From an uncultured Rhodospirillales bacterium (lineage in GTDB: Bacteria > Pseudomonadota > Alphaproteobacteria > Acetobacterales > Acetobacteraceae): 64,000 nt of DNA. The position numbers and the translations under genes are program-made. This document shows positions 1 to 64,000 of this stretch, in pieces; positions within the stretch are counted from its first letter, which is position 1, and each line of letters opens with the position of its first letter. A model generated the notes under the pieces. That model saw only the letters and a program-made list of their open reading frames with translations. It had not been told where the DNA came from and ran no database searches. The stretch is taken from assembly GCA_903844135.1 (NCBI GenBank), contig CAIMSN010000073.1:1-64000 (forward strand), given 5' to 3'.

Positions 1-96
1 CAGGAGGTGCGCGACGCCGACCCGGCCGATTTCACCATCCCGGACGTGACGGCGATCGCCAGGCTGCTGATCGAGTCGTGGCTGGAGGAGGCGTAG
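1..96 (+). CDS. C-terminal end of an unidentified protein
   Basis: The first 96 bases read as an open frame of 31 codons ending in TAG at 94-96, the tail of a gene that starts before the window. The fragment is acidic and ends in a short helix-like stretch (LLIESWLEEA). This is too little to assign a family. It runs toward the minus-strand PTS operon, so the two are convergent. Confidence 0.5.
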   Translation, partial: QEVRDADPADFTIPDVTAIARLLIESWLEEA

Positions 97-122
97 GGCA
101 TTCCGTCCGGGCCATGCTCCGC

Positions 123-416
123 TCAGGTGGTGGCGGTCAGTCGCGCCGCGATGTCGTCGAGCACCGCGTCCTTGCCGATGCCGGTCAGGAACGCCAGGCC
201 CTTGATGACCGGCTTGGTGACCGATGCGGAGATCGGCGTGGTGGACACGATGAAATCCACGCCGTCGACCAGCGACGGCACTTCGGTCGCCTTGGCCTGC
301 AGCGCGTCGAAGGTCAGGCCGCGCTTCTTCATCTCCTCCGTCACCGTCGCGTTGACCACGGTCGATGTGGCCACGCCGGTCCCGCAGACGAAAAGGATGG
401 TCTTGCGTTTTGCCAT
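123..416 (-). CDS. PTS sugar transporter subunit IIB (galactitol type)
   Basis: A 97-aa cytoplasmic phosphocarrier that would pass phosphate from the IIA protein to the incoming sugar at IIC. The N-terminus KTILFVCGTGVATST is the usual IIB P-loop, with the phosphorylated cysteine at residue 11. Length fits GatB-like IIB proteins. The ATG at 416-414 is chosen because it lies one base after the stop of the IIA gene (TGA-C-ATG), so translation is probably coupled. A longer frame to 473 would overlap IIA. Last gene of a IIC-IIA-IIB operon. Substrate is not visible from sequence; galactitol or another polyol is inferred from the IIC family. Confidence 0.85.
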   Translation of the reverse strand: MAKRKTILFVCGTGVATSTVVNATVTEEMKKRGLTFDALQAKATEVPSLVDGVDFIVSTTPISASVTKPVIKGLAFLTGIGKDAVLDDIAARLTATT

Positions 417-417
417 G

Positions 418-894
418 TCAGGACTCTCCCAGGGGGCCGAACAGCATCTTGATGTCGTCCGTGGTCGTTGCACGCTTCAGTCGGTCGCGCATCGCCGGAT
501 TCTGGATGGTGGCGATGACCTGCTGCAGCACGTCGATCTGCCGGTCCTTGTCGTCGATCGCGAGCAGGAAGACCGTGCCGACGGACAGCGTCTCCTCCGG
601 GTCGTCGATGCTGGCGAACGCGACCGGGGTCGAGAGGGTGGCGAGCGCCACGCCGGCCTTGATCACATGCTCGGGGTCGGTGTGCGGGACGGCGACATTC
701 TCCTCCAGCTCCAGCGGCAGGCCGGTCGGCAGGGTTCGCTCGCGCTCCATGACGGCATCGGCGAACGTGCTCCTGACGTAACCCAGCGCGTGCAGCCGTT
801 CGGCCAGCATGCGTATGACCTGCTCGCTCGTGGCGGCCTGCACGCCGAGCAGCACCGCCTGCGGTTCCAGAACGTCCATCAGGCCGATCGCCAC
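418..894 (-). CDS. PTS sugar transporter subunit IIA (fructose/galactitol type)
   Basis: A PTS EIIA domain of about 158 aa that accepts phosphate from HPr and passes it to IIB. The segment ELEENVAVPHTDPEHV holds the likely phosphorylated histidine, near residue 71, in the usual VAxPH context. A GTG start at 894 is chosen because GGGGAG lies six bases upstream. The ATG at 879 is an alternative that shortens the protein by five residues. It follows the IIC gene after 28 bases and is coupled to IIB. Confidence 0.85.
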   Translation of the reverse strand: MAIGLMDVLEPQAVLLGVQAATSEQVIRMLAERLHALGYVRSTFADAVMERERTLPTGLPLELEENVAVPHTDPEHVIKAGVALATLSTPVAFASIDDPEETLSVGTVFLLAIDDKDRQIDVLQQVIATIQNPAMRDRLKRATTTDDIKMLFGPLGES

Positions 895-922
895 GGCATA
901 CTCCCCATTCTTCAAACGTCGA

Positions 923-2344
923 TCAGGCGGCGGAAGCCTCGGCCGCTTCGTCCTCCGCGCCCGCCGCACGGTCCCAGGCCGGCGCGTGACGCCGATAGAG
1001 GGTGAAGAGCAGCGCGATGATCGCGGCGATCAGGGCGATGCCGGCGGCGCCGAGACCCACCACCAGCCGAATCACGACGTAGGGGATCCACAGGAAGCCG
1101 TCGACCACGGACGTGATCTGCAGGGCATTCTCCGGCAGCTTGAAGCCGGACGACACCGCGGCTTCGGTGAACAGCGGCGCCAGCGCGTTGGCGACGTAGA
1201 ACCCGATGGTCAGGGTGACGGTTCCCACCACCACCATCCGGAACACGTTGCCCTTGAGCAGCGGCGCGGTCAGCGCGACGATGAACGGGATGACGGCCAG
1301 GTCGGCGAACAGGATGACCCGGTTGCCGGGAAGGATCACCGACAGGACGATGGCGATCGGAACCAGGATCAGCGACGACGAGATCGCCGCCGGATGTCCG
1401 ATCAGGATCGCGGAATCGAGCCCGACCAGCAGCTCGCGGTCACCGGTCCGCTTGCGCACGAATTTCTGCGCCGCGTCGGAGACCGGCAGCAGGCCTTCCA
1501 TCAGGACCTTCACCATCCTGGGCAGGAGCAGCATGACCGCGGCGAGCGTCATGCCGGTTCCCAGGATCTTCGAGAGCGCGGTGCCGAAATCGCCGGCGTT
1601 GTAGAACGCGATGCTGCCGAGCACGAGACCGATGACGAGGCCCAGCACGACGGGCTCGCCGAACACGCCCAGCCGGCGCTCGATGGTTTCGGTGCGGATG
1701 TCGATCCGGTTGATGCCGGGGATGCGGTCCATGATCCAGTTCAGCAGGATGGCGATCGGCAGGATCTGCGCCGAGGCGATATGCGGCACCGAGATGCCGG
1801 GAACGCCGTAGAACTGCTGCACGGCGCGCGCCGACCAGTCGGCGAACAGCAGCGACAGGGCGGCCGCCAGGGCGGCCGCCAGGGCGGCGAGGGCGATGCC
1901 GTAGGCGAGGTTGTGGGTGGCCGCCGCGACCAGCGAACCGATGAAGGCGAAATGCCAGAAGTTCCAGACGTCGACGTTGAGCGTGCGCGTCCAGCGCAGC
2001 AGCAGCAGGACCACGTTCACCAGGATGCCGACCGGGATGACCCAGAGGCCGACCGACGATCCGAAGGCGATCGCCGCCGCGGACGGCCAGCCCACATCGA
2101 CGATATCTCGCTTGATGCCGGTGTTCCTGACGATCGCCTGGGCGACCGCGCCGATCGAGGTGAACATCAGTCCGAGGACCAGATTGATGCCGATGAAGGC
2201 GACACCGATCGTCACCGCGGCGCGGAACGCCTTGCCGGCCTTGGCGCCGAGTACGAGGGCGATCACGAAGATGACCACCGGCAGGAGGACGGTCGGGCCG
2301 AGCGTATCGACGGCCGACTTCAGGCCACTCAGAAAGGTGTCCAT
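923..2344 (-). CDS. gatC: PTS galactitol-type transporter subunit IIC
   Basis: A 473-aa integral membrane permease that imports and phosphorylates its sugar together with the IIA and IIB proteins encoded downstream. The start MDTFLSGLKSAVDTLGPTVL, the early GAKAGKAFRAAVTIGVAFIGIN segment and many hydrophobic segments match the GatC/SgcC family, and length is normal for it. An Ala-Leu run near residues 150-165 is coded by imperfect 12-base repeats around 1857-1890. First gene of the operon. The upstream spacer is about 400 bases and has repeated CGAA-type motifs that may be regulatory. No sugar-metabolism enzyme lies beside it inside the window. Confidence 0.85.
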   Translation of the reverse strand: MDTFLSGLKSAVDTLGPTVLLPVVIFVIALVLGAKAGKAFRAAVTIGVAFIGINLVLGLMFTSIGAVAQAIVRNTGIKRDIVDVGWPSAAAIAFGSSVGLWVIPVGILVNVVLLLLRWTRTLNVDVWNFWHFAFIGSLVAAATHNLAYGIALAALAAALAAALSLLFADWSARAVQQFYGVPGISVPHIASAQILPIAILLNWIMDRIPGINRIDIRTETIERRLGVFGEPVVLGLVIGLVLGSIAFYNAGDFGTALSKILGTGMTLAAVMLLLPRMVKVLMEGLLPVSDAAQKFVRKRTGDRELLVGLDSAILIGHPAAISSSLILVPIAIVLSVILPGNRVILFADLAVIPFIVALTAPLLKGNVFRMVVVGTVTLTIGFYVANALAPLFTEAAVSSGFKLPENALQITSVVDGFLWIPYVVIRLVVGLGAAGIALIAAIIALLFTLYRRHAPAWDRAAGAEDEAAEASAA

Positions 2345-2409
2345 CGTCCTGGTCTCTCCCCTGGCGCCTGCGGTTGTTTCCCGCTTTGGACATTTGTCGT
2401 CCGGTTGGG

Positions 2410-2445
2410 ACGAAAGTCTATCTTCTGCCTCGAAACGAAGTCAAT
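2410..2445 (-). promoter_or_regulatory. possible operator repeats upstream of the PTS operon
   Basis: On the plus strand, ACGAAAGTCTAT (2410-2421) and ACGAAGTCAAT (2435-2445) form a near-direct repeat 25 bases apart, 66-100 bases upstream of the IIC start. CGAAA-type repeats are common operators for DeoR-family sugar regulators, but no regulator gene is present next to it. Suggestive only. Confidence 0.25.
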
Positions 2446-2666
2446 CGGTGGCTGGGGGGATCGTCACGTGGAGCGAGCACGCGACGTGAGGCCGATTGCG
2501 CCTGGAACGGGGAGCGCCGGTGGGTGGCCAGGATCGGGGTTCCGGCGATCGGCAGGGCGTCCGGATCGTCGTGCGATCGGGTCTGGCCACGAAGGGGGCG
2601 ATGCATGCGGAGCCGGACGTCCTCGATGATGTCGTGCACCGCCGGATACGTCCGGTCTCGAAGCAT
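2418..2666 (-). CDS. possible small ORF or gene remnant in the pheA-PTS spacer
   Basis: The 408-base spacer 2345-2752 holds no confident gene. The best minus-strand frame starts at ATG 2666 and codes 82 residues (MLRDRTYPAVHDIIEDVRLR at the start), then becomes basic and low in pattern. It overlaps the putative operator repeats. It could be a decayed gene or chance in GC-rich DNA. No family recognised. Confidence 0.2.
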   Translation of the reverse strand: MLRDRTYPAVHDIIEDVRLRMHRPLRGQTRSHDDPDALPIAGTPILATHRRSPFQAQSASRRVLAPRDDPPSHRLTSFRGRR

Positions 2667-2752
2667 GGCCCGCGTCGAGCCGTTGCCCCGCCCGGCTGGG
2701 GGACCCAGGCGCAATCGCCGCACAGCGCCTGAACAAGGGCCGGCTGCGGCGC

Positions 2753-3604
2753 TCATCCTCGGAACAGCGAGCGGGGATAGGTGCCCAAGATCAGCACCTC
2801 GTCGGAGAAGAAGCCGAGTTCGGCGAGCGCGTTGGAAAGGCCCGGCTCGTCCGGGTGGCCGTCGACGTCGAGCAGGAAGCGGGTGGCGGAGAATACCCCG
2901 CCCTCCATGTAGCTCTCGATCCTGGTCATGTTGACGGCGTTGGTGGCGAAGCCGCCCAGCGCCTTGTAGAGCGCGGCGGGCACGTTCCTGACCCGGAACA
3001 GGATCGTCGACATCACCCCCGGGCCGGGCGGCGGCACCAGGCGGTCGCGGGCGGCGACGTAGAAGCGGGTGGTGTTGTGCGCGGCGTCCTCGACGTTGCG
3101 GCGCAGGATCGCCAGCCCGTGCAGCTCGGCGGCGAGCTCGGAGGCGATCGCGGCGTCCGCCTTGTCGCCGGCCTGCGCCACCAGGGCGGCGGCGCCGGCG
3201 GTGTCGAACTCGATCACCGGCTGCAGCCCGAGCGTCTCGATCAGCCGTCGCACCTGGCCCATCGCCACCGGATGGGTGTGCAGCCGCTTCAGGTCGGCGA
3301 CCGTGGCGCCCGGCACGCCGAGCAGGCAATGCTCGACGCGCTGGAAATGCTCGGCGACGATATGCAGGCCGCTTTCGGGCAGCAGGCTGTGGATGTCGGG
3401 CACGCGGCCGGCCAGGCTGTTCTCGCAAGCGAGCATGGCAAGCGCCGCGCGACCGTCATGCACCGCCTCGATCGCGTTCTGGAAGGTCGGGCAGGGCAGC
3501 GTCTCGCGGCCGGGAAAGGCGGTGCGGCAGGCCAGATCGGAATAGGCGCCGCGCAGGCCCTGGAAGGCGATCGGACCGGACGCGGACGCGAGGTTCTGTG
3601 TCAT
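2753..3604 (-). CDS. pheA: prephenate dehydratase
   Basis: Converts prephenate to phenylpyruvate in phenylalanine synthesis. The 283-aa protein starts MTQNLASASGPIAFQGLRGA, followed by the PDT domain with the NTTRFYV motif that contains the catalytic TRF. A C-terminal ACT domain (about residues 195-280) includes NMTRIESYMEGG, the position of the phenylalanine-binding ESR-type motif. It is a stand-alone dehydratase with no chorismate mutase domain, as usual in alphaproteobacteria. Start ATG at 3604. A longer frame upstream to 4000 runs antisense to the cytochrome gene and is ignored. Divergent from the cytochrome gene with a 100-base spacer. Confidence 0.95.
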   Translation of the reverse strand: MTQNLASASGPIAFQGLRGAYSDLACRTAFPGRETLPCPTFQNAIEAVHDGRAALAMLACENSLAGRVPDIHSLLPESGLHIVAEHFQRVEHCLLGVPGATVADLKRLHTHPVAMGQVRRLIETLGLQPVIEFDTAGAAALVAQAGDKADAAIASELAAELHGLAILRRNVEDAAHNTTRFYVAARDRLVPPPGPGVMSTILFRVRNVPAALYKALGGFATNAVNMTRIESYMEGGVFSATRFLLDVDGHPDEPGLSNALAELGFFSDEVLILGTYPRSLFRG

Positions 3605-3704
3605 GAGGCGATCCGGGTTGTTCGCCCCGGCTGCATCCCATAGGCTCCGGCGCTCGGCAAGCGCGGGCAGGGCCGGCGGGTCGGATCTCGGGGCGCCTTT
3701 GTCG

Positions 3705-4589
3705 ATGGGTTTCAGGGACATCAACCGGCTGGGCACGGCCCTGCTGTGCGTGGCGATCGCGGTCGGCGCTTCGGTGCTGGCGGCGCGGCTGCTGGTTCCG
3801 GACACCGCACCGCCGCATCCCGCGTTCGCGATCGCCGGGCTCGACGACGAGGCCGGACCCGCCGAAGCCGCGACACCGGCGATCCCGATCGCGGATCGGC
3901 TGGCCCGTGCGTCGGCGGCGCACGGCGCGGAGCTCGCCGCGGCGCAGTGCGGCGCCTGCCACACGCTGGATCGGGACGGCGTCGCCATGGTCGGACCCAA
4001 CCTGTGGGGCGTCGCCGGCGCACCGGTCGCCGCGAAGCCGGGCTACCGCTATTCGGACGCGCTGCGGGCGCTGGGCGGACGCTGGACCCCGGCCAGGCTC
4101 GATCTGTGGCTGACGCGGCCGCAGGCGATGGCGCCGGGCACGCGGATGGGCTTCGCCGGGCTCGACGATCCTAAGCAGCGCGCCGACCTGGTGGCGTTCC
4201 TGATCGGGCTGGCGCCGGAGGCGGCACCGCCGGCGGCGGGTGCGGCTCCCGTCGCGTTCCAGACGCTGGTCGACGGCGCCGATCCGAAGCAGGGCGCCGC
4301 GGCCGCGGCCGCGCAATGCGGCGCCTGCCACGGCTTCGACAAAGGCGGCGCGGCGATGGTCGGACCGAACCTGTATGGCGTGGTCGGACGGGGCGTCGCC
4401 CAGGCGCCGGACTATGCGTATTCGGCGTCGCTGTCGGCGCATCGCGGGGTGTGGACGGTGACGGCGCTTGGCGACTGGCTGGCCAATCCGCGCCAGTTCG
4501 CGCCCGGCACCAAGATGGGCTTCGCCGGCATCGCCGATCCTGGGCAGCGGGCAAACATCGTCGCCTATCTGCGGACGCTCGCGCCGTGA
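3705..4589 (+). CDS. membrane-anchored di-haem cytochrome c protein
   Basis: A 294-aa exported electron carrier made of two tandem class I cytochrome c domains. Residues 8-30 form an uncleaved-signal-type membrane anchor. Two CGACH haem sites lie near residues 82-86 and 205-209. Each is followed by MVGPNL(W/Y)GV and later by PGT(R/K)MGFAG, which supplies the methionine ligand, so the halves look like an internal duplication. Start ATG at 3705. Its TGA overlaps the GTG of hisN (GTGA). Similar proteins act in periplasmic electron transfer; the specific partner is unknown. Confidence 0.85.
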   Translation: MGFRDINRLGTALLCVAIAVGASVLAARLLVPDTAPPHPAFAIAGLDDEAGPAEAATPAIPIADRLARASAAHGAELAAAQCGACHTLDRDGVAMVGPNLWGVAGAPVAAKPGYRYSDALRALGGRWTPARLDLWLTRPQAMAPGTRMGFAGLDDPKQRADLVAFLIGLAPEAAPPAAGAAPVAFQTLVDGADPKQGAAAAAAQCGACHGFDKGGAAMVGPNLYGVVGRGVAQAPDYAYSASLSAHRGVWTVTALGDWLANPRQFAPGTKMGFAGIADPGQRANIVAYLRTLAP

Positions 4590-5386
4590 CCGGCACAGGA
4601 CCCGCGGACCCGCGTTTGCTGGCGGCGGCGCTGGCGGCGGCCGACCTGGCCCGGACGGTGATCCGGCCGTATTTCCGCACCGCGGTCGCGGCCGACGTCA
4701 AGGACGACGAAAGCCCGGTGACCGTCGCCGACCGCGCCGCCGAACAGGCGATGCGGGCGCTGCTGTCGGAGCGCCTGCCGGAGACGGGAATCCTGGGCGA
4801 GGAGTTCGGTCTCGACCGGCCCGACGCCCGGCTGCGCTGGGTGCTGGACCCGATCGACGGCACCCGCGCGTTCCTGACCGGGCGGCCGACCTTCGGCACC
4901 CTGATCGGGCTGCTCGACGACGGCGTGCCGGTGCTGGGGATCATCGACCAGCCGATCACCGGCGAGCGCTGGATCGGCCAGGCCGGGCAGCCGACCCGGT
5001 TCGACGCGCCGCTCGGCGGCATGCCGGGGACGCGGGCCTGCGCGTCGCTCGGACGCGCCGAGCTGTCCTGCACCGACCCGGCCATGATGCGCGGAGACAG
5101 CGCGCAGCGGTTCGCGGCGCTGCAGGACGCGGTCGCCCGCACCAGCTGGGGCGGCGATTGCTACGCCTACGGGCTGCTGGCGCTGGGCCAGATCGACATC
5201 ATCGCCGAGCGCACGATGAAGGTCTGGGATTGGACCGCGCTGGTCCCGGTGATCGAGGGCGCCGGCGGGCGGGTCACCGACTGGGCCGGGCGGCGGTTGC
5301 GCCCTGACAGCGACGGCAGCGTGCTGGCGGTCGGCGATCCCTCGCTGACGGCGCCCGCGGCGGCACTGCTGCATGTAGCGCGTTAG
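4586..5386 (+). CDS. hisN: histidinol-phosphatase, inositol monophosphatase family
   Basis: Removes phosphate from histidinol phosphate in histidine synthesis. The 266-aa protein carries the metal-dependent IMPase motifs: DESPVTVADRAAE, GEEFG, DPIDGTRAF, and near the C-terminus WDWTALVPVIEGAGG. Spacing and length match HisN rather than SuhB, but inositol-phosphatase activity cannot be excluded. The GTG start at 4586 overlaps the stop of the cytochrome gene, a coupling with no obvious functional logic. Confidence 0.85.
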   Translation: MTGTGPADPRLLAAALAAADLARTVIRPYFRTAVAADVKDDESPVTVADRAAEQAMRALLSERLPETGILGEEFGLDRPDARLRWVLDPIDGTRAFLTGRPTFGTLIGLLDDGVPVLGIIDQPITGERWIGQAGQPTRFDAPLGGMPGTRACASLGRAELSCTDPAMMRGDSAQRFAALQDAVARTSWGGDCYAYGLLALGQIDIIAERTMKVWDWTALVPVIEGAGGRVTDWAGRRLRPDSDGSVLAVGDPSLTAPAAALLHVAR

Positions 5387-5477
5387 CGGGGCGCGGTAAG
5401 GGGGGCGCGATCACCGGCCGGGATGGCTGCCATACGGGCGGGCGGCTGTTCGGGCGGCGCGGTTTGGCCTACGCAGC

Positions 5478-5492
5478 GTTCGTTGCACGAAC
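5478..5492 (+). promoter_or_regulatory. small inverted repeat before serA
   Basis: GTTCGT-TGC-ACGAAC is a perfect six-base inverted repeat ending 16 bases before the serA ATG. It could be an operator half-site pair or a small leader hairpin. No ribosome-binding sequence is obvious between it and the start codon. Confidence 0.3.
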
Positions 5493-5508
5493 AGCGAGCA
5501 CTGTTTCC

Positions 5509-6753
5509 ATGGCCAGCCAGCTCTCCCTGCCGAAGGACCGGATCCGCATACTCCTGCTCGAAGGGGTGCATGACAGCGCGGTCGAGGCGCTGGCGGCGAG
5601 CGGCTACGCGTCGGTGACCCGCCATGCCGGCGCGCTGGAGGGAGAGGCGCTGCAGCGCGCGCTCGACGGCGTGCATGTGGTGGGCATCCGCAGCCGCACC
5701 CAGCTCACCGAGGCGGTGATCGAGGGCGCCGACAAGCTGATCGCGATCGGCTGCTTCTGCATCGGCACCAACCAGGTGGCGCTGCACGCCGCCGCCAGCA
5801 GGGGAATTCCGGTCTTCAACGCACCGTTCAGCAACACGCGCAGCGTCGCCGAGCTCGTCATGGGCGAGATCGTCATGCTGCTGCGCAGGATCTTTCCGAA
5901 ATCCGTCTCCGCCCATCACGGCGCCTGGGACAAGTCGGCCGCCGATAGCTGGGAAGTGCGCGGCAAGACTCTGGGCATCGTCGGCTATGGCAGCATCGGC
6001 AGCCAGCTCTCGGTGCTGGCGGAAGCGTTCGGGATGCGGGTGATCTATTTCGACACCGTCAACAAGCTCGGCCACGGCAATGCGATCGCGGTGCCGACCC
6101 TGGCCAGGCTGCTGGCGGAAAGCGACGTGGTCAGCCTGCATGTGCCGCAGACGCCCGAGACCGACCTGCTGATCGGCGAGGCGGAGATCAGGGCGATGAA
6201 GCCGGGCGCCTTTCTGCTGAACAATGCGCGCGGCAACGTGGTCGATCTCGACGCGCTGGCGCGGGCGCTCGACGACCGCCATGTGCTGGGGGCGGCGATC
6301 GACGTGTTTCCGGTCGAGCCCGGCAGCAACAAGGAGCGTTTCGTCTCGCCGCTGCAGGGCCGCGACAACGTGATCCTGACGCCGCATATCGGCGGATCCA
6401 CCGCCGAGGCGCAGGAGCGGATCGGCGTCGAGGTCGCGGCCAAGCTGGTGGAATACAGCGACGTCGGCGCCACGCTGGGCGCGGTGAACTTCCCGCAGGT
6501 GCAGTTGCCGCCGCGTCCGCGCGGCACGCGCTTCATGCACGTGCACCAGAACACGCCCGGGATCCTGCGCCGGATCAACGAGATCTTTTCCGAGGCGCAG
6601 GCCAACATCGCCGCCCAGTTCCTGCAGACCGACGGCGAGCTGGGCTACGTGGTGGTGGAGGCGGAGACCGAGCGCGACGACGACGCGGCGATCCTGGCCA
6701 GGCTGCGCGCCCTGGACGGCACCATCCGCGCCCGCCTGCTGTATCAGCGCTGA
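5509..6753 (+). CDS. serA: D-3-phosphoglycerate dehydrogenase
   Basis: First step of serine synthesis, oxidising 3-phosphoglycerate with NAD. The 414-aa length matches the short E. coli-type enzyme. Visible: substrate-domain motif GIRSRTQLTEAV, the NAD-binding GIVGYGSIGSQLSVLAEAFG, the catalytic region PETDLLIGEAEI and LTPHIGGSTAEAQ, and a C-terminal ACT domain starting near VHQNTPGILRRINEIF, the usual site of serine feedback. The ATG at 5509 is preferred over an in-frame TTG at 5464 because family members begin close to the SLPKDRIRILLLEG segment. Confidence 0.95.
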   Translation: MASQLSLPKDRIRILLLEGVHDSAVEALAASGYASVTRHAGALEGEALQRALDGVHVVGIRSRTQLTEAVIEGADKLIAIGCFCIGTNQVALHAAASRGIPVFNAPFSNTRSVAELVMGEIVMLLRRIFPKSVSAHHGAWDKSAADSWEVRGKTLGIVGYGSIGSQLSVLAEAFGMRVIYFDTVNKLGHGNAIAVPTLARLLAESDVVSLHVPQTPETDLLIGEAEIRAMKPGAFLLNNARGNVVDLDALARALDDRHVLGAAIDVFPVEPGSNKERFVSPLQGRDNVILTPHIGGSTAEAQERIGVEVAAKLVEYSDVGATLGAVNFPQVQLPPRPRGTRFMHVHQNTPGILRRINEIFSEAQANIAAQFLQTDGELGYVVVEAETERDDDAAILARLRALDGTIRARLLYQR

Positions 6754-6774
6754 GCCTGCGATGATGGCCGGGTC

Positions 6775-6794
6775 GGCGGGCGGCTTTACCCGCC
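6775..6794 (+). terminator. possible hairpin after serA
   Basis: GGCGGG (6775-6780) pairs with CCCGCC (6789-6794) around an eight-base loop, just after the serA stop, followed by CTTAA rather than a clear T run. A weak terminator or transcript-stabilising hairpin. Confidence 0.3.
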
Positions 6795-6843
6795 CTTAAC
6801 CCGCCTGGGCGCATTCTTCGGATCGCATGATCCGGAGGACCGC

Positions 6844-8340
6844 ATGACCGTCGCCTGTGTCAGGAGCTTTGCCTTCGCCGGCGTCGATGCGGTCCCGGTC
6901 GAGGTGCAGGTACAGATCTCGAACGGTCTGCCGGCATTCCTGATCGTCGGGCTGGCCGACAAGGCGGTGGGCGAGGCGCGGGAACGGGTGCGCGCGGCGC
7001 TGACCGCGATGGGGCTGGCGCTGCCGCCCAAGCGCGTGCTGATCAACCTGGCGCCCGCCGACCTGCAGAAGGAAGGCAGCCATTTCGACCTGGCGATCGC
7101 GCTGGCGGTGCTGGCGGCGATGGACGTGCTGCCGCGGCACGAGGTGGCGGCCTACGCCGCGATCGGCGAGCTCTCGCTCGACGGCAGGGTCAATCCGGTA
7201 ACCGGCGTGCTGCCGGCGGCGATGGGCGCCTCCGCGCTCGATCTCGGTCTGATCTGCGCCGCCAGCCAGGGCGGCGAGGCGGCCTGGGCGGGACGGATCG
7301 AGGTGCTGGCGACGCCGGACCTGCTGTCGCTGGTCAATCATTTCCGCGGCCAGCAGGTGCTGAGCCCGCCGGTGCCGCCGGGCATCGCCGAGGCCGGTCA
7401 ACACCCCGACCTGGCCGACGTGAAAGGCATGGAGACCGCGCGCCGGGCGCTGGAGATCGCCGCCGCCGGCGGTCATTCGCTGATGCTGATCGGGCCTCCA
7501 GGGGCCGGAAAATCGATGCTGGCGGCGCGGCTGCCAGGCCTGCTGCCGGACCTGTCGGCGGAGGAGGCGCTGGAGGTGAGCACGATCCACAGCATCGCCG
7601 GGCTGCTGCAGGACGGCAGGCTGGTCACGCGGCCGCCGTTCCGCGAGCCGCATCATTCCGCCAGCCAGGCGGCGATCGTCGGCGGCGGACCCAGGGCCAA
7701 GCCGGGCGAGGTCAGCCTGGCGCATCGCGGAGTGCTGTTCCTCGACGAGATGCCGGAATTGCCGCGCCAGTCGCTCGAGGCGCTGCGCGCGCCGATCGAG
7801 ACCGGTCGCACCACCGTCGCCCGCGCCGCCGGCCACTACACCTATCCGGCCAGGTTCCAGCTTGTGGCGGCGATGAATCCATGCCGCTGCGGTTATCTCG
7901 GCGACGCGACCCGGGAGTGCCGGCGCGCGCCGCGCTGCGGCGAGGAATACATGGCCAAGATCAGCGGCCCGATGCTGGACCGGATCGACCTGACGGTGGA
8001 GATGCGCCCGGTCACGCCGAGCGAGCTGTCGCGCGCGCCGGCCGGAGAGCGGAGCTGCGACGTGGCCGGCCGGATCGCCTGCAGCCGCCGCCGCCAGCAT
8101 GCGCGCCAGGACGGGCTCTGCAACGCCGAGACCAATCCGGACCAGTTCGTCCTGGCGGAGGATGCGCGCTCGCTCGGCGAGCAGGCCTCCGACCGGCTCG
8201 GCCTGTCGGCGCGCGGCTTCACCCGGGTGCTGCGCGTGGCCCGCACCATCGCCGACCTCGACGCGAGCGACAGGATCGAACGCCCGCATGTCGCCGAAGC
8301 CCTCAGCTACCGCCGACGCACCAGCAAAGCCTGCCTGTAA
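6844..8340 (+). CDS. comM: YifB/ComM-family magnesium chelatase-like AAA ATPase
   Basis: A 498-aa AAA+ ATPase. The N-terminal ChlI-associated domain begins with VRSFAFAGVDAVPVEVQVQI. The Mg-chelatase-type core has Walker A GPPGAGKSMLAARLPG near residue 217, Walker B VLFLDEMPE, and the family segment AAMNPCRCGYLGD. A C-terminal lid contains LSARGFTRVLRVARTIADLD. ComM members are hexameric helicases that extend branch migration during uptake of foreign DNA; activity here is inferred from family. ATG at 6844 is preceded by CCGGAGG. Confidence 0.9.
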   Translation: MTVACVRSFAFAGVDAVPVEVQVQISNGLPAFLIVGLADKAVGEARERVRAALTAMGLALPPKRVLINLAPADLQKEGSHFDLAIALAVLAAMDVLPRHEVAAYAAIGELSLDGRVNPVTGVLPAAMGASALDLGLICAASQGGEAAWAGRIEVLATPDLLSLVNHFRGQQVLSPPVPPGIAEAGQHPDLADVKGMETARRALEIAAAGGHSLMLIGPPGAGKSMLAARLPGLLPDLSAEEALEVSTIHSIAGLLQDGRLVTRPPFREPHHSASQAAIVGGGPRAKPGEVSLAHRGVLFLDEMPELPRQSLEALRAPIETGRTTVARAAGHYTYPARFQLVAAMNPCRCGYLGDATRECRRAPRCGEEYMAKISGPMLDRIDLTVEMRPVTPSELSRAPAGERSCDVAGRIACSRRRQHARQDGLCNAETNPDQFVLAEDARSLGEQASDRLGLSARGFTRVLRVARTIADLDASDRIERPHVAEALSYRRRTSKACL

Positions 8341-8359
8341 ACGCGCCCTGGCGGTCATC

Positions 8360-8377
8360 CGCGGGCCATGGCCCGCG
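8360..8377. repeat. 18-bp perfect palindrome, REP-like
   Basis: CGCGGGCCATGGCCCGCG is a perfect palindrome 20 bases after the comM stop. A near copy of its core (GGCCATGACCCGCG) lies at about 8419-8432, and each is near a CGATGCTC word. This looks like a small palindromic intergenic repeat. It may also act as a 3' hairpin for comM. Confidence 0.5.
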
Positions 8378-8461
8378 CGTCGATGCTCACGACCTGGAAG
8401 TCGCTCCGCTTCGATGCTCGGCCATGACCCGCGGCCGGCGGCGCTGCGCGACGCCTCTGAC

Positions 8462-8514
8462 TCACCAGGACACGTTTCCAGAAAGGCTTTGGGCGCACAA
8501 AATGGTCCTGGTGA
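8462..8514. repeat. 10-bp inverted repeat upstream of the DUF3072 gene
   Basis: TCACCAGGAC (8462-8471) and GTCCTGGTGA (8505-8514) are perfect inverted copies enclosing 33 bases. The enclosed segment is less GC-rich than its surroundings. The element ends 27 bases before an EcfG-type -35 box, so it could be an operator or a remnant of a mobile repeat. Confidence 0.4.
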
Positions 8515-8541
8515 CGTTCCGGTGAGGAGGGTCTGGGTCAG

Positions 8542-8566
8542 GGAACAAACCATGGACGGGCTCGTT
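8542..8566 (+). promoter_or_regulatory. EcfG-type general stress promoter
   Basis: GGAAC (8542-8546) and CGTT (8563-8566) are separated by exactly 16 bases, matching the alphaproteobacterial EcfG sigma factor consensus (GGAAC-N16/17-CGTT). The -10 box ends eight bases before the ATG at 8575, so the transcript would be leaderless or nearly so, unless translation starts at the internal ATG near codon 33. Confidence 0.55.
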
Positions 8567-8574
8567 TCCCGAGC

Positions 8575-8811
8575 ATGGACAAGAACCCCAAGACCGACGT
8601 TGGCGACGCGCAGGATCTGCCGTCGAACACCGTCAAGAACCCCGACGACTGGACCACCGGAGACGAGACCATGACCGGCGCCCAGGCCTCTTACCTCAAG
8701 ACCCTGTCGGAGGAGGCCGGAGAAGAGTTCGACCCGACGCTCAGCAAGGGCGAGGCGTCGAAGCGGATCGACGCGCTGCAGGCGGCGACCGGACGCGGCA
8801 AGGATCATTGA
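8575..8811 (+). CDS. small DUF3072 protein
   Basis: A 78-aa soluble, acidic protein. The C-terminal half (MTGAQASYLKTLSEEAGEEF, then LSKGEASKRIDALQ) matches the short DUF3072 domain found in small, often stress-linked bacterial proteins of unknown function. The N-terminal 32 residues are polar and probably disordered. It stands alone behind an EcfG-like promoter that nearly touches the start codon, which supports a stress role. Translation could instead start at the internal methionine at residue 33. Confidence 0.8.
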   Translation: MDKNPKTDVGDAQDLPSNTVKNPDDWTTGDETMTGAQASYLKTLSEEAGEEFDPTLSKGEASKRIDALQAATGRGKDH

Positions 8812-8844
8812 TCGGCGGCGCTCGGCCCCTCAGGGCGGCCCTTA

Positions 8845-10029
8845 TCAGGCGGAGGCGGCGCGGAGCACGCTGAGGCCGCCATCGAGATCGGCGATCAGCG
8901 CCTCGACCGTCTCCAGGCCGATATGCAGCCTGAGCGCCGGTCCTCCGGTCATCGGCCTCGCGTCGCGGCTGATGATTCCGGTGGTCGGCAGCGCCAGGCT
9001 CTCGTAGCCGCCCCAGGATGCGCCGAGGCCGAACACGGCCAGGGCCGCGGCCATGTCCTCGACCGCACCGGCGGTATAGGACTCGTGGAACACGACGCCG
9101 AACAGGCTGGTGGCGCCGCTGAAATCGCGCTTCCAGAACTCGTGGCCCGGGCTTTCCGGCAGGGCCGGGTGCAGCACCTGCTGCACCTCCGGACGGTCCT
9201 GCAGCCAGAGTGCGACCTCCAGCGCCGAGCGGGACTGGCGCTCGAGACGGATTCCCATGGTGCGCAGACCGCGCAGGGTCAGCCAGCAATCGTCCGGGCT
9301 GGCGAACTGGCCCATCTGCACCACCGAATCGCGCAGCACCACCCAGTCGGTCTCGTCGGCGACGGTGATGGCGCCGACGATCGCGTCCGCATGCCCCACC
9401 GGATATTTAGTCAGCGCCTGGATCGACAGGTCGACGCCATGCGCGAACGGCTGGAACACATGAATGCCCCAGGTATTGTCGAGCAGCAGCTTGGCGCCGT
9501 GCGCGTGCGCGACGCGGGCCAGCATCGGCACGTCCTGGACTTCGAAGCTGTGACTGCCGGGACTTTCCGCGAACACCACCTGGGTGGCGGGCCGCATCAG
9601 CGCCTGCAGCGCCGGCTCTTGGATCAGCGGATCGTAATAGGTGGTGTCGACCCCGAGGCGGCGCAGCATGGTGTCGCAGAACCGCCGCGTCGGGCCATAG
9701 ACGCTGTCCGGCATCAGGCAGTGGCCGCCGGCGCCGAGGAAGGACAACAGCGCGGTGGTGCAGGCGGCGAGGCCGGACGAGACCACCTGGGTATGGAGTC
9801 CGCCTTCGATCGCGGCGATCGCCTCCTCCAGCAGCGCCTGGGTCGGACCGCCCATCGCACCGTAGATCAACTGGTGCTCGTAGCGTTGCGCCGAGCGCGC
9901 CCGCATCGCATCCATGCTCTCGTACAGCACCGTCGATCCGCGCGAGACCGGCGGATTGACGAAGGCGGGCTCGGTGCCGTGCGGGCGGCCGAGCTGGACC
10001 AGCTTGCCGGTGAGCTCCGACCAGCTCAT
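8845..10029 (-). CDS. metC: cystathionine beta-lyase
   Basis: A 394-aa PLP enzyme of the Cys/Met metabolism family. It would cleave cystathionine to homocysteine in methionine synthesis. Seen: an Arg/Tyr-rich N-terminal segment ending YGAMGGPTQALLEEAIAAIE, LLLDNTWG for the cofactor Asp, and ALTKYPVGHADAIVGAI with the Schiff-base lysine near residue 206. The C-terminal GGYESLALP and LRLHIGLE are typical of MetC. Its ATG overlaps the TGA of sseA (ATGA), indicating one coupled sulfur transcript. A longer upstream frame is antisense-like and ignored. Confidence 0.9.
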   Translation of the reverse strand: MSWSELTGKLVQLGRPHGTEPAFVNPPVSRGSTVLYESMDAMRARSAQRYEHQLIYGAMGGPTQALLEEAIAAIEGGLHTQVVSSGLAACTTALLSFLGAGGHCLMPDSVYGPTRRFCDTMLRRLGVDTTYYDPLIQEPALQALMRPATQVVFAESPGSHSFEVQDVPMLARVAHAHGAKLLLDNTWGIHVFQPFAHGVDLSIQALTKYPVGHADAIVGAITVADETDWVVLRDSVVQMGQFASPDDCWLTLRGLRTMGIRLERQSRSALEVALWLQDRPEVQQVLHPALPESPGHEFWKRDFSGATSLFGVVFHESYTAGAVEDMAAALAVFGLGASWGGYESLALPTTGIISRDARPMTGGPALRLHIGLETVEALIADLDGGLSVLRAASA

Positions 10030-10922
10030 CGGGCCGGCCCGGTGGCGATCGGCAGCGGAACTCCGGCCAGGATCGCCTCCGCCCACTCGGTCCAGGAGCC
10101 GTCGTAGAGCGCTCCCGGGCCGAGGCCGGCGGCTTCGAGACCGAGCAGCAGCACCGACGCGGTGAGGCCGGAACCGCAACTGGCGACGACCGCGTCGCCG
10201 GACGACACCCCGGCTTCGGCGAACCGCGCACGCAGCGCCGCGACCGGCAGGAACCGCGTGCCGTCGAGCAGCGCGCCGAACGGCAGGCTGACCGCGCCGG
10301 GGATATGACCGCCCGGCAGATGGGCGCGCGGCTCCGGCACGGTCGCCGCGAACCGGCCGGCGCTGCGGGCGTCCAGCAGCCTGGGTTCGTGGTCCGGTCG
10401 GGGCGATCCGGCCGCGGCGCGTTCCGCCAGGATGCGCAGATCGCCGAGCCCGGCCAGCCGTTCCGTCCGCAACTGCGGCAGGAAAATGCGCGGCGCCGGC
10501 ATCGCGGCCGGACCGGTTTGGAGCGGGCGACCCTCCGCGCGCCAGGCCGGCAGGCCGCCATCGAGCACCCTGACCCGGTCGTGGCCGAACAGGCGCGCGA
10601 GCCACCAGCCGCGTGCCGCCGAGGCGACCCCGGTCTGGTCGTAGAATACGATGTCGCTGTCGTTGCAGACGCCGAGCTGACCGATCAGCCGGGCAAAGCG
10701 GCCCTGGCTCGGCGCCATGTGCGGCAACGTCGTGTCCGGATCGGAGAACAGGTCGATCTCGAAGCGCACGGCGCCTGGAATGCGCGCTTCGAGGAAGGCG
10801 GCGTCCGGATCGAACCGCTCTCCCGGCAGGGTGGTGGTCGCATCGAGGACCACCAGGCCGGCCGCACGCGACGGTTCGGCCAGCAGATCCGCGAGCGACG
10901 CGGTGGAGACGAGCGGATCCAT
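10026..10922 (-). CDS. sseA: 3-mercaptopyruvate/thiosulfate sulfurtransferase
   Basis: A 298-aa protein with two rhodanese domains. The N-terminal domain is inactive-type (DATTTLPGERFDPDAAFLEA). The C-terminal catalytic domain has CGSGLTAS near residue 248. The CGSG(V/L)TA loop is typical of mercaptopyruvate sulfurtransferase rather than thiosulfate-specific rhodanese (CRxGxx). It would move sulfur from 3-mercaptopyruvate to a thiol acceptor. Translationally coupled to metC downstream. Confidence 0.88.
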   Translation of the reverse strand: MDPLVSTASLADLLAEPSRAAGLVVLDATTTLPGERFDPDAAFLEARIPGAVRFEIDLFSDPDTTLPHMAPSQGRFARLIGQLGVCNDSDIVFYDQTGVASAARGWWLARLFGHDRVRVLDGGLPAWRAEGRPLQTGPAAMPAPRIFLPQLRTERLAGLGDLRILAERAAAGSPRPDHEPRLLDARSAGRFAATVPEPRAHLPGGHIPGAVSLPFGALLDGTRFLPVAALRARFAEAGVSSGDAVVASCGSGLTASVLLLGLEAAGLGPGALYDGSWTEWAEAILAGVPLPIATGPAR

Positions 10923-10973
10923 GCGACCTCCGTCGGCGTCGGCAGGATGCCGGGCAGAGGCCGTCAGTCTATT

Positions 10974-11855
10974 TCACCCGGCGCGATGCTCCGCAAGCAG
11001 GGCGCGCATGCGTTGGGCGGCGACGGTGCCCTTGGCGGAATCGCGCCACGTGGCCTCGATCACCTTCTGATGGGTGGCGACCGCTTCGGGCGCCGCGGTG
11101 ACCAGCGCGACGCCGCCCGAATCGATGCAGCGCGAATCCCCTGGGAAAGGGTTGATCGCCAGGGTCGCGCGGTCGCGCTGGCGCAGCACGATGCAGCTCG
11201 ACACCGGCACCATGCTGGGCAGCACGCTGAACTGCAGGCCCATCGGCTCGGTCTCCAGCACCTTGGCGACCGCCTCGATCTCGGTCGCGGCGACCTCGCG
11301 GCAGCGCGCCCTCGTCGCCGGGCTGAGCGGCAGTCCGGGGCAGATTCCATCGGCGAGCATCTGTCGCAGGGCCTGCTCCGGCAGGATGGCGATGATCCCA
11401 GGCCGGCGATCGCGATAGGCGCGCTTGCGGGCGGAGAGCAGCGACAGCACCTGCTCGGTCAGGGCCCGCGCCGCCGGCGCCTCGTCCCCGGCCTGGTCGG
11501 CGATCTCGAACAGAGCCTGCGAGAGCACGGCGTCGTAGGCGTCGGAGGTGACGAGATGGCACAGATGCGGACCGAGTTGCAGGATCTGGTCGGCGCTTTC
11601 CTCGAGTTGCCGGAGACGTTCGAAAAATCCGACGGTTCTGCTGTAGTATTCGACGCCGATCCCAAGCAGAGAAAGCGGCGAGATCTTGAGCAGTTCGGCC
11701 AGGCGCTGAACCGTGTCCAGCTTGATCACCTCGCCCTTCTCGTAGCGGTAGAGCGCCGCCCGCGAGACCCCGAGCCGAGCCGCGATCTCCTCGGCGCGCA
11801 TACCCGATTCCATGCGGTAGGCCCGCAATTGTTGGCCGATCTCGTTCAAACGCAT
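10974..11855 (-). CDS. XRE-family transcriptional regulator with C-terminal sensor region
   Basis: A 293-aa cytoplasmic regulator. Residues 1-65 form a Cro/C1-type helix-turn-helix (MRAEEIAARLGVSRAALYRY). The remaining 230 residues are an alpha/beta region with no domain I can name; it may bind a ligand or be a periplasmic-binding-like fold. It lies upstream of sseA-metC on the same strand, 51 bases from sseA, and may regulate them. The AT-rich leader contains a perfect ATAACGTTAT palindrome, a candidate self-operator. Confidence 0.75.
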   Translation of the reverse strand: MRLNEIGQQLRAYRMESGMRAEEIAARLGVSRAALYRYEKGEVIKLDTVQRLAELLKISPLSLLGIGVEYYSRTVGFFERLRQLEESADQILQLGPHLCHLVTSDAYDAVLSQALFEIADQAGDEAPAARALTEQVLSLLSARKRAYRDRRPGIIAILPEQALRQMLADGICPGLPLSPATRARCREVAATEIEAVAKVLETEPMGLQFSVLPSMVPVSSCIVLRQRDRATLAINPFPGDSRCIDSGGVALVTAAPEAVATHQKVIEATWRDSAKGTVAAQRMRALLAEHRAG

Positions 11856-11920
11856 GGTCGGGTTCCAAAGCTGCGGGGTTGGTTCAACGGGTTTTCAGCC
11901 AAACCATTTTTAACACTAAA

Positions 11921-11930
11921 ATAACGTTAT
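11921..11930. promoter_or_regulatory. palindromic candidate operator ATAACGTTAT
   Basis: A perfect 10-bp palindrome inside an unusually AT-rich stretch (about 11905-11945), 66 bases upstream of the XRE regulator start and in the divergent spacer to the AI-2E transporter gene. The spacer 11856-12150 has no gene. Confidence 0.4.
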
Positions 11931-12150
11931 CTAGTCTAGGGTTTCTTGTCGAGCTTGCAAGACGTTTTGTGGAACGACTCCCGTGCCGTGTCCGTATGTC
12001 GCAGCTTCTGCCACGCGACCAGACCCGCCCCGGCAGCGTCATCGCCCCATCTCGGCCTCAGCCGCCGCCGATGCAGCCGGTTGCGTTCCGGGGCGGTTGC
12101 AGTGTTTCTGAGCCGGCTGTCTGAGCTTGGCCGGGAGGGGCGGGAGACGC

Positions 12151-13230
12151 ATGGCCGAGCGAATCATGATGGGCCTGCTGCTGGGTGGGGTCGCGACCGG
12201 CTGCATCGTCGTTCTGTATCCGTTCTTTTCGCCGCTGCTGCTGGCGGCGATTCTGGTCTTCACCACCTGGCCGGTGTTCGTGAGGCTGCGCGACCATACC
12301 GGGCGATTCGGCGCCGCGTTGCTGATGATGATGCTGACCGCGCTGCTGGTGGTGCTGCCGATCGGCCTGGTCGCCTCCGAGGGGGTCGAGGACGCGCCGG
12401 GCATGCTGGCGGGCGCCATCAGCCTGGCGGCGGTCGGGCTGCCGCAGCCGCCGCACTGGATCGTCCGGGTGCCGATGGTCGGCCACCAGTTGAACGAGAC
12501 GCTGCAGCATTGGTCGGCCGACCTGAACCAGGTCGGCGCCACCGTGCAGCCCTATATCGGCACCATCGCCCGTCGCATCCTCGACCTGCTGGTGCAGATC
12601 GCCAGCGGCCTGCTGCAGCTCGTGATCGCGCTGTTCGTCGCCTTCTTCTTCTGGGTCAGCGGCGATTCACTGGGTGGCACCGTCACCGCGGTGATCCGCC
12701 GGATCGCCGGGCCCTATGCCGACCGGCTGCTGGCGGTGGTCGCCGGCACCATCCGCGGCACTGTGTACGGCATTCTCGGCACAGCCATCGTCCAGGGCAT
12801 CCTGACCGGGATCGGCTTCGCGATCGCCGGCGTGCCGAGCCCGGTGCTGTTCGGCGGGATCGCCGCCTTCGTCGCGGTGCTGCCGATCGGGGCGCCGCTG
12901 GTCTGGCTTCCGGCGGCCTTGTGGCTGGCTTTGTCGCACCATCTCGGCTGGGGCATCTTCCTGGCCGCCTACGGGGTGGTGGCGATCTCCGGCGCGGACC
13001 ACGTGATCCGCCCGGCCTTCATTTCCCGCGGTGCGCAACTGCCCTATCTCCTGACGGTGCTGGGCGTGCTCGGCGGCATCCTGGCGTTCGGCGGGCTTGG
13101 CATCTTCCTGGGGCCGGTGCTGCTGGGCCTGGGCTTCACGCTCACGGTCGAGTTCGCCGCCAACCAGCCCGCGCCGCCGCCTGCCGTGAGCGGCGTGGTC
13201 CGGCACCGGCTGGACGACGTGGCGGAATGA
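12151..13230 (+). CDS. AI-2E family transporter (PerM-like)
   Basis: A 359-aa inner-membrane protein with about seven to eight hydrophobic segments. It has the family pattern of paired N-terminal helices, a soluble region around residues 75-130, and a conserved C-terminal block (GAPLVWLPAALWLAL and FGGLGIFLGPVLLGLG). Members export AI-2, ions or unknown small molecules; the cargo here is not known. ATG at 12151 is preferred over an in-frame TTG at 12127 because GGGAG lies just upstream. Its stop overlaps the start of the next gene (ATGA). Confidence 0.85.
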   Translation: MAERIMMGLLLGGVATGCIVVLYPFFSPLLLAAILVFTTWPVFVRLRDHTGRFGAALLMMMLTALLVVLPIGLVASEGVEDAPGMLAGAISLAAVGLPQPPHWIVRVPMVGHQLNETLQHWSADLNQVGATVQPYIGTIARRILDLLVQIASGLLQLVIALFVAFFFWVSGDSLGGTVTAVIRRIAGPYADRLLAVVAGTIRGTVYGILGTAIVQGILTGIGFAIAGVPSPVLFGGIAAFVAVLPIGAPLVWLPAALWLALSHHLGWGIFLAAYGVVAISGADHVIRPAFISRGAQLPYLLTVLGVLGGILAFGGLGIFLGPVLLGLGFTLTVEFAANQPAPPPAVSGVVRHRLDDVAE

Positions 13231-14033
13231 TCGTCCGGCGCGTCCCGGACGGCCGGCTGGGCAGCCTGTTGGAACGAAACCGCCGTCGCGGCGCTTGGAG
13301 GCGGATGCCCGACACGCACGACCCACAGCCGCGACCGGTCCCGGACCGGGGCCACGCCTCGCACACGCCGCCGCCCTTGTCCCCGTCCCTGGCCCCGTCG
13401 CTGGCCCCGTCTGCAGCGCGCGCCACCACCGTCATCGTCAGTTGGAACCTGCTGCGGACCATCGGCGCGAGCATCGACGACGTCGCCCGCCTGGTCCGCG
13501 CCGAGCAGCCGGATCTGCTGCTGATGCAGGAGGCGACCACCGCGATCGACCGGCTGACCGATCGGATCGGCGGCTTCTATGCCCGCTCGCCGCTGCCGGG
13601 ACGCATCCATGGCGTCGCCTGCTGGAGCCCGCGCCCGTTCCTGGCCGAACCGCGCGTGCACAAGCTCCAGCCGGGGGCGATGTTCCGCCGGGTCTGCCAG
13701 GTGATCGAGATGGATGGGTTCAGCGTCGCCAACGTGCATCTCTCGCACGGCCAGATGCTGAACCGCCGGCAGTTGCGCCGGATCGCCACCTTCCTGCCGC
13801 AGAACGGCGCGGTGCTGGGCGATTTCAATCTGGTCGGCCCGGCGCTGCTGCCCGGCTTCCGCGATATCGGCCCGCGCGCGCCCACCCATCGCATGGCCGA
13901 CATGGTGCCGATCCGGCTCGATCGCTGCCTGGCGCGCGGCCTCGACTGCGTGGAGTGCCACGTGCTGCCGAACCTGACCTCCGACCACCATCCGATCCGG
14001 GTCGGGCTGCGCCTGCACGCGCCTCACAGATAG
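13227..14033 (+). CDS. endonuclease/exonuclease/phosphatase (EEP) family protein
   Basis: A 268-aa member of the DNase I-like metal-dependent fold. Catalytic landmarks in order: VSWNLLR (Asn), LLLMQEATT (Glu), NVHLSHGQ, GDFN, and SDHHPI at the C-terminus. The first 70 residues contain a Pro/Ser/Leu repeat (LSPSLAPSLAPS) and look unstructured. The ATG at 13227 overlaps the upstream stop; ATG 13305 behind GGAGG is an alternative. Substrate may be nucleic acid or a phospho-lipid/inositol compound. The facing PLD gene hints at phospholipid turnover, which is inference only. Confidence 0.8.
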   Translation: MIVRRVPDGRLGSLLERNRRRGAWRRMPDTHDPQPRPVPDRGHASHTPPPLSPSLAPSLAPSAARATTVIVSWNLLRTIGASIDDVARLVRAEQPDLLLMQEATTAIDRLTDRIGGFYARSPLPGRIHGVACWSPRPFLAEPRVHKLQPGAMFRRVCQVIEMDGFSVANVHLSHGQMLNRRQLRRIATFLPQNGAVLGDFNLVGPALLPGFRDIGPRAPTHRMADMVPIRLDRCLARGLDCVECHVLPNLTSDHHPIRVGLRLHAPHR

Positions 14034-15451
14034 GGCAGCATCAACCTGGCGCCGGAGTCGCGCAGCCGCTCGGGGAAACGACGGCGATCCTGGTCGTGAT
14101 GCGTCACCCTCTGGTGCCGATGGCCGCAGACGAATGCGTCCAGCTCGGCGGCCAGGACCTCGTCGTACACTTCGACATTCAGCTCGAAATTCAGCCGCAG
14201 ACTGCGCACGTCGAGATTGGAGCTGCCGATCAGCGACCAGGACCGGTCGATCACCATCAGCTTGGAATGGTTGAACGGCGGCCGCGCCAGCCACAGCCTG
14301 ACCCCGGCATCCAGCAGCGGCGCGTTGTTGGGCACCCTGGCCCAGTCGACCGGGCGCTGGTTGCTCCGCTGCGGCATGACCACGTCGATCTCGACGCCCC
14401 GCATCGCCGCCATCGCCAGCACGGTCAGCAGCCGCTCGTCGGGGAGGAAGTACGGCGTCATGATCCTGACCGACCGGACGGCCAGGCTGGCCGCCTGCAT
14501 CATCGCGAATTCGATCTTTTCGACGTCGGTGTCGGGGCCGGAGGTGATCACCCGCATCAGCGCGCCGGCATCCTGCACGGCGGCTTCCTGTTCCGGGAAG
14601 AACACGGCCTCGTCGATCTCGTCTCCGGTGCTGAACGACCAGTCCTTGGCGAACGCCTCGCTCAACTGATGCACCACCGGACCGGCCAGCTCGAAATGCG
14701 TGTCCGACACCGGACGCCGCGGATTGCGCGCCAGCACGTTCTCCTCGGCGATGTTCATCCCGCCGGTGAAGCCGAGCCTGCCGTCGACCACCAGGATCTT
14801 CTTGTGGGTACGCAGGTTGATGAACGGCATGCGCCACGGCAGCAGCGAGTGCATGAAGCGCGCTGCCGGCACCCCGGCCTGGCGCAGCCTGGCGACGGCC
14901 CTGCAGCGCAGGTAGCCGCTACCGATCCCGTCCACCAGCACCAGCACCTGCACGCCGCGCGCCCTGGCGGCGATCAGCGCATCGACGAAGCCGGCGCCGA
15001 CCGGATCGTCGTGGAACAGGTAGGACGAGAGCAAAATCGAACGCCGGGCGCCGCCGATCGCATCGAGCATCACCGGATAGGCGGTGTCGCCGTCATGGAA
15101 GCAGCGGACCCGGTTGCCGCGCAGCAGCGGCCGTCCGGTCAGGCGCTGCACCGCCTCGGCCAGAGGCGCGTAGCGCCCGCCCAGCGTGTGATGCCCGGTC
15201 GAGACGTTGCGCGGACTGGACCAGGGCCGGTTCAGGCTCAGCCTTCTGGCCAGCCGGCGGACCCGGTTGACCCCGAACATGATGTAGAGGATGCCGCCGG
15301 TCAGCGGCGCCAGCCAGGCGAGCCCGATCCAGCCGATCGAGGAGCCGATGTCGCGCTTGGTGCGCAGCGCGTGCAGCGTGACCGCCACCGACAGCGCCAG
15401 CCGCAGCGGCCAGAGCAGCACGTGAAGAGACCAGGAGAGCTCGTGCGTCAT
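14024..15451 (-). CDS. cls: cardiolipin synthase-like phospholipase D protein
   Basis: A 475-aa protein with two N-terminal membrane segments (about residues 8-30 and 36-60) and two HKD motifs: THKKILVVDGRLGFTGGMN near residue 217 and NHSKLMVIDRSWSLIGSSN near residue 395. This is the ClsA-type layout that condenses phosphatidylglycerol into cardiolipin. The last 10 bases overlap the end of the EEP gene, which converges on it. Confidence 0.88.
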   Translation of the reverse strand: MTHELSWSLHVLLWPLRLALSVAVTLHALRTKRDIGSSIGWIGLAWLAPLTGGILYIMFGVNRVRRLARRLSLNRPWSSPRNVSTGHHTLGGRYAPLAEAVQRLTGRPLLRGNRVRCFHDGDTAYPVMLDAIGGARRSILLSSYLFHDDPVGAGFVDALIAARARGVQVLVLVDGIGSGYLRCRAVARLRQAGVPAARFMHSLLPWRMPFINLRTHKKILVVDGRLGFTGGMNIAEENVLARNPRRPVSDTHFELAGPVVHQLSEAFAKDWSFSTGDEIDEAVFFPEQEAAVQDAGALMRVITSGPDTDVEKIEFAMMQAASLAVRSVRIMTPYFLPDERLLTVLAMAAMRGVEIDVVMPQRSNQRPVDWARVPNNAPLLDAGVRLWLARPPFNHSKLMVIDRSWSLIGSSNLDVRSLRLNFELNVEVYDEVLAAELDAFVCGHRHQRVTHHDQDRRRFPERLRDSGARLMLPYL

Positions 15452-15566
15452 GGCGCGGACGGTCGGCGCCTGGAAAGGAAACGGTAAGGATATTCCGTCA
15501 CGATCGGCTCTCCCTGGAGCGTGGTCTGCTGATCATGCGCCGCTTTGGATCGAAAAGAGCAGCCCG

Positions 15567-16004
15567 ATGCCGCATTGCGCGATGCGCCCGCCGGACCGGC
15601 CGCCATCCGCAGCCTCCATCGCCCGCAGGCGGCGCGGCGGCTGCGCCTGGCGGGACGGGATGCGCGCCGAGCAGGCCGCCTGCGACGCGCTGCTGTCGCA
15701 TGGCTGGACGGTGCTGGGGCAGAGGATGCGGACCGAGGCCGGCGAGGTCGACATCGTCGCCGCCAGGGGCGCCATGCTCGCCTTCGTCGAGGTCAAGGCG
15801 CGGGCGACGCTCGCCGAGGCGGCACGCTGCCTGACCGCGCGCCAGCGGTCGCGGCTGCGGATCGCGGCGGAGATGCTGCTGGCGCGCCATCCGGACTGGA
15901 GGCGCGACGAGATCAGGTTCGATCTCCTGCTGGTCGACCGGACCGGCACGATCCGCCGGATCGCCGACGCGTTCCGCGACGAGGGCGGCGGTCAGGCTTC
16001 GTAA
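15567..16004 (+). CDS. YraN family (UPF0102) nuclease-like protein
   Basis: A 145-aa protein with the YraN pattern: basic N-terminus ending GMRAEQAACDALLSHGW, then TEAGEVDIVAARGAMLAFVEVKAR, which carries the restriction-endonuclease-like E-x-D...E-x-K residues, and DIRF-type DEIRFDLLLV. Start uncertain: ATG 15567 or 15582. The longer frame from 15450 overlaps the cls start region and is unlikely. Function is not established, probably DNA-associated. Confidence 0.85.
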   Translation: MPHCAMRPPDRPPSAASIARRRRGGCAWRDGMRAEQAACDALLSHGWTVLGQRMRTEAGEVDIVAARGAMLAFVEVKARATLAEAARCLTARQRSRLRIAAEMLLARHPDWRRDEIRFDLLLVDRTGTIRRIADAFRDEGGGQAS

Positions 16005-16049
16005 CGCGAGGATACCCCCGGCTACCTTGGCCTCTGGGATGATGCCGCC

Positions 16050-17354
16050 ATGAAAACCGATCCGCTCCATGCCATGACGCGCTTCGGTCTCGGTGCCAAA
16101 CCGGACCAGGCCCTGCCTGCCGATCCGCGCGGCTGGCTGCAGGCCCAGATCACCGGAGCGGATCCGGTGCGTTTCCCGCCGACCCTGCCGACCGTGTCGG
16201 ACGGTCTGATCCTGCTGGCCGAGCAGCGCCGGTTGAAGCCGCCGCCCGGCGAATCCCTGATCGAGCCGCTCTATCGCGCCGAGACCGAGGCGCAGCTTGC
16301 GGTGCTGATCGATGCCGCGGCGCCGTTCCGCGAGCGGCTGGTCTGGTTCTGGGCCAACCATTTCACCGTCAGCGTGCGGCAGGGCGCGGTCCGGCCGATC
16401 GCCGGCGCGTTCGTGCGCGAGGCGATCCGGCCGCACGTGACCGGCCGGTTCGGCGACATGCTGCTGGCGGTGATGCGTCATCCGGCGATGCTGCTCTACC
16501 TCGACAATGCCGACTCCGTCGGCCCGGACAGCCCGGCCGGACAGAACGGCAAGCGCGGTCTGAACGAGAACCTGGCGCGGGAATGCATGGAGCTGCACAC
16601 GATCAGCCCGGCTGCCGGCTATACCCAGGCCGACGTCACCGCGTTCGCGGCGATCCTGACCGGCTGGTCGGTGGATCGCCGGGACGATTCGCCAGGCTTC
16701 GTGTTCCGCGAGCGCGCCCACCAGCCGGGCGACAAGACGCTGCTCGGCCGCAGCTTCCCGGAAGGCGAGGCGGGCGGGATCCTGGCGCTCGACATGCTCG
16801 CCACGCATCCGGCCACCTATCGCCACCTGGCACAGAAGCTGGCGCTGCACTTCGTCTCAGACGCGCCCTCCCCGGCCACGGTGGCGCGCCTGGCCGGGGT
16901 GCTGGCCCACAGCGGCGGCGACCTGAAGGCGGTCTCGCTGGCGCTGGTGGCGCTCCCGGAGGCCTGGGTGCCGCTGACCAAGTTCCGCACCCCGTTCGAC
17001 CTGGTGATCGCCTCGGCGCGGGTGTTCGGCCTGCACGACGATCCAGACCCTGCGAGCCATGGCCGGCTGGCCGGGATGATGGCGTCGCTCGGCCAGCCGG
17101 TCTGGACCGCGCCGCTGCCGAACGGCTGGTCCGACCGCGCCGCCGACTGGGCCGGTCCGGAGGCGATGATGGCCAGGATCGACTGGAGCTACCGGATCGC
17201 CGGCCGGCCGATCGCCGGCGAGCCGTCCGACATCGCCCTGGCCAGCCTGGGGCCGGCCTTGCGGCCGGAAACGATCGACCAGATGCGTCATGCCGGCGAC
17301 CGGCGCGACGCGCTGACGCTGATGCTGACCTCACCCGAATTCCAGAGGCGCTGA
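16050..17354 (+). CDS. DUF1800 domain protein
   Basis: A 434-aa protein with the DUF1800 signatures RLVWFWANHFTVS, GLNENLARECMELHT and AAILTGWSV. No obvious signal peptide is seen at this start. DUF1800 genes almost always sit directly before a DUF1501 gene, as here, where the next start is one base past this stop. The pair is thought to act in the envelope; the reaction is unknown. Confidence 0.88.
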   Translation: MKTDPLHAMTRFGLGAKPDQALPADPRGWLQAQITGADPVRFPPTLPTVSDGLILLAEQRRLKPPPGESLIEPLYRAETEAQLAVLIDAAAPFRERLVWFWANHFTVSVRQGAVRPIAGAFVREAIRPHVTGRFGDMLLAVMRHPAMLLYLDNADSVGPDSPAGQNGKRGLNENLARECMELHTISPAAGYTQADVTAFAAILTGWSVDRRDDSPGFVFRERAHQPGDKTLLGRSFPEGEAGGILALDMLATHPATYRHLAQKLALHFVSDAPSPATVARLAGVLAHSGGDLKAVSLALVALPEAWVPLTKFRTPFDLVIASARVFGLHDDPDPASHGRLAGMMASLGQPVWTAPLPNGWSDRAADWAGPEAMMARIDWSYRIAGRPIAGEPSDIALASLGPALRPETIDQMRHAGDRRDALTLMLTSPEFQRR

Positions 17355-17355
17355 C

Positions 17356-18570
17356 ATGATCCTCACCAGACGCGCCGCCCTGCTGGGCCTGGGCGCCGCC
17401 TGGAGCCTCGGCTCCGCCTCCCTCGCCGTCGCCGCACCGATGGAAGGCGCGCCGCGCGACCAGCGGTTCGTGGTGGTGATGCTGCGCGGCGCCCTGGATG
17501 GGCTGTCGGCGGTGGTGCCGTATGGCGACCGCGATCTCGCGGGCTGGCGCGCGCCGCTGCTGCCGGCCGGCGTCGGCCAGCCTGGCGGGATGCTCGATCT
17601 CGGCGGCTTCTTCGGCCTGCATCCGGCGCTGTCAGGGCTGCACGGGCTGTATGAAGCGGGCGAGCTGCTGCCGGTGCATGCGGTGGCCGGCGGCTATCGC
17701 AGCCGCAGCCATTTCGAGGCGCAGGACTACATGGAGAGCGGCACCGATCACCGCCTGACCAGCGGCTGGCTGAACCGGGTGGTGGGGGCGATGCCGCGCG
17801 ATCCGTCGCAGCCGGACGGCGACGGGCTGGCGGTCGGGCTGTCGATGCCGCTGCTGCTGCGTGGACCGGCGCCGGTGGGCGCCTATGCGCCGGCGGCGAC
17901 GCAGGGTCCGTCTCCGGACCTCTATGCCAGGATCGCGGCGCTGAATGCGCAGGACCGGCTGACCGGGCCGGCGATCGACCACGGCCTCGCGGCGCGCGGC
18001 TTTTCGTCGCAGCTTCTCGGCGGTGGCCCCGCCGGAATCGCCGGCGCCGGCGACCGCGGCAAGCCGAACGCGTTCGCGACCCTGGCGCAGTCGGCCGGCC
18101 ACCTGCTCGCCGCCGGCCAGGGTCCGCGCATCGCGGCGCTGGAGATCGGCGGCTGGGACACGCATGCCGCCCAGAAGCAGCGGCTGACTGCGCCGCTGTC
18201 GCAGCTCGATTCCGGGTTGATGGCGCTCAAGGACGGTCTCGGCGGCGCCTGGAAGGACAGCGTTGTGCTGGTGATGACCGAATTCGGCCGCACCGTGCGG
18301 GTGAACGGTACCAACGGTACCGACCATGGCACCGCCACGGTGGCGTTCCTGCTCGGCGGACGGGTGGCCGGCGGCAGGGTCGGCGGCGATTGGCCGGGAC
18401 TGTCGCAGAGCCGGCTGTTCGAGAACCGCGATCTGGCGCCCACCAACGATCTGCGTGGCCTGGCGAAAGGAGTGCTGGCGACGCATCTCGGCCTGGGACC
18501 GAGGGCGCTCGACGCGGTGTTCCCGGACAGCCGTCAGATCAGCCCGGTCAGCGGGCTGATCCGGGCCTGA
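17356..18570 (+). CDS. DUF1501 domain protein, Tat-type signal
   Basis: A 404-aa exported protein. The N-terminus MILTRRAALLGLGAAWSLG resembles a Tat signal, with cleavage probably near residue 26. The body has DUF1501 (sulfatase-like fold) features: VVVMLRGALDGLSAVVPYGD, IGGWDTHAAQ, VMTEFGRTVR and GTDHGTATVAFLLGG. These are likely metal-binding positions shared with the alkaline phosphatase superfamily. Partner of the DUF1800 gene. Confidence 0.88.
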   Translation: MILTRRAALLGLGAAWSLGSASLAVAAPMEGAPRDQRFVVVMLRGALDGLSAVVPYGDRDLAGWRAPLLPAGVGQPGGMLDLGGFFGLHPALSGLHGLYEAGELLPVHAVAGGYRSRSHFEAQDYMESGTDHRLTSGWLNRVVGAMPRDPSQPDGDGLAVGLSMPLLLRGPAPVGAYAPAATQGPSPDLYARIAALNAQDRLTGPAIDHGLAARGFSSQLLGGGPAGIAGAGDRGKPNAFATLAQSAGHLLAAGQGPRIAALEIGGWDTHAAQKQRLTAPLSQLDSGLMALKDGLGGAWKDSVVLVMTEFGRTVRVNGTNGTDHGTATVAFLLGGRVAGGRVGGDWPGLSQSRLFENRDLAPTNDLRGLAKGVLATHLGLGPRALDAVFPDSRQISPVSGLIRA

Positions 18571-18591
18571 GTTCGCGCTGCGGCGTGGAGA

Positions 18592-18927
18592 TCAGCCGCG
18601 GCGGCGGGTGCGGCTATGCGCGACGGCGTGGGTAGCGGGGGACAGCCGGCCGGGGCGATGCCAGGAGACCTCGCGGACGGCGCGGCGGCTGCCGCCCATC
18701 CGGACCCGAGCCGCTGCCGGGAGATAGCTCGACCGGCGGCTCAACGAACGGTAGGCAACGCGGTGCACGATCGGCGCCGGGGTCGCGGTCAGGGCGTCGA
18801 GGGTGAGCTTTCCAGCCTCGTCGTCGGTGACGACATGCTGGGCGTGGGCCGGCGTGGCGGCCATGCCGGCCCCGGCGGCCAGTGAGAAGACGAGCAGGCT
18901 TCTGGCGACGATGGCGCGGAATGTCAC
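18592..18927 (-). CDS. small secreted protein of unknown function
   Basis: A 111-aa protein starting MTFRAIVARSLLVFSLAAGA with a clear Sec signal ending near AHAQ (residue 29). The mature part is short and changes to a very basic Arg/Ser-rich tail. No family recognised. It lies downstream of grxD on the same strand (71-base gap). The basic tail overlaps no other gene but could reflect GC-driven read-through. Confidence 0.5.
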   Translation of the reverse strand: MTFRAIVARSLLVFSLAAGAGMAATPAHAQHVVTDDEAGKLTLDALTATPAPIVHRVAYRSLSRRSSYLPAAARVRMGGSRRAVREVSWHRPGRLSPATHAVAHSRTRRRG

Positions 18928-18998
18928 GGCGGAGGCTCCGGATCAGGCAATCACGAAATCTCGATACGCCATTCCGGCCATTGCGGTAAAGGACGAAG

Positions 18999-19337
18999 CT
19001 ACGAAGCCGCCTGAACCTTGACGCCCTTTTCCGCGAACAGCGTCTCGAGCTCGCCGGAGAGATACATCTCGGTGACGATGTCGCAGCCGCCCACCAGCTC
19101 GCCCTTGACGTAGAGCTGCGGGATAGTCGGCCAGTTCGAGAACGCCTTGATGCCTTCGCGCAGCTCCGCATCCTCCAGCACGTTGGCGGTCTGGAACGGC
19201 ACCTGCATGTGCGACAGGATCTGAACCACCTTCGCCGAGAAGCCGCATTGCGGGAACATCGCGTTGCCCTTCATGAACAGCATGACCGGATTGGCGTCGA
19301 TTTCGCCCTGGATGCGCTGGAAGACCGTGTCGGACAT
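18999..19337 (-). CDS. grxD: monothiol glutaredoxin, Grx4 type
   Basis: A 112-aa CGFS glutaredoxin ([11 protein letters not shown]) with the [17 protein letters not shown] glutathione-binding segment. CGFS glutaredoxins carry and transfer Fe-S clusters and form a complex with BolA proteins. The bolA gene is immediately upstream (23-base gap), matching the physical partnership. End of the purine block transcript. Confidence 0.95.
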
Positions 19338-19360
19338 GAAGAAAACTCCCGGTTGATGGA

Positions 19361-19591
19361 TCAGGGGGCGTTGGTCTGGATCGCCAGGGCATGCAGCGCG
19401 CCGCCCATGTGGCCGGCGAGCGCGGCATAGACGAGTTGATGCTGCTGCACCCGGGACCGGCCGCGGAACGCCTCGCTGACCACGGTGCAGGCGTAGTGGT
19501 CGCCGTCGCCGGCCAGATCCTCGATCGTCACCTGCGCGTCCGGCAGGGAGGCGCGGATCAGGCTCTCGATTTCGGATGCAGCCATCGGCAT
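19361..19591 (-). CDS. bolA: BolA family protein
   Basis: A 76-aa BolA/IbaG-type protein. The class II KH-like fold is suggested by [20 protein letters not shown], and the helix [20 protein letters not shown] holds the invariant histidine likely to ligate the shared cluster. Start at ATG 19591; ATG 19585 is an alternative two codons later. Sits between purL and grxD. Confidence 0.92.
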
Positions 19592-19609
19592 GGAGTGAGT
19601 CTCCGCGTT

Positions 19610-21805
19610 CTAACGATCCATCAGCGCCGGGAAGAACGCCCGGTGCGCGGTTCGCAGCCTAGCCAGCGATATTGTGGCGCCGCTGGGCAAAGTCAAACCG
19701 TCGCCGCCGGTGCGGCCGAGCGGCCGGGCCTCTATGCCGGCGCGGCGTGCGCGCTCGATGAGCCCGGCCGCGTCGTCGACGCACAGCAGGTAGCGGCCCT
19801 GGTCCTCGCCGAACCAGTAGGCGTGCGGGCTGATTCCGGAGGCGGGCACGTCGAGCTTGATGCCGACCTCTCCCGCCATCGCCATCTCGGCGATGCCGAC
19901 CAGCAGACCGCCATCGGAGAGATCGTGGCAGGCGGAGACGGCGCCGGACAGGATCCGCTCCCGGACGAAATCGCCGGTGCGGCGCTCTGCGGCCAGGTCG
20001 AGCGAGGGCGGCGCGCCGTCCTCGCGTCCGTGGATCTCGCGCAGCCACAGCGACTGGCCGAGCGCGCCGGCGGTGGCGCCGAGCAGCACCAGCTCCTGGC
20101 CATCCTTCAGGCCGATGCCGATGGCGCTGCCGGCATCCTCCAGCACGCCCAGGCCGCCGATCGCCGGCGTCGGCAGAATCGAGACGGTGCTGCCGTCCGG
20201 CTGCCTGGTCTCGTTGTAGAGCGAGACGTTGCCGCTCACGACCGGGAAATCCAGCGCCCGGCAGGCCTCGCCCATGCCGGCGATGGCGTCGGCGAACTGG
20301 CCCATCACCTCGGGCTTCTCGGGATTGCCGAAATTCAGGTTGTCGGTGACGGCGAGCGGACGGGCGCCGACCGCGGTCAGGTTGCGCCAGGCCTCCGCCA
20401 CCGCCTGCGCGCCGCCGAGCCTGGCGTCGGCGGCGACGTAGCGCGGCGTGCAGTCGGTGGTCAGCGCCAGGCCCAGGGTGGTGTCCTCGATCCTGACCAC
20501 GGCGGCGTCCGCGGCGCCGGGGCGGCGCACGGTCTGGCCGCCGACGGTGCTGTCGTACTGGTCCCAGACCCAGGCGCGCGACGCGATGTCCGGGCAGCCG
20601 ATCAGGGTGACCAGAGCGTCCTCGATGCCGACCGGATCGTGCATCGCGCCGAGCGGCGCCGGAGCCGGGCTGGGCGCGGTCGGCCGACGATAGAGCGGCG
20701 CCTCGTCGGCCAGCGGGGCGAGCGGGATGTCGGCCTCGACGCGGCCCTGATGGCGCACGACGATGTGGCCGGTGTCGGTCAGATGGCCGATGACCGCGAA
20801 ATCGAGCTCCCACTTGTCGAAGATGGCGCGCGCCATGTCGGCGCGGTCCGGCCGGATCACGATCAGCATGCGCTCCTGGCTCTCGGAGAGCATCATCTCG
20901 TAGGCGGTCATGCCGGTCTCGCGCTGCGGCACCGCGTCCAGGTCGAGATCGATGCCGACGCCGCCCTTGCCGGCCATCTCGACCGACGACGAGGTCAGGC
21001 CGGCGGCGCCCATGTCCTGGATCGCCACGATCGCGTCGGTCGCCATCAGCTCCAGGCAGGCCTCGATCAGCAGCTTCTCGACGAACGGATCGCCGACCTG
21101 CACCGTCGGGCGCTTGGCCTGCGCGTCCTCGTCGAACTCGGCGGAGGCCATGGTGGCGCCATGGATGCCGTCGCGGCCGGTCCTGGAGCCGACATACACC
21201 ACCGGATTGCCGATGCCGGCAGCGGCGGAGAGGAAGATGCGGTCCTGCCGGGCGACGCCGACGGTCATCGCGTTGACCAGCGGGTTGCCGTCGTACGACG
21301 GGTGGAAGTTGATCTCGCCGCCGACCGTCGGCACGCCGACGCAGTTGCCGTAGCCGCCGACGCCGCGCACCACGCCATCGACGATGCGGCGCGTATTGGG
21401 ATTCTCCGGCGACCCGAAGCGCAGCGCGTTCAGATTGGCGACCGGGCGCGCACCCATGGTGAAGACGTCGCGCAGGATTCCGCCGACGCCGGTGGCCGCG
21501 CCCTGATACGGCTCGATGAAGCTCGGGTGGTTGTGGCTCTCCATCTTGAAGATGGCCGCCAGCCCCTGGCCGATATCGACCACGCCGGCGTTCTCGCCGG
21601 GCCCGTGGATCACCCAGGGCGCGGTGGTCGGCAACGTCTTCAGCCAGACGCGGCTCGATTTGTACGAGCAGTGCTCGGACCACATCACCGAGAAGATGCC
21701 GAGCTCGGTCAGGCTCGGCGTGCGGCCCATGATGCCGAGCAGCTTGGCGTATTCGTCGGCGGTGAGGCCGAATTCGCGGGCCAGGCCCTGATCGACCGTC
21801 TTCAC
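19610..21805 (-). CDS. purL: phosphoribosylformylglycinamidine synthase subunit PurL
   Basis: A 731-aa small-type PurL, the ATP-dependent synthetase part of FGAM synthase in purine synthesis. It works with PurQ and PurS. Motifs: [51 protein letters not shown], and the C-terminal [14 protein letters not shown]. The GTG start at 21805 overlaps the purQ stop (GTGA). Confidence 0.96.
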
Positions 21806-22470
21806 TGGACGAACGCCTCCACCAGCCCGTCGAACAAGGGCTTGCCATCGATGCCGCCCATCAGCGGGTCGACCAGATCCTCCGGATGCGGCATCAGGCC
21901 GCAGATGCGCAGGTCGTCGCTGAACACGCCGGCGATCGCCCGGGCGCTGCCGTTCGGATTGCCGTCGGCGTAGCGGAACGCCACCCTGCCCTCGCCCTCG
22001 AGCCGGTCGAGCGTGTCGGGATCGGCGGCGTAGTTGCCGTCGCCATGCGCCATCGGCGCGCGGAACTGATCGCCCTGGCTCCAGCCACGGGTGAAGACGG
22101 TGTCGGCGCGCTCCACCCGGAGGCGGCAATCGTGCGACAGGAACCGCATGCCGGCGTTGCGCAGCAGCGCGCCGGGCAGCATCTGCGCCTCGGTCAGGAT
22201 CTGGAAGCCGTTGCAGACGCCGAGCACGTAGCCGCCCCTGGCGGCGAAATCGCGCACCGCCCGCATGATCGGCGCATGCGCCGCCATCGCGCCGGAGCGC
22301 AGATAGTCGCCATGGCTGAAGCCGCCCGGCAGCACCACCAGGTCGAGGTCCGGAAGCGCGGTCTCGCGATGCCAGAGCATGGCGGGGGCGCGTCCGGAGG
22401 CGCCCTTCAGCGCGATCGCCATGTCGCGCTCCCGGTTGGTGCCCGGGAAGACGACGATCCCGGCCTTCAC
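21802..22470 (-). CDS. purQ: phosphoribosylformylglycinamidine synthase subunit PurQ
   Basis: A 222-aa class I glutamine amidotransferase that feeds ammonia to PurL. It has [13 protein letters not shown] at the start, the oxyanion strand [14 protein letters not shown], the nucleophile loop [11 protein letters not shown] with its cysteine, and the His/Glu of LMPHPED. The GTG start at 22470 overlaps the stop of the Rap1a-like gene. Confidence 0.95.
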
Positions 22471-22874
22471 GGCTTGGACGCGCCGGCGCCGTCCGGCTTG
22501 CAGGGGAAGGCGTCGTTCAGCGCGTCGTAGACCACCGGACCGACATCGCCGGACAGTCGGTCGCTGTGCTTGGACATCCAAGCCACCACCATGCCGCGCA
22601 ACTGGTTGCCGCTGGCCTGCGGGATGCAGACCTTGCGGGCCACGTTCGGCCCGGCGACGCTCTCGACCAGGGTGATGCCGTCGCTGATGCCGCTCACATA
22701 GGCATCGCAGACCTTGGCGGTCTGCGGCGACTGGCACAGCCGCAGCAGGGTGCCGGCCGGAAGGTGGGTCAGGCGCCCGACCGGCTTGTCCTCAGCGGAA
22801 GCGGGGGCAAACGCGGAGGTAAGAGCGGGCGCCGCGAGCGACGCCGCGACGGCGAGAACCAGGAATTTCTTCAT
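22467..22874 (-). CDS. secreted Rap1a/Tai-type immunity-domain protein
   Basis: A 135-aa protein with a Sec signal ([20 protein letters not shown], cleavage near residue 27). The mature domain has the cysteine spacing and G-x-L-L-x-x-C, [18 protein letters not shown] and DALNDAFPC elements of the Rap1a/Tai immunity family. Classical members neutralise periplasmic T6SS amidase effectors, but many orphan homologues exist. No effector or T6SS gene is in the window. It is coupled on both sides (ATGA with purS, GTGA with purQ), so it is cotranslated with cytosolic purine enzymes. Confidence 0.7.
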
Positions 22875-23113
22875 GCCAGCACCTCTGTCGTGAAGCTTTC
22901 GATGACCAGGTTGGCCAGGAGTTGACGGCCCATCTCGTCGGCCTGCGCCTTGGCTTTCGCGGCGTCGGTTTCGTCCAGTTCGAGCTCGATCACCCGGCCG
23001 GCGCGGACCTCGCCGACATTGGCGAAACCCAGCGTATGCAGCGCGTGGCCGATCGCCTTGCCCGGCGGATCGAGCACGCCATCCTTGAGCATGACCGAGA
23101 CCCGAACCCTCAT
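22871..23113 (-). CDS. purS: phosphoribosylformylglycinamidine synthase subunit PurS
   Basis: An 80-aa PurS, the small bridging subunit of the PurLQS complex. It has [20 protein letters not shown] and [20 protein letters not shown]. The ATG at 23113 overlaps the purC stop, and its own stop overlaps the start of the Rap1a-like gene. Longer in-frame extensions are antisense-like and ignored. Confidence 0.94.
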
Positions 23114-23874
23114 TGCATGACCTCCGGGCCCTTCATATCGCTGTTGCCGGCCTCGGGGAGGATCCCCAGGCGGCGGGCGACTTCCTGGTAGGCTTCCTCG
23201 ACGCGGCCCATGTCGCGCCGGAAGCGGTCCTTGTCCATCTTCTCCGAGGTCTTGGCGTCCCACAGCCGGCAATTGTCCGGGCTGATCTCGTCGGCCAGCA
23301 CCAGGCGCATGTCCTCGTTCTCCCACAGCCGGCCGAACTCCAGCTTGAAGTCGACCAGGGTGATGCCGACGCCGAGGAACAGGCCGGTCAGGAAATCGTT
23401 GATGCGCAGCGCCAGCGCCACGATGTCGTCCATGTCGGCGGTGGAGGCCCAGCCGAACGCGGTGATGTGCTCCTCGGCCACCATCGGATCGTTCAGGCTG
23501 TCGTTCTTATAGTAGTATTCGAGGATTGAGCGCGGCAGGCGGGTGCCTTCCGGGATGCCGAGCCGCTTGCTCAGGCTGCCGGCGGCGACGTTGCGCACCA
23601 CCACCTCGAGCGGGATGATCTCCACCTCGCGGATCAGTTGTTCGCGCATGTTCAGCCGCCGCACGAAATGCGTCGGCACGCCGATATCGTGCAGGCGCAG
23701 CATCAGGTGCTCGCTGATGCGGTTGTTCAGCACGCCCTTGCCGGTGATGACGCCCTTCTTGGCGCCGTTGCCGGCGGTGGCGTCGTCCTTGAAATACTGC
23801 ACCAGGGTTCCGGGCTCCGGCCCCTCGAACAGGATCTTGGCTTTACCTTCGTAGAGCTGTCGGCGGCGGGCCAT
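23110..23874 (-). CDS. purC: phosphoribosylaminoimidazole-succinocarboxamide synthase
   Basis: A 254-aa SAICAR synthase joining CAIR with aspartate. Motifs: [53 protein letters not shown] and [14 protein letters not shown]. Length is normal. First gene of the purC-purS-Rap1a-purQ-purL run; about 70 bases separate it from the NRDE gene. Confidence 0.96.
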
Positions 23875-23944
23875 GGCGGTCCTTCTTTGCGCTGAAGACG
23901 CCGAAATCGTGGCGCGGGGCGCGGTATAGCAGCCGCCGGACCGG

Positions 23945-24721
23945 TTAGATACCTGCGCCGCCTACCCCCTCGGTCCCGGCCGGCGCTCCCAGAGGCGCAA
24001 ACGACACCGGGTCGAACGCGGTGCGGTCCGGCGGGCCGGCGGCGAACATCCAGTTCGCGGGCTGGTCGCGCCCGGCGGGCAGGCCGACCAGCGAGGCGTT
24101 GGTGGTGCCGAAGCCGGAACGCGGCGGGATGTTGAGCTCGCTGCCGGCCGGCAGGGAGCGGTCCGACAGCAGCACGCTCCAGGCGTTCCAGTCCGGCGGC
24201 GCCGGCATCGCGGCGGCCTGGAATCGCGGCAAATGCCGGGCGATGCGCGGAATCGTCATGTCGTCCGGCGCGCCGGTGGCGATCATGTGCAGGCCGGGCT
24301 CGAGCTGGACGATCTCGGCATGGCCGTAGCCCAGGCCGCACAGGAAGAACGCCTGGTCGCGATCGCCGATGATCATGTTGTAGGAGCGATACTGCCCGGC
24401 ATCGATCTCGGCGATGGCGCGGGCGCCGTCCTCCGCGGTCGCGGCATCGGTGGCGATGAACGGCAGCACCCCGCGCGACAGCTTGCCCGGCGCCGGGCCA
24501 AGGCTGCCGACCCGGTTGAGCACCGCCGCCACCACACCGTGATCGCTGACCGCGAGCCAGGTGCCGCCGCCGGGGACGTCGCGCGGGCCGACCACGTGCG
24601 GACGGTCCGGCCAGTGCCGGCCTGGCGCCTCCCAGGGCCGGTCCAGACGCTCGTCGCGATTGGCTGCGACCAGGAGCGGCCAGGCTTCCCCGGGAGCGAT
24701 GGAGACGATGACGGTGCACAC
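23945..24721 (-). CDS. NRDE (TANGO2-like) family protein
   Basis: A 258-aa protein with the family name motif [13 protein letters not shown], an N-terminal MCTVIV where Cys2 is the putative nucleophile, then [19 protein letters not shown] and a downstream NDN-type region. GTG start at 24721. TANGO2 homologues are linked to haem or metabolite handling in eukaryotes; the bacterial role is not settled. It sits between purB and purC on the same strand. Confidence 0.85.
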
Positions 24722-24841
24722 GATCAGCGGAATCCGTTTTTCCGTCGCCCCGGGCTGGGCCGGTGGCGGTTATGCCGCAATGCGACATGATGGTGGAACA
24801 GTGTCAATGGCGGGGCGTCCGGCAGGCGACGATCACGCCGC

Positions 24842-26197
24842 TCAGGCCGGCCGGGCCGGGCCGGGCTCGCCGAACACGCGCCGGAAGCTGATGTCGAGCG
24901 CGGCCAGGTGGCGAGAGGCGTCGGTCGCCCGGTCGAGCGCCGACGGCGAAACCCTGCCGGCGACCTCAGGATCGGCGTCCAGATTCTCGCGGAAACCCCT
25001 GCCGTCCGGAGCGCCCAGCCTGGTCCAGGTGGCCATCGCGTTGCGCTGCACGATCCGGTAGGCGTCCTCGCGCGAGATGCCGGCGCGGGCCAGTTCGAGC
25101 AGCACCTCGCCGGAATGCACCACCCCGCCCAGGCTCTCCAGGTTGGCCAGCATCTGTTCCGGATAGACCACCAGCTTCTCGATCATGCCGGCGAGCCGCG
25201 ACAGGGCGAAATCCAGGCCGATGGTGGCGTCGGGTCCGATATTGCGCTCGACCGAGGAGTGGCTGATGTCGCGCTCGTGCCACAGCGCCACGTTCTCCAG
25301 CGCCGGGATGGCGTGGCTGCGCACCAGCCGGGCGAGACCGGTCAGGTTCTCCGACAGCACCGGGTTGCGCTTGTGCGGCATCGCCGAGCTGCCCTTCTGG
25401 CCGGGATGGAAGAACTCCTCCGCTTCGCGCACCTCCGAGCGCTGCAGATGGCGGACCTCGATCGCCAGCCGCTCGATGCCGGACGCGATCACCGCCAGGG
25501 TGCAGAAGAACGCCGCATGGCGGTCGCGCGGGATCACCTGGGTGGAGACCGGTTCCGGCGCCAGGCCGAGCTTCCCGGCGACGAACTCCTCCACCCGAGG
25601 ATCGACATGGGCGAAGGTGCCGACGGCACCGGAGATGGCGCAGGTGGCGATCTCGGCACGGGCCTGGACCAGGCGGGCGCGGTTGCGGTCGAATTCGGCG
25701 TAGTGGCCGGCGAGCTTGAGGCCGAAGCTGGTGGGCTCGGCATGGATGGCGTGGCTGCGGCCGATGGTGAGGGTGAATTTGTGCTCGAAGGCGCGGCGTC
25801 TGAGCGCGGCCAGCACGGCGTCGAGATCCTGCAGCAGCAGGTCCGCGGCCTGAGCGAGCTGGACGGCCAGGCAGGTGTCGAGCACGTCCGACGAGGTCAT
25901 GCCGAGATGCACGAAGCGGCTGTCGGGGCCGATCTTCTCCGCCAGCCAGGTCAGGAAGGCGATCACGTCGTGACGGGTGACCGCCTCGATCTCGTCGATT
26001 CTGGCGAGATCGGCGTCCGAGAAGGCGGCCATCGCCGCGTCGCCCAGGGTGCGGATGGTGGCGGCCGATTCGGCGGGGACGTCGCCGAAGCTGGCCATCG
26101 CCTCCACCGCCAGCGCCTCGATCTCGAACCAGATGCGGTAGCGGTTGGCCGGCGACCAGATCGCTTCCATGGCCGGACGTGTGTAGCGTGGAACCAT
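24842..26197 (-). CDS. purB: adenylosuccinate lyase
   Basis: A 451-aa fumarase-superfamily lyase acting twice in purine synthesis. Visible: [20 protein letters not shown] at the start, [27 protein letters not shown] (catalytic His), and the signature loop [11 protein letters not shown] with its serine. The ATG at 26197 is chosen because GGGGAGG lies upstream and the family starts with M(I/V)xRYTRPEM. Confidence 0.95.
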
Positions 26198-26279
26198 CGG
26201 AACCTCCCCTGGCTTTGACGAGCCTGCCGCGCCGACGCTGCGCACGGCGTCGGCGCGCATAGCACGGATGAAGCGGTCG

Positions 26280-26354
26280 TGCAGGGATGCGCGCAGAGAT
26301 GGGCTGCAGGGATGCGCGCAGAGATGACCTGCAGGGTTGCGCGCAGGGATGACG
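26280..26354. repeat. three tandem 25-bp repeats
   Basis: Three consecutive 25-bp units begin at 26280, 26305 and 26330, each starting TGCAGGG(A/T)TGCGCGCAG. Units 1 and 2 differ only near the end, and unit 3 has two internal changes. They fill the divergent spacer between purB and the TerC-type gene, just before its start at 26383, so copy number could alter promoter or leader spacing. Confidence 0.8.
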
Positions 26355-26382
26355 CGAAGAGGTCGGGAAACGAGGAGCCTTC

Positions 26383-27003
26383 ATGCCGAGCCTGCATCAC
26401 CTGCTGCCGCAACTGCTCGACCTGCTGCAGGTGCTGCTGATCGACCTGACCCTCGCCGGCGACAATGCGGTGGTGGTCGGGCTCGCCGTGATGGGCCTGC
26501 CGGCACGCGAGAAGCGCCTGGCGATCCTGTTTGGCATCGTCGCCGCGACGGTGATCAGGATCGGTCTCGCCACGGTGGCGCTGCAACTGCTGGCGATCAT
26601 CGGGCTGATGCTGGCCGGCGGGCTGCTGCTGCTGTGGGTGTGCTGGCGGATGTATCGCGAGCTGCGGCACCAGAACCGGCTCGCCGCCGATCCGTCGCTG
26701 GCGCCGGACCATGCCGGGCCGCACATGCTGCGCCGGGCGATCGTGCGCATCGTTCTGGCCGACCTGTCGATGAGCCTGGACAACGTGCTGGCGGTGGCCG
26801 GCGCCGCCGGGCAGCATCTCTGGGTGCTGATCACCGGGCTCGCCGTCTCGGTGGTGCTGATGGGCGCGGCGGCGTCGCTGGTGGCGCGGCTGCTGGAGCG
26901 CTATCGCTGGATCGCCTGGGCCGGGCTGGCGATCGTCACGGTGGTGGCGGGAGAGCTGATCGTCAAAGGCAGCCACCAGGTGGCGCTGCATCTCGCGCGG
27001 TGA
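26383..27003 (+). CDS. TerC/YjbE-type integral membrane protein
   Basis: A 206-aa protein with about six to seven membrane helices and two inverted family motifs: DLTLAGDNAVVVGLAV near residue 22 and DLSMSLDNVLAVAGAAG near residue 127. The acidic residues in these helices are the conserved TerC metal-binding candidates. Family members are implicated in manganese export or metal loading of exported proteins. GAGGAG lies before the start. No yybP-ykoY-type riboswitch could be recognised in the short leader. Confidence 0.85.
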   Translation: MPSLHHLLPQLLDLLQVLLIDLTLAGDNAVVVGLAVMGLPAREKRLAILFGIVAATVIRIGLATVALQLLAIIGLMLAGGLLLLWVCWRMYRELRHQNRLAADPSLAPDHAGPHMLRRAIVRIVLADLSMSLDNVLAVAGAAGQHLWVLITGLAVSVVLMGAAASLVARLLERYRWIAWAGLAIVTVVAGELIVKGSHQVALHLAR

Positions 27004-27006
27004 GCG

Positions 27007-27642
27007 CTAGCGGTAGCCGTGGTTGAAGTCGTGCGGCTCCACCGGGCAGGCGGTCACCGGCCTGGGATGCAGGCTGGACAGGTTGGACATCCAGCACTGG
27101 TCGAACACCGAGCAGTAGCAGGCGCGGTAGGTGATGTCCGTGGACGCGGCCAGGAAGCGCTCGGAGAGCACGTGGCTGTCGGGCGAGCCCGGGATGCTCA
27201 TCACCGGCCTGATCTGTCCCGGCCGCAGCACCTCGCCGACCGCATCGTTGATGGACAGGCCGTCCGGGAGGGCGGCGTGACGTTCCGCCGGCGGCTTCGG
27301 CAGGTCGCAGCACAGCTCCAGCAGCACGAACAGGTTGTCGACCGGTTGGCCCTTGTAGAGGACGGCCAGGCTCTCGAGCTTGGCCGGACCGATCCCGGCA
27401 TTGACCAGGGTGATCAGGGTCGGCGAGCGGGTCGAGAAATCGGCCTCGATCTGCAGGAACGGCCAGGAAGCGGCCTGCACGAGCTGCCGCTCGGTCCGCC
27501 CGTGCTCGATCGCCACGGTGAGCGAGACGCCGGAGATGAACACGGCGGTCAGGGCCAGGATCAGGTCGAACCAGCGATGGCCGGAATGGCGCGGATGGGC
27601 GCTCACCTCATCCACGCCGGTATGGGTTGGCGGCTCGAACAT
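27007..27642 (-). CDS. membrane-anchored protein of unknown function
   Basis: A 211-aa protein: 20 cytoplasmic residues, one hydrophobic segment (FDLILALTAVFISGVSLTVA, about 27-46), then a soluble domain with several cysteines (for example LLELCCDL and YRACYCSVFDQCW). The latter resembles the exported part of uncharacterised Proteobacterial membrane proteins. No domain named with confidence. The ATG at 27642 is used; a longer frame overlaps ggt. Downstream of ggt by 28 bases, probably cotranscribed. Confidence 0.65.
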   Translation of the reverse strand: MFEPPTHTGVDEVSAHPRHSGHRWFDLILALTAVFISGVSLTVAIEHGRTERQLVQAASWPFLQIEADFSTRSPTLITLVNAGIGPAKLESLAVLYKGQPVDNLFVLLELCCDLPKPPAERHAALPDGLSINDAVGEVLRPGQIRPVMSIPGSPDSHVLSERFLAASTDITYRACYCSVFDQCWMSNLSSLHPRPVTACPVEPHDFNHGYR

Positions 27643-27670
27643 GGTCCGTCGTCGGCCGCGCCCGAAATCG

Positions 27671-29524
27671 TCAGTTGCCGACCGCGGCGCCGCCGGGATG
27701 GCGCAGGTCCAGGCCGCCCCAGTCGCCCGGGCTGCGTCTTGCCAAGGACGGACCGCCGACCAGCACGCCTTCTGCGGCGCCCCAGTTCTCGTGCGGCTCG
27801 ATCGCATAGCCCATCGCGGTCAGCTTGGAGACCACCTCCGGCGACAGCGCGCCGGCCTCGGCCTGGATGGCGGCCGGCATCCATTGCTCGTGGATACGCG
27901 GCATGTTGACCGCCTGGGCGATGTCCATGCCGCCATCCACCACCGCCAGGATCGCCTCCAGCGTGATGGTCGGGATGCGCGAGCCGCCTGGGCTGCCGAT
28001 CGCCATCACCACCTTGCCGTTCTTCGACAGGATGGTCGGCGACATCGAGGAGAGCGGAGTCTTGCCCGGCGCCACCGCGTTGGCCTTGGAGCCGACGATG
28101 CCGTACATGTTCGGCGCGCCGGGCTTGGTGGCGAAATCGTCCATCTCGTCGTTCATGACGATGCCGGTATCGCCGGCCACCACCTTGGCGCCGAACCACC
28201 CGTTCAGCGTGTAGGTCATCGACACCGCGCGGCCATCCTTGTCGACGATCGAGAAATGCGTGGTCTCGGTCTTCTCATGCGGGATCGGGTCGAGCGGCGC
28301 GAGGTCGGCGGACGGCACGGCGTGGTCGGTAGGCGTATGGGCTCGGGCGATCGCGGCGTAGGACGGGCTGACCAGGGTCGCCACCGGATTGCGCACGAAG
28401 GCCGGGTCGCCGAGATCCTGGCGGTCGGCGTAGGCGCGGCGCATCGCCTCGACCTGGCGCTGCACGCCGGCCGCGCTGCGCAGGCCCAGGGTTTTGAGGT
28501 CGTCGCCGTCGAGGATGTCGAGGATCTCGCACAGGGCGACTCCGCCGCCGCTGGGCGGCGGCGCGGTCTCGACGGTGAAGCCGTGATAATGGCAGCGCAC
28601 CGGCGGCAGGGTCCGGGTGTGATAGCCGGTGAAGTCCCCGGCCGCGAACAGGCCGCCGCCCTTGGCGCTGGCGGCGACGATGCCGGCGGCGATCGGCCCT
28701 TTGTAGAACGCATCCTTGCCCTGTTCGGCGATCAGCGACAGCGACCGGGCGAGGTCGGCCTGCACCAGGCGCTCGCCGACCTGATACGGGCTGCCGTCCG
28801 GATGGAGGAAGATGCGCCTGGCGTCCGGGTCCTTCGCGAAGCCCTCGGTGGCGGTGTGCAGCAGCATCACGTCGCCCGGACCCAGCACGTAGCCGTCGCG
28901 CGCCAGGGCGATCGCCGGCGCCATGACGACGCGGCGCGACAGATGGCCCCAGCGCGCGAGCGCCTCGTCCATGCCGGCGACGGTGCCGGGGACGGCCGCG
29001 GCCTTCCAGCCGGTCTCGGACAGGCCGGGCACGACGTCGCCGTGCGCATCCTGGAACATGGTCTCGGTGGCCGCCAGCGGCGCATGCTCGCGGAAATCCA
29101 GGAACAGCGCCGTGCCGTCCGGCTGCTGCAGCGTCAGGAAGCCGCCGCCGCCGATATTGCCGGCGGCGGGATAGACCACGGCCAGCGCGTAGGCGACCGC
29201 GACCGCGGCATCGACCGCGTTGCCGCCCTGGGCCAGGATCCTGGCGCCGATCTCCGAGGCCAGCGCATGCGCGGTCACCACCATGCCGTGCCGGCCGAGC
29301 ACCGGCGTCGCGGTCCGCGACGTCCGGTTCGCCGGGCCGAACGCGAGAGGGTCCGGCGCACCCTCCCAGGAGCCCGGTTTCGCGGCGGGGCCGGCGGGCT
29401 GCCCCGCCGGCGCTGTTTGGGCCCCACTCTGGGGTGGCGTCCGGGCGCTGGCGGGGGCGCCGGCTGGAACGATGGCGAGCGAGGCGGCGAGGGCGATGCC
29501 CGTCAGCAGGCGATGTCTGATCAT
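27671..29524 (-). CDS. ggt: gamma-glutamyltransferase
   Basis: A 617-aa periplasmic Ntn hydrolase that cleaves gamma-glutamyl bonds such as those in glutathione. It has a Sec signal (MIRHRLLTGIALAASLAIVP). The large-subunit motif is GRHGMVVTAHALASEIG. Autoprocessing should occur before the second Thr of TTHFSIVDKDG near residue 420, exposing the nucleophile. SMTYTLNGWFGAKVV and GSPGGSRIPT complete the active site. It follows map by four bases. Confidence 0.92.
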   Translation of the reverse strand: MIRHRLLTGIALAASLAIVPAGAPASARTPPQSGAQTAPAGQPAGPAAKPGSWEGAPDPLAFGPANRTSRTATPVLGRHGMVVTAHALASEIGARILAQGGNAVDAAVAVAYALAVVYPAAGNIGGGGFLTLQQPDGTALFLDFREHAPLAATETMFQDAHGDVVPGLSETGWKAAAVPGTVAGMDEALARWGHLSRRVVMAPAIALARDGYVLGPGDVMLLHTATEGFAKDPDARRIFLHPDGSPYQVGERLVQADLARSLSLIAEQGKDAFYKGPIAAGIVAASAKGGGLFAAGDFTGYHTRTLPPVRCHYHGFTVETAPPPSGGGVALCEILDILDGDDLKTLGLRSAAGVQRQVEAMRRAYADRQDLGDPAFVRNPVATLVSPSYAAIARAHTPTDHAVPSADLAPLDPIPHEKTETTHFSIVDKDGRAVSMTYTLNGWFGAKVVAGDTGIVMNDEMDDFATKPGAPNMYGIVGSKANAVAPGKTPLSSMSPTILSKNGKVVMAIGSPGGSRIPTITLEAILAVVDGGMDIAQAVNMPRIHEQWMPAAIQAEAGALSPEVVSKLTAMGYAIEPHENWGAAEGVLVGGPSLARRSPGDWGGLDLRHPGGAAVGN

Positions 29525-29528
29525 GCCA

Positions 29529-30338
29529 TCAGGCTGCGGGAGCGTAGGGCGGCTTGTCCAGCCCGGCCGGAGAGAGGGTGAAGATCTCGCAGCCCTCCTC
29601 GGTCACGCCGATCATGTGTTCGAACTGCGCCGACAGGCTGCGGTCGCGGGTCACCGCGGTCCAGCCATCGTCGAGGATCTTCACGTCCGGACGGCCGACA
29701 TTGACCATCGGCTCGACGGTGAAGAACATGCCGGCGCGCAGAACGGTGCCCTCGCCGCGCCGCCCGTAATGCAGGACGTTCGGCGATTCGTGAAAATGCC
29801 GGCCGATGCCGTGGCCGCAGAAATCGCGCACCACGGAGAAGCGCTGCGGCTCGACATAGCTCTGGATCGCATGGCCGACATCGCCCAGCGTGTTGCCGGG
29901 CTTCACCACGGCCAGGCCGCGCATCAGCGCCTCGTAGGTCACGTCGATCAGCATCGCCGCCTTTCGCGACACCGGTCCGACGCCGAACATCCGGCTGGTG
30001 TCGCCATACCAGCCATCCAGGATCGAGGTGACGTCGATATTGAGTATGTCGCCATCCTGCAGCCGGCGTTCGCCCGGGATGCCGTGGCAGACCACGTGGT
30101 TGAGCGAGATGCAGCAGGATTTCGGATAGCCGCGATAGTTCAGGGTGGCCGGGATGGCGCCGCGGGAGAGGGTGTAGTCGTGGATCAGCCGGTCGATCTC
30201 GCCGGTGGTGACGCCGGCGCGGACATGAGGGGCCACCATATCGAGCGTTTCCGCGGCCAGCCTGCCGGCCGCGCGCATGCCGACGAAGTCCGCCTCCGGA
30301 TGGATGATGATCCTGTGCCCGTCCGCCTCGCCGTCCAT
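29529..30338 (-). CDS. map: methionine aminopeptidase, type I
   Basis: Removes N-terminal methionine from new proteins. The 269-aa enzyme shows the five metal ligands in context: LNIDVTSILDGWYGDTSRMF (two Asp), HGIGRHFHESP (His), FTVEPM (Glu) and SAQFEHMIGVTE (Glu). CISLNHVVCHGIP holds the conserved histidine. No N-terminal SH3-like extension. Start ATG 30338. Confidence 0.94.
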   Translation of the reverse strand: MDGEADGHRIIIHPEADFVGMRAAGRLAAETLDMVAPHVRAGVTTGEIDRLIHDYTLSRGAIPATLNYRGYPKSCCISLNHVVCHGIPGERRLQDGDILNIDVTSILDGWYGDTSRMFGVGPVSRKAAMLIDVTYEALMRGLAVVKPGNTLGDVGHAIQSYVEPQRFSVVRDFCGHGIGRHFHESPNVLHYGRRGEGTVLRAGMFFTVEPMVNVGRPDVKILDDGWTAVTRDRSLSAQFEHMIGVTEEGCEIFTLSPAGLDKPPYAPAA

Positions 30339-30506
30339 CGTGCCGTCTTCCCTGGAGCCGTGCCTAGTCGAGAGATGCCCCACGCGCTCAAGGATGGGCG
30401 GCGCGGCGCGGCGGTGCAAGATGTCAGGGCTCGCGCCGATTCCGGGACAGGCGACGAGATCGGCCGGAACCGCGACCTGGCAGGCGTGCGGGCGTGAGGC
30501 GCGCGG

Positions 30507-31664
30507 CTACGAGCGGTCTCGGGACCTGGCGTGGGCCTTGGCATGGCCGTGCGCGCGCGCGGCGACGGCGGCGCCTGCGAGATGGACGCGTGCCCCGGTC
30601 AGGCGGACACGCGGACCATGGGCATGGCCATGCGACACCACCGTGACCGGACCCTTCGCCGCGACCAGGCGCATCACCAGCCGGCCATGCACGCGGCGCA
30701 GCCGGCGCTGCGGCGCCGGCGCCGAGGCTTCGTCGGCCACGGTGTCCGAGGCGAGCAGCAGCGGCGCGCGGCGATAGCGACCGATCGAGCGCGGCATCAG
30801 CGGCACGCCCTCCTGCAGGAAGGCTTGGTCGAGCAGGCCGGCCATCACCCCGCTGCGCTGCGCGCTGGTCCGGGCGCCGAGCACGACGCCGATCAGCCGC
30901 ACGTTGCCGCGCACCGCGGAGGTGACGAGATTCAGCCCGGCATCGACCGTATATCCGGTCTTGAGCCCGTCGGCGCCGGGGTAGATTCGCAGCATCGGAT
31001 CGTGGTTCGGGACTTCGCGGCCATGGAACATGAACGCCGGCACCGAGAAATAATGGTACTGTTCCGGAAAGTCCTGAATCAGGTGACGGGCCAGCAGCGC
31101 GAAGTCGCGCGCGGTGGAGACCTGTTCGGCGTCGGGGAGGCCGGACGCGTTGCGGAAGGTGGTGCTGCTCATGCCGAGCGACCGCGCCTTCTGGGTCATC
31201 ATCTGGGCGAATTGCTGCTCGTCGCCCTGGGCCAGCATCTCACCGAGCGCGCAGGCGGCGTCGTTGGCGGATTTGGTGACGAGGCCGAGCACCGCCTGCT
31301 CGACGGTGAGGTAGCTGCCGGGCGCCAGGTCCAGCTTGGACGGCTCCATCGAGGCGGCATGTTCGGAGACCGGGACCGCCTGGTCGAGCGAGATGCGGTT
31401 CTGGCGCAGCGCATCGAAGGCGAGATAGAGCGTCATCAGCTTGGTGAGGCTGGCCGGGAAGCGCTGCAGGTCCGGGTTGGCCTGCTGCAGCACGGCGCCG
31501 CTGTTGGCGTCCATGACGATGGTGCTGAGCTGGCCGCGATACTGGGCGTGCGCCGCCACCGGCAGGACCGCGAGCATCGTCAGGCTGCAAAGAAGCGAAC
31601 GCAAGCGTTTGACGGCATGGGCAGCAAAGGCGAACCGGCCACTCGAAGATATGTCCAAGGTCAC
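30507..31664 (-). CDS. D-alanyl-D-alanine carboxypeptidase (low-molecular-weight PBP)
   Basis: A 385-aa serine peptidase that trims peptidoglycan pentapeptides. It has a signal-type hydrophobic segment at about residues 22-40 ending AHAQ. The three penicillin-binding motifs are [17 protein letters not shown] and GLKTGYT. The C-terminal 70 residues are Arg/His/Ala-rich ([20 protein letters not shown]), unlike the usual PBP5 beta domain and membrane anchor. The GTG at 31664 has AGGGG seven bases upstream; ATG 31697 or GTG 31709 would extend the N-terminus. Confidence 0.88.
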
Positions 31665-32013
31665 GATGTCGCCCCTGGTCTTGCTGTCCGGCGGCATCGG
31701 CCTCTCCACGCTTCCGCCAAGACACTATGGCGCTCGAAACCTTTCGTCCAGATTAATTCCCGGATGGACAACGGGTTGGCAATGTTTGCTGTCTGGCCGG
31801 TGCAAGGATGGGCGCCAACCGCAGCGTCGGGATCACGCGCGAAGGGGCTTTCAACCTGCGTTTGACTTCCAATATGGTGGCGTCATGCGCTTGAACCCCC
31901 CGCACCCGGCCCGCCTCGGTCCGAACCGCTCCGACCCGACCCGGGGCCATTGGACGGCGCGGCGGCTTTCTCCGTCGCACCGGCCCCGGCTCCATCTTCC
32001 GGCGGTGCGGTCG
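31665..32013. other. divergent spacer before clpS
   Basis: About 350 bases with no credible gene. A TTGACT word at about 31861-31866 could be a -35 element, but no matching -10 is seen. An in-frame ATG at 31885 would extend ClpS by 43 Pro/Arg-rich residues and is considered non-coding. Confidence 0.4.
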
Positions 32014-32343
32014 ATGAGCGATACCGACAAGACCAACAATCCCGATTCGCCGGATATCGGCGTGGTGGTCAAGACCCGGCCCAAGACCCGCAAGCCGGCG
32101 ATGTACAAGGTGCTGATGCTGAACGACGACTACACGCCGATGGAGTTCGTCGTCCATGTGCTGGAGCGGTTCTTCCAGAAATCCCGCGACGAGGCGACGC
32201 GGATCATGCTGCACGTGCACAAGCGCGGAGTCGGCGTATGCGGCGTGTTCACCTACGAGGTCGCCGAGACCAAGGTCACCCAGGTGATGGATCTGGCGCG
32301 GCAGAACCAGCATCCGCTGCAATGCACGATCGAGAAGGACTGA
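32014..32343 (+). CDS. clpS: ATP-dependent Clp protease adaptor ClpS
   Basis: A 109-aa adaptor that delivers N-degron substrates to ClpAP. After a disordered N-terminal 30 residues comes [20 protein letters not shown], which carries the NDDYTPM substrate pocket. [20 protein letters not shown] and [19 protein letters not shown] follow. Encoded just upstream of clpA. Confidence 0.94.
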
Positions 32344-32618
32344 CCGGTCGCGACCGCGGGGATCCGGAGAGCGATCCGGTCGCCCGCCCGGTCCCGGGTG
32401 TGGCCCCGGGTATGGAAACCGTCGACGGCGCACCTATTTTGAGATGAGCGAACCGGATGGCCGAGAAGAATCGCACGCCGCTCCGATCGTAAACTGGTTT
32501 TTTACTGGCCTTCGGCAGAATTCCCTCCAAGATGATCAATGGCCGAGCCTCGGTTCGGTTTCGATGATCCGGGGATAGGCTGCGAGCGGCCAAGCCCGAG
32601 CGGCGAAGGAGCGTCCCC
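32344..32618. other. clpS-clpA spacer
   Basis: A 275-base spacer with an AT-richer centre around 32490-32530 that includes a six-T run. No gene or confident hairpin was seen. A separate clpA promoter is likely here because the genes are not tightly packed, but no sigma-70 or heat-shock boxes could be assigned. Confidence 0.35.
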
Positions 32619-34973
32619 ATGCTGTCACGCAACCTCGAACAGACGCTGCACCGCGCCCTGTCGCTGGCAGGCGACCGCCGCCACGAGTATGCGACCCTCG
32701 AACATCTGCTGCTCGGCCTGGTCGACGACGGCGACGCCGCCACGGTGCTGCGCGCCTGTGGCGTCGATCTCGACAAGCTGCGCACCGACCTCACCGAGTT
32801 TCTCGACAAGGACCTGGCCGGGCTGGCATCGGACCGCTCCGCCGAGCCGAAGCCGACCGCGGCGTTCCAGCGCGTCGTGCAGCGCGCGGCGATCCATGTG
32901 CAGTCCTCCGGACGCGACGAGGTCACCGGTGCGAACACGCTGGTGGCGCTGTTCTCCGAGCGGGAGAGCCATGCCGTCTACTTCCTGCAACTGCAGGACA
33001 TGACCCGGCTCGACGCGGTCAACTTCATCAGCCACGGCATCGCCAAGGCGCCGGGGCGGACCAGCCAGCGCCCGCCGCAGGGTGCCGCAGGCACCGGCGA
33101 CACCCCCGAGGGCGATCGCGAGGAGCGCGGCCGCGGTGGCGCGCCGAAGCAGCAGGACGGTCTGTCGGCCTATTGCGTGAACCTCAACAAGAAGGCGCTG
33201 GCCGGCAAGATCGACCCGCTGATCGGCCGCGACCAGGAGATCGAGCGCACCATCCAGATCCTCTGCCGCCGCACCAAGAACAACCCGCTCTATGTCGGCG
33301 ATCCCGGCGTCGGCAAGACCGCGATCGCCGAGGGCCTGGCCAAGCGCATCGTCGAGAAGGACGTGCCGGAAGTGCTGGCCAACTCGACCATCTACGCGCT
33401 GGACATGGGTGCGCTGCTGGCCGGCACCCGCTATCGCGGCGATTTCGAGGAGCGGCTGAAGGCGGTCGTCACCGAGCTCGAGGCCAATCCCGGCGGCATC
33501 CTGTTCATCGACGAGATCCATACCGTGATCGGCGCCGGCGCAACCTCGGGCGGGGCAATGGATGCCTCCAACCTGCTCAAGCCGGCGCTGGCGCAGGGCA
33601 CGCTGCGCTGCATCGGCTCGACCACCTACAAGGAGTTCCGCCAGCATTTCGAGAAGGACCGCGCGCTGGTGCGGCGCTTCCAGAAGATCGACGTGAACGA
33701 GCCGTCGGTCGAGGATGCGGTCAAGATCCTGCGCGGACTCAAGACCAACTACGAGAAACACCACAAGGTCAGCTATACCGACGAGGCGATCCGCGCCGCG
33801 GTCGAGCTGGCGGTGAAGTACATCCACGACCGCAAGCTGCCGGACAAGGCGATCGACGTGATCGACGAGGTCGGCGCGTCGCGGATGCTGCTGCCGGAAG
33901 ACAAGCGCCGCAAGGTCGTGACGCTGCGCGACGTCGAGGAGATCGTCGCGAAGATCGCCCGCATCCCGCCCAAGAGCGTGTCCGCGGACGACAAGGAGAC
34001 GCTGCGGTCGCTCGAGCGCGATCTCAAATCGATGGTGTTCGGCCAGGACAAGGCGATCGAGGCGCTGTCGGCGGCGATCAAGCTCTCGCGCGCCGGCCTG
34101 CGCGATGCGGAGAAGCCGATCGGCAACTACCTGTTCTCCGGCCCGACCGGTGTCGGCAAGACCGAGGTCGCCAAACAACTGGCCTCGACGCTCGGCATCG
34201 AGCTGATCCGCTTCGACATGTCGGAATACATGGAACGGCATTCGATCTCGCGCCTGATCGGCGCGCCGCCCGGCTATGTCGGCTTCGATCAGGGCGGGCT
34301 GCTGACCGACAGCATCGACCAGCATCCGCACGCCGTGCTGCTGCTCGACGAGATCGAGAAGGCGCATGTCGATCTCTACAACATTCTGCTGCAGGTGATG
34401 GATCACGGGAAGCTCACCGACCATAACGGCAAGACGGTCGATTTCCGCAACGTGATCCTGATCATGACCACCAATGCCGGGGCGGCCGACCTGACGCGGG
34501 AGGCGATCGGCTTCGGCCGCGACAATCGCGCCGGCGAGGACGAGGAGGCGATCAAGCGCATCTTCACCCCGGAATTCCGCAACCGCCTCGACGCGATCAT
34601 CCCGTTCGCCGGGCTCACCCCGGAGATCGTCGGACGGGTGGTGGAGAAGTTCGTGCTCCAGCTCGAGGCTCAGCTCGCCGACCGCAACGTCACCATCGAG
34701 GTGTCGTCGGCGGCCAAGGAATGGCTGGCGGAGCGCGGCTACGATCGCCTGTATGGCGCGCGTCCGCTGGCGCGGGTGATCCAGGAGCATATCAAGAAGC
34801 CGCTGGCCGAGGAGCTGCTGTTCGGCAAGCTGGCGCATGGCGGCGCGGTCAACGTCTCTCTCAAGGACGGCAAGCTGGCATTCGACTACATCTCGAACGA
34901 ACCGCCGGTGCAGGAGAGCGAAGACGGCGGCGACGAGGGCGGTGCCACCAGGCAGTCCGAAACCGCGGAATAG
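32619..34973 (+). CDS. clpA: ATP-dependent Clp protease ATPase subunit ClpA
   Basis: A 784-aa Hsp100 unfoldase. The N-domain (1-145, starting [19 protein letters not shown]) binds ClpS. The first AAA module has Walker [14 protein letters not shown] near residue 227 and Walker [15 protein letters not shown]. The second has [13 protein letters not shown] near residue 508 and [17 protein letters not shown]-terminal acidic tail closes the protein. No long middle coiled-coil domain, which separates it from ClpB. GGAG precedes the ATG. Followed by a strong terminator. Confidence 0.96.
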
Positions 34974-34997
34974 GCCTCCGGGCCCGGCCTGTCATAC

Positions 34998-35034
34998 GCC
35001 GCCGGTCGTTCGTGCGACCGGCGGCTTTCTTTTG
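34998..35034 (+). terminator. intrinsic terminator of clpA
   Basis: GCCGCCGGTCG (34998-35008) pairs perfectly with CGACCGGCGGC (35015-35025) around a six-base loop, followed by TTTCTTTTG. A textbook rho-independent terminator 25 bases after the clpA stop. Confidence 0.9.
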
Positions 35035-35061
35035 TCCGCGCAACGCCGCCGGCGGGAGAGC

Positions 35062-35952
35062 TCAGCCGGCTTCCGCCTGCAGCTTCGCCTTCGCCGCCCG
35101 CAGCGTCGCGTCCTGCAGTGCAGGCTCCGGCGCGGACAGGTCGAGCGCCTCGAGCGCCTGGATCATCGCCTCGACCACGACCAGCCGGGCGAACCATTTG
35201 CGGTCGCCCGGCACCACGTACCAAGGCGCGTGCTTGCGCGCGGTGCCGGCGACCATCTCCTCGTAAGCGGTCTGATACTGACTCCAGACGGCGCGCTCCT
35301 CGAGATCCGCCTGGGAGAACTTCCAATTCTTCTCCGGCTCCTCCAGACGGGCCAGGAAGCGCTGGCGCTGCTCCTCGCGCGAGATGTTGAGGAAGAACTT
35401 GACCACCACGATGCCCTGGCGATCGAGATAGCGCTCGAAATGCCGGATATCCTTCATCCGGTCCTGCCAGAAATGGCCGCCGCGCCGCCGCTGCGGCAGC
35501 GACTGTCCCTCCAGCACCTCGGGATGGACCCGCGCGATCAGCAGCTCCTCGTAGTGGCTGCGGTTGAAGACGCCGATCTGGCCGCGCGACGGGACGGCGA
35601 GATGCACGCGCCACAGGAAATCGTGGCTCAGCTCGACGGGGCCGGGCTGCTTGAACGACGTCACCTTCACGCCCTGCGGATTCACTCCCGACAGGACGTG
35701 GCGGATGGTGCCGTCCTTGCCGCCGGCATCCATCGCCTGGAACACCGCCAGCAGCGCCCAACGTCCGTCGGCATAGAGCAACTGCTGGAGATGGGCGAGA
35801 CGCGCGACGCCGGCCGCCAGCAGCGCCTCGCCCTGCGCCTTGTCGAGACCATGTCCGGGATCGGCGGCGGGCGCGTGGTCCGACAGCGAGAACCCCTTGC
35901 CGTCGGCGACGCGGAACCGCTCGAGCAGCGCCTTGCGGCGCGCGCGCTCCAT
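35062..35952 (-). CDS. polyphosphate kinase 2 family protein
   Basis: A 296-aa PPK2-family phosphotransferase that uses polyphosphate to phosphorylate nucleotides. Walker A is AMDAGGKDGTIRHVLSGVNP and Walker B/lid elements are VFNRSHYEELLIARVHPE and KFFLNISREEQRQRFLAR. The PRQ-type lid and length fit the class III/I nucleotide kinases; donor/acceptor class cannot be fixed by eye. Its ATG overlaps the stop of the upstream SDR gene by one base (TGATG). Confidence 0.9.
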   Translation of the reverse strand: MERARRKALLERFRVADGKGFSLSDHAPAADPGHGLDKAQGEALLAAGVARLAHLQQLLYADGRWALLAVFQAMDAGGKDGTIRHVLSGVNPQGVKVTSFKQPGPVELSHDFLWRVHLAVPSRGQIGVFNRSHYEELLIARVHPEVLEGQSLPQRRRGGHFWQDRMKDIRHFERYLDRQGIVVVKFFLNISREEQRQRFLARLEEPEKNWKFSQADLEERAVWSQYQTAYEEMVAGTARKHAPWYVVPGDRKWFARLVVVEAMIQALEALDLSAPEPALQDATLRAAKAKLQAEAG

Positions 35953-36713
35953 CAGGACTTCGCCTCGCGGCGCTTGATGGTCAGGGCGGACGGGGCCTGG
36001 GTGGTCGGCATCATCTCGATGCTGTTGATGTTGACCCGCCTCGGCAGCCCGACCACCCAGGCCACCGCCTCGGCGATATCCTCCGGCAGCAGCGGGTCGG
36101 CGTTGCGATAGACCGCGGCCGCCTTCTCGTCGTCGCCGAAGCGGACGTTGCTGAACTCGCTGCCGCCGACCAGGCCCGGCTCGATGTTGGTCACCCGTAC
36201 GCCGGTGCCGACCAGGTCCGCCTTCAGGTTGCGCACGAACTGGGCGACGAACGCCTTGGTGGCGCCGTAGACGTGCCCGCCAGGGTAGGGGTAGTGGCCG
36301 GCGATGCTGCCCAGCGTGATCACGTGGCCGCCGTCGCGCGCCACCATGCCGGGCAGCAGCGCCCGCACCAGGCCGGTGACGCCGCCGATATTGGTGGCGA
36401 TCATGCGCTCCCAGTCGGATGGGTCGGCCTGCCAGGCCGGCGTCAGGCCGAGCGCCAAGCCGGCATTGGCGACCAGCACGTCGATCTCGCGCCAGGGCTC
36501 CGGCAGCGATTCGGGCAGGGCGGAGACGGCGTGCGTGTCGGTCACGTCGAGCCGGACCGGCAGCAGGGCGTCGCCCAGCGCGGCGGCCAGCGCGTCGAGA
36601 CGCTCCTGTCGCCGGCCGGTGGCGATCACGCGGTGCCCGTCGGCGACCATGCGACGCGCCATCGCCTCGCCGAATCCGGCGGTGGCGCCGGTGATGAAGA
36701 CGGTCAGGCTCAT
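35952..36713 (-). CDS. SDR-family oxidoreductase (YdfG-like)
   Basis: A 253-aa short-chain dehydrogenase. It has TGATAGFGEAMARRM (Rossmann GxxxGxG), RLDVTD, VANAGLALG (NAG), and the catalytic YGATKAF. The pattern and size resemble YdfG, a serine/3-hydroxy acid dehydrogenase. Substrate unproven. Middle gene of a three-gene coupled run. Confidence 0.85.
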   Translation of the reverse strand: MSLTVFITGATAGFGEAMARRMVADGHRVIATGRRQERLDALAAALGDALLPVRLDVTDTHAVSALPESLPEPWREIDVLVANAGLALGLTPAWQADPSDWERMIATNIGGVTGLVRALLPGMVARDGGHVITLGSIAGHYPYPGGHVYGATKAFVAQFVRNLKADLVGTGVRVTNIEPGLVGGSEFSNVRFGDDEKAAAVYRNADPLLPEDIAEAVAWVVGLPRRVNINSIEMMPTTQAPSALTIKRREAKS

Positions 36714-37006
36714 GCGCTGGGCTCCTGGTGGTGGTCCGGGTCGTGGCCCGGGTCGCTTATCGGGTCGCTCATCGGCTCGATCCGCAGCCTGGCCAGCAGT
36801 TGCTCCTGCGTCGCCAGGCGGCTGCCATCCGGTCCGTAGAGTCGCAAATCGAGCCAGACCGGGCCGGGCAGCAGGTCTGCAGCACGACGCAAGGCGAGGG
36901 CTTCGGTTCCGAAATGCTCCTGCCGGTCGGCCGGCCTGGCCTGTCGGCCGGGATGGTCCGGGATGGCGGGGACCTGGCTGCCCTGGAAGGCGAGCGTGTA
37001 TGGCAT
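36710..37006 (-). CDS. small protein of unknown function
   Basis: A 98-aa soluble protein starting MPYTLAFQGSQVPAIPDHPG. The core ends VWLDLRLYGPDGSRLATQEQ and could be a small beta-domain. The tail is Asp/His/Pro-rich with a repeated SDP(I/G) pattern. No family recognised. Its stop overlaps the SDR start (ATGA), so it leads a coupled run of unknown-SDR-PPK2. Confidence 0.55.
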   Translation of the reverse strand: MPYTLAFQGSQVPAIPDHPGRQARPADRQEHFGTEALALRRAADLLPGPVWLDLRLYGPDGSRLATQEQLLARLRIEPMSDPISDPGHDPDHHQEPSA

Positions 37007-37216
37007 GGTCCGACCTCGTGACGCTGACTGGGATACGCTGATTCTCGAAAATGCGACCGCCGCCGAGCGCTGTCGAGCGCCCTCGCCCGGATGCTTCTGG
37101 TAGCGCAACCAGAAAACCATCGTCGCACGGCCTCCGCCACCTTGGCGATCCGCGCCACGCCGGCCTAGGTTGTCCGCCTAGCGCCGCGGCGAACGTGGCC
37201 GACCGGAGGATACGCG

Positions 37217-38575
37217 ATGGACGACACCCCCGGCCCGGCCGCCTCGCGCGGCGTGCCGAAGGACGCGGTGTTGCACCAGGCCATGCGCAAGGCGCGCGCC
37301 AGGCTGATGCCGTTCCTGATCCTGATGTATCTGCTGGCGTTCCTGGACCGCACCAATCTCGGCGTCGCCAAGCAGGCGCTGCAGGCCGGCCCCGGCCTGT
37401 CGGAGGCGATGTTCGCGTTCGGCGCCGGCATCTTTTTCGTCGGCTATGCGATCTTCGAGGTGCCGAGCAACCTGATCCTGCACCGGGTCGGCGCGCGCGT
37501 CTGGCTCGGCCGGATCATGATCAGTTGGGGCATCGTCGCCGCCTGCACCATGTTCGTGGTCGGCGACAAGAGCTTCGTGGCGCTGCGCCTGCTGCTGGGC
37601 CTGGCGGAGGCCGGCTTCTTCCCCGGGGTGATCCTGTATCTGACCTACTGGTTCCCGCCGGAATATCGCGCCCGTGTGCTGGGGCTGTTCTATTTCGGCT
37701 ACCCGCTGGCGCTGACGATCGGCACGCCGTTCTCCGGGTTGCTGCTCGGTCTCGACGGGGTGGCGGGGCTGGCAGGCTGGCAGTGGATGTTCCTGATCGA
37801 GGGGCTGCTGGCGTCGGCGGTCGGCGTGCTGACGCTGTTCGTGCTGCCGGACCGGCCGGCCGACGTCGCCTGGCTCGATGCGTCGGAGAAGGCGGCCCTG
37901 GCCGCGGTGATGGTGGCGGAGTCGGACTCCAAGCATGCCGAGGGCGGCGGCACCTTCCTGCAGGCGCTGCGCGACGTGCGCCTGCTGCGGTTCGTGGCGA
38001 TCTATTTCCTGATGCAGATCGGCAGCTACGGGGTGGTGTTCTACCTGCCGGACCAGGTGAGCCGGCTGCTCGGCATGAAGATCGGGCTGGAGGTCAGCCT
38101 GGTCTCGGCGATCCCCTGGCTGTGCGCGATCCTGTTCACCGCGATCTGGCCGCCGCTCGCCTCCCGGCTGAACCGGCCGCGCGCGTTCTTCCTGACCTGC
38201 GTGCTGATGCTGGCCGGCGGCATGCTGGTCTCGGCGCATGCGTCACCGCTGCTGGCGATCGTGGCGCTGTGCGTGGCGGCGTCGGGCATCATCGCCTCGC
38301 AGGCGATCTTCTGGACCTTTCCCACCGACAGTTTCGCCGGCACGGCGGCGGCGGGCGGTCTGGCGGTGATCAATTCGATCGGCAATCTCGGCGGCTTCGT
38401 CGCCCCCAACCTGCGCTCCTGGATCGATCGCCTGCTGCACAGCCATACCGCCGGACTGCACGCGATCGCGGTCTCGGCGCTGCTGTCCGCCCTGGTCGGG
38501 CTGACGTTGCCGGCGAGAGGGCGGCGGGTGGTGGCGACGGTGCTGGGCGGGAACAAGGAAGGGACCGTGCGATGA
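37217..38575 (+). CDS. MFS transporter, ACS (anion:cation symporter) type
   Basis: A 452-aa permease with about 12 membrane helices. The start region LMPFLILMYLLAFLDRTNLG and LPxxxxxRVGARxWLGRIMxxWG-like loop (HRVGARVWLGRIMISWG), and GLAEAGFFPGVILYLTYWFP, are hallmarks of the ACS family that imports sugar acids, phthalate or tartrate. CGGAGG precedes the ATG. Its stop overlaps the FAH-family gene, suggesting import and catabolism of the same sugar acid. Confidence 0.88.
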   Translation: MDDTPGPAASRGVPKDAVLHQAMRKARARLMPFLILMYLLAFLDRTNLGVAKQALQAGPGLSEAMFAFGAGIFFVGYAIFEVPSNLILHRVGARVWLGRIMISWGIVAACTMFVVGDKSFVALRLLLGLAEAGFFPGVILYLTYWFPPEYRARVLGLFYFGYPLALTIGTPFSGLLLGLDGVAGLAGWQWMFLIEGLLASAVGVLTLFVLPDRPADVAWLDASEKAALAAVMVAESDSKHAEGGGTFLQALRDVRLLRFVAIYFLMQIGSYGVVFYLPDQVSRLLGMKIGLEVSLVSAIPWLCAILFTAIWPPLASRLNRPRAFFLTCVLMLAGGMLVSAHASPLLAIVALCVAASGIIASQAIFWTFPTDSFAGTAAAGGLAVINSIGNLGGFVAPNLRSWIDRLLHSHTAGLHAIAVSALLSALVGLTLPARGRRVVATVLGGNKEGTVR

Positions 38576-39759
38576 CGCTGCTGCCCGAGGATTCCGCGAC
38601 CGCCACGCTGCTCGGCCGCGTATTCGACCCGGAGTCGGACGGGCCCTGCCTGGTGCAGTTGCGCGGCGAGCGTCTGGTCGACGTGACCGCCGCCGGCCCG
38701 ACCTTGTCGGCGCTGCTCGCGTTGGACGATCCGGCGTCCGCCGCCGGCGCGATCCCCGACCACCGCGGCTGGGACGTGCGCGCGGTGATGGCGCGCAGCC
38801 TGGACCGAAGAGGGACACCGTCCGAGCCGGTGCTGCTGGCGCCCTGCGACCTGCAGGTGGTTAAGGCGTGCGGCGTGACGTTCGCCGGCAGCATGATCGA
38901 GCGCGTGATCGAGGAACGCGCCAAGGGCGATCCCGCCGAGGCGGCGAGCCTGCGCGCCCGGATCGGCGGCGCGATCGGCGGCGCGATCGGCGGTGCCCTG
39001 AACCGGCTGCGTCCCGGGTCGCCGGAGGCGCTGGCCGCGAAGACCGCGCTGATCCGGGAGGGTCTCTGGTCGCAATATCTCGAGGTCGGGATCGGCACGG
39101 ATGCGGAGATCTTCACCAAGGCGCCGGTGCTGTCCTCGGTCGGCGCCGGCGACGAGATCGGCGTCCTCTCGACCTCGGCCTGGAACAATCCGGAGCCGGA
39201 GGTGGTGCTGGCGGTTGACGGCCAGGGCAGGATCAAGGGCGCGTCGCTCGGCAACGACGTCAACCTGCGCGACTACGAGGGACGCAGCGCGCTGCTGCTG
39301 GGCAAGGCCAAGGACAACAACGCGAGCTGCGCGATCGGTCCGTTCCTGCGCCTGCTCGACGACCGCTTCACGCTGGACGATTTGCGCGGGCTCACGCTCG
39401 ATCTGACCGTCACCGGCGCATCGGACGGGTTCGTTCTGCGCGGCCACAGCTCGATGCGCGAGATCAGCCGCGATCCGGAAGATCTGGTGCGCCAGGCGAT
39501 CGGCGCGCACCACCGCTATCCGGACGGGTTCATGCTGTTCCTCGGCACCCTGTTCGCGCCGGTGCAGGATCGCGACCAGCCCGGCAGCGGCTTCACCCAT
39601 CGTCAGGGCGACCTGGTGGAGATCGCCTCGCAGCGCCTGGGCCGGCTGGTGAACCGGGTCGGTCATGCCGAGACGGCGCCACCCTGGCAATTCGGCATCG
39701 GCGCGCTGATGCGCAATCTGGCGGCGCGGGGATTGCTGCACGACGAGCGGCGATTTTAG
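38572..39759 (+). CDS. fumarylacetoacetate hydrolase-family protein
   Basis: A 395-aa FAH-fold protein. Metal-site features: GVTFAGSMIERVIEERA, WNNPEPEVVLAVDGQGRIKG (paired Glu), GNDVNLRDYEGRSALLLGKA. Length and the MFS partner suggest a 2-keto-3-deoxy sugar acid dehydratase, as in oxidative pentose pathways, rather than true fumarylacetoacetase; this is inferred. A GlyAla run near residue 130-143 is coded by three 12-bp repeats. Confidence 0.8.
   Translation: MTLLPEDSATATLLGRVFDPESDGPCLVQLRGERLVDVTAAGPTLSALLALDDPASAAGAIPDHRGWDVRAVMARSLDRRGTPSEPVLLAPCDLQVVKACGVTFAGSMIERVIEERAKGDPAEAASLRARIGGAIGGAIGGALNRLRPGSPEALAAKTALIREGLWSQYLEVGIGTDAEIFTKAPVLSSVGAGDEIGVLSTSAWNNPEPEVVLAVDGQGRIKGASLGNDVNLRDYEGRSALLLGKAKDNNASCAIGPFLRLLDDRFTLDDLRGLTLDLTVTGASDGFVLRGHSSMREISRDPEDLVRQAIGAHHRYPDGFMLFLGTLFAPVQDRDQPGSGFTHRQGDLVEIASQRLGRLVNRVGHAETAPPWQFGIGALMRNLAARGLLHDERRF
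38961..38996. repeat. three tandem 12-bp repeats inside the FAH-family gene
   Basis: Three in-frame copies of GATCGGCGG(C/T)GC encode (Ile-Gly-Gly-Ala)x3 in a surface-loop-like segment. Likely produced by replication slippage; length change by 12 bp keeps frame. Confidence 0.75.
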
Positions 39760-39814
39760 CCCCGCAGCCTCATCCCGCCTTGCGCCGGCTGCCCACCTCG
39801 CCACATCTGGGGAA

Positions 39815-40408
39815 ATGGCTATCCTCGACACTGCCCTGGATCCCAGCATCACAGCGAGCCTGACCGGGCAGTTGCTGATCGCGATGCCGTCGCTGACCGA
39901 CCGGAACTTCGCCCAGACGGTGATCTTCCTGTGCGCGCACTCGCCGGACGACGGGGCGATGGGGCTGGTGGTGAACCGGCGCCTGCCGGAGCCCGGCTTC
40001 GACGACCTGCTGACCCAACTGGAAATCCTGCCCACCCCGCCGCGACGTCGGATCGCGCTGTGTTCCGGCGGGCCGATGGACAGCGCCCGCGGCTTCGTCT
40101 TGCACAGCAGCGACTGGAGCGGCGACGGCAGCCTCACGGTCGATGACGACATCGTGCTGACCGCCAGTCTCGACGTTCTGCGCGAGATCGCCGACGGCAG
40201 CGGGCCGCGACAGGCGCTGCTGGCGCTGGGCCACGCGACCTGGGGGCCGGGACAACTGGAATCCGAGATCCGGCAAAATGCCTGGCTGTCGGCGCCGGCC
40301 AACGAGGCGATCCTGTTCGGCGCCGACCACGACCGCAAATGGCGTCGCGCGCTGGCCGTGCTGGGCGTCGATCCGCTGCGACTGGTCGGAGAGGCCGGCA
40401 ACGCCTGA
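39815..40408 (+). CDS. YqgE/AlgH family protein
   Basis: A 197-aa conserved protein. It has SLTGQLLIAMPSLTDRNFAQ, then GAMGLVVNR, GGP near the middle, LALGHATWGPGQLESEIRQN, and a WRRALAVLGVDP end. Despite the AlgH name, the molecular role is unknown. GGGGAA lies just before the ATG at 39815. Confidence 0.92.
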   Translation: MAILDTALDPSITASLTGQLLIAMPSLTDRNFAQTVIFLCAHSPDDGAMGLVVNRRLPEPGFDDLLTQLEILPTPPRRRIALCSGGPMDSARGFVLHSSDWSGDGSLTVDDDIVLTASLDVLREIADGSGPRQALLALGHATWGPGQLESEIRQNAWLSAPANEAILFGADHDRKWRRALAVLGVDPLRLVGEAGNA

Positions 40409-40515
40409 TCGCGTCGCGGACGGAAAGGTGAAGCCCTCGCCGGCGAACCGGATCGCTGGGACGGCGCTGTTCGAACATGGGCCCGAGCGAGGCCCGGACG
40501 AACGGGAGATACGCC

Positions 40516-40944
40516 ATGACGATTCACGCAACAGGCCGGCTCTGCCTCGCGGCCCTTCTCGGCGCGGGCCTCGCCACCCCTGCCCTGGCCCCCGCCCTGG
40601 CGCAGACCGGGGGCACCGCAGGGGGAATGGGCACCATGGCGCCGGGGGCCGCCGGGACATCCGGGACGTCCGGCACCATGGGCATGAGCGGCCCGAGCGG
40701 CGGCCGTATGACCAATCCGGCGATGACCAATCCCGGCATGAGCAACAGCGGCATGAGCAACAGGGGCATGACCAACAACGGGATGACCGATCCGGCGATG
40801 GCGAACCGTACGCTGAGCCCGGGCATGGCCAACACCGGCATGCCGAACGCCGCTCCCGGCGGCACCACGGCGCCGGGCACCGGCGTGACCCAGCCGATAC
40901 CGAACTCCACCAACACCATGATGGCGCCCGGCACGCCGCGCTGA
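40516..40944 (+). CDS. secreted Met/Asn-rich pentapeptide-repeat-like protein
   Basis: A 142-aa protein with a Sec signal (TGRLCLAALLGAGLATPALA, cleavage near residue 29). The rest is low-complexity Gly/Ser/Thr, then seven five-residue units of the form M(T/S)NxG/A, then Pro/Thr. Not the classic A(D/N)LxX pentapeptide family. Methionine-rich periplasmic segments can bind copper or silver, but that is speculation here. GGGAG precedes the ATG. Confidence 0.65.
   Translation: MTIHATGRLCLAALLGAGLATPALAPALAQTGGTAGGMGTMAPGAAGTSGTSGTMGMSGPSGGRMTNPAMTNPGMSNSGMSNRGMTNNGMTDPAMANRTLSPGMANTGMPNAAPGGTTAPGTGVTQPIPNSTNTMMAPGTPR
40708..40812. repeat. seven imperfect 15-bp tandem repeats
   Basis: Seven in-frame 15-bp units starting ATGA(C/G)CAA encode the M(T/S)NxG repeat of the secreted protein. 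A partial further copy occurs at about 40825-40848. Variable-number behaviour is plausible. Confidence 0.75.
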
Positions 40945-40957
40945 GGCGGCGCCGCTT

Positions 40958-41812
40958 CTACCAGACGAAGCCGGGAATGGTGGCGACCGGAGCAAGTCCG
41001 GTCGTCGCCAGTTCGCGCTCCAGCAGGCCTGCATCGGCGGCAAGCGCCGCGCCGTGGATGCCGCCCAGCACCCAAAGCGATTCGATCCCGGCGGCACGGG
41101 CGCCGGCGATGTCGGTCGCCAGCGAATCTCCGACCGCCAGGATGCGCGCGCGCGGCACCGACAGCATCGCCTGCACCGGCACGTAGATCGCCGGGTCGGG
41201 CTTGCCGATCTGGCGCACGGCACCGCCCATCTCCCGATACAGCGCGGCCAGCCTGCCGGCGCAGATGATCCTGACGCCGCCCCGCACCACTTCGAGATCC
41301 GGGTTGGCGCACAGCATCGGCAGGCCGAGCGCATGACAGCGCCGGAGCGCCGGCACGTAGGGCGACGGATCGGTCTCGCCCAGCGAATCGTCCGGTCCGG
41401 TATTGAGCACGAAGTCGGCGTCGTCCGGCGCCGCCACACGCTGCAGCGGGACGCCCTCGAACAAATTGGCGTCCTTGTCCGGTCCGAGATGCCAGACCCG
41501 CTTTCCGAGCGCCCGGAACCAGTCGTCCGGCGGGTCGATCAGCGCCAGCCGCGTCGCCTCGCCGCTGGTGAGGATGCCGTCGTAGCTATCGTCCGGGATG
41601 CCGATGCGTCGCAGGGTCTCGCGCACCGGGAGGGTCCGGCGCGGCGCATTGGACAGCAGCACCACCCGCTTGGCGGCGCGGCGCAGCGCATGCAGACAGT
41701 CCACGGCGCCAGGATAGGGCTCGGACCCGTCATGGATCACGCCCCACAGATCGACGATGAAGCCGTCATAGTCGGCGGCGATCGCTTCGAGATGCTGGAT
41801 ATGGCGTGTCAT
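40958..41812 (-). CDS. TIGR01459-type HAD-superfamily hydrolase
   Basis: A 284-aa phosphatase with a HAD type IIA layout: DYDGFIVDLWGVIHDGSEPY (first Asp pair), VVLLSNAPRRT (motif II), then QIGKPDPAIY and ILAVGDSLATDIAGARAAG (motifs III/IV). This subgroup is mainly alphaproteobacterial and is annotated as sugar or nucleotide phosphatases of unknown substrate. The ATG overlaps the pyrD stop. Confidence 0.85.
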   Translation of the reverse strand: MTRHIQHLEAIAADYDGFIVDLWGVIHDGSEPYPGAVDCLHALRRAAKRVVLLSNAPRRTLPVRETLRRIGIPDDSYDGILTSGEATRLALIDPPDDWFRALGKRVWHLGPDKDANLFEGVPLQRVAAPDDADFVLNTGPDDSLGETDPSPYVPALRRCHALGLPMLCANPDLEVVRGGVRIICAGRLAALYREMGGAVRQIGKPDPAIYVPVQAMLSVPRARILAVGDSLATDIAGARAAGIESLWVLGGIHGAALAADAGLLERELATTGLAPVATIPGFVW

Positions 41813-42876
41813 CGGACGGTCCGTTCTGCGAGCGCCGCGCCGCGCGCGTCGGCCAGCGTGGCATGGCCGGCCGCGCGCATCGCCGCGCGCAGCTCGCGCT
41901 TGAGCCTGGGCAGCAGCGCCGGGCCCTCGATCGAGAAACGCGTGTAGAGCTGAACCAGGTCGGCGCCGGCGCGGATCTTGTCGAGGATGTCGGCGCCGGT
42001 CTCGATGCCGCCGCAGCCGACCAGCACCAGGCGGCCAGCGGCCAGCCGCGCCACGTGCGCCAGCATCGCCGTGCTGCGCGCCCGCAGCGGCCGCCCGGAC
42101 AGCCCGCCCGCCTCGCCGGCATGGCGGCCGGACAGGCCGGGCGGCCTTGCCAGCAGCGTGTTGGAGACGATCAGCCCGTCGACCCCGGCCGCGACCACGG
42201 TCTCGACGATCGCCTCCAGGCTGGCATCCTCCAGGTCCGGCGCCAGCTTGACCAGCAGCGGCGGCCTGGACGGCGCCGCGTCGGCGATCGCGGACAACAG
42301 GGCGCACATCGGTTCCACCTGCTGCAGCGCCCGCAGCCCGGGAGTGTTCGGCGAGGACAGGTTGATCACCAGGTAGTCCGACAGCGGCGCCATGGCGCGC
42401 ACCAGCGCGGCGTAGTCGCGCGGCGGATCGGCGCCCTCCTTGTTGATGCCGAGATTGGCGCCGAACGGCGCCGCCAGGGCCGGCCCGGCGCGCAGGCGGC
42501 GCAGCCGCGCCAGGAAGCGGTCGGCGCCCTGGTTGTTGAAGCCCATGCGGTTGATCACCGCGCCCTCCTCCGGCAGCCGGAACAGGCGTGGCCTTGGATT
42601 GCCGGCCTGCGGCAGCGGCGTGACGGTACCGGCCTCGACGAAGCCGAACCCGGCGCGGGCCAGCGCCCTGGGCACCCGGCAATCCTTGTCGAAGCCGGCG
42701 GCGATGCCGATCGGATTGGCGAAGGAGAGCCCCATCGCCGTGACCCCGAGCCCGTCATCGTCCCCGGCCCGGCCGCGCCCGCCGAAGCCGAGCGACAGCG
42801 CGTCGAGCGCCAGACGATGGGCGCGTTCCGGATCGAGCCGGCGCAGGGCGGGCAGGGCGAGCGATTGCAGCATCAT
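41809..42876 (-). CDS. pyrD: dihydroorotate dehydrogenase (quinone), class 2
   Basis: A 355-aa membrane-associated flavoenzyme oxidising dihydroorotate in pyrimidine synthesis. The N-terminal helix (LQSLALPALRRLDPERAHRL) is the class 2 quinone-binding extension. FMN/substrate motifs are IAAGFDKD, INRMGFNNQGAD, VINLSSPNTPG (catalytic Ser), LLVKLAPDL and LVGCGGIETGAD. Start is ATG 42876 or 42873; an in-frame GTG at 42879 has AGGA upstream. Confidence 0.94.
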   Translation of the reverse strand: MMLQSLALPALRRLDPERAHRLALDALSLGFGGRGRAGDDDGLGVTAMGLSFANPIGIAAGFDKDCRVPRALARAGFGFVEAGTVTPLPQAGNPRPRLFRLPEEGAVINRMGFNNQGADRFLARLRRLRAGPALAAPFGANLGINKEGADPPRDYAALVRAMAPLSDYLVINLSSPNTPGLRALQQVEPMCALLSAIADAAPSRPPLLVKLAPDLEDASLEAIVETVVAAGVDGLIVSNTLLARPPGLSGRHAGEAGGLSGRPLRARSTAMLAHVARLAAGRLVLVGCGGIETGADILDKIRAGADLVQLYTRFSIEGPALLPRLKRELRAAMRAAGHATLADARGAALAERTVR

Positions 42877-43142
42877 CACACGCGTTCCTGCCCTGGCCGG
42901 GCGGCGATGGGAAGGGCGATGGCAGGCTGCCGGCCAATACCTAAACCGGCGCCGGGCTCCTCCCAGCACTCGCAAGCTGACAGTTGTCCCAATCAACTAT
43001 GCCGCGAACCTCTACGGCTGGCTTCCTCGGACACGGTAACAGCGTCAATAATTGCCCCGCATGGGACTATTTGCCGTTTTCCAGAGCGTCTAGGGTCCTA
43101 TAATAGCCACCAGGACTCGAACGCTATCAGCATACCCCTCAG
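42877..43142. other. left junction of the AT-rich island
   Basis: No gene seen in 266 bases. Base composition shifts from GC-rich to near balanced at about 42980. A T-arm-like word lies at 43106-43124 but does not form a tRNA. No integrase-type core repeat was recognised by eye. Confidence 0.4.
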
Positions 43143-43310
43143 TTATTCTGGCTTCGCCGTCGGCCTATGCCCTACGATCTGACGCAACCACTCGGCAAAG
43201 CGGGCTTCGTCATTGTCGGTTTTGAGATTGTGCGTGGCTTCTCTGAACTTATTGGACTGGGATTCCGGTGCTTGATTTATATTGCCCCCACAATAAAAGG
43301 AATTTACCAA
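43143..43310 (-). CDS. small uncalled protein, partner of the island gene
   Basis: A 55-codon frame from TTG 43310 to TAA 43143, just after the stop of the 313-aa gene and in the same frame. The C-terminal 36 residues (KFREATHNLKTDNDEARFAE, then WLRQIVGHRP) form a charged helix pair that resembles a widespread small Proteobacterial protein with a KF(R/K)EAAR..L..DE.E.RF pattern, as I recall it. AGAGGG lies upstream of the TTG. The N-terminus is shorter and odder than expected, so start or integrity is uncertain. Confidence 0.5.
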   Translation of the reverse strand: MVNSFYCGGNINQAPESQSNKFREATHNLKTDNDEARFAEWLRQIVGHRPTAKPE

Positions 43311-43322
43311 ACCATCCCTCTA

Positions 43323-44264
43323 CTATTTCTTGGTGCGCTTCACCTTGAAGTCGAGATAGTCGCGAATGAACTCATAACGTGCTGTCGAAGGATCGCCTTG
43401 GTAACTGATGAAGATTTCGCCGCCTTCGTCATCGATCAACCGCTCTTCCTTCCATCCTTTCCGTGGGGCACCACGTTCGGGTTCCGGCAGTTCCAACGTA
43501 GGGGTGAATACTGCCTTCGGGAGGGCTTCGCCTTTGCGCTCTAAAATTGCGCTTTCAAAGGGTATTCCGCTTTTCTCGCCGTCGACAAATACGAATGTCA
43601 TTCCATCATGCTGCTGAATTGCTCGTACCCGACGAGGATCGGAGAACTGTAGCGATCCATTCACCTCGGCCTGAATCCAATCGCCGACTTCGATCTTAGG
43701 CCTTTCGTTCTGGCTACCCGGTTCATCTCCGGCTGTGTCGAGACTATCGGAATCAGTGAGTTTTGCGTAGGCAACAGTCGCGTCATAGACCCGAAGGAAC
43801 GTTTCGGCGGCGCTTTGTGTAAATTTCGCTTTTAGAACAAGCTGGTCAAGGCATACGGCGTCGATCGGTCGCCTCGCGCCCCATTCATGCCAGTATGTGG
43901 AAATCGCTTTTGGCGTAAGCGCGAAACGGCGGATCAAGTCCTTCTTGATGCTCTCCTGCTGCGCCCGAAGATAGTTACGACCATCCTCGGTAAGGTTTGT
44001 TTGACGGCTCGGGCCAGCACCCTGATAGTCAACCATCCCATAAGACTTCAGCGCAGCTAACGTTTGCGCGGCTTGGCTGCTCGCCTCTTTCATGTCCCAA
44101 GCTAGCCCTGCCCTGTTCGCAGGAGTCGGGTGGCGCCCGAACTTGGTCTCATATGCGACGAGACGCTCGATTGCCGCAGGCAAGCTGATAAAAGGGAAGG
44201 ACGGACTACGATCCTTTGGAGGTTTGACTTTACCGCCAGGAGGCAGCTCTGCGTCGTCAGTCAT
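43323..44264 (-). CDS. accessory island protein of unknown function
   Basis: A 313-aa soluble protein. Residues 25-105 (FPFISLPAAIERLVAYETKF, then TLAALKSYGMVDYQGAGPSR) look like a winged-helix domain. Residues 105-170 (DLIRRFALTPKAISTYWHEW, then TQSAAETFLRVYDATVAYAK) match a conserved block of an uncharacterised Proteobacterial family, as I recall it. The C-terminal third has a possible barrel-like segment and a charged end. Its base composition is clearly lower in GC than the neighbours, roughly half, suggesting transfer. ATG 44264 has GGAG seven bases upstream; GTG 44267 is possible. Confidence 0.7.
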   Translation of the reverse strand: MTDDAELPPGGKVKPPKDRSPSFPFISLPAAIERLVAYETKFGRHPTPANRAGLAWDMKEASSQAAQTLAALKSYGMVDYQGAGPSRQTNLTEDGRNYLRAQQESIKKDLIRRFALTPKAISTYWHEWGARRPIDAVCLDQLVLKAKFTQSAAETFLRVYDATVAYAKLTDSDSLDTAGDEPGSQNERPKIEVGDWIQAEVNGSLQFSDPRRVRAIQQHDGMTFVFVDGEKSGIPFESAILERKGEALPKAVFTPTLELPEPERGAPRKGWKEERLIDDEGGEIFISYQGDPSTARYEFIRDYLDFKVKRTKK

Positions 44265-44308
44265 CACTAGACTCCTACTTGATATACGGGTTTCCTATCA
44301 GAATTAGT

Positions 44309-44337
44309 TTGACAGGGCAACCCATAAGCGGAATGAT
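44309..44337 (+). promoter_or_regulatory. sigma-70-like promoter of the island mini-transcript
   Basis: TTGACA (44309-44314), a 17-base spacer, and AATGAT (44332-44337). The -35 is perfect and the -10 matches TATAAT at four of six positions. The predicted start lies just before the AAGGAGG ribosome site of a 20-codon ORF. It diverges from the 313-aa gene. Confidence 0.6.
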
Positions 44338-44357
44338 GCCCCGCAAGGAGGTGCAAC

Positions 44358-44420
44358 ATGAACGTCAAGAGAGTCGCTCTAGCCGCCGTCATGCTCACGG
44401 ACGCGGCACGGGCAAAATAG
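44358..44420 (+). CDS. 20-aa leader or micro-peptide
   Basis: ATG at 44358 sits six bases after a perfect AAGGAGG, and the frame stops at 44418-44420. The peptide (MNVKRVALAAVMLTDAARAK) is basic at both ends with a short hydrophobic middle, too short for a clear membrane span. The promoter upstream and hairpins downstream suggest a real translated mini-transcript: a leader peptide, small toxin-like peptide, or dual-function RNA. No family known to me. Confidence 0.45.
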   Translation: MNVKRVALAAVMLTDAARAK

Positions 44421-44421
44421 A

Positions 44422-44456
44422 GAAGCCGCCAAACCGGTGAGACGGTCGGCGGCTTC
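44422..44456 (+). other. strong hairpin after the 20-aa ORF
   Basis: GAAGCCGCC (44422-44430) pairs with GGCGGCTTC (44448-44456), and an inner ACCG/CGGT extends the stem. There is no following T run, so it is more likely a structured RNA element than a terminator. It starts two bases after the stop codon. Confidence 0.6.
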
Positions 44457-44489
44457 GAGGTGGGCCAATATAAGCGTACGAACCAAACT

Positions 44490-44524
44490 GGCGGCGGTGT
44501 TCATAGCATCGCCGCCCTTCTTTG
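44490..44524 (+). terminator. probable intrinsic terminator of the mini-transcript
   Basis: GGCGGCG (44490-44496) pairs with CGCCGCC (44510-44516) around 13 bases, followed by CTTCTTTG. With the promoter at 44309-44337 this would define an RNA of about 180 bases. Confidence 0.5.
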
Positions 44525-44622
44525 TGAATCCATTAAGAACCACCTTCGATGCGACTTTGTTTGCAGACCGATTTGGACCCGCTCTTTCCCCATTCTAGTC
44601 ATGCTGGTCAGACCTTGCGTAG

Positions 44623-44697
44623 GTTCAGTCGCTTGCCGAAGGTGCCATCGAGACCTTCGACGGCGCGGACGGCACGATCAAACCGCTAAGCAGGTAA
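44623..44697 (+). pseudogene. possible C-terminal gene remnant
   Basis: The frame after a TAG at 44620-44622 reads 24 codons to TAA 44695-44697. The end (EGAIETFDGADGTIKPLSR) looks protein-like and is less GC-biased than shadow frames. No start codon is placed suitably. It may be the tail of a gene disrupted at the island boundary. The rest of 44525-44800 holds nothing I can name. Confidence 0.2.
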
Positions 44698-44800
44698 ATG
44701 GCGGCGCTCCGATACTCATTGGAAGCCTTTCTCGACAGCCTGACAGGCCGCCACGCCCATGCGGCTTGCCAGCGGTGGCCGGCGAGGCGATCCTGCGCCG

Positions 44801-45025
44801 ATGTGGAACGAGCCCTATCTCGAGACCTGCTGCCGGTCGGCGCTGCACCGGCTGCTGTTGTGCGGCGCCGCTGGACGCCCGGATGCGACCGAGGCGGACC
44901 TCAAGGATGCGCGCTGTCTGGACCGGCTGGTGGAGCTCGGCTTCGCCAGCCACGACGAGCCGCGCTATCGCATCACGCCGGCCGGTCTGGAGCGTCACGC
45001 CCTGGAAATCAGGAAGGTCGCGTAA
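44801..45025 (+). CDS. small protein of unknown function, winged-helix-like
   Basis: A 74-aa protein (MWNEPYLETCCRSALHRLLL at the start). The end LDRLVELGFASHDEPRYRIT PAGLERHALEI resembles a small winged-helix wing used in bacterial DNA-binding proteins, but that is a visual impression. GC content is back to chromosomal level. The S24-like regulator starts 13 bases later, so the two are probably cotranscribed. Confidence 0.6.
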   Translation: MWNEPYLETCCRSALHRLLLCGAAGRPDATEADLKDARCLDRLVELGFASHDEPRYRITPAGLERHALEIRKVA

Positions 45026-45038
45026 CGGGACCGGCGCG

Positions 45039-45665
45039 ATGCGGCACGAGGATGTCTGGCGCGCGCTCGATACGCTCGCCGCGGAGAAGGGGTTGTCGCC
45101 CTCCGGCCTGGCCCGCGCCGCCGGGCTCGATCCGACCAGCTTCAACCGCTCCAAACGGGTCGGCCGCGGCAAGCTGCGCTGGCCCAGCACCGAGAGCCTG
45201 TCGCGTGTGCTGGCGGCGACCGGGGCGACCCTGGAGAGCTTCGCCGCCCTGGTCGGCGGCGCGCGGGTGCTGTCGGTCGCACGCGGCCAGCGCGGCCGGC
45301 CGATCCCGCTGCTGACGCTGTCGCATCTCGCCGGGACGGGGCTGTTCGACCCGTCCGCCCAGCCGGCCGACGCCGCAACGGAGCATGTCGAGGCGCCGCC
45401 TCCGGCGGGCCCGCACGCCTACGCGGTCAGGATCGATACCGACCGCTTCGAGCCCCTGTTTCGTCAGGGAAGCACGCTGATCGTGTCGCCGGACGCGGCG
45501 ATCCGGCCTGGGGACAGGGTGCTCGCCGGCTTCGGCGGCACGGTCGCGCTCTGCCTGGTGCGCGAGAGCGGCGGCGCATCCCCTGCCCTGGGCGCCCTCG
45601 CCGGCGACGCGATCCCGGAGGGCGCGGCGACCGGGCTGCACAGGATCGTCTGGGCCAGCCTTTGA
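45039..45665 (+). CDS. S24/LexA-like HTH regulator, probably non-cleaving
   Basis: A 208-aa protein. Residues 1-70 form an HTH (SPSGLARAAGLDPTSFNRSK). Residues 128-208 have the S24 layout (AYAVRIDTDRFEPLFRQGST, then LIVSPDAAIRPGDRVLAGFG). Where the family has DSM(E/x)P with the catalytic serine, this protein has DRFEP, and no lysine is found at the usual later position (GTVALCLVRESG). It may be a constitutive repressor that does not self-cleave. Upstream small gene is coupled by proximity. A GCCAGCC word repeats three times across its stop codon. Confidence 0.7.
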   Translation: MRHEDVWRALDTLAAEKGLSPSGLARAAGLDPTSFNRSKRVGRGKLRWPSTESLSRVLAATGATLESFAALVGGARVLSVARGQRGRPIPLLTLSHLAGTGLFDPSAQPADAATEHVEAPPPAGPHAYAVRIDTDRFEPLFRQGSTLIVSPDAAIRPGDRVLAGFGGTVALCLVRESGGASPALGALAGDAIPEGAATGLHRIVWASL

Positions 45666-45698
45666 AAGCCAGCCTTGAGGGCCAGCCGTCGAAACCTC

Positions 45699-46997
45699 TC
45701 AGCCGGCCCACTGGCGGGCGAGCGGCCCGATATCGAGGGCGATGCCGCCCAGCGCCTTGATGCGCGCGGCATAGATCACGCCGAGCGGGCCTGGAGCGGA
45801 GACCACGAACACAGCGCCGCGATGCGGCACCGCGATCGACTCCAGCACCCGGCGATGGCCGTCGGGTAGGAAGCCGGCCGGATCCAGCCCGTCCGGCGCG
45901 ACCGGCAGGCCGGCCTCGTCCGGCACCAGGATGGTCGCGGTCTCCGACACGCCGGAGAAATGCGCCAGCTTGCGGAACATGGCGGTCTGCGCGCCGACGA
46001 AGCCCAGGAACGGCAGGCCGCTGAGGAGCGTGCGCAGATACGGCACCGTCTGATGCATCAGTTGGGCGATATGGGTGCTGGCGTACAGCGCATCGGTGGA
46101 GGCGCGCACCAGGCGGTGCATCTCGGCGAGGTATCCGAAATGATGCTTCTCCCGGTCCATGTCCTCGGCGTCCGGCACGCCGAGGATGTCGGCGTCGGCG
46201 ATCGCGGCCTGGAAAGCGCTTTTCAGCTCGGACAGGGCCGCCTCGCCGGCGGTCTGCGACGATTGGCCGAACCATCCGGTCCAGACACCGTCGAGGGCGG
46301 CGAGCCGTTCCTCCGGACGCAGGATGCGCTGCGCATTCACGCCGCACAGGGCTGTGAAGTGCGCCAGCGCGATATCCAGCCGCAGCAACGCGAACGGGGT
46401 ACCGTCGGCGATCGCCGCGGAAAGCGCCGCCAGCGCCCGATCGGCGTCGATCCAGCGCGGCGATCGCTGCAGGGCGACCAGGTCGCCCAGGCTGTGCGCG
46501 GGATCGGCCTGGGCCGCCAGCCTGGCCATGGCGAGATGCTCGTAGGGTGGATAGGGCGAGGACGCGGCGGCTGCCAGCCGGTCGAGCAGCGGCCGCAGCG
46601 CGCGCAGCTCGGCATAGGCGCCGGTGACGGCCAGGGCGGAGCTGTAGTTCCAGGCCACGTTGCCCTGGTCGCCGAGCCGGTCCGCCACCGGACGCAACAC
46701 CGCCGCCACCGCGGCGAAATCGCCGGCGTCGCACAGCAGGCCGCCGAGGATGGCGCAGGACTCCGCATCGTCGGGGTCGTGGCGCACCAGGCTTCTGAGG
46801 GCCGCGATCATCCGGTCGCGATCGCCGAGCTGGTGCGCCAGGCGAAAGCGCAGCCGGTACGCCGCGCCGATATCCGGCCAGGCGGCGATCGCCTGCTCGC
46901 AGGCCTGGAGCGCCGCGCCGACATCGCCGCCCTCGGAGAGACTGGTGATCTCGGCGATCCACGACTCCGTCGCGGTCGCCATCGCGCTGTCGTTCAC
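45699..46997 (-). CDS. TPR-like protein of unknown function
   Basis: A 432-aa soluble protein. The first 150 residues read as TPR-type helical repeats (ALQACEQAIAAWPDIGAAYR, DAESCAILGGLLCDAGDFAA). The later region contains an alpha/beta part (GAQTAMFRKLAHFSGVSETA and a GAVFVVSAPGPLGVIYAARI segment) without a recognisable family. The GTG at 46997 overlaps the stop of the upstream gene (GTGA), so the two are translated together. Cytoplasmic by sequence; role unknown. Confidence 0.7.
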   Translation of the reverse strand: MNDSAMATATESWIAEITSLSEGGDVGAALQACEQAIAAWPDIGAAYRLRFRLAHQLGDRDRMIAALRSLVRHDPDDAESCAILGGLLCDAGDFAAVAAVLRPVADRLGDQGNVAWNYSSALAVTGAYAELRALRPLLDRLAAAASSPYPPYEHLAMARLAAQADPAHSLGDLVALQRSPRWIDADRALAALSAAIADGTPFALLRLDIALAHFTALCGVNAQRILRPEERLAALDGVWTGWFGQSSQTAGEAALSELKSAFQAAIADADILGVPDAEDMDREKHHFGYLAEMHRLVRASTDALYASTHIAQLMHQTVPYLRTLLSGLPFLGFVGAQTAMFRKLAHFSGVSETATILVPDEAGLPVAPDGLDPAGFLPDGHRRVLESIAVPHRGAVFVVSAPGPLGVIYAARIKALGGIALDIGPLARQWAG

Positions 46998-48904
46998 GAC
47001 GATGATCCGGCTCCTGTCAGAAGGAGCCGTAGCTGTTCGCGTATCGCCTCCAGATCGACACTGTAGTTGACGCGCAGCGGATCGTCGATCGGAATGACCC
47101 CGGCATCGTCGGGCCGGTCCTCGACATGGCGCGCATCGAGCACGATCTGCGGCACCGGCGCCTCGCGGTAGGTCGGATCGCTGTAGATGCCCAGATCCGA
47201 CACCGCGCTCTGGTAGGCGCGGCCGGCCAGCACCAGGCCGGGGCGGTTGCCGATCCAGCGATATTTCGCCAGGCCAGCGCCCCACGGGGTGACGAAGAAA
47301 TCGGCGTTGCGGCTCCAGAACACGCTGCGTTCCATGCGGGCGCCGATGGTGTCGACCATCACCACCGCGCTTCCGGCGATCGACGCCGCGATCGCGGCCG
47401 CGATCGCGCGCTCGATCTCGGTCGGATCGGCGGTCATCGCATGCTGGCCGTGACTCTCGAAGCTGCCCTGGCCGCTGCTGTTGTGCCCGTCGACGACGAT
47501 GGCGACGCGGTCGTTGGTCTCCTCGCGCAGCATGCCGACCAGGGCGAGCGCGAAGCCGGCAAAATCGACCACGGTGCGGTTCTCCACCCTGAGCCCGAGC
47601 AGCACGACCGGAACGCCGGCGGCGCGCAGCGACCGCAGCGTCTCCCGATCCCGCACGGTGGACTCGTGGGTTTCCGCCAGGCCGATGATCCGGCTCGCCA
47701 GATCCTCGGTGACGAGGCAGCCGGTGGGAGAGAGCAGGCAGAGCCCATCGTCGTAGACGTGCGCGCACAGATCGGCGATCGCGGCGAAGCGCCGGTCCAC
47801 CCGTCCGTGCAGCGACGGATAGAGACGGTCGATCCTGCCGAACATCTCGGAGGCGTCGGCGTTCAGCATGACGATCTCCGGCATCGACTGGGCCGGAACG
47901 TGCGCGACGATGGACGCGACCCCCGACAGGTCCTGCCAGAGATGATGGCCGAGATGCGAGTGCAGGAACAGGAACGCGATCCGGCGCGACGGACGCAGGA
48001 GATACCGCACCAGCGGCGACAGGAAATCCCGCGCGTGCCGCTGGATGCACACGGCGATCGGCTGCGCCGGATGATGCTGCAGCAGGAAGGCGCCGGTGGC
48101 CGCATCGCGGACGTAGCAGGCGCCGGACACCGGAAACCAGACCGCGACGGTCTGGCAGACATGCATTGTGGCGACGACGACGAACGGCAATCCGTGGCGC
48201 TGGTCGAGGAACCGGTAGCCGAACACGAAATGGCTGAGGGCGAGGCAGATGTCGGTCGAGACCGGGGCTCCGTCGACCGGCGAGGGGAGCGTGAGCCGCC
48301 CGTCCGCGGCCGCCTGCGGCGCGAGATCGCGCACGATGCTCTGCGTCAGCCTGCCGAGCGCCCGGCGCGACAGCCGGACCATCGCGCCATCGCTATTGGG
48401 CTCGCCGAGCACGGCGCCGAAAATCTGCTCCGAAAGCAGGACCGGAGGCGACGGCGGCGCCGCCTCGAACGGGCGACGAAGCTGCTCCAGCGTCGCCGGA
48501 TCGAGGTCGAGCAGCGCCGGCGGGAAGGAATCCGGCAGACTGGTGCCGCGCAGCACGAACGCCAGCGCCGCCGCGAGCGGGCCGGCGGCGGCGTCGCGCG
48601 CGGCGGCCTGGAACGAGGGCGACAGCGCATCGAACGCATGGGCGATCACCGCGAAGGATCGGTCCAGGAACCAGCAGGCCTGCAGGCCGTCGCGATGAAG
48701 CAGCGCCAGCACCGACACGGCACCCAGTCCGCACAGCAGGAAGTCCGGCCGCCAGCCCTCGCCGACGTCGCCGAGCCAGGCGCCGTTCCAGGTGATCGGC
48801 AGCGACGCGCCGTCCGCGGAGCGGACGACGAAGCCGTCGCCGGAATTCGCGACATCCAGACGCCGGATGGCGCGATCCCCGACCCGTCCCTCGTCCACCG
48901 ACAT
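46994..48904 (-). CDS. large unknown protein with GT61-like C-terminal motif
   Basis: A 636-aa protein without a clear signal peptide. The C-terminal third has VFWSRNADFFVTPWGAGLAK followed by YRWIGNRPGLVLAG, which resembles the HGAG-L segment of DUF563/GT61 glycosyltransferases. LFLHSHLGHHLWQDLSG is a His-rich segment in the middle. The N-terminal half is unassigned. Possible roles include surface glycan synthesis or glycan recognition; this is inference. Coupled to the TPR-like gene downstream and 31 bases from dnaB. Confidence 0.6.
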   Translation of the reverse strand: MSVDEGRVGDRAIRRLDVANSGDGFVVRSADGASLPITWNGAWLGDVGEGWRPDFLLCGLGAVSVLALLHRDGLQACWFLDRSFAVIAHAFDALSPSFQAAARDAAAGPLAAALAFVLRGTSLPDSFPPALLDLDPATLEQLRRPFEAAPPSPPVLLSEQIFGAVLGEPNSDGAMVRLSRRALGRLTQSIVRDLAPQAAADGRLTLPSPVDGAPVSTDICLALSHFVFGYRFLDQRHGLPFVVVATMHVCQTVAVWFPVSGACYVRDAATGAFLLQHHPAQPIAVCIQRHARDFLSPLVRYLLRPSRRIAFLFLHSHLGHHLWQDLSGVASIVAHVPAQSMPEIVMLNADASEMFGRIDRLYPSLHGRVDRRFAAIADLCAHVYDDGLCLLSPTGCLVTEDLASRIIGLAETHESTVRDRETLRSLRAAGVPVVLLGLRVENRTVVDFAGFALALVGMLREETNDRVAIVVDGHNSSGQGSFESHGQHAMTADPTEIERAIAAAIAASIAGSAVVMVDTIGARMERSVFWSRNADFFVTPWGAGLAKYRWIGNRPGLVLAGRAYQSAVSDLGIYSDPTYREAPVPQIVLDARHVEDRPDDAGVIPIDDPLRVNYSVDLEAIREQLRLLLTGAGSSS

Positions 48905-48935
48905 GCTGGTTTCTTTCGCGAGAGCGGCCCGGCGG

Positions 48936-50462
48936 TCAGCCGTGGACGGTGTCCAGATCCGCGAAGCGGGTGAATTCGCCTTCGAAGAACAGATCGATCT
49001 TGCCGGTGGGGCCGTGGCGCTGCTTTTCCAGCAGCAGTTCGGCCTTGTTGTGGGCGAGCTCCATTTTGTGCTGCCACGCTTCCATCGCGACGTGGAACTT
49101 GTCGCTGCTGTCGAACATGGTGTCCTTGGGGATGCGCTGCTGAAGGTAGTATTCGTCGCGATAGACGAACATCACCGCGTCGGCGTCCTGTTCGATCGAG
49201 CCGGACTCGCGGAGGTCCGAGAGCTGCGGCCGCTTGTCCTCGCGGCTCTCGACCTGGCGCGAGAGCTGCGACAGGGCCAGCACGGGAATGGCGAGTTCCT
49301 TGGCGATCGCCTTGAGGCCCTGCGTGATCATCGAGATTTCCAGCACCCGGTTGTCCGGCTTGGTGCCGACCGCGGGGCGCATGAGCTGGAGATAATCGAC
49401 CACCACAAGGCTGAGCCCCTTGGTGCGGGCGAGGCGGCGGCAGCGGGTGCGCATCGCCGACAGGCTGATCGCCGGCGTGTCGTCGATATGCAGCGGCAGG
49501 GTCTGCAGTTCGCGGCTGACCTGCACGAAGCGGTCGAATTCCTTCTGGCCGATCTCGCCGCGCCGGATACGCTCGCCGGAGACCCGGCTCTCCTCGGAGA
49601 GCAGGCGGGTGGCGAGCTGCTCGGCGCTCATTTCCAGGGAGAAGAACGCGACCGAGCCACGCGGCATCACCCCGGTCTCGCGTCCCTCGAGCATCAGCGA
49701 ACGCGCCGCGCCGAACGCGATCTTGGTGGCGAGCGCGGTCTTGCCCATCGCCGGACGGCCGGCCAGGATCAGCAGGTCGGACGGGTGCAGGCCGCCGGTC
49801 TTCTTGTCGAGGTCGCGCAGCCCGGTGGTCAGGCCGCTGACCGCGCCGGTGCGGTGGAACGCCTTCTCGGCGATGCCGATCGCATCGGTCAGCGCGCGTT
49901 CGAAGCTGACGAAGCCGCCATCCTGGCCCTTCTCGGTCGCCAAGTTGAACAGGGTCTCCTCCGCCGCCTCGATCTGCTGGGCGCCGTCGAGCTCGGGGTC
50001 GAGACCGAACGCGTTGTTGACCACGGTCTCGCCGATCTCGATCAGTTGGCGCCGGATCCAGGCATCGTGGATCGCCCGGCCATACTCGCCGGCATTGATG
50101 ATGCCGACCATCGCGGTGAGAAGCTGCGCCAGGTAGGCGGTGCCGCCGACCTCGTCGAGCAGGCCGGAATGCTCGAACTCGGCGCGCAGCGTGATGGCAT
50201 CGGCGAGCTGGCCGGCTTCGACGCGGCGGACGATCGACTGGTAGATGCGGCCATGGATCGGATCGATGAAATGGTCCGGGGTCAGGAACTCGGCGACCCG
50301 CTCGTAGGCCTTGTTGTTGGCCAGCAGCGCGCCGAGCAGCGCCTGCTCGGCGGCGGCGTTGGACGGCGGCAGGCGCTGCGACAGGCCGAACAGCCCGCTT
50401 TCGCGCCCCGCGTCGCGCGATGCTTCGCGCCCGCCCTCCTGCAAGGTCTCGATCCTGTTCAC
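48936..50462 (-). CDS. dnaB: replicative DNA helicase
   Basis: A 508-aa hexameric helicase that unwinds DNA at the replication fork. The N-terminal domain holds LPPSNAAAEQALLGALL. The RecA-like domain has Walker A LAGRPAMGKTALATKIA, FFSLEMSAEQLATRLLSEES, Walker B LVVVDYLQLM, and SDLRESGSIEQDADAVMFVY. GTG start at 50462; no intein or insertion. Preceded on the same strand by an AGE epimerase gene (nine-base gap). Confidence 0.96.
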   Translation of the reverse strand: MNRIETLQEGGREASRDAGRESGLFGLSQRLPPSNAAAEQALLGALLANNKAYERVAEFLTPDHFIDPIHGRIYQSIVRRVEAGQLADAITLRAEFEHSGLLDEVGGTAYLAQLLTAMVGIINAGEYGRAIHDAWIRRQLIEIGETVVNNAFGLDPELDGAQQIEAAEETLFNLATEKGQDGGFVSFERALTDAIGIAEKAFHRTGAVSGLTTGLRDLDKKTGGLHPSDLLILAGRPAMGKTALATKIAFGAARSLMLEGRETGVMPRGSVAFFSLEMSAEQLATRLLSEESRVSGERIRRGEIGQKEFDRFVQVSRELQTLPLHIDDTPAISLSAMRTRCRRLARTKGLSLVVVDYLQLMRPAVGTKPDNRVLEISMITQGLKAIAKELAIPVLALSQLSRQVESREDKRPQLSDLRESGSIEQDADAVMFVYRDEYYLQQRIPKDTMFDSSDKFHVAMEAWQHKMELAHNKAELLLEKQRHGPTGKIDLFFEGEFTRFADLDTVHG

Positions 50463-50471
50463 GCCGGCAGT

Positions 50472-51704
50472 CTAGCCCGGCAGGCGCGCGCTTGAAACAC
50501 GATCCGGGCGAAACTGGTCCAGTTCGATCCAGGCGGTCATGATGTGGTAGAACGAGCTGGTCGGGATGGTCTGCACCGATGGACGGCCGAACGCGTCGAG
50601 CTGGTCGATCCAGGTGCCGGGCGGCATCGCCTGGCTGCCGGCACCCACCAGATAGCGGCTCTGTATGTTGTCGGCGGTGCGCACGATGGTGCGCAGCGCG
50701 GCCTCCTGCTCCTCCTGTTGCCCGGCGCGTCGATGCAGCACGCAGCCGGCACGCAGCAGCTCGGTCTGCGGCCAGAGCCGCGACGTAGAGCGGCGCTGGC
50801 CGCCGTCGCGGGCGATCTCGTCGCGCATCAGCCCGGTCTCGGCGCCGACGCCGTGCCCGTCCAGCACCCGGGCCAAGGCGCCGATCGCCGGTGCGGCGGG
50901 CGTGCCGCCGAACAGCGCCTCCTGCCGGTCCAGCAGCCAGATCCACTCCACCTGGTGGCCGGGCTCGACCGAGTCGCCGTCCATGCCGCCGGCGCGGCGC
51001 CAGTCCGGGGTGAAATATTCCGCCAGCGTGCCGGTCTCCGGGTCGAGGAAGCGGGCATGGAACAGATCCGCCATCTCGGCCGCGAGATCGGCCCAGCGCG
51101 CATCGCCGCTCGCCTCGAACAGGGCATGCGACGCCTCCAGCAGATGCATGTGCGGATTCTGCAGCCGCCATCCGGGCTCCACCGGCAGGGCGTTCAGGAA
51201 GCCGCCGGCCGGATGGGTCATGTGCGCGCGCAGGAAGTCCAGCGTGCGTTCCGCCTCGCGCAGCGGCGCCGCCGCGCCGCTGACGCGGGCATGATGGGCG
51301 AACGCGAACAGCACGAAGGCGATGTCGTAGAGGTCGGCGGCCTGGTCGTGCGGCCGGCCGTCCGGCTTCAGCCGTCGCACCCAGGCGCCCGGCCGGCCGC
51401 GCCCGTGCCGGACGATGAAGCGATACAGCCCCTCGGCCAGCGCGGCGGCGCCGGCGACGCCGCGCTCCGCTGCGATGGAGAACACGTAGAGCTGGCGGGC
51501 CTGCACGCGCATCCTGGTGTAGCCGGGATCGGCCGCGGCGCCGGAGAGCTGCAGATGTTCGAAGGCCGGCCGCGACCCGTCGCCGAGCGCCGGCGCGAAA
51601 CCGTGCGCCGCCCAGAACGGCAGCGCCTGGTCGAAGATCCAGTCCCGCAGCGCGTCGCGGACGCGGCCGAGATCGGCCGGCGCGACATGGTCAGCGTGCG
51701 ACAT
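50472..51704 (-). CDS. AGE-family epimerase/isomerase
   Basis: A 410-aa (alpha/alpha)6-barrel protein of the N-acylglucosamine 2-epimerase superfamily. Landmarks: RQLYVFSIAAERG, GWRLQNPHMHLLEASHALFE (catalytic His region), EYFTPDWRR, GHQVEWIWLL, RLWPQTELLRA. The second-barrel histidine motif is present. It could act on mannose or fructose derivatives for surface sugar precursors, which suits the hldE neighbour. Confidence 0.85.
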   Translation of the reverse strand: MSHADHVAPADLGRVRDALRDWIFDQALPFWAAHGFAPALGDGSRPAFEHLQLSGAAADPGYTRMRVQARQLYVFSIAAERGVAGAAALAEGLYRFIVRHGRGRPGAWVRRLKPDGRPHDQAADLYDIAFVLFAFAHHARVSGAAAPLREAERTLDFLRAHMTHPAGGFLNALPVEPGWRLQNPHMHLLEASHALFEASGDARWADLAAEMADLFHARFLDPETGTLAEYFTPDWRRAGGMDGDSVEPGHQVEWIWLLDRQEALFGGTPAAPAIGALARVLDGHGVGAETGLMRDEIARDGGQRRSTSRLWPQTELLRAGCVLHRRAGQQEEQEAALRTIVRTADNIQSRYLVGAGSQAMPPGTWIDQLDAFGRPSVQTIPTSSFYHIMTAWIELDQFRPDRVSSARLPG

Positions 51705-51725
51705 CGTCCCGTCCCATATCCGGTC

Positions 51726-53192
51726 TCAAGCCTGCCTGATCCTGGCGATGGTCGCGCTGGTCGAGCTGTCCGGCACCAGCCTGGCGAGCACCAGCCTTCC
51801 GCCGGCCGCCTCGACCTCCGCGCGCCCCACCACCTGCTCCGGCGCGTAGTCGGCGCCCTTGACCAGCACGTCCGGCAGCAGCGCGGTGATCAGCGCCAGC
51901 GGGGTGTCGTCCTCGAAGCCGACCACGGCGTCGACATGGCGGATGGACGCCACCAGTTGGGCGCGCGCCGCCAGGGCATTGACCGGCCGCGACGGGCCCT
52001 TGAGCCGCGCCACGCTGGCGTCGCTGTTGAGACCGACCACCAGCCGGTCGCAGGCGGCGCGGGCGGCGGCCAGGATGGCGACGTGGCCGGGATGCAGGAT
52101 GTCGAAGCAGCCGTTGGTGAAGCCGACCGACAGGCCCTGCGCCTTCCAGCGCGCCACCAGGCCCAGCACCCGCGGCAACGAGGACAGGCCGGCGAGCGGC
52201 CCCTCCCGGCCGGGCTCGCCCAGCGCCACGCCGAGCGCCTGGTCGGTGAGGTCGAGCTCCTCCATGACCTCGGCCAGGTCGGCGGTGGCGGTGCCCAGCT
52301 TGCCCACCACCACGCCGGCGGCGGCGTTGGCGATATGCATGGATTGCTCCAACGACCGGCCGGAGGCGTAGGAGAGCGCCAGGGCGGCGATCACGGTATC
52401 GCCGGCGCCGGACACGTCGAACACCTCGCGCGCCCTGGAGCGCACCGCATGCGCGCCGCCGTCGCGCTCGACCAGCAGCATGCCCTTCTCCGAGCGGGTG
52501 GCCAGGATCGCCTCCGACTCCGCCTGGTCCATCACCAGCCGCGCGGCTTCCTCGACCTGGGCCTCGTCCTCGATCGGCAGGCCGGAGGCGGCGGCGAGCT
52601 CGCGGGCATTGGGGGTGATGCAGGTGGCGCCGCGATAGCGCCGGAAATCGCGCGATTTCGGATCGACGAACACGGCGATGCGATGCCGGCGGGACAGCGC
52701 GATGGCGCGCTCGATCACCGTCTCGCTCAGCACCCCCTTGCCGTAATCGGACAGCAGCATCACCGAGGCCGACCCGGCATGCGCCTCGATCGCGCCGATC
52801 AGTCCGGCCTCCTCGTCCGGCTGGAGCGGCAGGCGGCTCTCCTCGTCGGTGCGCACCACCTGCTGGTTGGCGGCGATGAAGCGGGTCTTGCAGACGGTCG
52901 GACGCGACGTGGAGACGATGGTGGCATCGGTCAGACGGTCCATCGCGCCGACCAGCCGGCGCAGCGCCTGTCCGGCCTCGTCGTCGCCGGCCAGGCCGAC
53001 CAGGATCGCCCGGCCGCCGAGAGAGAGGATGTTGTGCGCGACGTTGCCGACCCCGCCCGGCATCTCCCGGCTGCGCGTCAGGCGCAGCACCGGCACCGGG
53101 GCTTCCGGCGAGATCCGTTCCATGTCGCCGTACTGGAACCGGTCCAGCATGACGTCGCCGACGCACAGCACCACCAGGCCGGAGAAATCCAT
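51726..53192 (-). CDS. hldE: bifunctional heptose 7-phosphate kinase / heptose 1-phosphate adenylyltransferase
   Basis: A 488-aa fusion making ADP-heptose for LPS core. The N-terminal ribokinase-type domain (1 to about 320) has VVLCVGDVMLDRFQYGD, MPGGVGNVAHNILSLG and DVSGAGDTVIAALAL (catalytic Asp). The C-terminal nucleotidyltransferase domain has VGFTNGCFDILHPGH. The ATG at 53192 is two bases after the gmk stop (TGA-G-ATG). Confidence 0.94.
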   Translation of the reverse strand: MDFSGLVVLCVGDVMLDRFQYGDMERISPEAPVPVLRLTRSREMPGGVGNVAHNILSLGGRAILVGLAGDDEAGQALRRLVGAMDRLTDATIVSTSRPTVCKTRFIAANQQVVRTDEESRLPLQPDEEAGLIGAIEAHAGSASVMLLSDYGKGVLSETVIERAIALSRRHRIAVFVDPKSRDFRRYRGATCITPNARELAAASGLPIEDEAQVEEAARLVMDQAESEAILATRSEKGMLLVERDGGAHAVRSRAREVFDVSGAGDTVIAALALSYASGRSLEQSMHIANAAAGVVVGKLGTATADLAEVMEELDLTDQALGVALGEPGREGPLAGLSSLPRVLGLVARWKAQGLSVGFTNGCFDILHPGHVAILAAARAACDRLVVGLNSDASVARLKGPSRPVNALAARAQLVASIRHVDAVVGFEDDTPLALITALLPDVLVKGADYAPEQVVGRAEVEAAGGRLVLARLVPDSSTSATIARIRQA

Positions 53193-53193
53193 C

Positions 53194-53850
53194 TCAGCCG
53201 AAGCTCCGCACCAGGGCGTCCATGCCGGTCTGGCGGGTACGGACCAGGCGGGCGGCCTGCAGCACCGCCCGCGCATCGCCGATCGCCCGGTCCAGCCGGT
53301 CGTTGACCATCACATGGTCGAATTCGTTCCAGTGCGAGATCTCGTCGCGGGCGGCGTCCATGCGCCGGCCGATCTCGGTCGGATCGTCGGCGGCGCGCGA
53401 CCGCAGCCTGGCCTCCAGCGCCTGCAGAGAGGGCGGCAGGACGAACAGCCCGACCACGTCGGCCGGCAGGGCGGCGCGGAGCTGGCGATGGCCCTGCCAG
53501 TCGATGTCGAACACCATGTCGCGGCCGGATTCGAGGCAGGCCTCGACCGGGGCGCGCGGGGTGCCGTAGCCGCGGCCGAACACGGTGGCCCATTCCAGCA
53601 GCTCGCCGCGCTCGGCCATGGCGTCGAACTCGTCGCGGGTGCGGAAGAAATAGTGCACCCCCTCGGTCTCGCCGGGGCGGGGCTGGCGGGTGGTGACGCT
53701 GACGGAATGCATCAGGGCGGGATCGGCGGCCCGCAGCGCGTTGGCGATGGTACTCTTGCCGGCGCCGGACGGCGCGGAGATCACCAGGCAGACGCCGCGC
53801 CGCGCCGGCGGGCAGGCACCCTGCGTCGGCAGGGGATCGGACGACGGCAT
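53194..53850 (-). CDS. gmk: guanylate kinase
   Basis: A 218-aa kinase converting GMP to GDP. It has the P-loop ISAPSGAGKSTIANAL, the GMP-binding SVSVTTRQPRPGE and GVHYFF, and FDIDWQGHRQLR. The N-terminus is about 15 residues longer than the family average, so an internal start is possible. Leads the gmk-hldE-AGE-dnaB run. Confidence 0.95.
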   Translation of the reverse strand: MPSSDPLPTQGACPPARRGVCLVISAPSGAGKSTIANALRAADPALMHSVSVTTRQPRPGETEGVHYFFRTRDEFDAMAERGELLEWATVFGRGYGTPRAPVEACLESGRDMVFDIDWQGHRQLRAALPADVVGLFVLPPSLQALEARLRSRAADDPTEIGRRMDAARDEISHWNEFDHVMVNDRLDRAIGDARAVLQAARLVRTRQTGMDALVRSFG

Positions 53851-53948
53851 GACGAACCCTCGGTTGCGTGTCCGCTTCTAGCAGAGGCAGAACCGAGTCC
53901 GAAACCGCGGCGCCGGCGACGCTGCTGCCCACGCCCCAAGGATCACCC

Positions 53949-54743
53949 ATGCGACTGACCAGCACCCTCGTCACCGGCGCCTCCAGCGGCATCGGCCGCG
54001 CTTTGGCTCTGGCCTGCGCGGCGCCGGGGCGGACGCTGCATCTCTCCGGCCGCGATCCCGCCAGGCTGGCGGACACCGAGGCCGCCTGCCGCGGCCGCGG
54101 CGCCACGGTGCGGACGCGCACGCTCGACGTGGCCGACCGCGCGGCGATGCAGGACTGGATCGGCGATGCCGGGCCGCTCGACCTGGTGCTGGCCTGCGCC
54201 GGCCTGTCCGGCGGGCCGCGGCGGGGAGAAGCCGGACGCGCGCGCCAGGAGGATGCGGAGCAGATAAGGCGCATCTTCGCGGTCAATCTCGACGGGGTGG
54301 TGAACACGGTGCTGCCGGCGATCGCCTCGATGCAGGCGCAGGACCGCGTCGACGGGGTGCGCGGCCGGATCGCCGCGATCGCGTCGGTGGCGGCCGCGGT
54401 CGCCTCGCCCTCGGCGCCGGCCTACGGCGCCTCCAAGGCGGCGGTGGATCGCTGGCTGGTCTCGAACGGCGGCGCGTTCGCGCGCGCGGGCATCCAGCTC
54501 AGCTCGGTGTGCTGCGGTTTCGTGCGCACCCGCATGACCGAGTCGAACCGGTTCCCGATGCCCGGCATCATGGAGGCGGACCGCGCCGCGACGCTGATCC
54601 TGCGCGGGGTGGCGGCCGGAAGGCGTCGCGTGGTGTTCCCCTGGTGGCTCTATGCCGGCGCAAGGGCGATGGACCTGCTGCCGGTCTCGGTGGTGGAGGC
54701 GCTGACGAGCCGGCAACCCGGGAAGGCGCCGCAGGGCACGTGA
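53949..54743 (+). CDS. SDR-family oxidoreductase
   Basis: A 264-aa short-chain dehydrogenase with TLVTGASSGIGRALALACA, ACAGLSGG (NAG-type), IAAIASVAAAVASPSAPAYG leading to the catalytic YGASKAA, and a C-terminal segment ending near the membrane-like VVFPWWLYAGARAMDLLP. The latter pattern is common in SDRs acting on lipids or cell-wall precursors. Start ATG 53949 by family alignment. Faces away from gmk and ends before a double-hairpin terminator. Confidence 0.82.
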   Translation: MRLTSTLVTGASSGIGRALALACAAPGRTLHLSGRDPARLADTEAACRGRGATVRTRTLDVADRAAMQDWIGDAGPLDLVLACAGLSGGPRRGEAGRARQEDAEQIRRIFAVNLDGVVNTVLPAIASMQAQDRVDGVRGRIAAIASVAAAVASPSAPAYGASKAAVDRWLVSNGGAFARAGIQLSSVCCGFVRTRMTESNRFPMPGIMEADRAATLILRGVAAGRRRVVFPWWLYAGARAMDLLPVSVVEALTSRQPGKAPQGT

Positions 54744-54759
54744 AGGCCCAATCCGGGAT

Positions 54760-54813
54760 GCAAGGGCCGCCGGCCCTTGCCGGGTCGAGGGCAGAGCCCT
54801 CGCCTTCTCTTTG
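54760..54813 (+). terminator. tandem-hairpin terminator, REP-like
   Basis: Two adjacent perfect hairpins: GCAAGGGCC-gcc-GGCCCTTGC (54760-54780) and GAGGGC-aga-GCCCTC (54787-54801), followed by gccttctcttt. It lies between the convergent SDR and GGDEF-EAL genes. Similar double hairpins recur as dispersed elements in some Acetobacteraceae genomes, as I recall; copies elsewhere in this genome cannot be checked here. Confidence 0.7.
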
Positions 54814-54815
54814 CC

Positions 54816-57083
54816 TCAGTGCAGCGCGGTCTGCTTGCGCGCCGCGCGCTTGCGCCCCGGCGGGGCCAGGCGCGGCAGGGAGGCGGCCACCAGCAGCGGC
54901 ACCTCCTCGGCCGGGACCGGCCTGCTGAACAGGAAGCCCTGCGCCAGCAGACAGCCGGTGCCGCGCAGGAAATCGAGCTGGCTCTCGGTTTCCACCCCTT
55001 CGATGGTGATCGGGATGTTGAGGTCGCCGCCAAGCCCGATAATGCCGCGGACGATGATGTCGCCGTTGCCGGCATCGGGCAGGTCGCGCAGCAGCGACTT
55101 GTCGATCTTCATCTTGTCGAACTTGAAGCGCCGCAGATATTCCAGCGACGAATAACCGGTGCCGAAATCGTCCAGCACGATGCGCACGCCCTCGGCGCGC
55201 AACTGGTCCAGGATCTTCCGGTTGGTTTCGCTGTCCTGCAGCAGCGCCGTCTCGGTCACCTCCAGCTCCAGGCGGCCCGGTTCGAGACCGCTGGCCGACA
55301 GCGCCGCGCGGACGTCGGCGACCAGATCGCCGCCGCTGAACTGCAGCGGCGAGAGATTGACCGAGACCGCGATCGGCTGCGGCCAGCGCATCGCCTCGCG
55401 GGCGGCTTCCTTGAGGACCCACGCCCCGAGCCTGACGATCTGGCCGGTCTGCTCGGCGAGCGCGATGAAATCCTGCGGCGGGAGAAGACCGAGCAGCGGA
55501 TGCGACCAGCGCAGCAGCGCCTCGAAGCAGAGCGGCGCGCCGGACAGCAGGTCGACGATCGGCTGGTAGTGCAGTCGCATCTCGCCCCGTTCCAGCGCGA
55601 ACGGCAGCGCCAGACCCAGCTCCTCGGTGAATTGCCGCCTGGTATCCATCGTCGTCTCGAAGAAACGATAGCGTCCGCGTCCGGACGCCTTGGCGCGATA
55701 CATCGCCGCGTCGGCGTTGCGCCAGAGCTTGACGGTGTCGAGCGCGTCGTCCGGCGCGAGGGCGATGCCGATGCTGCCGCAGACCATGATCTGGCGGCCA
55801 TCGACCTCGTGCGGCAGCGCCAGCGAGTCCAGAATGTGTTGGGCGAGCTGCTCGATCTGCGCGACGGAGACCGTCTCTGCGACCAGCACAGCGAACTCGT
55901 CGCCGCCATAGCGGGCGACCAGCATCTCCGGCGGCACGCAGGCCGACAGCCTGGCGGCGACCGCCTGCAGCAACATGTCGCCGACCGCATGGCCGAACGT
56001 GTCGTTGACCGCCTTGAACTGGTCGAGGTCGATGCAGAGCAGGGCGACCGTCGTCCGGCCGCCGCCCTCCTCGTTGCGCGCCTCGCTGCGCGCCAGAGCC
56101 TCGCCGATCCGCAGTTCGATGCAGCGCCGGTTGGCGAGATCGGTGAGCGGGTCGTGATGCGCGAGATGCAGCAGGGTGGCCTCGGCGGAACGACGCTCGG
56201 TCACGTCGAGCGAGAGCCCGACCATGAAACCGGCGGCGCCGGTCTCCCCGGCGACGCAGTTGCCGGTGATGCGGATCCAGTGGATCGAGCCGTCCGGCCA
56301 GAGCGAGCGGCATTCGATGTCCAGATCGTCCCCGGTGGAGACCGCGCGCTCGACCGCGGCCTGCTGGCGCGGCAGGTCTTCGGGAAGGATCGTCCGACGC
56401 AGATGGGCGATGTCGGTCAGGTCGTCGCGGCCGCGCAGTCCGAAATTCTGCGCGAACAGATCGGAGACGGCCAGGCGTCCGGTGGAAAGGTCGAGCTCCC
56501 AGTTGCCCAGCCGTCCGGCCTTCAGCGCGAAGCCGAGACGCTCCTCGCTCTCCCGGAGCGCGTCGAGGCGGTCCTGCGCCGTGAGCTGGGTCGCGACCAG
56601 CTCGGCGAACAGTTCAAGGGCGGGAATCAGGTTGGGATCGGCCAGGGTCTTCGGCGACGGATCGAGCGCGCAGATGGTGCCGAACACGCTGCCGTCGCTC
56701 TGCAGGATCGGCACGCCGACATAGCTCTGGAAGCCGAACAGGGAAGGCGCCGGGTGATGCCGATAGACCGGGTCCCGGCTCGCATGCCGGATCACGATCG
56801 GGCGGCGGGTCGCGACCACGGTGCGGCACATCGTCGTCGACACCTCGCACTCGCCCCAGGCCTCGAGCCCGTAATCGATCCGGTCGAGCACCGCGCAGGC
56901 GGTCCAGGTGGTGTCGGTGAGACGCGTGACCGCGGCGAAGCCGAGGCCGGTCTGGTCGAGCAGGATGCGGAGAATGACGGAAACGGCCGGCAGGTCGCCG
57001 ACTCTCGCAGGGGCCGTCAGCTCGGTTCGATACGATCTGGTCACACCAGAATCCAGCGATGCCCTGCCACGGCTTTCAAACAT
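54816..57083 (-). CDS. GAF-PAS-GGDEF-EAL cyclic-di-GMP protein
   Basis: A 755-aa cytoplasmic signalling protein. GAF at about 25-165 (PSLFGFQSYVGVPILQSDGS), PAS/PAC at about 180-300, GGDEF at about 315-480 with an intact YGGDEF near residue 393, EAL at about 490-740 with FEALLRW, NLSPLQF, EVTETALL, DDFGTGYSS and KIDKSLL all intact. No RxxD inhibitory site precedes GGDEF (PPEM there). Both synthase and phosphodiesterase motifs look competent, so net activity cannot be predicted. The C-terminus is basic (GRKRAARKQ). Confidence 0.92.
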   Translation of the reverse strand: MFESRGRASLDSGVTRSYRTELTAPARVGDLPAVSVILRILLDQTGLGFAAVTRLTDTTWTACAVLDRIDYGLEAWGECEVSTTMCRTVVATRRPIVIRHASRDPVYRHHPAPSLFGFQSYVGVPILQSDGSVFGTICALDPSPKTLADPNLIPALELFAELVATQLTAQDRLDALRESEERLGFALKAGRLGNWELDLSTGRLAVSDLFAQNFGLRGRDDLTDIAHLRRTILPEDLPRQQAAVERAVSTGDDLDIECRSLWPDGSIHWIRITGNCVAGETGAAGFMVGLSLDVTERRSAEATLLHLAHHDPLTDLANRRCIELRIGEALARSEARNEEGGGRTTVALLCIDLDQFKAVNDTFGHAVGDMLLQAVAARLSACVPPEMLVARYGGDEFAVLVAETVSVAQIEQLAQHILDSLALPHEVDGRQIMVCGSIGIALAPDDALDTVKLWRNADAAMYRAKASGRGRYRFFETTMDTRRQFTEELGLALPFALERGEMRLHYQPIVDLLSGAPLCFEALLRWSHPLLGLLPPQDFIALAEQTGQIVRLGAWVLKEAAREAMRWPQPIAVSVNLSPLQFSGGDLVADVRAALSASGLEPGRLELEVTETALLQDSETNRKILDQLRAEGVRIVLDDFGTGYSSLEYLRRFKFDKMKIDKSLLRDLPDAGNGDIIVRGIIGLGGDLNIPITIEGVETESQLDFLRGTGCLLAQGFLFSRPVPAEEVPLLVAASLPRLAPPGRKRAARKQTALH

Positions 57084-57182
57084 CCATTGCGTATTATGGA
57101 CGAAACGGGAAGCTCACCGGCTTGTCAACATTCTTATTAATGCGACCGTTACGATGCCATCGAAGGCCGGCGGCGGTCCTTG
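57084..57182. other. purD to GGDEF-EAL spacer
   Basis: A 99-base spacer containing an AT-rich core (about 57120-57140, with TTCTTATTAAT) likely to hold the GGDEF-EAL promoter on the minus strand. No gene. Confidence 0.4.
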
Positions 57183-58481
57183 TCAGTCGCCCGCCTGCGC
57201 GGCGTCCGCCCTGGCCAGGGCGCGCAGCCCGATATCGCGTCGCCAGATGCCGTCCGGCCAGTCGATCGCGGCGACGCCGGCATAGGCCGCGTCGCGCGCC
57301 GCCGCCAGGTCCGGCGCGGTCGCCACCACCGTGAGAACGCGGCCGCCGTCGCCGTACAGCGCACCCGCAGGGCCGCGGCGCGTGGCGGCCTGGAACACCT
57401 GCACGCCGGGCAGGCGTTCGGCACGTTCGATGCCGGCGATCGCACCGCCGGTGGCGGGCCGGCCCGGATAGCCGCGGCCGGCGAGCACCACCGCGACCGA
57501 CGCCTCGTCGGCGAATCGCAGGTCGGCCTCGGCCAGCCTTCCGTCGCAGAGCGCCACCAGCACCGGCAGCAGGTCGGTCCGCAGGCGGGGCAGCAGCGCC
57601 TGCGCCTCCGGATCGCCGAACCGCACGTTGTATTCGATCAATTCGGGTCCGTGCACGGTCAGCATCAGGCCGGCGAAGATCACGCCGCGGAACGGGGTGC
57701 CGAGGCGGACCATTTCGCGCAGCATCGGCCGCACCAGCAGGTCGAGCGCGGTCTCCTGGGTGGCGCGATCGAAATAGGCCGGCGGCGACACCGCGCCCAT
57801 GCCGCCGGTGTTCGGCCCGGTATCGCCCTCGCCGATCCGCTTGTGGTCCTGCGCGGCGCCGATCAGCAGCGCGGTCTCGCCGTCGCAGAACGCGAACAGC
57901 GACACCTCGTCGCCGTCCAGGCATTCCTCGATCACCACCGACGCGCCGGCGACGCCGAGGCCGCCGTCGCGCATCATCATGTCGATCGCCGCCTCGGCCT
58001 CGGCCAGGGTCTGCGCCACCACCACGCCCTTGCCGGCGGCGAGCCCGTCCGCCTTGATCACGATCGGCGCGCCGCGCCGGCGCACGAACGCGTGCGCCTC
58101 GTCGGCATCCTCGAACCGTTCCCAGCGCGCGGTGGGAATGCCGGCGGCGTCGCAGATGGTCTTGGTGAAGCTCTTGCTGCCTTCGAGCCTGGCGGCCTGG
58201 GCGGTCGGCCCGGCGCAGGCGATGCCGGCGACGGCGCAGGCATCGGCGAGACCGGCCACCAGGGGCGCCTCCGGCCCCGGCACCACCAGCCCGATCCTCT
58301 CGCGCAGCGCGAACTCGACCAGGGCCGGCACGTCGTCGACCGCGATCGCGACGTTGGTGCCGAGCGCGGCGGTGCCGGGATTGCCGGGGGCGATGAACAG
58401 GGCGTCGAGCATCGGCGAGCGGCCCAGCGTGACGGCCAGCGCGTGTTCGCGCCCGCCCGATCCGACCAGCAGCACGCGCAT
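57183..58481 (-). CDS. purD: phosphoribosylamine-glycine ligase
   Basis: A 432-aa ATP-grasp ligase making GAR in purine synthesis. MRVLLVGSGGREHALAVTLG at the N-terminus, GPEAPLVAGLADA, PIVIKADGLAAGKGVVVA (ATP loop), and NVRFGDPEAQALLP with the metal ligands. Divergent from xseA with a 64-base spacer. Separate from the main purine block 31 kb away. Confidence 0.95.
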   Translation of the reverse strand: MRVLLVGSGGREHALAVTLGRSPMLDALFIAPGNPGTAALGTNVAIAVDDVPALVEFALRERIGLVVPGPEAPLVAGLADACAVAGIACAGPTAQAARLEGSKSFTKTICDAAGIPTARWERFEDADEAHAFVRRRGAPIVIKADGLAAGKGVVVAQTLAEAEAAIDMMMRDGGLGVAGASVVIEECLDGDEVSLFAFCDGETALLIGAAQDHKRIGEGDTGPNTGGMGAVSPPAYFDRATQETALDLLVRPMLREMVRLGTPFRGVIFAGLMLTVHGPELIEYNVRFGDPEAQALLPRLRTDLLPVLVALCDGRLAEADLRFADEASVAVVLAGRGYPGRPATGGAIAGIERAERLPGVQVFQAATRRGPAGALYGDGGRVLTVVATAPDLAAARDAAYAGVAAIDWPDGIWRRDIGLRALARADAAQAGD

Positions 58482-58545
58482 CGCCTATCTCCCTGGCTGG
58501 TGGTCGCCCCTCGCGGCCGGGCGGGCTGTATCATACCCTGCGCGG

Positions 58546-60018
58546 ATGACCGAGAACCCACCCGCCGCCGCCTCCAATCTGCCGGAATACAGCGTCTCGG
58601 AAATCTCCGGGGCGGTGAAACGGGTGCTGGAGGGCAGCTTCGCCAGGGTCAGGGTGCGCGGCGAGATCACCGAGTTCAAACGCTACCCGTCGGGCCACCT
58701 GTATTTCTCGCTCAAGGACGAGGGCGGCAAGATCGCCGGCGTGGTCTGGCGCAACGCCGCCGGCAAGCTGGGCCTGGCGCCGGAGAACGGGCTGGAGGTG
58801 GTCGCGACCGGGCGGATCTCCGCCTATGGCGAGCGCTCCTCGTATCAACTGATCGTCGAGCGCATGGAGTATGCCGGCGAGGGCGCACTGCTGGCGCGGA
58901 TCGAGCGGCTGCGGCTGAAGCTCGCCGCCGAGGGCCTGTTCGACGCCCAGGCCAAGCGCGCGCTGCCGTTCCTGCCGCGCCTGATCGGGCTGGTGACGTC
59001 GCCGCAGGGCGCGGTGCTGGCCGACATCCGCACCACCATCGCGCGGCGCTTCCCGCGGTCGCTGCTGCTCTGGCCGGTGCCGGTGCAGGGAGAGGGCGCG
59101 GCGCAGAAGATCGCCGACGCCATCACCGGGTTCGACCGTCGCACCGGGCCGGGAACCGGTGTCCCCCGGCCCGACCTGCTGATCGTGGCGCGCGGCGGCG
59201 GCAGCCTGGAGGATCTGATGGCGTTCAGCGACGAGGCGGTGCTGCGCGCGGTCGCCGCCTGCTCGATCCCGCTGATCTCCGCGGTCGGGCACGAGACCGA
59301 CACCACGCTGATCGATTTCGTCTCCGACCGTCGCGCGCCGACGCCGACCGCGGCGGCGGAGATCGCGGTGCCGGCCAGGCTGGAACTGCTGGCCGACCTG
59401 GCGCATCGCGGCGCGCGGCTGGAGAGCGGGCTGGCACGGCTGAACCAGGCGCTGCGCCTGCGCTTCGATCGCGCGCGCGGCCTGCTGCCGGATCTGCCCG
59501 GCCTGCTGGGACAGATGCGGCAGCGGCTCGACGACCGGCTGCACCGGCTCGAGCTGTCGCTGCCCGGCCAACTCGCCGCACGGCGGGTCGGGCTGCGCGA
59601 CCTGGAGCACCGGGTGCAGCGTGCCCTGCCCGGTCTGGTGACGATGCGGCGCGCCGCGCTGCTGGAAGCGGAGCGGCACATGCCCGATCCGCAGCGTCTG
59701 ATCGAGCAGCGCCGGGCGCGGCTGGGCCTGGCCGGGAGCGCGCTGCGGTCCGGGCTGCGGCAGACGCTGCGCGACGCCGCCGCCACGCAGCGCGAGCGGC
59801 GCGCCAGGCTGTCGGGTCTGGCGGCACAGCTCGAGTCGGTCTCGCCGCAGGCGGTGCTGGCGCGCGGCTACGTGCTGGTGCGCGACGAGGCCGGGCACGC
59901 GGTGACGCTGGGCGCGGCGCTGAAGCCGGGCACGAAGCTGAGCCTGACCTTCGCCGACGCGGTGCGCGACGTGCGGGTCGAGCGCGACCGCCCCGCGCAG
60001 GGCGCGCTCGGGTTGTAG
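58546..60018 (+). CDS. xseA: exodeoxyribonuclease VII large subunit
   Basis: A 490-aa nuclease subunit degrading single-stranded DNA. N-terminal OB fold (YSVSEISGAVKRVLEGSF, VRVRGEITEFKRYPSGHLYF), catalytic domain with GLVTSPQGAVLADI, LLIVARGGGSLEDLMAFSDE and SAVGHETDTTLIDFVSD, then an Arg/Leu-rich coiled coil and a C-terminal VLARGYVLVRDEAGHAV. Start ATG 58546; upstream in-frame sequence is antisense to purD. Confidence 0.95.
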   Translation: MTENPPAAASNLPEYSVSEISGAVKRVLEGSFARVRVRGEITEFKRYPSGHLYFSLKDEGGKIAGVVWRNAAGKLGLAPENGLEVVATGRISAYGERSSYQLIVERMEYAGEGALLARIERLRLKLAAEGLFDAQAKRALPFLPRLIGLVTSPQGAVLADIRTTIARRFPRSLLLWPVPVQGEGAAQKIADAITGFDRRTGPGTGVPRPDLLIVARGGGSLEDLMAFSDEAVLRAVAACSIPLISAVGHETDTTLIDFVSDRRAPTPTAAAEIAVPARLELLADLAHRGARLESGLARLNQALRLRFDRARGLLPDLPGLLGQMRQRLDDRLHRLELSLPGQLAARRVGLRDLEHRVQRALPGLVTMRRAALLEAERHMPDPQRLIEQRRARLGLAGSALRSGLRQTLRDAAATQRERRARLSGLAAQLESVSPQAVLARGYVLVRDEAGHAVTLGAALKPGTKLSLTFADAVRDVRVERDRPAQGALGL

Positions 60019-60739
60019 CGGAGGCTTGTCGCGAACGTGGTCGATTCGACCGCAAGGACCGGAGTGCGCCATCGCCGGGCGATCGCCAGGATCGGGCGCT
60101 CGGGACAGCGACGGGGAACCGGGATGAACACGACACACGACGATCCGCGCTGGGCCAGGATCGTCGCGCGCGATCCGGGCGCGGACGGGCGGTTCTGGTA
60201 TTCGGTGGCGACCACCGGGGTCTATTGCCGGCCCTCGTGCCCGTCCAGGACCGCCAATCCGAAGAACGTCCGGCTGCATGCCACCCTGGAGGAGGCGCGC
60301 GCGACCGGGCTGCGACCATGCCGGCGCTGCGATCCCGAGGGGCCGTCTCCGGCGGCGCGGACCGCGCTGCGCGTCGCCGCCGCCTGCCGGTCGATCGCCG
60401 ATGCGGAGACGCCGCCGACGCTCGCCACCCTTGCCAGCCAGGCCGGGCTGAGTCCCGGCCATTTCCACCGGCAGTTCAGGCGCGCCACCGGGCTGACTCC
60501 GAAGGCCTATGCGGATTTCCATCGCGCCGACCGGGTCAGGGCCGCGCTGCAGGAGGGCGGAACGGTGACGGAGGCGCTCTATGCGGCGGGCTTCCAGTCC
60601 AGCGGCCGGTTCTATGCGCGATCGGCGGACATGCTGGGAATGCGCCCTGCCCGCTTCGGGCGGGCCGGCGCCGACGAGACCATCCGGTTCGCGGTCGGCC
60701 AGTCGTCGCTGGGCGCGGTCCTGGTGGCGTCGAGCGCGC

Positions 60740-60746
60740 GGGGGGG
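60740..60746 (+). other. G7 homopolymer at the ada frameshift
   Basis: Seven consecutive G at the point where the Ada reading frame changes. The expected in-frame sequence (Arg-Gly-Val-Val) needs six G. Confidence 0.85.
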
Positions 60747-61221
60747 TGGTCGCGGTGTCGATCGGCGACGATCCCGGCCGGCTGGTCCGAACGCTGCAGG
60801 ATCGCTTCGCGCGGGCCGAGCTGGTGGGCGGGGACGCGGAGTACGAGGCGCTGGTGGCGCGCGTCGTCGGGCTGATCGAAGCGCCCGGGGGCAAAACCCG
60901 CGCCGCGGCGCCGGAGCTGCCGCTGGACGTTCGCGGCACCCTGTTCCAGCAGCGTGTGTGGCGGGCTTTGCGCGACATTCCCGCAGGCGGGACCGCGACC
61001 TATGCGCAGGTCGCCGCTTCGGTCGGCGCGCCGGGGTCGGCGCGCGCCGTGGCCGGCGCCTGCGCCGCCAACCTCATCGCCGTGGCGATCCCGTGCCACA
61101 GGGTGGTGCGGACCGACGGCGACCTGTCCGGCTATCGCTGGGGCGTAGAGCGCAAGCGCGCGCTGCTCGACCGGGAGGCGGGACGCGGGCCAGGGGCGGG
61201 GCCAGGGGTGGGGCCGGAGGC

Positions 61222-61245
61222 GGGGGCGGGGGCGGGGGCGGGGGC
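61222..61245. repeat. four tandem GGGGGC hexamers
   Basis: Four copies of GGGGGC near the 3' end of ada, encoding a Gly-Ala run, within a longer G-rich stretch from about 61188. The pattern allows G-quadruplex formation on the plus strand and length change in steps of six. Ends ten bases before the convergent gene's stop. Confidence 0.75.
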
Positions 61246-61254
61246 GGCGCGGTC

Positions 61255-61677
61255 TCAGTCGTAGGTCTTGCCGTCATAGACCACGAAGCCGACCGGCCGG
61301 TGGGTGAAATGCAGCACCGGCAGGCCGGGATCGTTGGCGCCGGGTGTCGCCGCCTCGGCCGGGATGAACAGGCCCTGCATCGCAACACCGGTACCGACCA
61401 CGAACGGGATCTCCTGACCGATGCCGCCATCGGTGATGCGGATCGCCACGAAAACGTCGCCGGCATAGGAGAATCCGTCGCCGTCCAGGCTGGCGAGCTG
61501 GTCGATCCAGAGCTGCTGGTGCGCCGCGCCGGCAAGCTGGATCCGCTCGCCGAACAGCCTGACGATGCTCGCACTGACATGACGAACGGTACCCTTGCCG
61601 GTGCCGTCCGCATTGCGCAGCTCCGGCAGGGCGGATCGCGGTCTGGCATCCGGCTGGGCGTCGGTCGGTTCGCTCAT
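61255..61677 (-). CDS. protein of unknown function
   Basis: A 140-aa soluble protein (MSEPTDAQPDARPRSALPEL at the start). The core GDVFVAIRITDGGIGQEIPF followed by a Pro-rich hydrophobic stretch looks like a beta-rich domain. No signal peptide or family recognised. ATG 61677 is preceded by GGAGA. The 3' end overlaps the ada tail by ten bases in convergent orientation. Confidence 0.6.
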   Translation of the reverse strand: MSEPTDAQPDARPRSALPELRNADGTGKGTVRHVSASIVRLFGERIQLAGAAHQQLWIDQLASLDGDGFSYAGDVFVAIRITDGGIGQEIPFVVGTGVAMQGLFIPAEAATPGANDPGLPVLHFTHRPVGFVVYDGKTYD

Positions 61678-61760
61678 GATGTGTCTCCGTTTGCGACGCC
61701 CGTGCAACGCCGGAGCCCGGCGGTGCGTTCGGCAACAGCGATCGATGGCGGGGGAGAGCG

Positions 61761-62216
61761 ATGCGACGACGAGACCGGGCTGCCCCGCGCGGAGCGTGGG
61801 CGCTGCTCTGCCTGGTGCTGGCGCCGCTGGCGTTGTCGGGCTGCGACGATACGCCGGTGGCGGCTCCGGCCGTCGCCGCGATGCCGCCCTCTGCGGCTCC
61901 ATCGCCCGCCTCGCCCCCAGCCGCGGGTGCCGGCGCGGTCGCGACGCAGCCGCCTGCCGTGCCGGCGGCGCTCGCCAGCACCGACCAGGATCAGGCCGGG
62001 TCGCAGGGGACATCGGCGCCGGTCCTATTCAACGATCCGTCGGCGCCGCCCGGCACGCCGCTCTGCGGCCTGGCGGCGCAGGAGAGCGATGCGATCAGCC
62101 GGACCCTGTTGCCGCGGCAATATGCCCAGGCCGGGCAGTGCGCCACCTATGCCTGCTACGACGCCGCCACCGCGACCTATATCGGCGCGGACGGCTACCG
62201 CCATGTCTGCCGCTGA
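61761..62216 (+). CDS. putative lipoprotein
   Basis: A 151-aa protein with a basic N-terminus, hydrophobic stretch and lipobox LALSGC (lipidation Cys near residue 28), followed by about 60 residues of Ala/Pro/Ser linker. The C-terminal 45 residues have four cysteines (CGL, QCATYACYD, HVCR) and probably form a small disulfide-linked domain. Family not recognised. First of a run of small envelope genes. Confidence 0.65.
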   Translation: MRRRDRAAPRGAWALLCLVLAPLALSGCDDTPVAAPAVAAMPPSAAPSPASPPAAGAGAVATQPPAVPAALASTDQDQAGSQGTSAPVLFNDPSAPPGTPLCGLAAQESDAISRTLLPRQYAQAGQCATYACYDAATATYIGADGYRHVCR

Positions 62217-62264
62217 GCCGGCCGCTGAGCCGGCCGGCGTCATCACCGAGAGGAGACCATCCGC

Positions 62265-62678
62265 ATGAAGCGTCTGAACAAGTCGGCGGAGAGGATCCTG
62301 GCGCAGCCCGCCCTTTCGGCCGCGGAACGGGCCCGACGGCTGGCCAGGATCAAGAAGCTGGCCTGGATGCTGGACGCCGCGGTCCGCCTGCCCGGGACGC
62401 GGTTCCGGTTCGGGCTGAACAGCCTGATCGGCCTCACCCCTGCGGCCGGCGACGCGGCGATGACCGCCGTCTCGCTCTACATCGTCTACGAGGCCTACAA
62501 GCTCGGCATCCCGAAGGCGAAGATCGTGCGCATGCTCGGCAATGTCGGCATAGAGGCGCTGGCCGGCTCGGTGCCGGTGCTGGGCGACGCGTTCGACGCC
62601 ACCTTCAAGGCCAACCTGCGCAACATCGCGCTGATCGACGCGCACGAAGCCACGCGCCCTGCCGGAGCGCGCCGGTGA
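62265..62678 (+). CDS. DUF4112 domain protein
   Basis: A 137-aa protein with the DUF4112 core: WMLDAAVRLPGTRFRFGLNS, then LIGLTPAAGDAAMTAVSLYI, GNVGIEALAGSVPVLGDAFD and KANLRN near the end. One or two membrane-associated helices; function unknown. GAGAGGAGA precedes the ATG. Its TGA overlaps the next GTG start. Confidence 0.9.
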   Translation: MKRLNKSAERILAQPALSAAERARRLARIKKLAWMLDAAVRLPGTRFRFGLNSLIGLTPAAGDAAMTAVSLYIVYEAYKLGIPKAKIVRMLGNVGIEALAGSVPVLGDAFDATFKANLRNIALIDAHEATRPAGARR

Positions 62679-63001
62679 CCCGCCCGTCGAGGTCGCACCT
62701 GCGTCTGGCCCTGCCGATCCTGATGCTTCCGGCGGCCGCCCTGGTGCAGACAGCCCTGGTGCAGGCAGCCTGGGCGCAGACCGCCCCGCCGACCGGGAAT
62801 GCGGTGGCGCCGCGTAATCCCGGTCTGGCGAGCACCGGCATCGCCGAGGGCGATCGCGCCAGGACGGCCGGCACCGTCGACGGCATCGATCGTCACCTGC
62901 TGCTGGCGGAAAAGGACCGCCCGCGGCTGCCGAACCAGGCGCCGACCGCGTCGCAGACCCTGCCGGGCGGCACCGCCTCCAGACAGCCGCGCTCGTTTTA
63001 G
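62675..63001 (+). CDS. small secreted protein of unknown function
   Basis: A 108-aa protein from a GTG start overlapping the DUF4112 stop (GTGA). Sec-type signal at residues 8-35 (LALPILMLPAAALVQTALVQ, then AAWAQ). The mature part is polar, Thr/Gly/Arg-rich and likely disordered. No family recognised. Six-base gap to the next gene. Confidence 0.55.
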   Translation: MTRPSRSHLRLALPILMLPAAALVQTALVQAAWAQTAPPTGNAVAPRNPGLASTGIAEGDRARTAGTVDGIDRHLLLAEKDRPRLPNQAPTASQTLPGGTASRQPRSF

Positions 63002-63006
63002 GCCCG

Positions 63007-63630
63007 ATGGACGCTCTGAAGAAGCTGCTCGGCACCGCCGCGTTCGATTTCGGCGGCGTGATCGTGTTCTACGTGCTGTTCGCCACGCTGGGCCTGCGCG
63101 CGGCGATCATCGGCACGCTGGTGTTCGTGCCGATCGACGCGTTCCGGCGCCACAAGCTCGGCATCGGCTTTCCGCGGCTCTATATCCTGTCCACCGCCAT
63201 GGTGCTGGTGTTCGGCTCGATCGACGTGTTCTCGAAGACGCCGTTCATGCTGAAATACGAGGGCGCGGTCACCGAGAGCATCGTCGGCACGGCGTTCCTG
63301 GTCGGCTCGCGCGGACGTTCGATCATCGAGGAGCTGGTGGTGCAGCAGCAGCCGGAGTTCCGCATCCCGCACCAGCGCCGCTTCTTCCAGCTCATCACCC
63401 GCACGTGGGCGATCTACTTCTTCTGCATGGCCGGATTCTTCCTGTGGGTCGGCCTGCATTCGACCCTGATCCATGCGGTGGCGATCCGTCAGGTGTCGAG
63501 CATCGTCGGCTCGATGGCGATGGCGCTGTTCAGCTTCAGCGGCTCGTTCGCGTCGGGACTGTTCCAGCGCCTCGGGCTGCTGCCGCGCGGGCCGGACCCG
63601 GACCTGCTCCAGGCCTCCGGATCGGTCTGA
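63007..63630 (+). CDS. membrane protein resembling IspZ septation proteins
   Basis: A 207-aa integral membrane protein with about five hydrophobic segments. The layout DFGGVIVFYVLFATLGLRAA, a helix pair, KTPFMLKYEGAVTESIVGTA and LITRTWAIYFFCMAGFFLWV is reminiscent of the IspZ/YciB intracellular septation family, but motifs are not identical. Function therefore tentative; cell-division or envelope role by analogy. Confidence 0.55.
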   Translation: MDALKKLLGTAAFDFGGVIVFYVLFATLGLRAAIIGTLVFVPIDAFRRHKLGIGFPRLYILSTAMVLVFGSIDVFSKTPFMLKYEGAVTESIVGTAFLVGSRGRSIIEELVVQQQPEFRIPHQRRFFQLITRTWAIYFFCMAGFFLWVGLHSTLIHAVAIRQVSSIVGSMAMALFSFSGSFASGLFQRLGLLPRGPDPDLLQASGSV

Positions 63631-63657
63631 TCCGAGGCCTGGGCAGTCGGACGAAGG

Positions 63658-64000
63658 TCAGGCGACGCTGTCGCGGCGATCGCGCAGCTTCACATAGGCC
63701 AGGGCGGCATGCTCGGCGCAGTAAGGCTTACCCTGCGTCGGCTCGCCGCCGCAGAAATGGAACCCCTTGGTTCCGGGCTCGCCCAGCGGCCAGCAGCAGG
63801 TCAGTCCGCGACGGCGCGGCGCAGCGTTCGACGCGGCCTGGAGCCGGGGCTCCGGGTTGTCCGCGCGCTCCTCGGCACGGGCCGGCGCGGCGTGCCCGGC
63901 CGGTGACAGGGCCGGTGCCGAGGTCGGAGCCAGGGCGATCACCGGATTGGGCATCTCCGGACGCAGCAGGCGCACATTGTCGCGCTGCTGCGCTGCGGCT
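63658..64000 (-). CDS. gcrA: GcrA cell-cycle regulator, N-terminus outside window
   Basis: The C-terminal 114 codons of GcrA, a sigma-70-associated regulator that works with CcrM methylation in alphaproteobacteria. The diagnostic end CCWPLGEPGTKGFHFCGGEP, then QGKPYCAEHAALAYV, carries the zinc-type Cys/His cluster. A Pro/Ala linker precedes it. The frame is open to the window edge, and the HTH domain must lie beyond. The GTG at 63975 is internal. Confidence 0.9.
   Translation of the reverse strand, partial: AAAQQRDNVRLLRPEMPNPVIALAPTSAPALSPAGHAAPARAEERADNPEPRLQAASNAAPRRRGLTCCWPLGEPGTKGFHFCGGEPTQGKPYCAEHAALAYVKLRDRRDSVA

Follow-up and report, generated by a model that had tools for sequence, protein, structure and literature searches.

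The AT-richer insert beside pyrD in the window, by which we mean the whole 64,000-nucleotide stretch analysed here, is probably the decayed and stranded remnant of a cargo-carrying IS1595-family transposon (transporter IS, tIS). It holds a winged-helix gene and, directly downstream, a small gene. Intact elements exist, gene order and strand are shared with them, and a leader in front of the two genes is conserved. The window would have lost the transposase and both inverted repeats.

The insert and its two genes

Insert: The insert spans positions 42919 to 44760 (no strand assigned), with the left edge at 42894-42945 and the right edge at 44741-44763. It is about 1.8 kb long, adjoins pyrD, and contains both ORFs. 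In the other genomes of the genus it is missing (4/4), and the two flanks align there 25-83 bp apart. Homology stops at 42893-42918 and restarts at 44742-44764. pyrD and the gene starting at 44801 are neighbours in all four congeners; hence, the window holds about 1.8 kb extra. The G+C content is 0.51-0.57 within the insert and about 0.70-0.75 in the surroundings. An earlier note on this DNA, made from the letters alone, had described an accessory AT-richer insertion, and the G+C values and the absence from the congeners bear this out. The DNA of the whole insert has no match among plasmids. Against 200 genomes of the family, it matches only itself and three short stretches (26-37 bases, E 2e-4 to 7e-4), which are located in GC-rich frames and are apparently unrelated. 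Rfam gave nothing at the gathering score in the insert and one chance microRNA match (E 0.58). A tRNA remnant suspected by eye at the left edge was dropped, as ARAGORN called none and the pairing is poor.

Winged-helix gene: This gene (43323 to 44264, minus strand) encodes 313 amino acids from the ATG at 44264 or 314 from the GTG at 44267. The ATG lies one codon inside the GTG and seems, by eye, to be better spaced from the AGGAG. Both ORFs are on the minus strand, for which the earlier note gave no strand, and in the same frame with 12 bp from the stop to the TTG of the small gene. A profile made from 22 relatives with the window left out scores the window protein at E 8.7e-96. Compared with locus L075, the changes by codon position are 102, 86, and 214, and the third-position excess supports coding. 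The family is sparse, with matches in 3 of 200 family genomes and 8 of 385 class genomes (own genome included in each). A search of the own genome with the 314-aa protein gave one match. This protein matched nothing in plasmid and phage records. Patterns from the single sequence were found in no viral contigs and confirmed in no genome contigs. With six loci from viral contigs and 17 from genome contigs added, 30 other winged-helix loci were available in total. L087 and L096 are the contigs of L004 and L005, as L103 and L104 are those of L075 and L076, and each was counted once; L078 and L079 seem near-identical, and both were kept.

Winged-helix protein: Pfam, NCBIfam, and PADLOC gave no match to either window protein, known toxin families included. 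Their PHROGs matches are weak (best E 0.11 and 0.19). A Pfam scan of 10 winged-helix family members gave only single weak matches (best E 0.02) and did not confirm a suspected relation to DUF5343. Sequence searches of solved structures returned nothing credible, the best match of the winged-helix protein having E 0.86. The predicted model (mean pLDDT 86.8) has a tandem HTH with the helices of this region at 28-167, followed by a small barrel at about 195-241 and a C-terminal beta-beta-alpha module. The barrel may be SH3-like, which is our own reading of chromodomain and PWWP matches. The C-terminal module varies between relatives and is of the same type in the window and in L086. Foldseek found nothing in the PDB at E 0.001 or better and two matches at this threshold in a viral library, both with low TM-scores. 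The best structural match is the DNA-recognition domain of FokI (1fok_A; residues 22-185, Z 9.2, 161 aligned, rmsd 3.5). It differs in that the window protein has no nuclease domain and shares only 9% identity. MarR-type proteins match with Z of about 7-8 (maximum 8.0) over about 70 residues, so that the Z of FokI is only slightly higher. The predicted fold is a winged helix, as in MarR-type or FokI-type DNA-binding proteins. Because of these structural matches, the winged-helix protein is likely to bind DNA, although a shared fold by itself shows no function. It would probably be a sequence-specific regulator, for which its own leader and promoter region would be the first candidate target. 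The earlier assignment to a winged-helix protein of an unnamed family agrees with the HTH folds of the model and the lack of a Pfam or NCBIfam match.

Small gene: This gene (43143 to 43310, minus strand) encodes 55 amino acids from a TTG start with the core SQSNKFREA...DNDEARFAEWL. It had been proposed as an overlooked 55-codon ORF directly downstream in the same frame, to be judged by its conservation. A leave-one-out profile of 17 relatives, built with the window left out, scores the window protein at E 8.1e-10, which confirms both the ORF and its conservation. Judged by these sequences, it is beyond chance and a member of a conserved family. The changes by codon position (24, 15, 25 compared with L075 and 23, 18, 29 compared with L086) weakly back coding. 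The protein model shows two predicted helices with low confidence (pLDDT 65.3). Matches were found in 11 of 200 family genomes at E 0.1 or better, most of them weak and some spurious, and in 21 of 385 class genomes at E 0.01 or better; both counts include the own genome. The family is also matched in phage contigs and in 34 plasmid records. In the motif Q..(R/K)F...A......D.....F, the Q, F, and D are invariant among 18 members. A Pfam scan of 18 members of the small family gave only single weak matches (best E 0.0073).

Intact elements and the probable remnant in the window

L086 (Pelagibacterium) is an intact IS1595-family transposon of 2,928 bp. It has perfect 24-bp inverted repeats (24/24) at 2632-2655 and 5536-5559, and the 8-bp target duplication AGTGATTA flanks it on both sides. 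The transposase matches PF12762 (E 1.8e-33) and the PF12760 zinc ribbon (E 1.1e-11). With this transposase, the repeats, and the duplication, L086 is an IS1595-family transporter IS. From one end to the other, it has an inverted repeat, the transposase, the leader, the winged-helix gene, the small gene, further sequence, and the second inverted repeat; the transposase, leader, and both genes are all on one strand.

The cargo part of the window insert is as in intact L086 with respect to genes, order, strand, and leader. The conserved leader (44358 to 44560, no strand assigned) shares 71% identity with the corresponding place in L086 over 198 nt and 69% with L004 over 175 nt. It comprises a hairpin and a mini-ORF, both read by eye. 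The hairpin is terminator-like and was read on the minus strand at about 44423-44455. Similar terminator-plus-hairpin layouts precede, again by eye, many of 10 winged-helix genes examined. We dropped the idea that the leader is general to IS1595 elements, as it is common only to the window and L086 among 29 regions compared. On the plus strand of the window, a divergent ORF of 20 codons at 44358-44420 is preceded by a strong ribosome site, MNVKRVALAAVMLTDAARAK, and followed by a terminator-like hairpin (by eye). The matching places in L086 and L087 are similar, and the arrangement may represent a leader peptide or a small RNA.

A stretch upstream of the winged-helix gene on the same strand (44608 to 44685, minus strand) may be what is left of the C-terminal end of an IS1595-family transposase. 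Over 22 residues, it matches the final part of the IS1595 transposase profile; this weak match scores 4.6 bits and is the best in the insert. Of 200 shuffles, 5 reached that score anywhere, and none did so at the C-terminal end of the profile. Beyond this short match, no intact PF12762 transposase was found in the insert, nor were terminal inverted repeats or a target duplication. With one IS1595 transposase from a small-gene element as query, no match at E 1e-60 or better was found in the host genome. Since neither repeats, nor a duplication, nor a host transposase match were found, we call the insert a remnant and not a member. The ancestral element would have been an IS1595-family transposon with the winged-helix and small genes as cargo. 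Loss of its transposase and both inverted repeats would have stranded the two genes, which thus presumably no longer move.

Complete elements were also sought around the other winged-helix genes by a strict test, which demands repeats of at least 18 nt at 85% identity or more and an exact 8- or 9-bp duplication. It covered 25 of the 30 loci; the five omitted (L075, L078, L079, L080, and L101) showed no repeats in a looser scan. Nine loci passed and 16 failed; among the nine, the transposase is of the IS1 type in five and of the IS1595 type in four. None of 70 control anchors (60 random window places and 10 other loci with short flanks) and none of 25 shuffled loci passed. The complete IS1-type elements are L013 (2,653 bp), L014 (4,021 bp), L015 (2,762 bp), L016 (3,339 bp), and L097 (2,391 bp). 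Besides L086, the IS1595-type ones are L090, L093, and L099. An association with mobile or defence regions had been raised in the earlier note. The mobile part agrees with these 9 of 25 strictly tested loci in complete elements, and PADLOC had no match for either window protein. An IS1-type (9) or IS1595-type (7) transposase is present in 16 of the 30 loci, as judged by profiles built from sequences chosen by motif out of these same loci. The other 14 showed no IS1 or IS1595 transposase; several of them, not all, are on short or cut contigs.

In a tree of 30 winged-helix proteins, the IS1 and IS1595 types are not separated. The labels, for which the window was counted as IS1595 and 13 rows were unlabelled, need at least four changes, and 0% of 200 bootstrap trees have a single change between transposon types. 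The tree is weak. Only 7 of 27 inner branches are well supported, and these force no more than two changes; some clustering of the labels is also seen (40 and 32 of 500 shuffles were as low). We read the winged-helix gene as cargo that may have switched vehicle between transposon types.

Some of these elements hold further small features. The complete IS1-type elements L014 (6223-10243) and L015 (7087-9854), both with repeats and an 8-bp duplication, each contain a tRNA gene, at 6817-6914 on the minus strand and at 8698-8771 on the plus strand, respectively. One of these tRNAs has the anticodon UUA, which would read the UAA stop codon, and one is a tRNA-Thr(CGU). Further tRNA calls near winged-helix genes are in L019 (UUA), L012 (one unclear, one Met), and L095 (called Cys). 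Panacea (PF13274, SocA-like antitoxin) is encoded in two complete winged-helix transposons, L016 (8961-9389, E 1.8e-21) and L099 (4425-4994, E 5.9e-18). A conserved small ORF of the IS1-type elements (GPKGQKRPADVI...KGG.ARA..L....R..IA.KAA..RW) occurs in L013, L014, L015, L016, L019, and L097. It was found in 5/5 complete elements, 6/29 winged-helix loci, 0/26 small-gene loci, and 0/19 control loci.

The small gene and IS1595 transposases

For the small gene, 26 loci were re-fetched with wider flanks. Its own window copy and L024, L028, L030, and L048-L051, which are weak matches in long or unrelated frames, had been excluded before counting. The profile is matched in 25 of the loci, and L117, without a match, was left out. 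An IS1595 transposase is located upstream on the same strand in 19 of the 25, whatever stands between the two genes. In some loci nothing intervenes; in others, AlbA_2 (PF04326), PIN-type, or other genes do. Of four PIN-type genes scanned, three matched PF01850 or PF18478 above the cut-off. The six loci without this transposase are L105 and L108, each with less than 1.5 kb upstream, and L110, L120, L121, and L127, in which none was found in more than 6 kb upstream each. In L109, L111, L112, L119, L129, L130, L081, and L082, the small gene is inside a complete element that has repeats and an exact duplication. Seen from the transposase side, the small gene is present at 6 of 23 related IS1595 transposase places, of which three were read with 1.5-kb flanks only; two of the six small genes are divergent and clear only by an iterated profile. 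As it is present at only these places, the small gene belongs to a subgroup of IS1595 elements. Its tie to the transposase, whatever stands between, makes a role in the element likelier than a role with the winged-helix protein alone. The two-helix protein would be an accessory of IS1595-type elements that is made from the cargo transcript, and it may act with the transposase or with the cargo between the transposase and the small gene.

L130 (5820-6861, the same place as L037) is 1.04 kb long and bounded by perfect 24-bp inverted repeats, with an 8-bp duplication. In it, the N-terminal part of an IS1595 transposase is joined in frame to an apparent PIN-type C-terminal part (by eye), and the small gene follows; L130 is perhaps an internal-deletion derivative. 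In L156 (4969-7147, G277 contig 85), a long inverted repeat (110/120 nt) encloses two divergent IS1595 transposase genes that share 58% and 56% identity with the query.

A sharper form of the remnant explanation, which does not exclude it, takes the small ORF as a genuine second core gene in a subgroup of IS1595 transposons. Its product would regulate transposition or serve as a co-factor, with the winged-helix gene as exchangeable cargo placed between it and the transposase. We rate this at somewhat less than an even chance. Nothing stands between the transposase and the small gene in L119, L123, L125, L128, and L129, and other genes do so elsewhere. However, L119, L123, and L129 also hold a long convergent ORF, which is possibly cargo. 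The unrelated small ORF in all five complete IS1-type elements and the mixing of both transposon types in the winged-helix tree favour this form, but the tree is weak, with its few supported branches and its partly clustered labels. Moreover, with the small gene at only 6 of 23 related places, transposition in general can do without it. As a tentative proposal, the protein of about 45-65 residues with the core QxxRFxEAARxLxxDExExxF may be an unrecognised second core component of the IS1595 subgroup, retained with any cargo. IS1-type elements would have an unrelated counterpart, and the winged-helix protein would be common regulatory cargo that moves between both families.

A dedicated functional pair, e.g., a toxin-antitoxin system or a regulator with its co-factor that travels on transposons, is unlikely. 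The two genes are close in the window, and they overlap in L075 (a phage contig) and L086, which fits a pair. Profile searches gave the adjacency count that the earlier note had called for: the small gene is directly downstream in only these 2 of the 30 other winged-helix loci. In L076 and L088, the small gene is upstream of the winged-helix gene in the same neighbourhood, so that both genes are nearby in 4 of 30. The claim that the two sequence types occur side by side elsewhere thus holds for L075 and L086, but a conserved pair is not supported at this frequency. Toxin-antitoxin-like genes (PIN; Panacea, PF13274) are among the cargo of such elements. In L113, the frame stays open past the small domain for another 100 residues or so, and the domain hence can be fused to other domains. 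Against this, the small gene also accompanies PIN, AlbA_2, and other genes, or adjoins the transposase with nothing between. The pair reading is only partly right, as the common factor is the shared transposon type and not a fixed two-gene system.

A gene island that arrived by homologous or illegitimate recombination, with no transposon ever involved, is similarly improbable: it would suit a window without repeats, duplication, or intact transposase and a host without the transposase match, but not the gene order and leader shared with the intact transposon L086 or the possible transposase relic at the expected place.

Comparison with known transposons

The paper on the IS1595 family is that of Siguier et al. 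(2009), and its title ties IS1595 to IS1. tISCpe8 is an example of an IS1595-family transporter IS and has a paper of its own. The transporter IS (tIS) is defined and tISCpe8 is mentioned in PMC7986276 and PMC5704250. That transporter IS carry passenger genes, and that IS1595 elements can bear cargo, is already known (PMC7986276, PMC5704250, PMC3129680). Among the literature matches listed, with subscription journals and ISfinder outside the scope, neither protein family was named as cargo of IS1595 or IS1 elements.

With the insert as a transposon remnant, two unnamed ORFs become recognisable parts of a poorly annotated class of small transposons, for which the small protein could serve as a marker to find elements and remnants. 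PIN, AlbA_2, Panacea (SocA-like antitoxin), and tRNA genes are also cargo of such elements. It is a testable proposal that IS1/IS1595-type transposons may code for very small helper proteins that annotation has missed.

IS1-type elements (L013-L016 and L097; PF03400 is shown for L013) resemble the window in the same winged-helix family, which they carry inside repeats like GGTAGTGTCTCAGTTTGA and between 8-bp duplications. They differ in their unrelated small companion ORF (KGG..ARA...KAA..RW) and lack the small gene of the window. A further comparison is with IS1595-family tIS such as tISCpe8. L086 and others share with these the PF12762 transposase, terminal inverted repeats, 8-bp duplication, and extra genes, whereas the window copy is without the intact transposase and the repeats.
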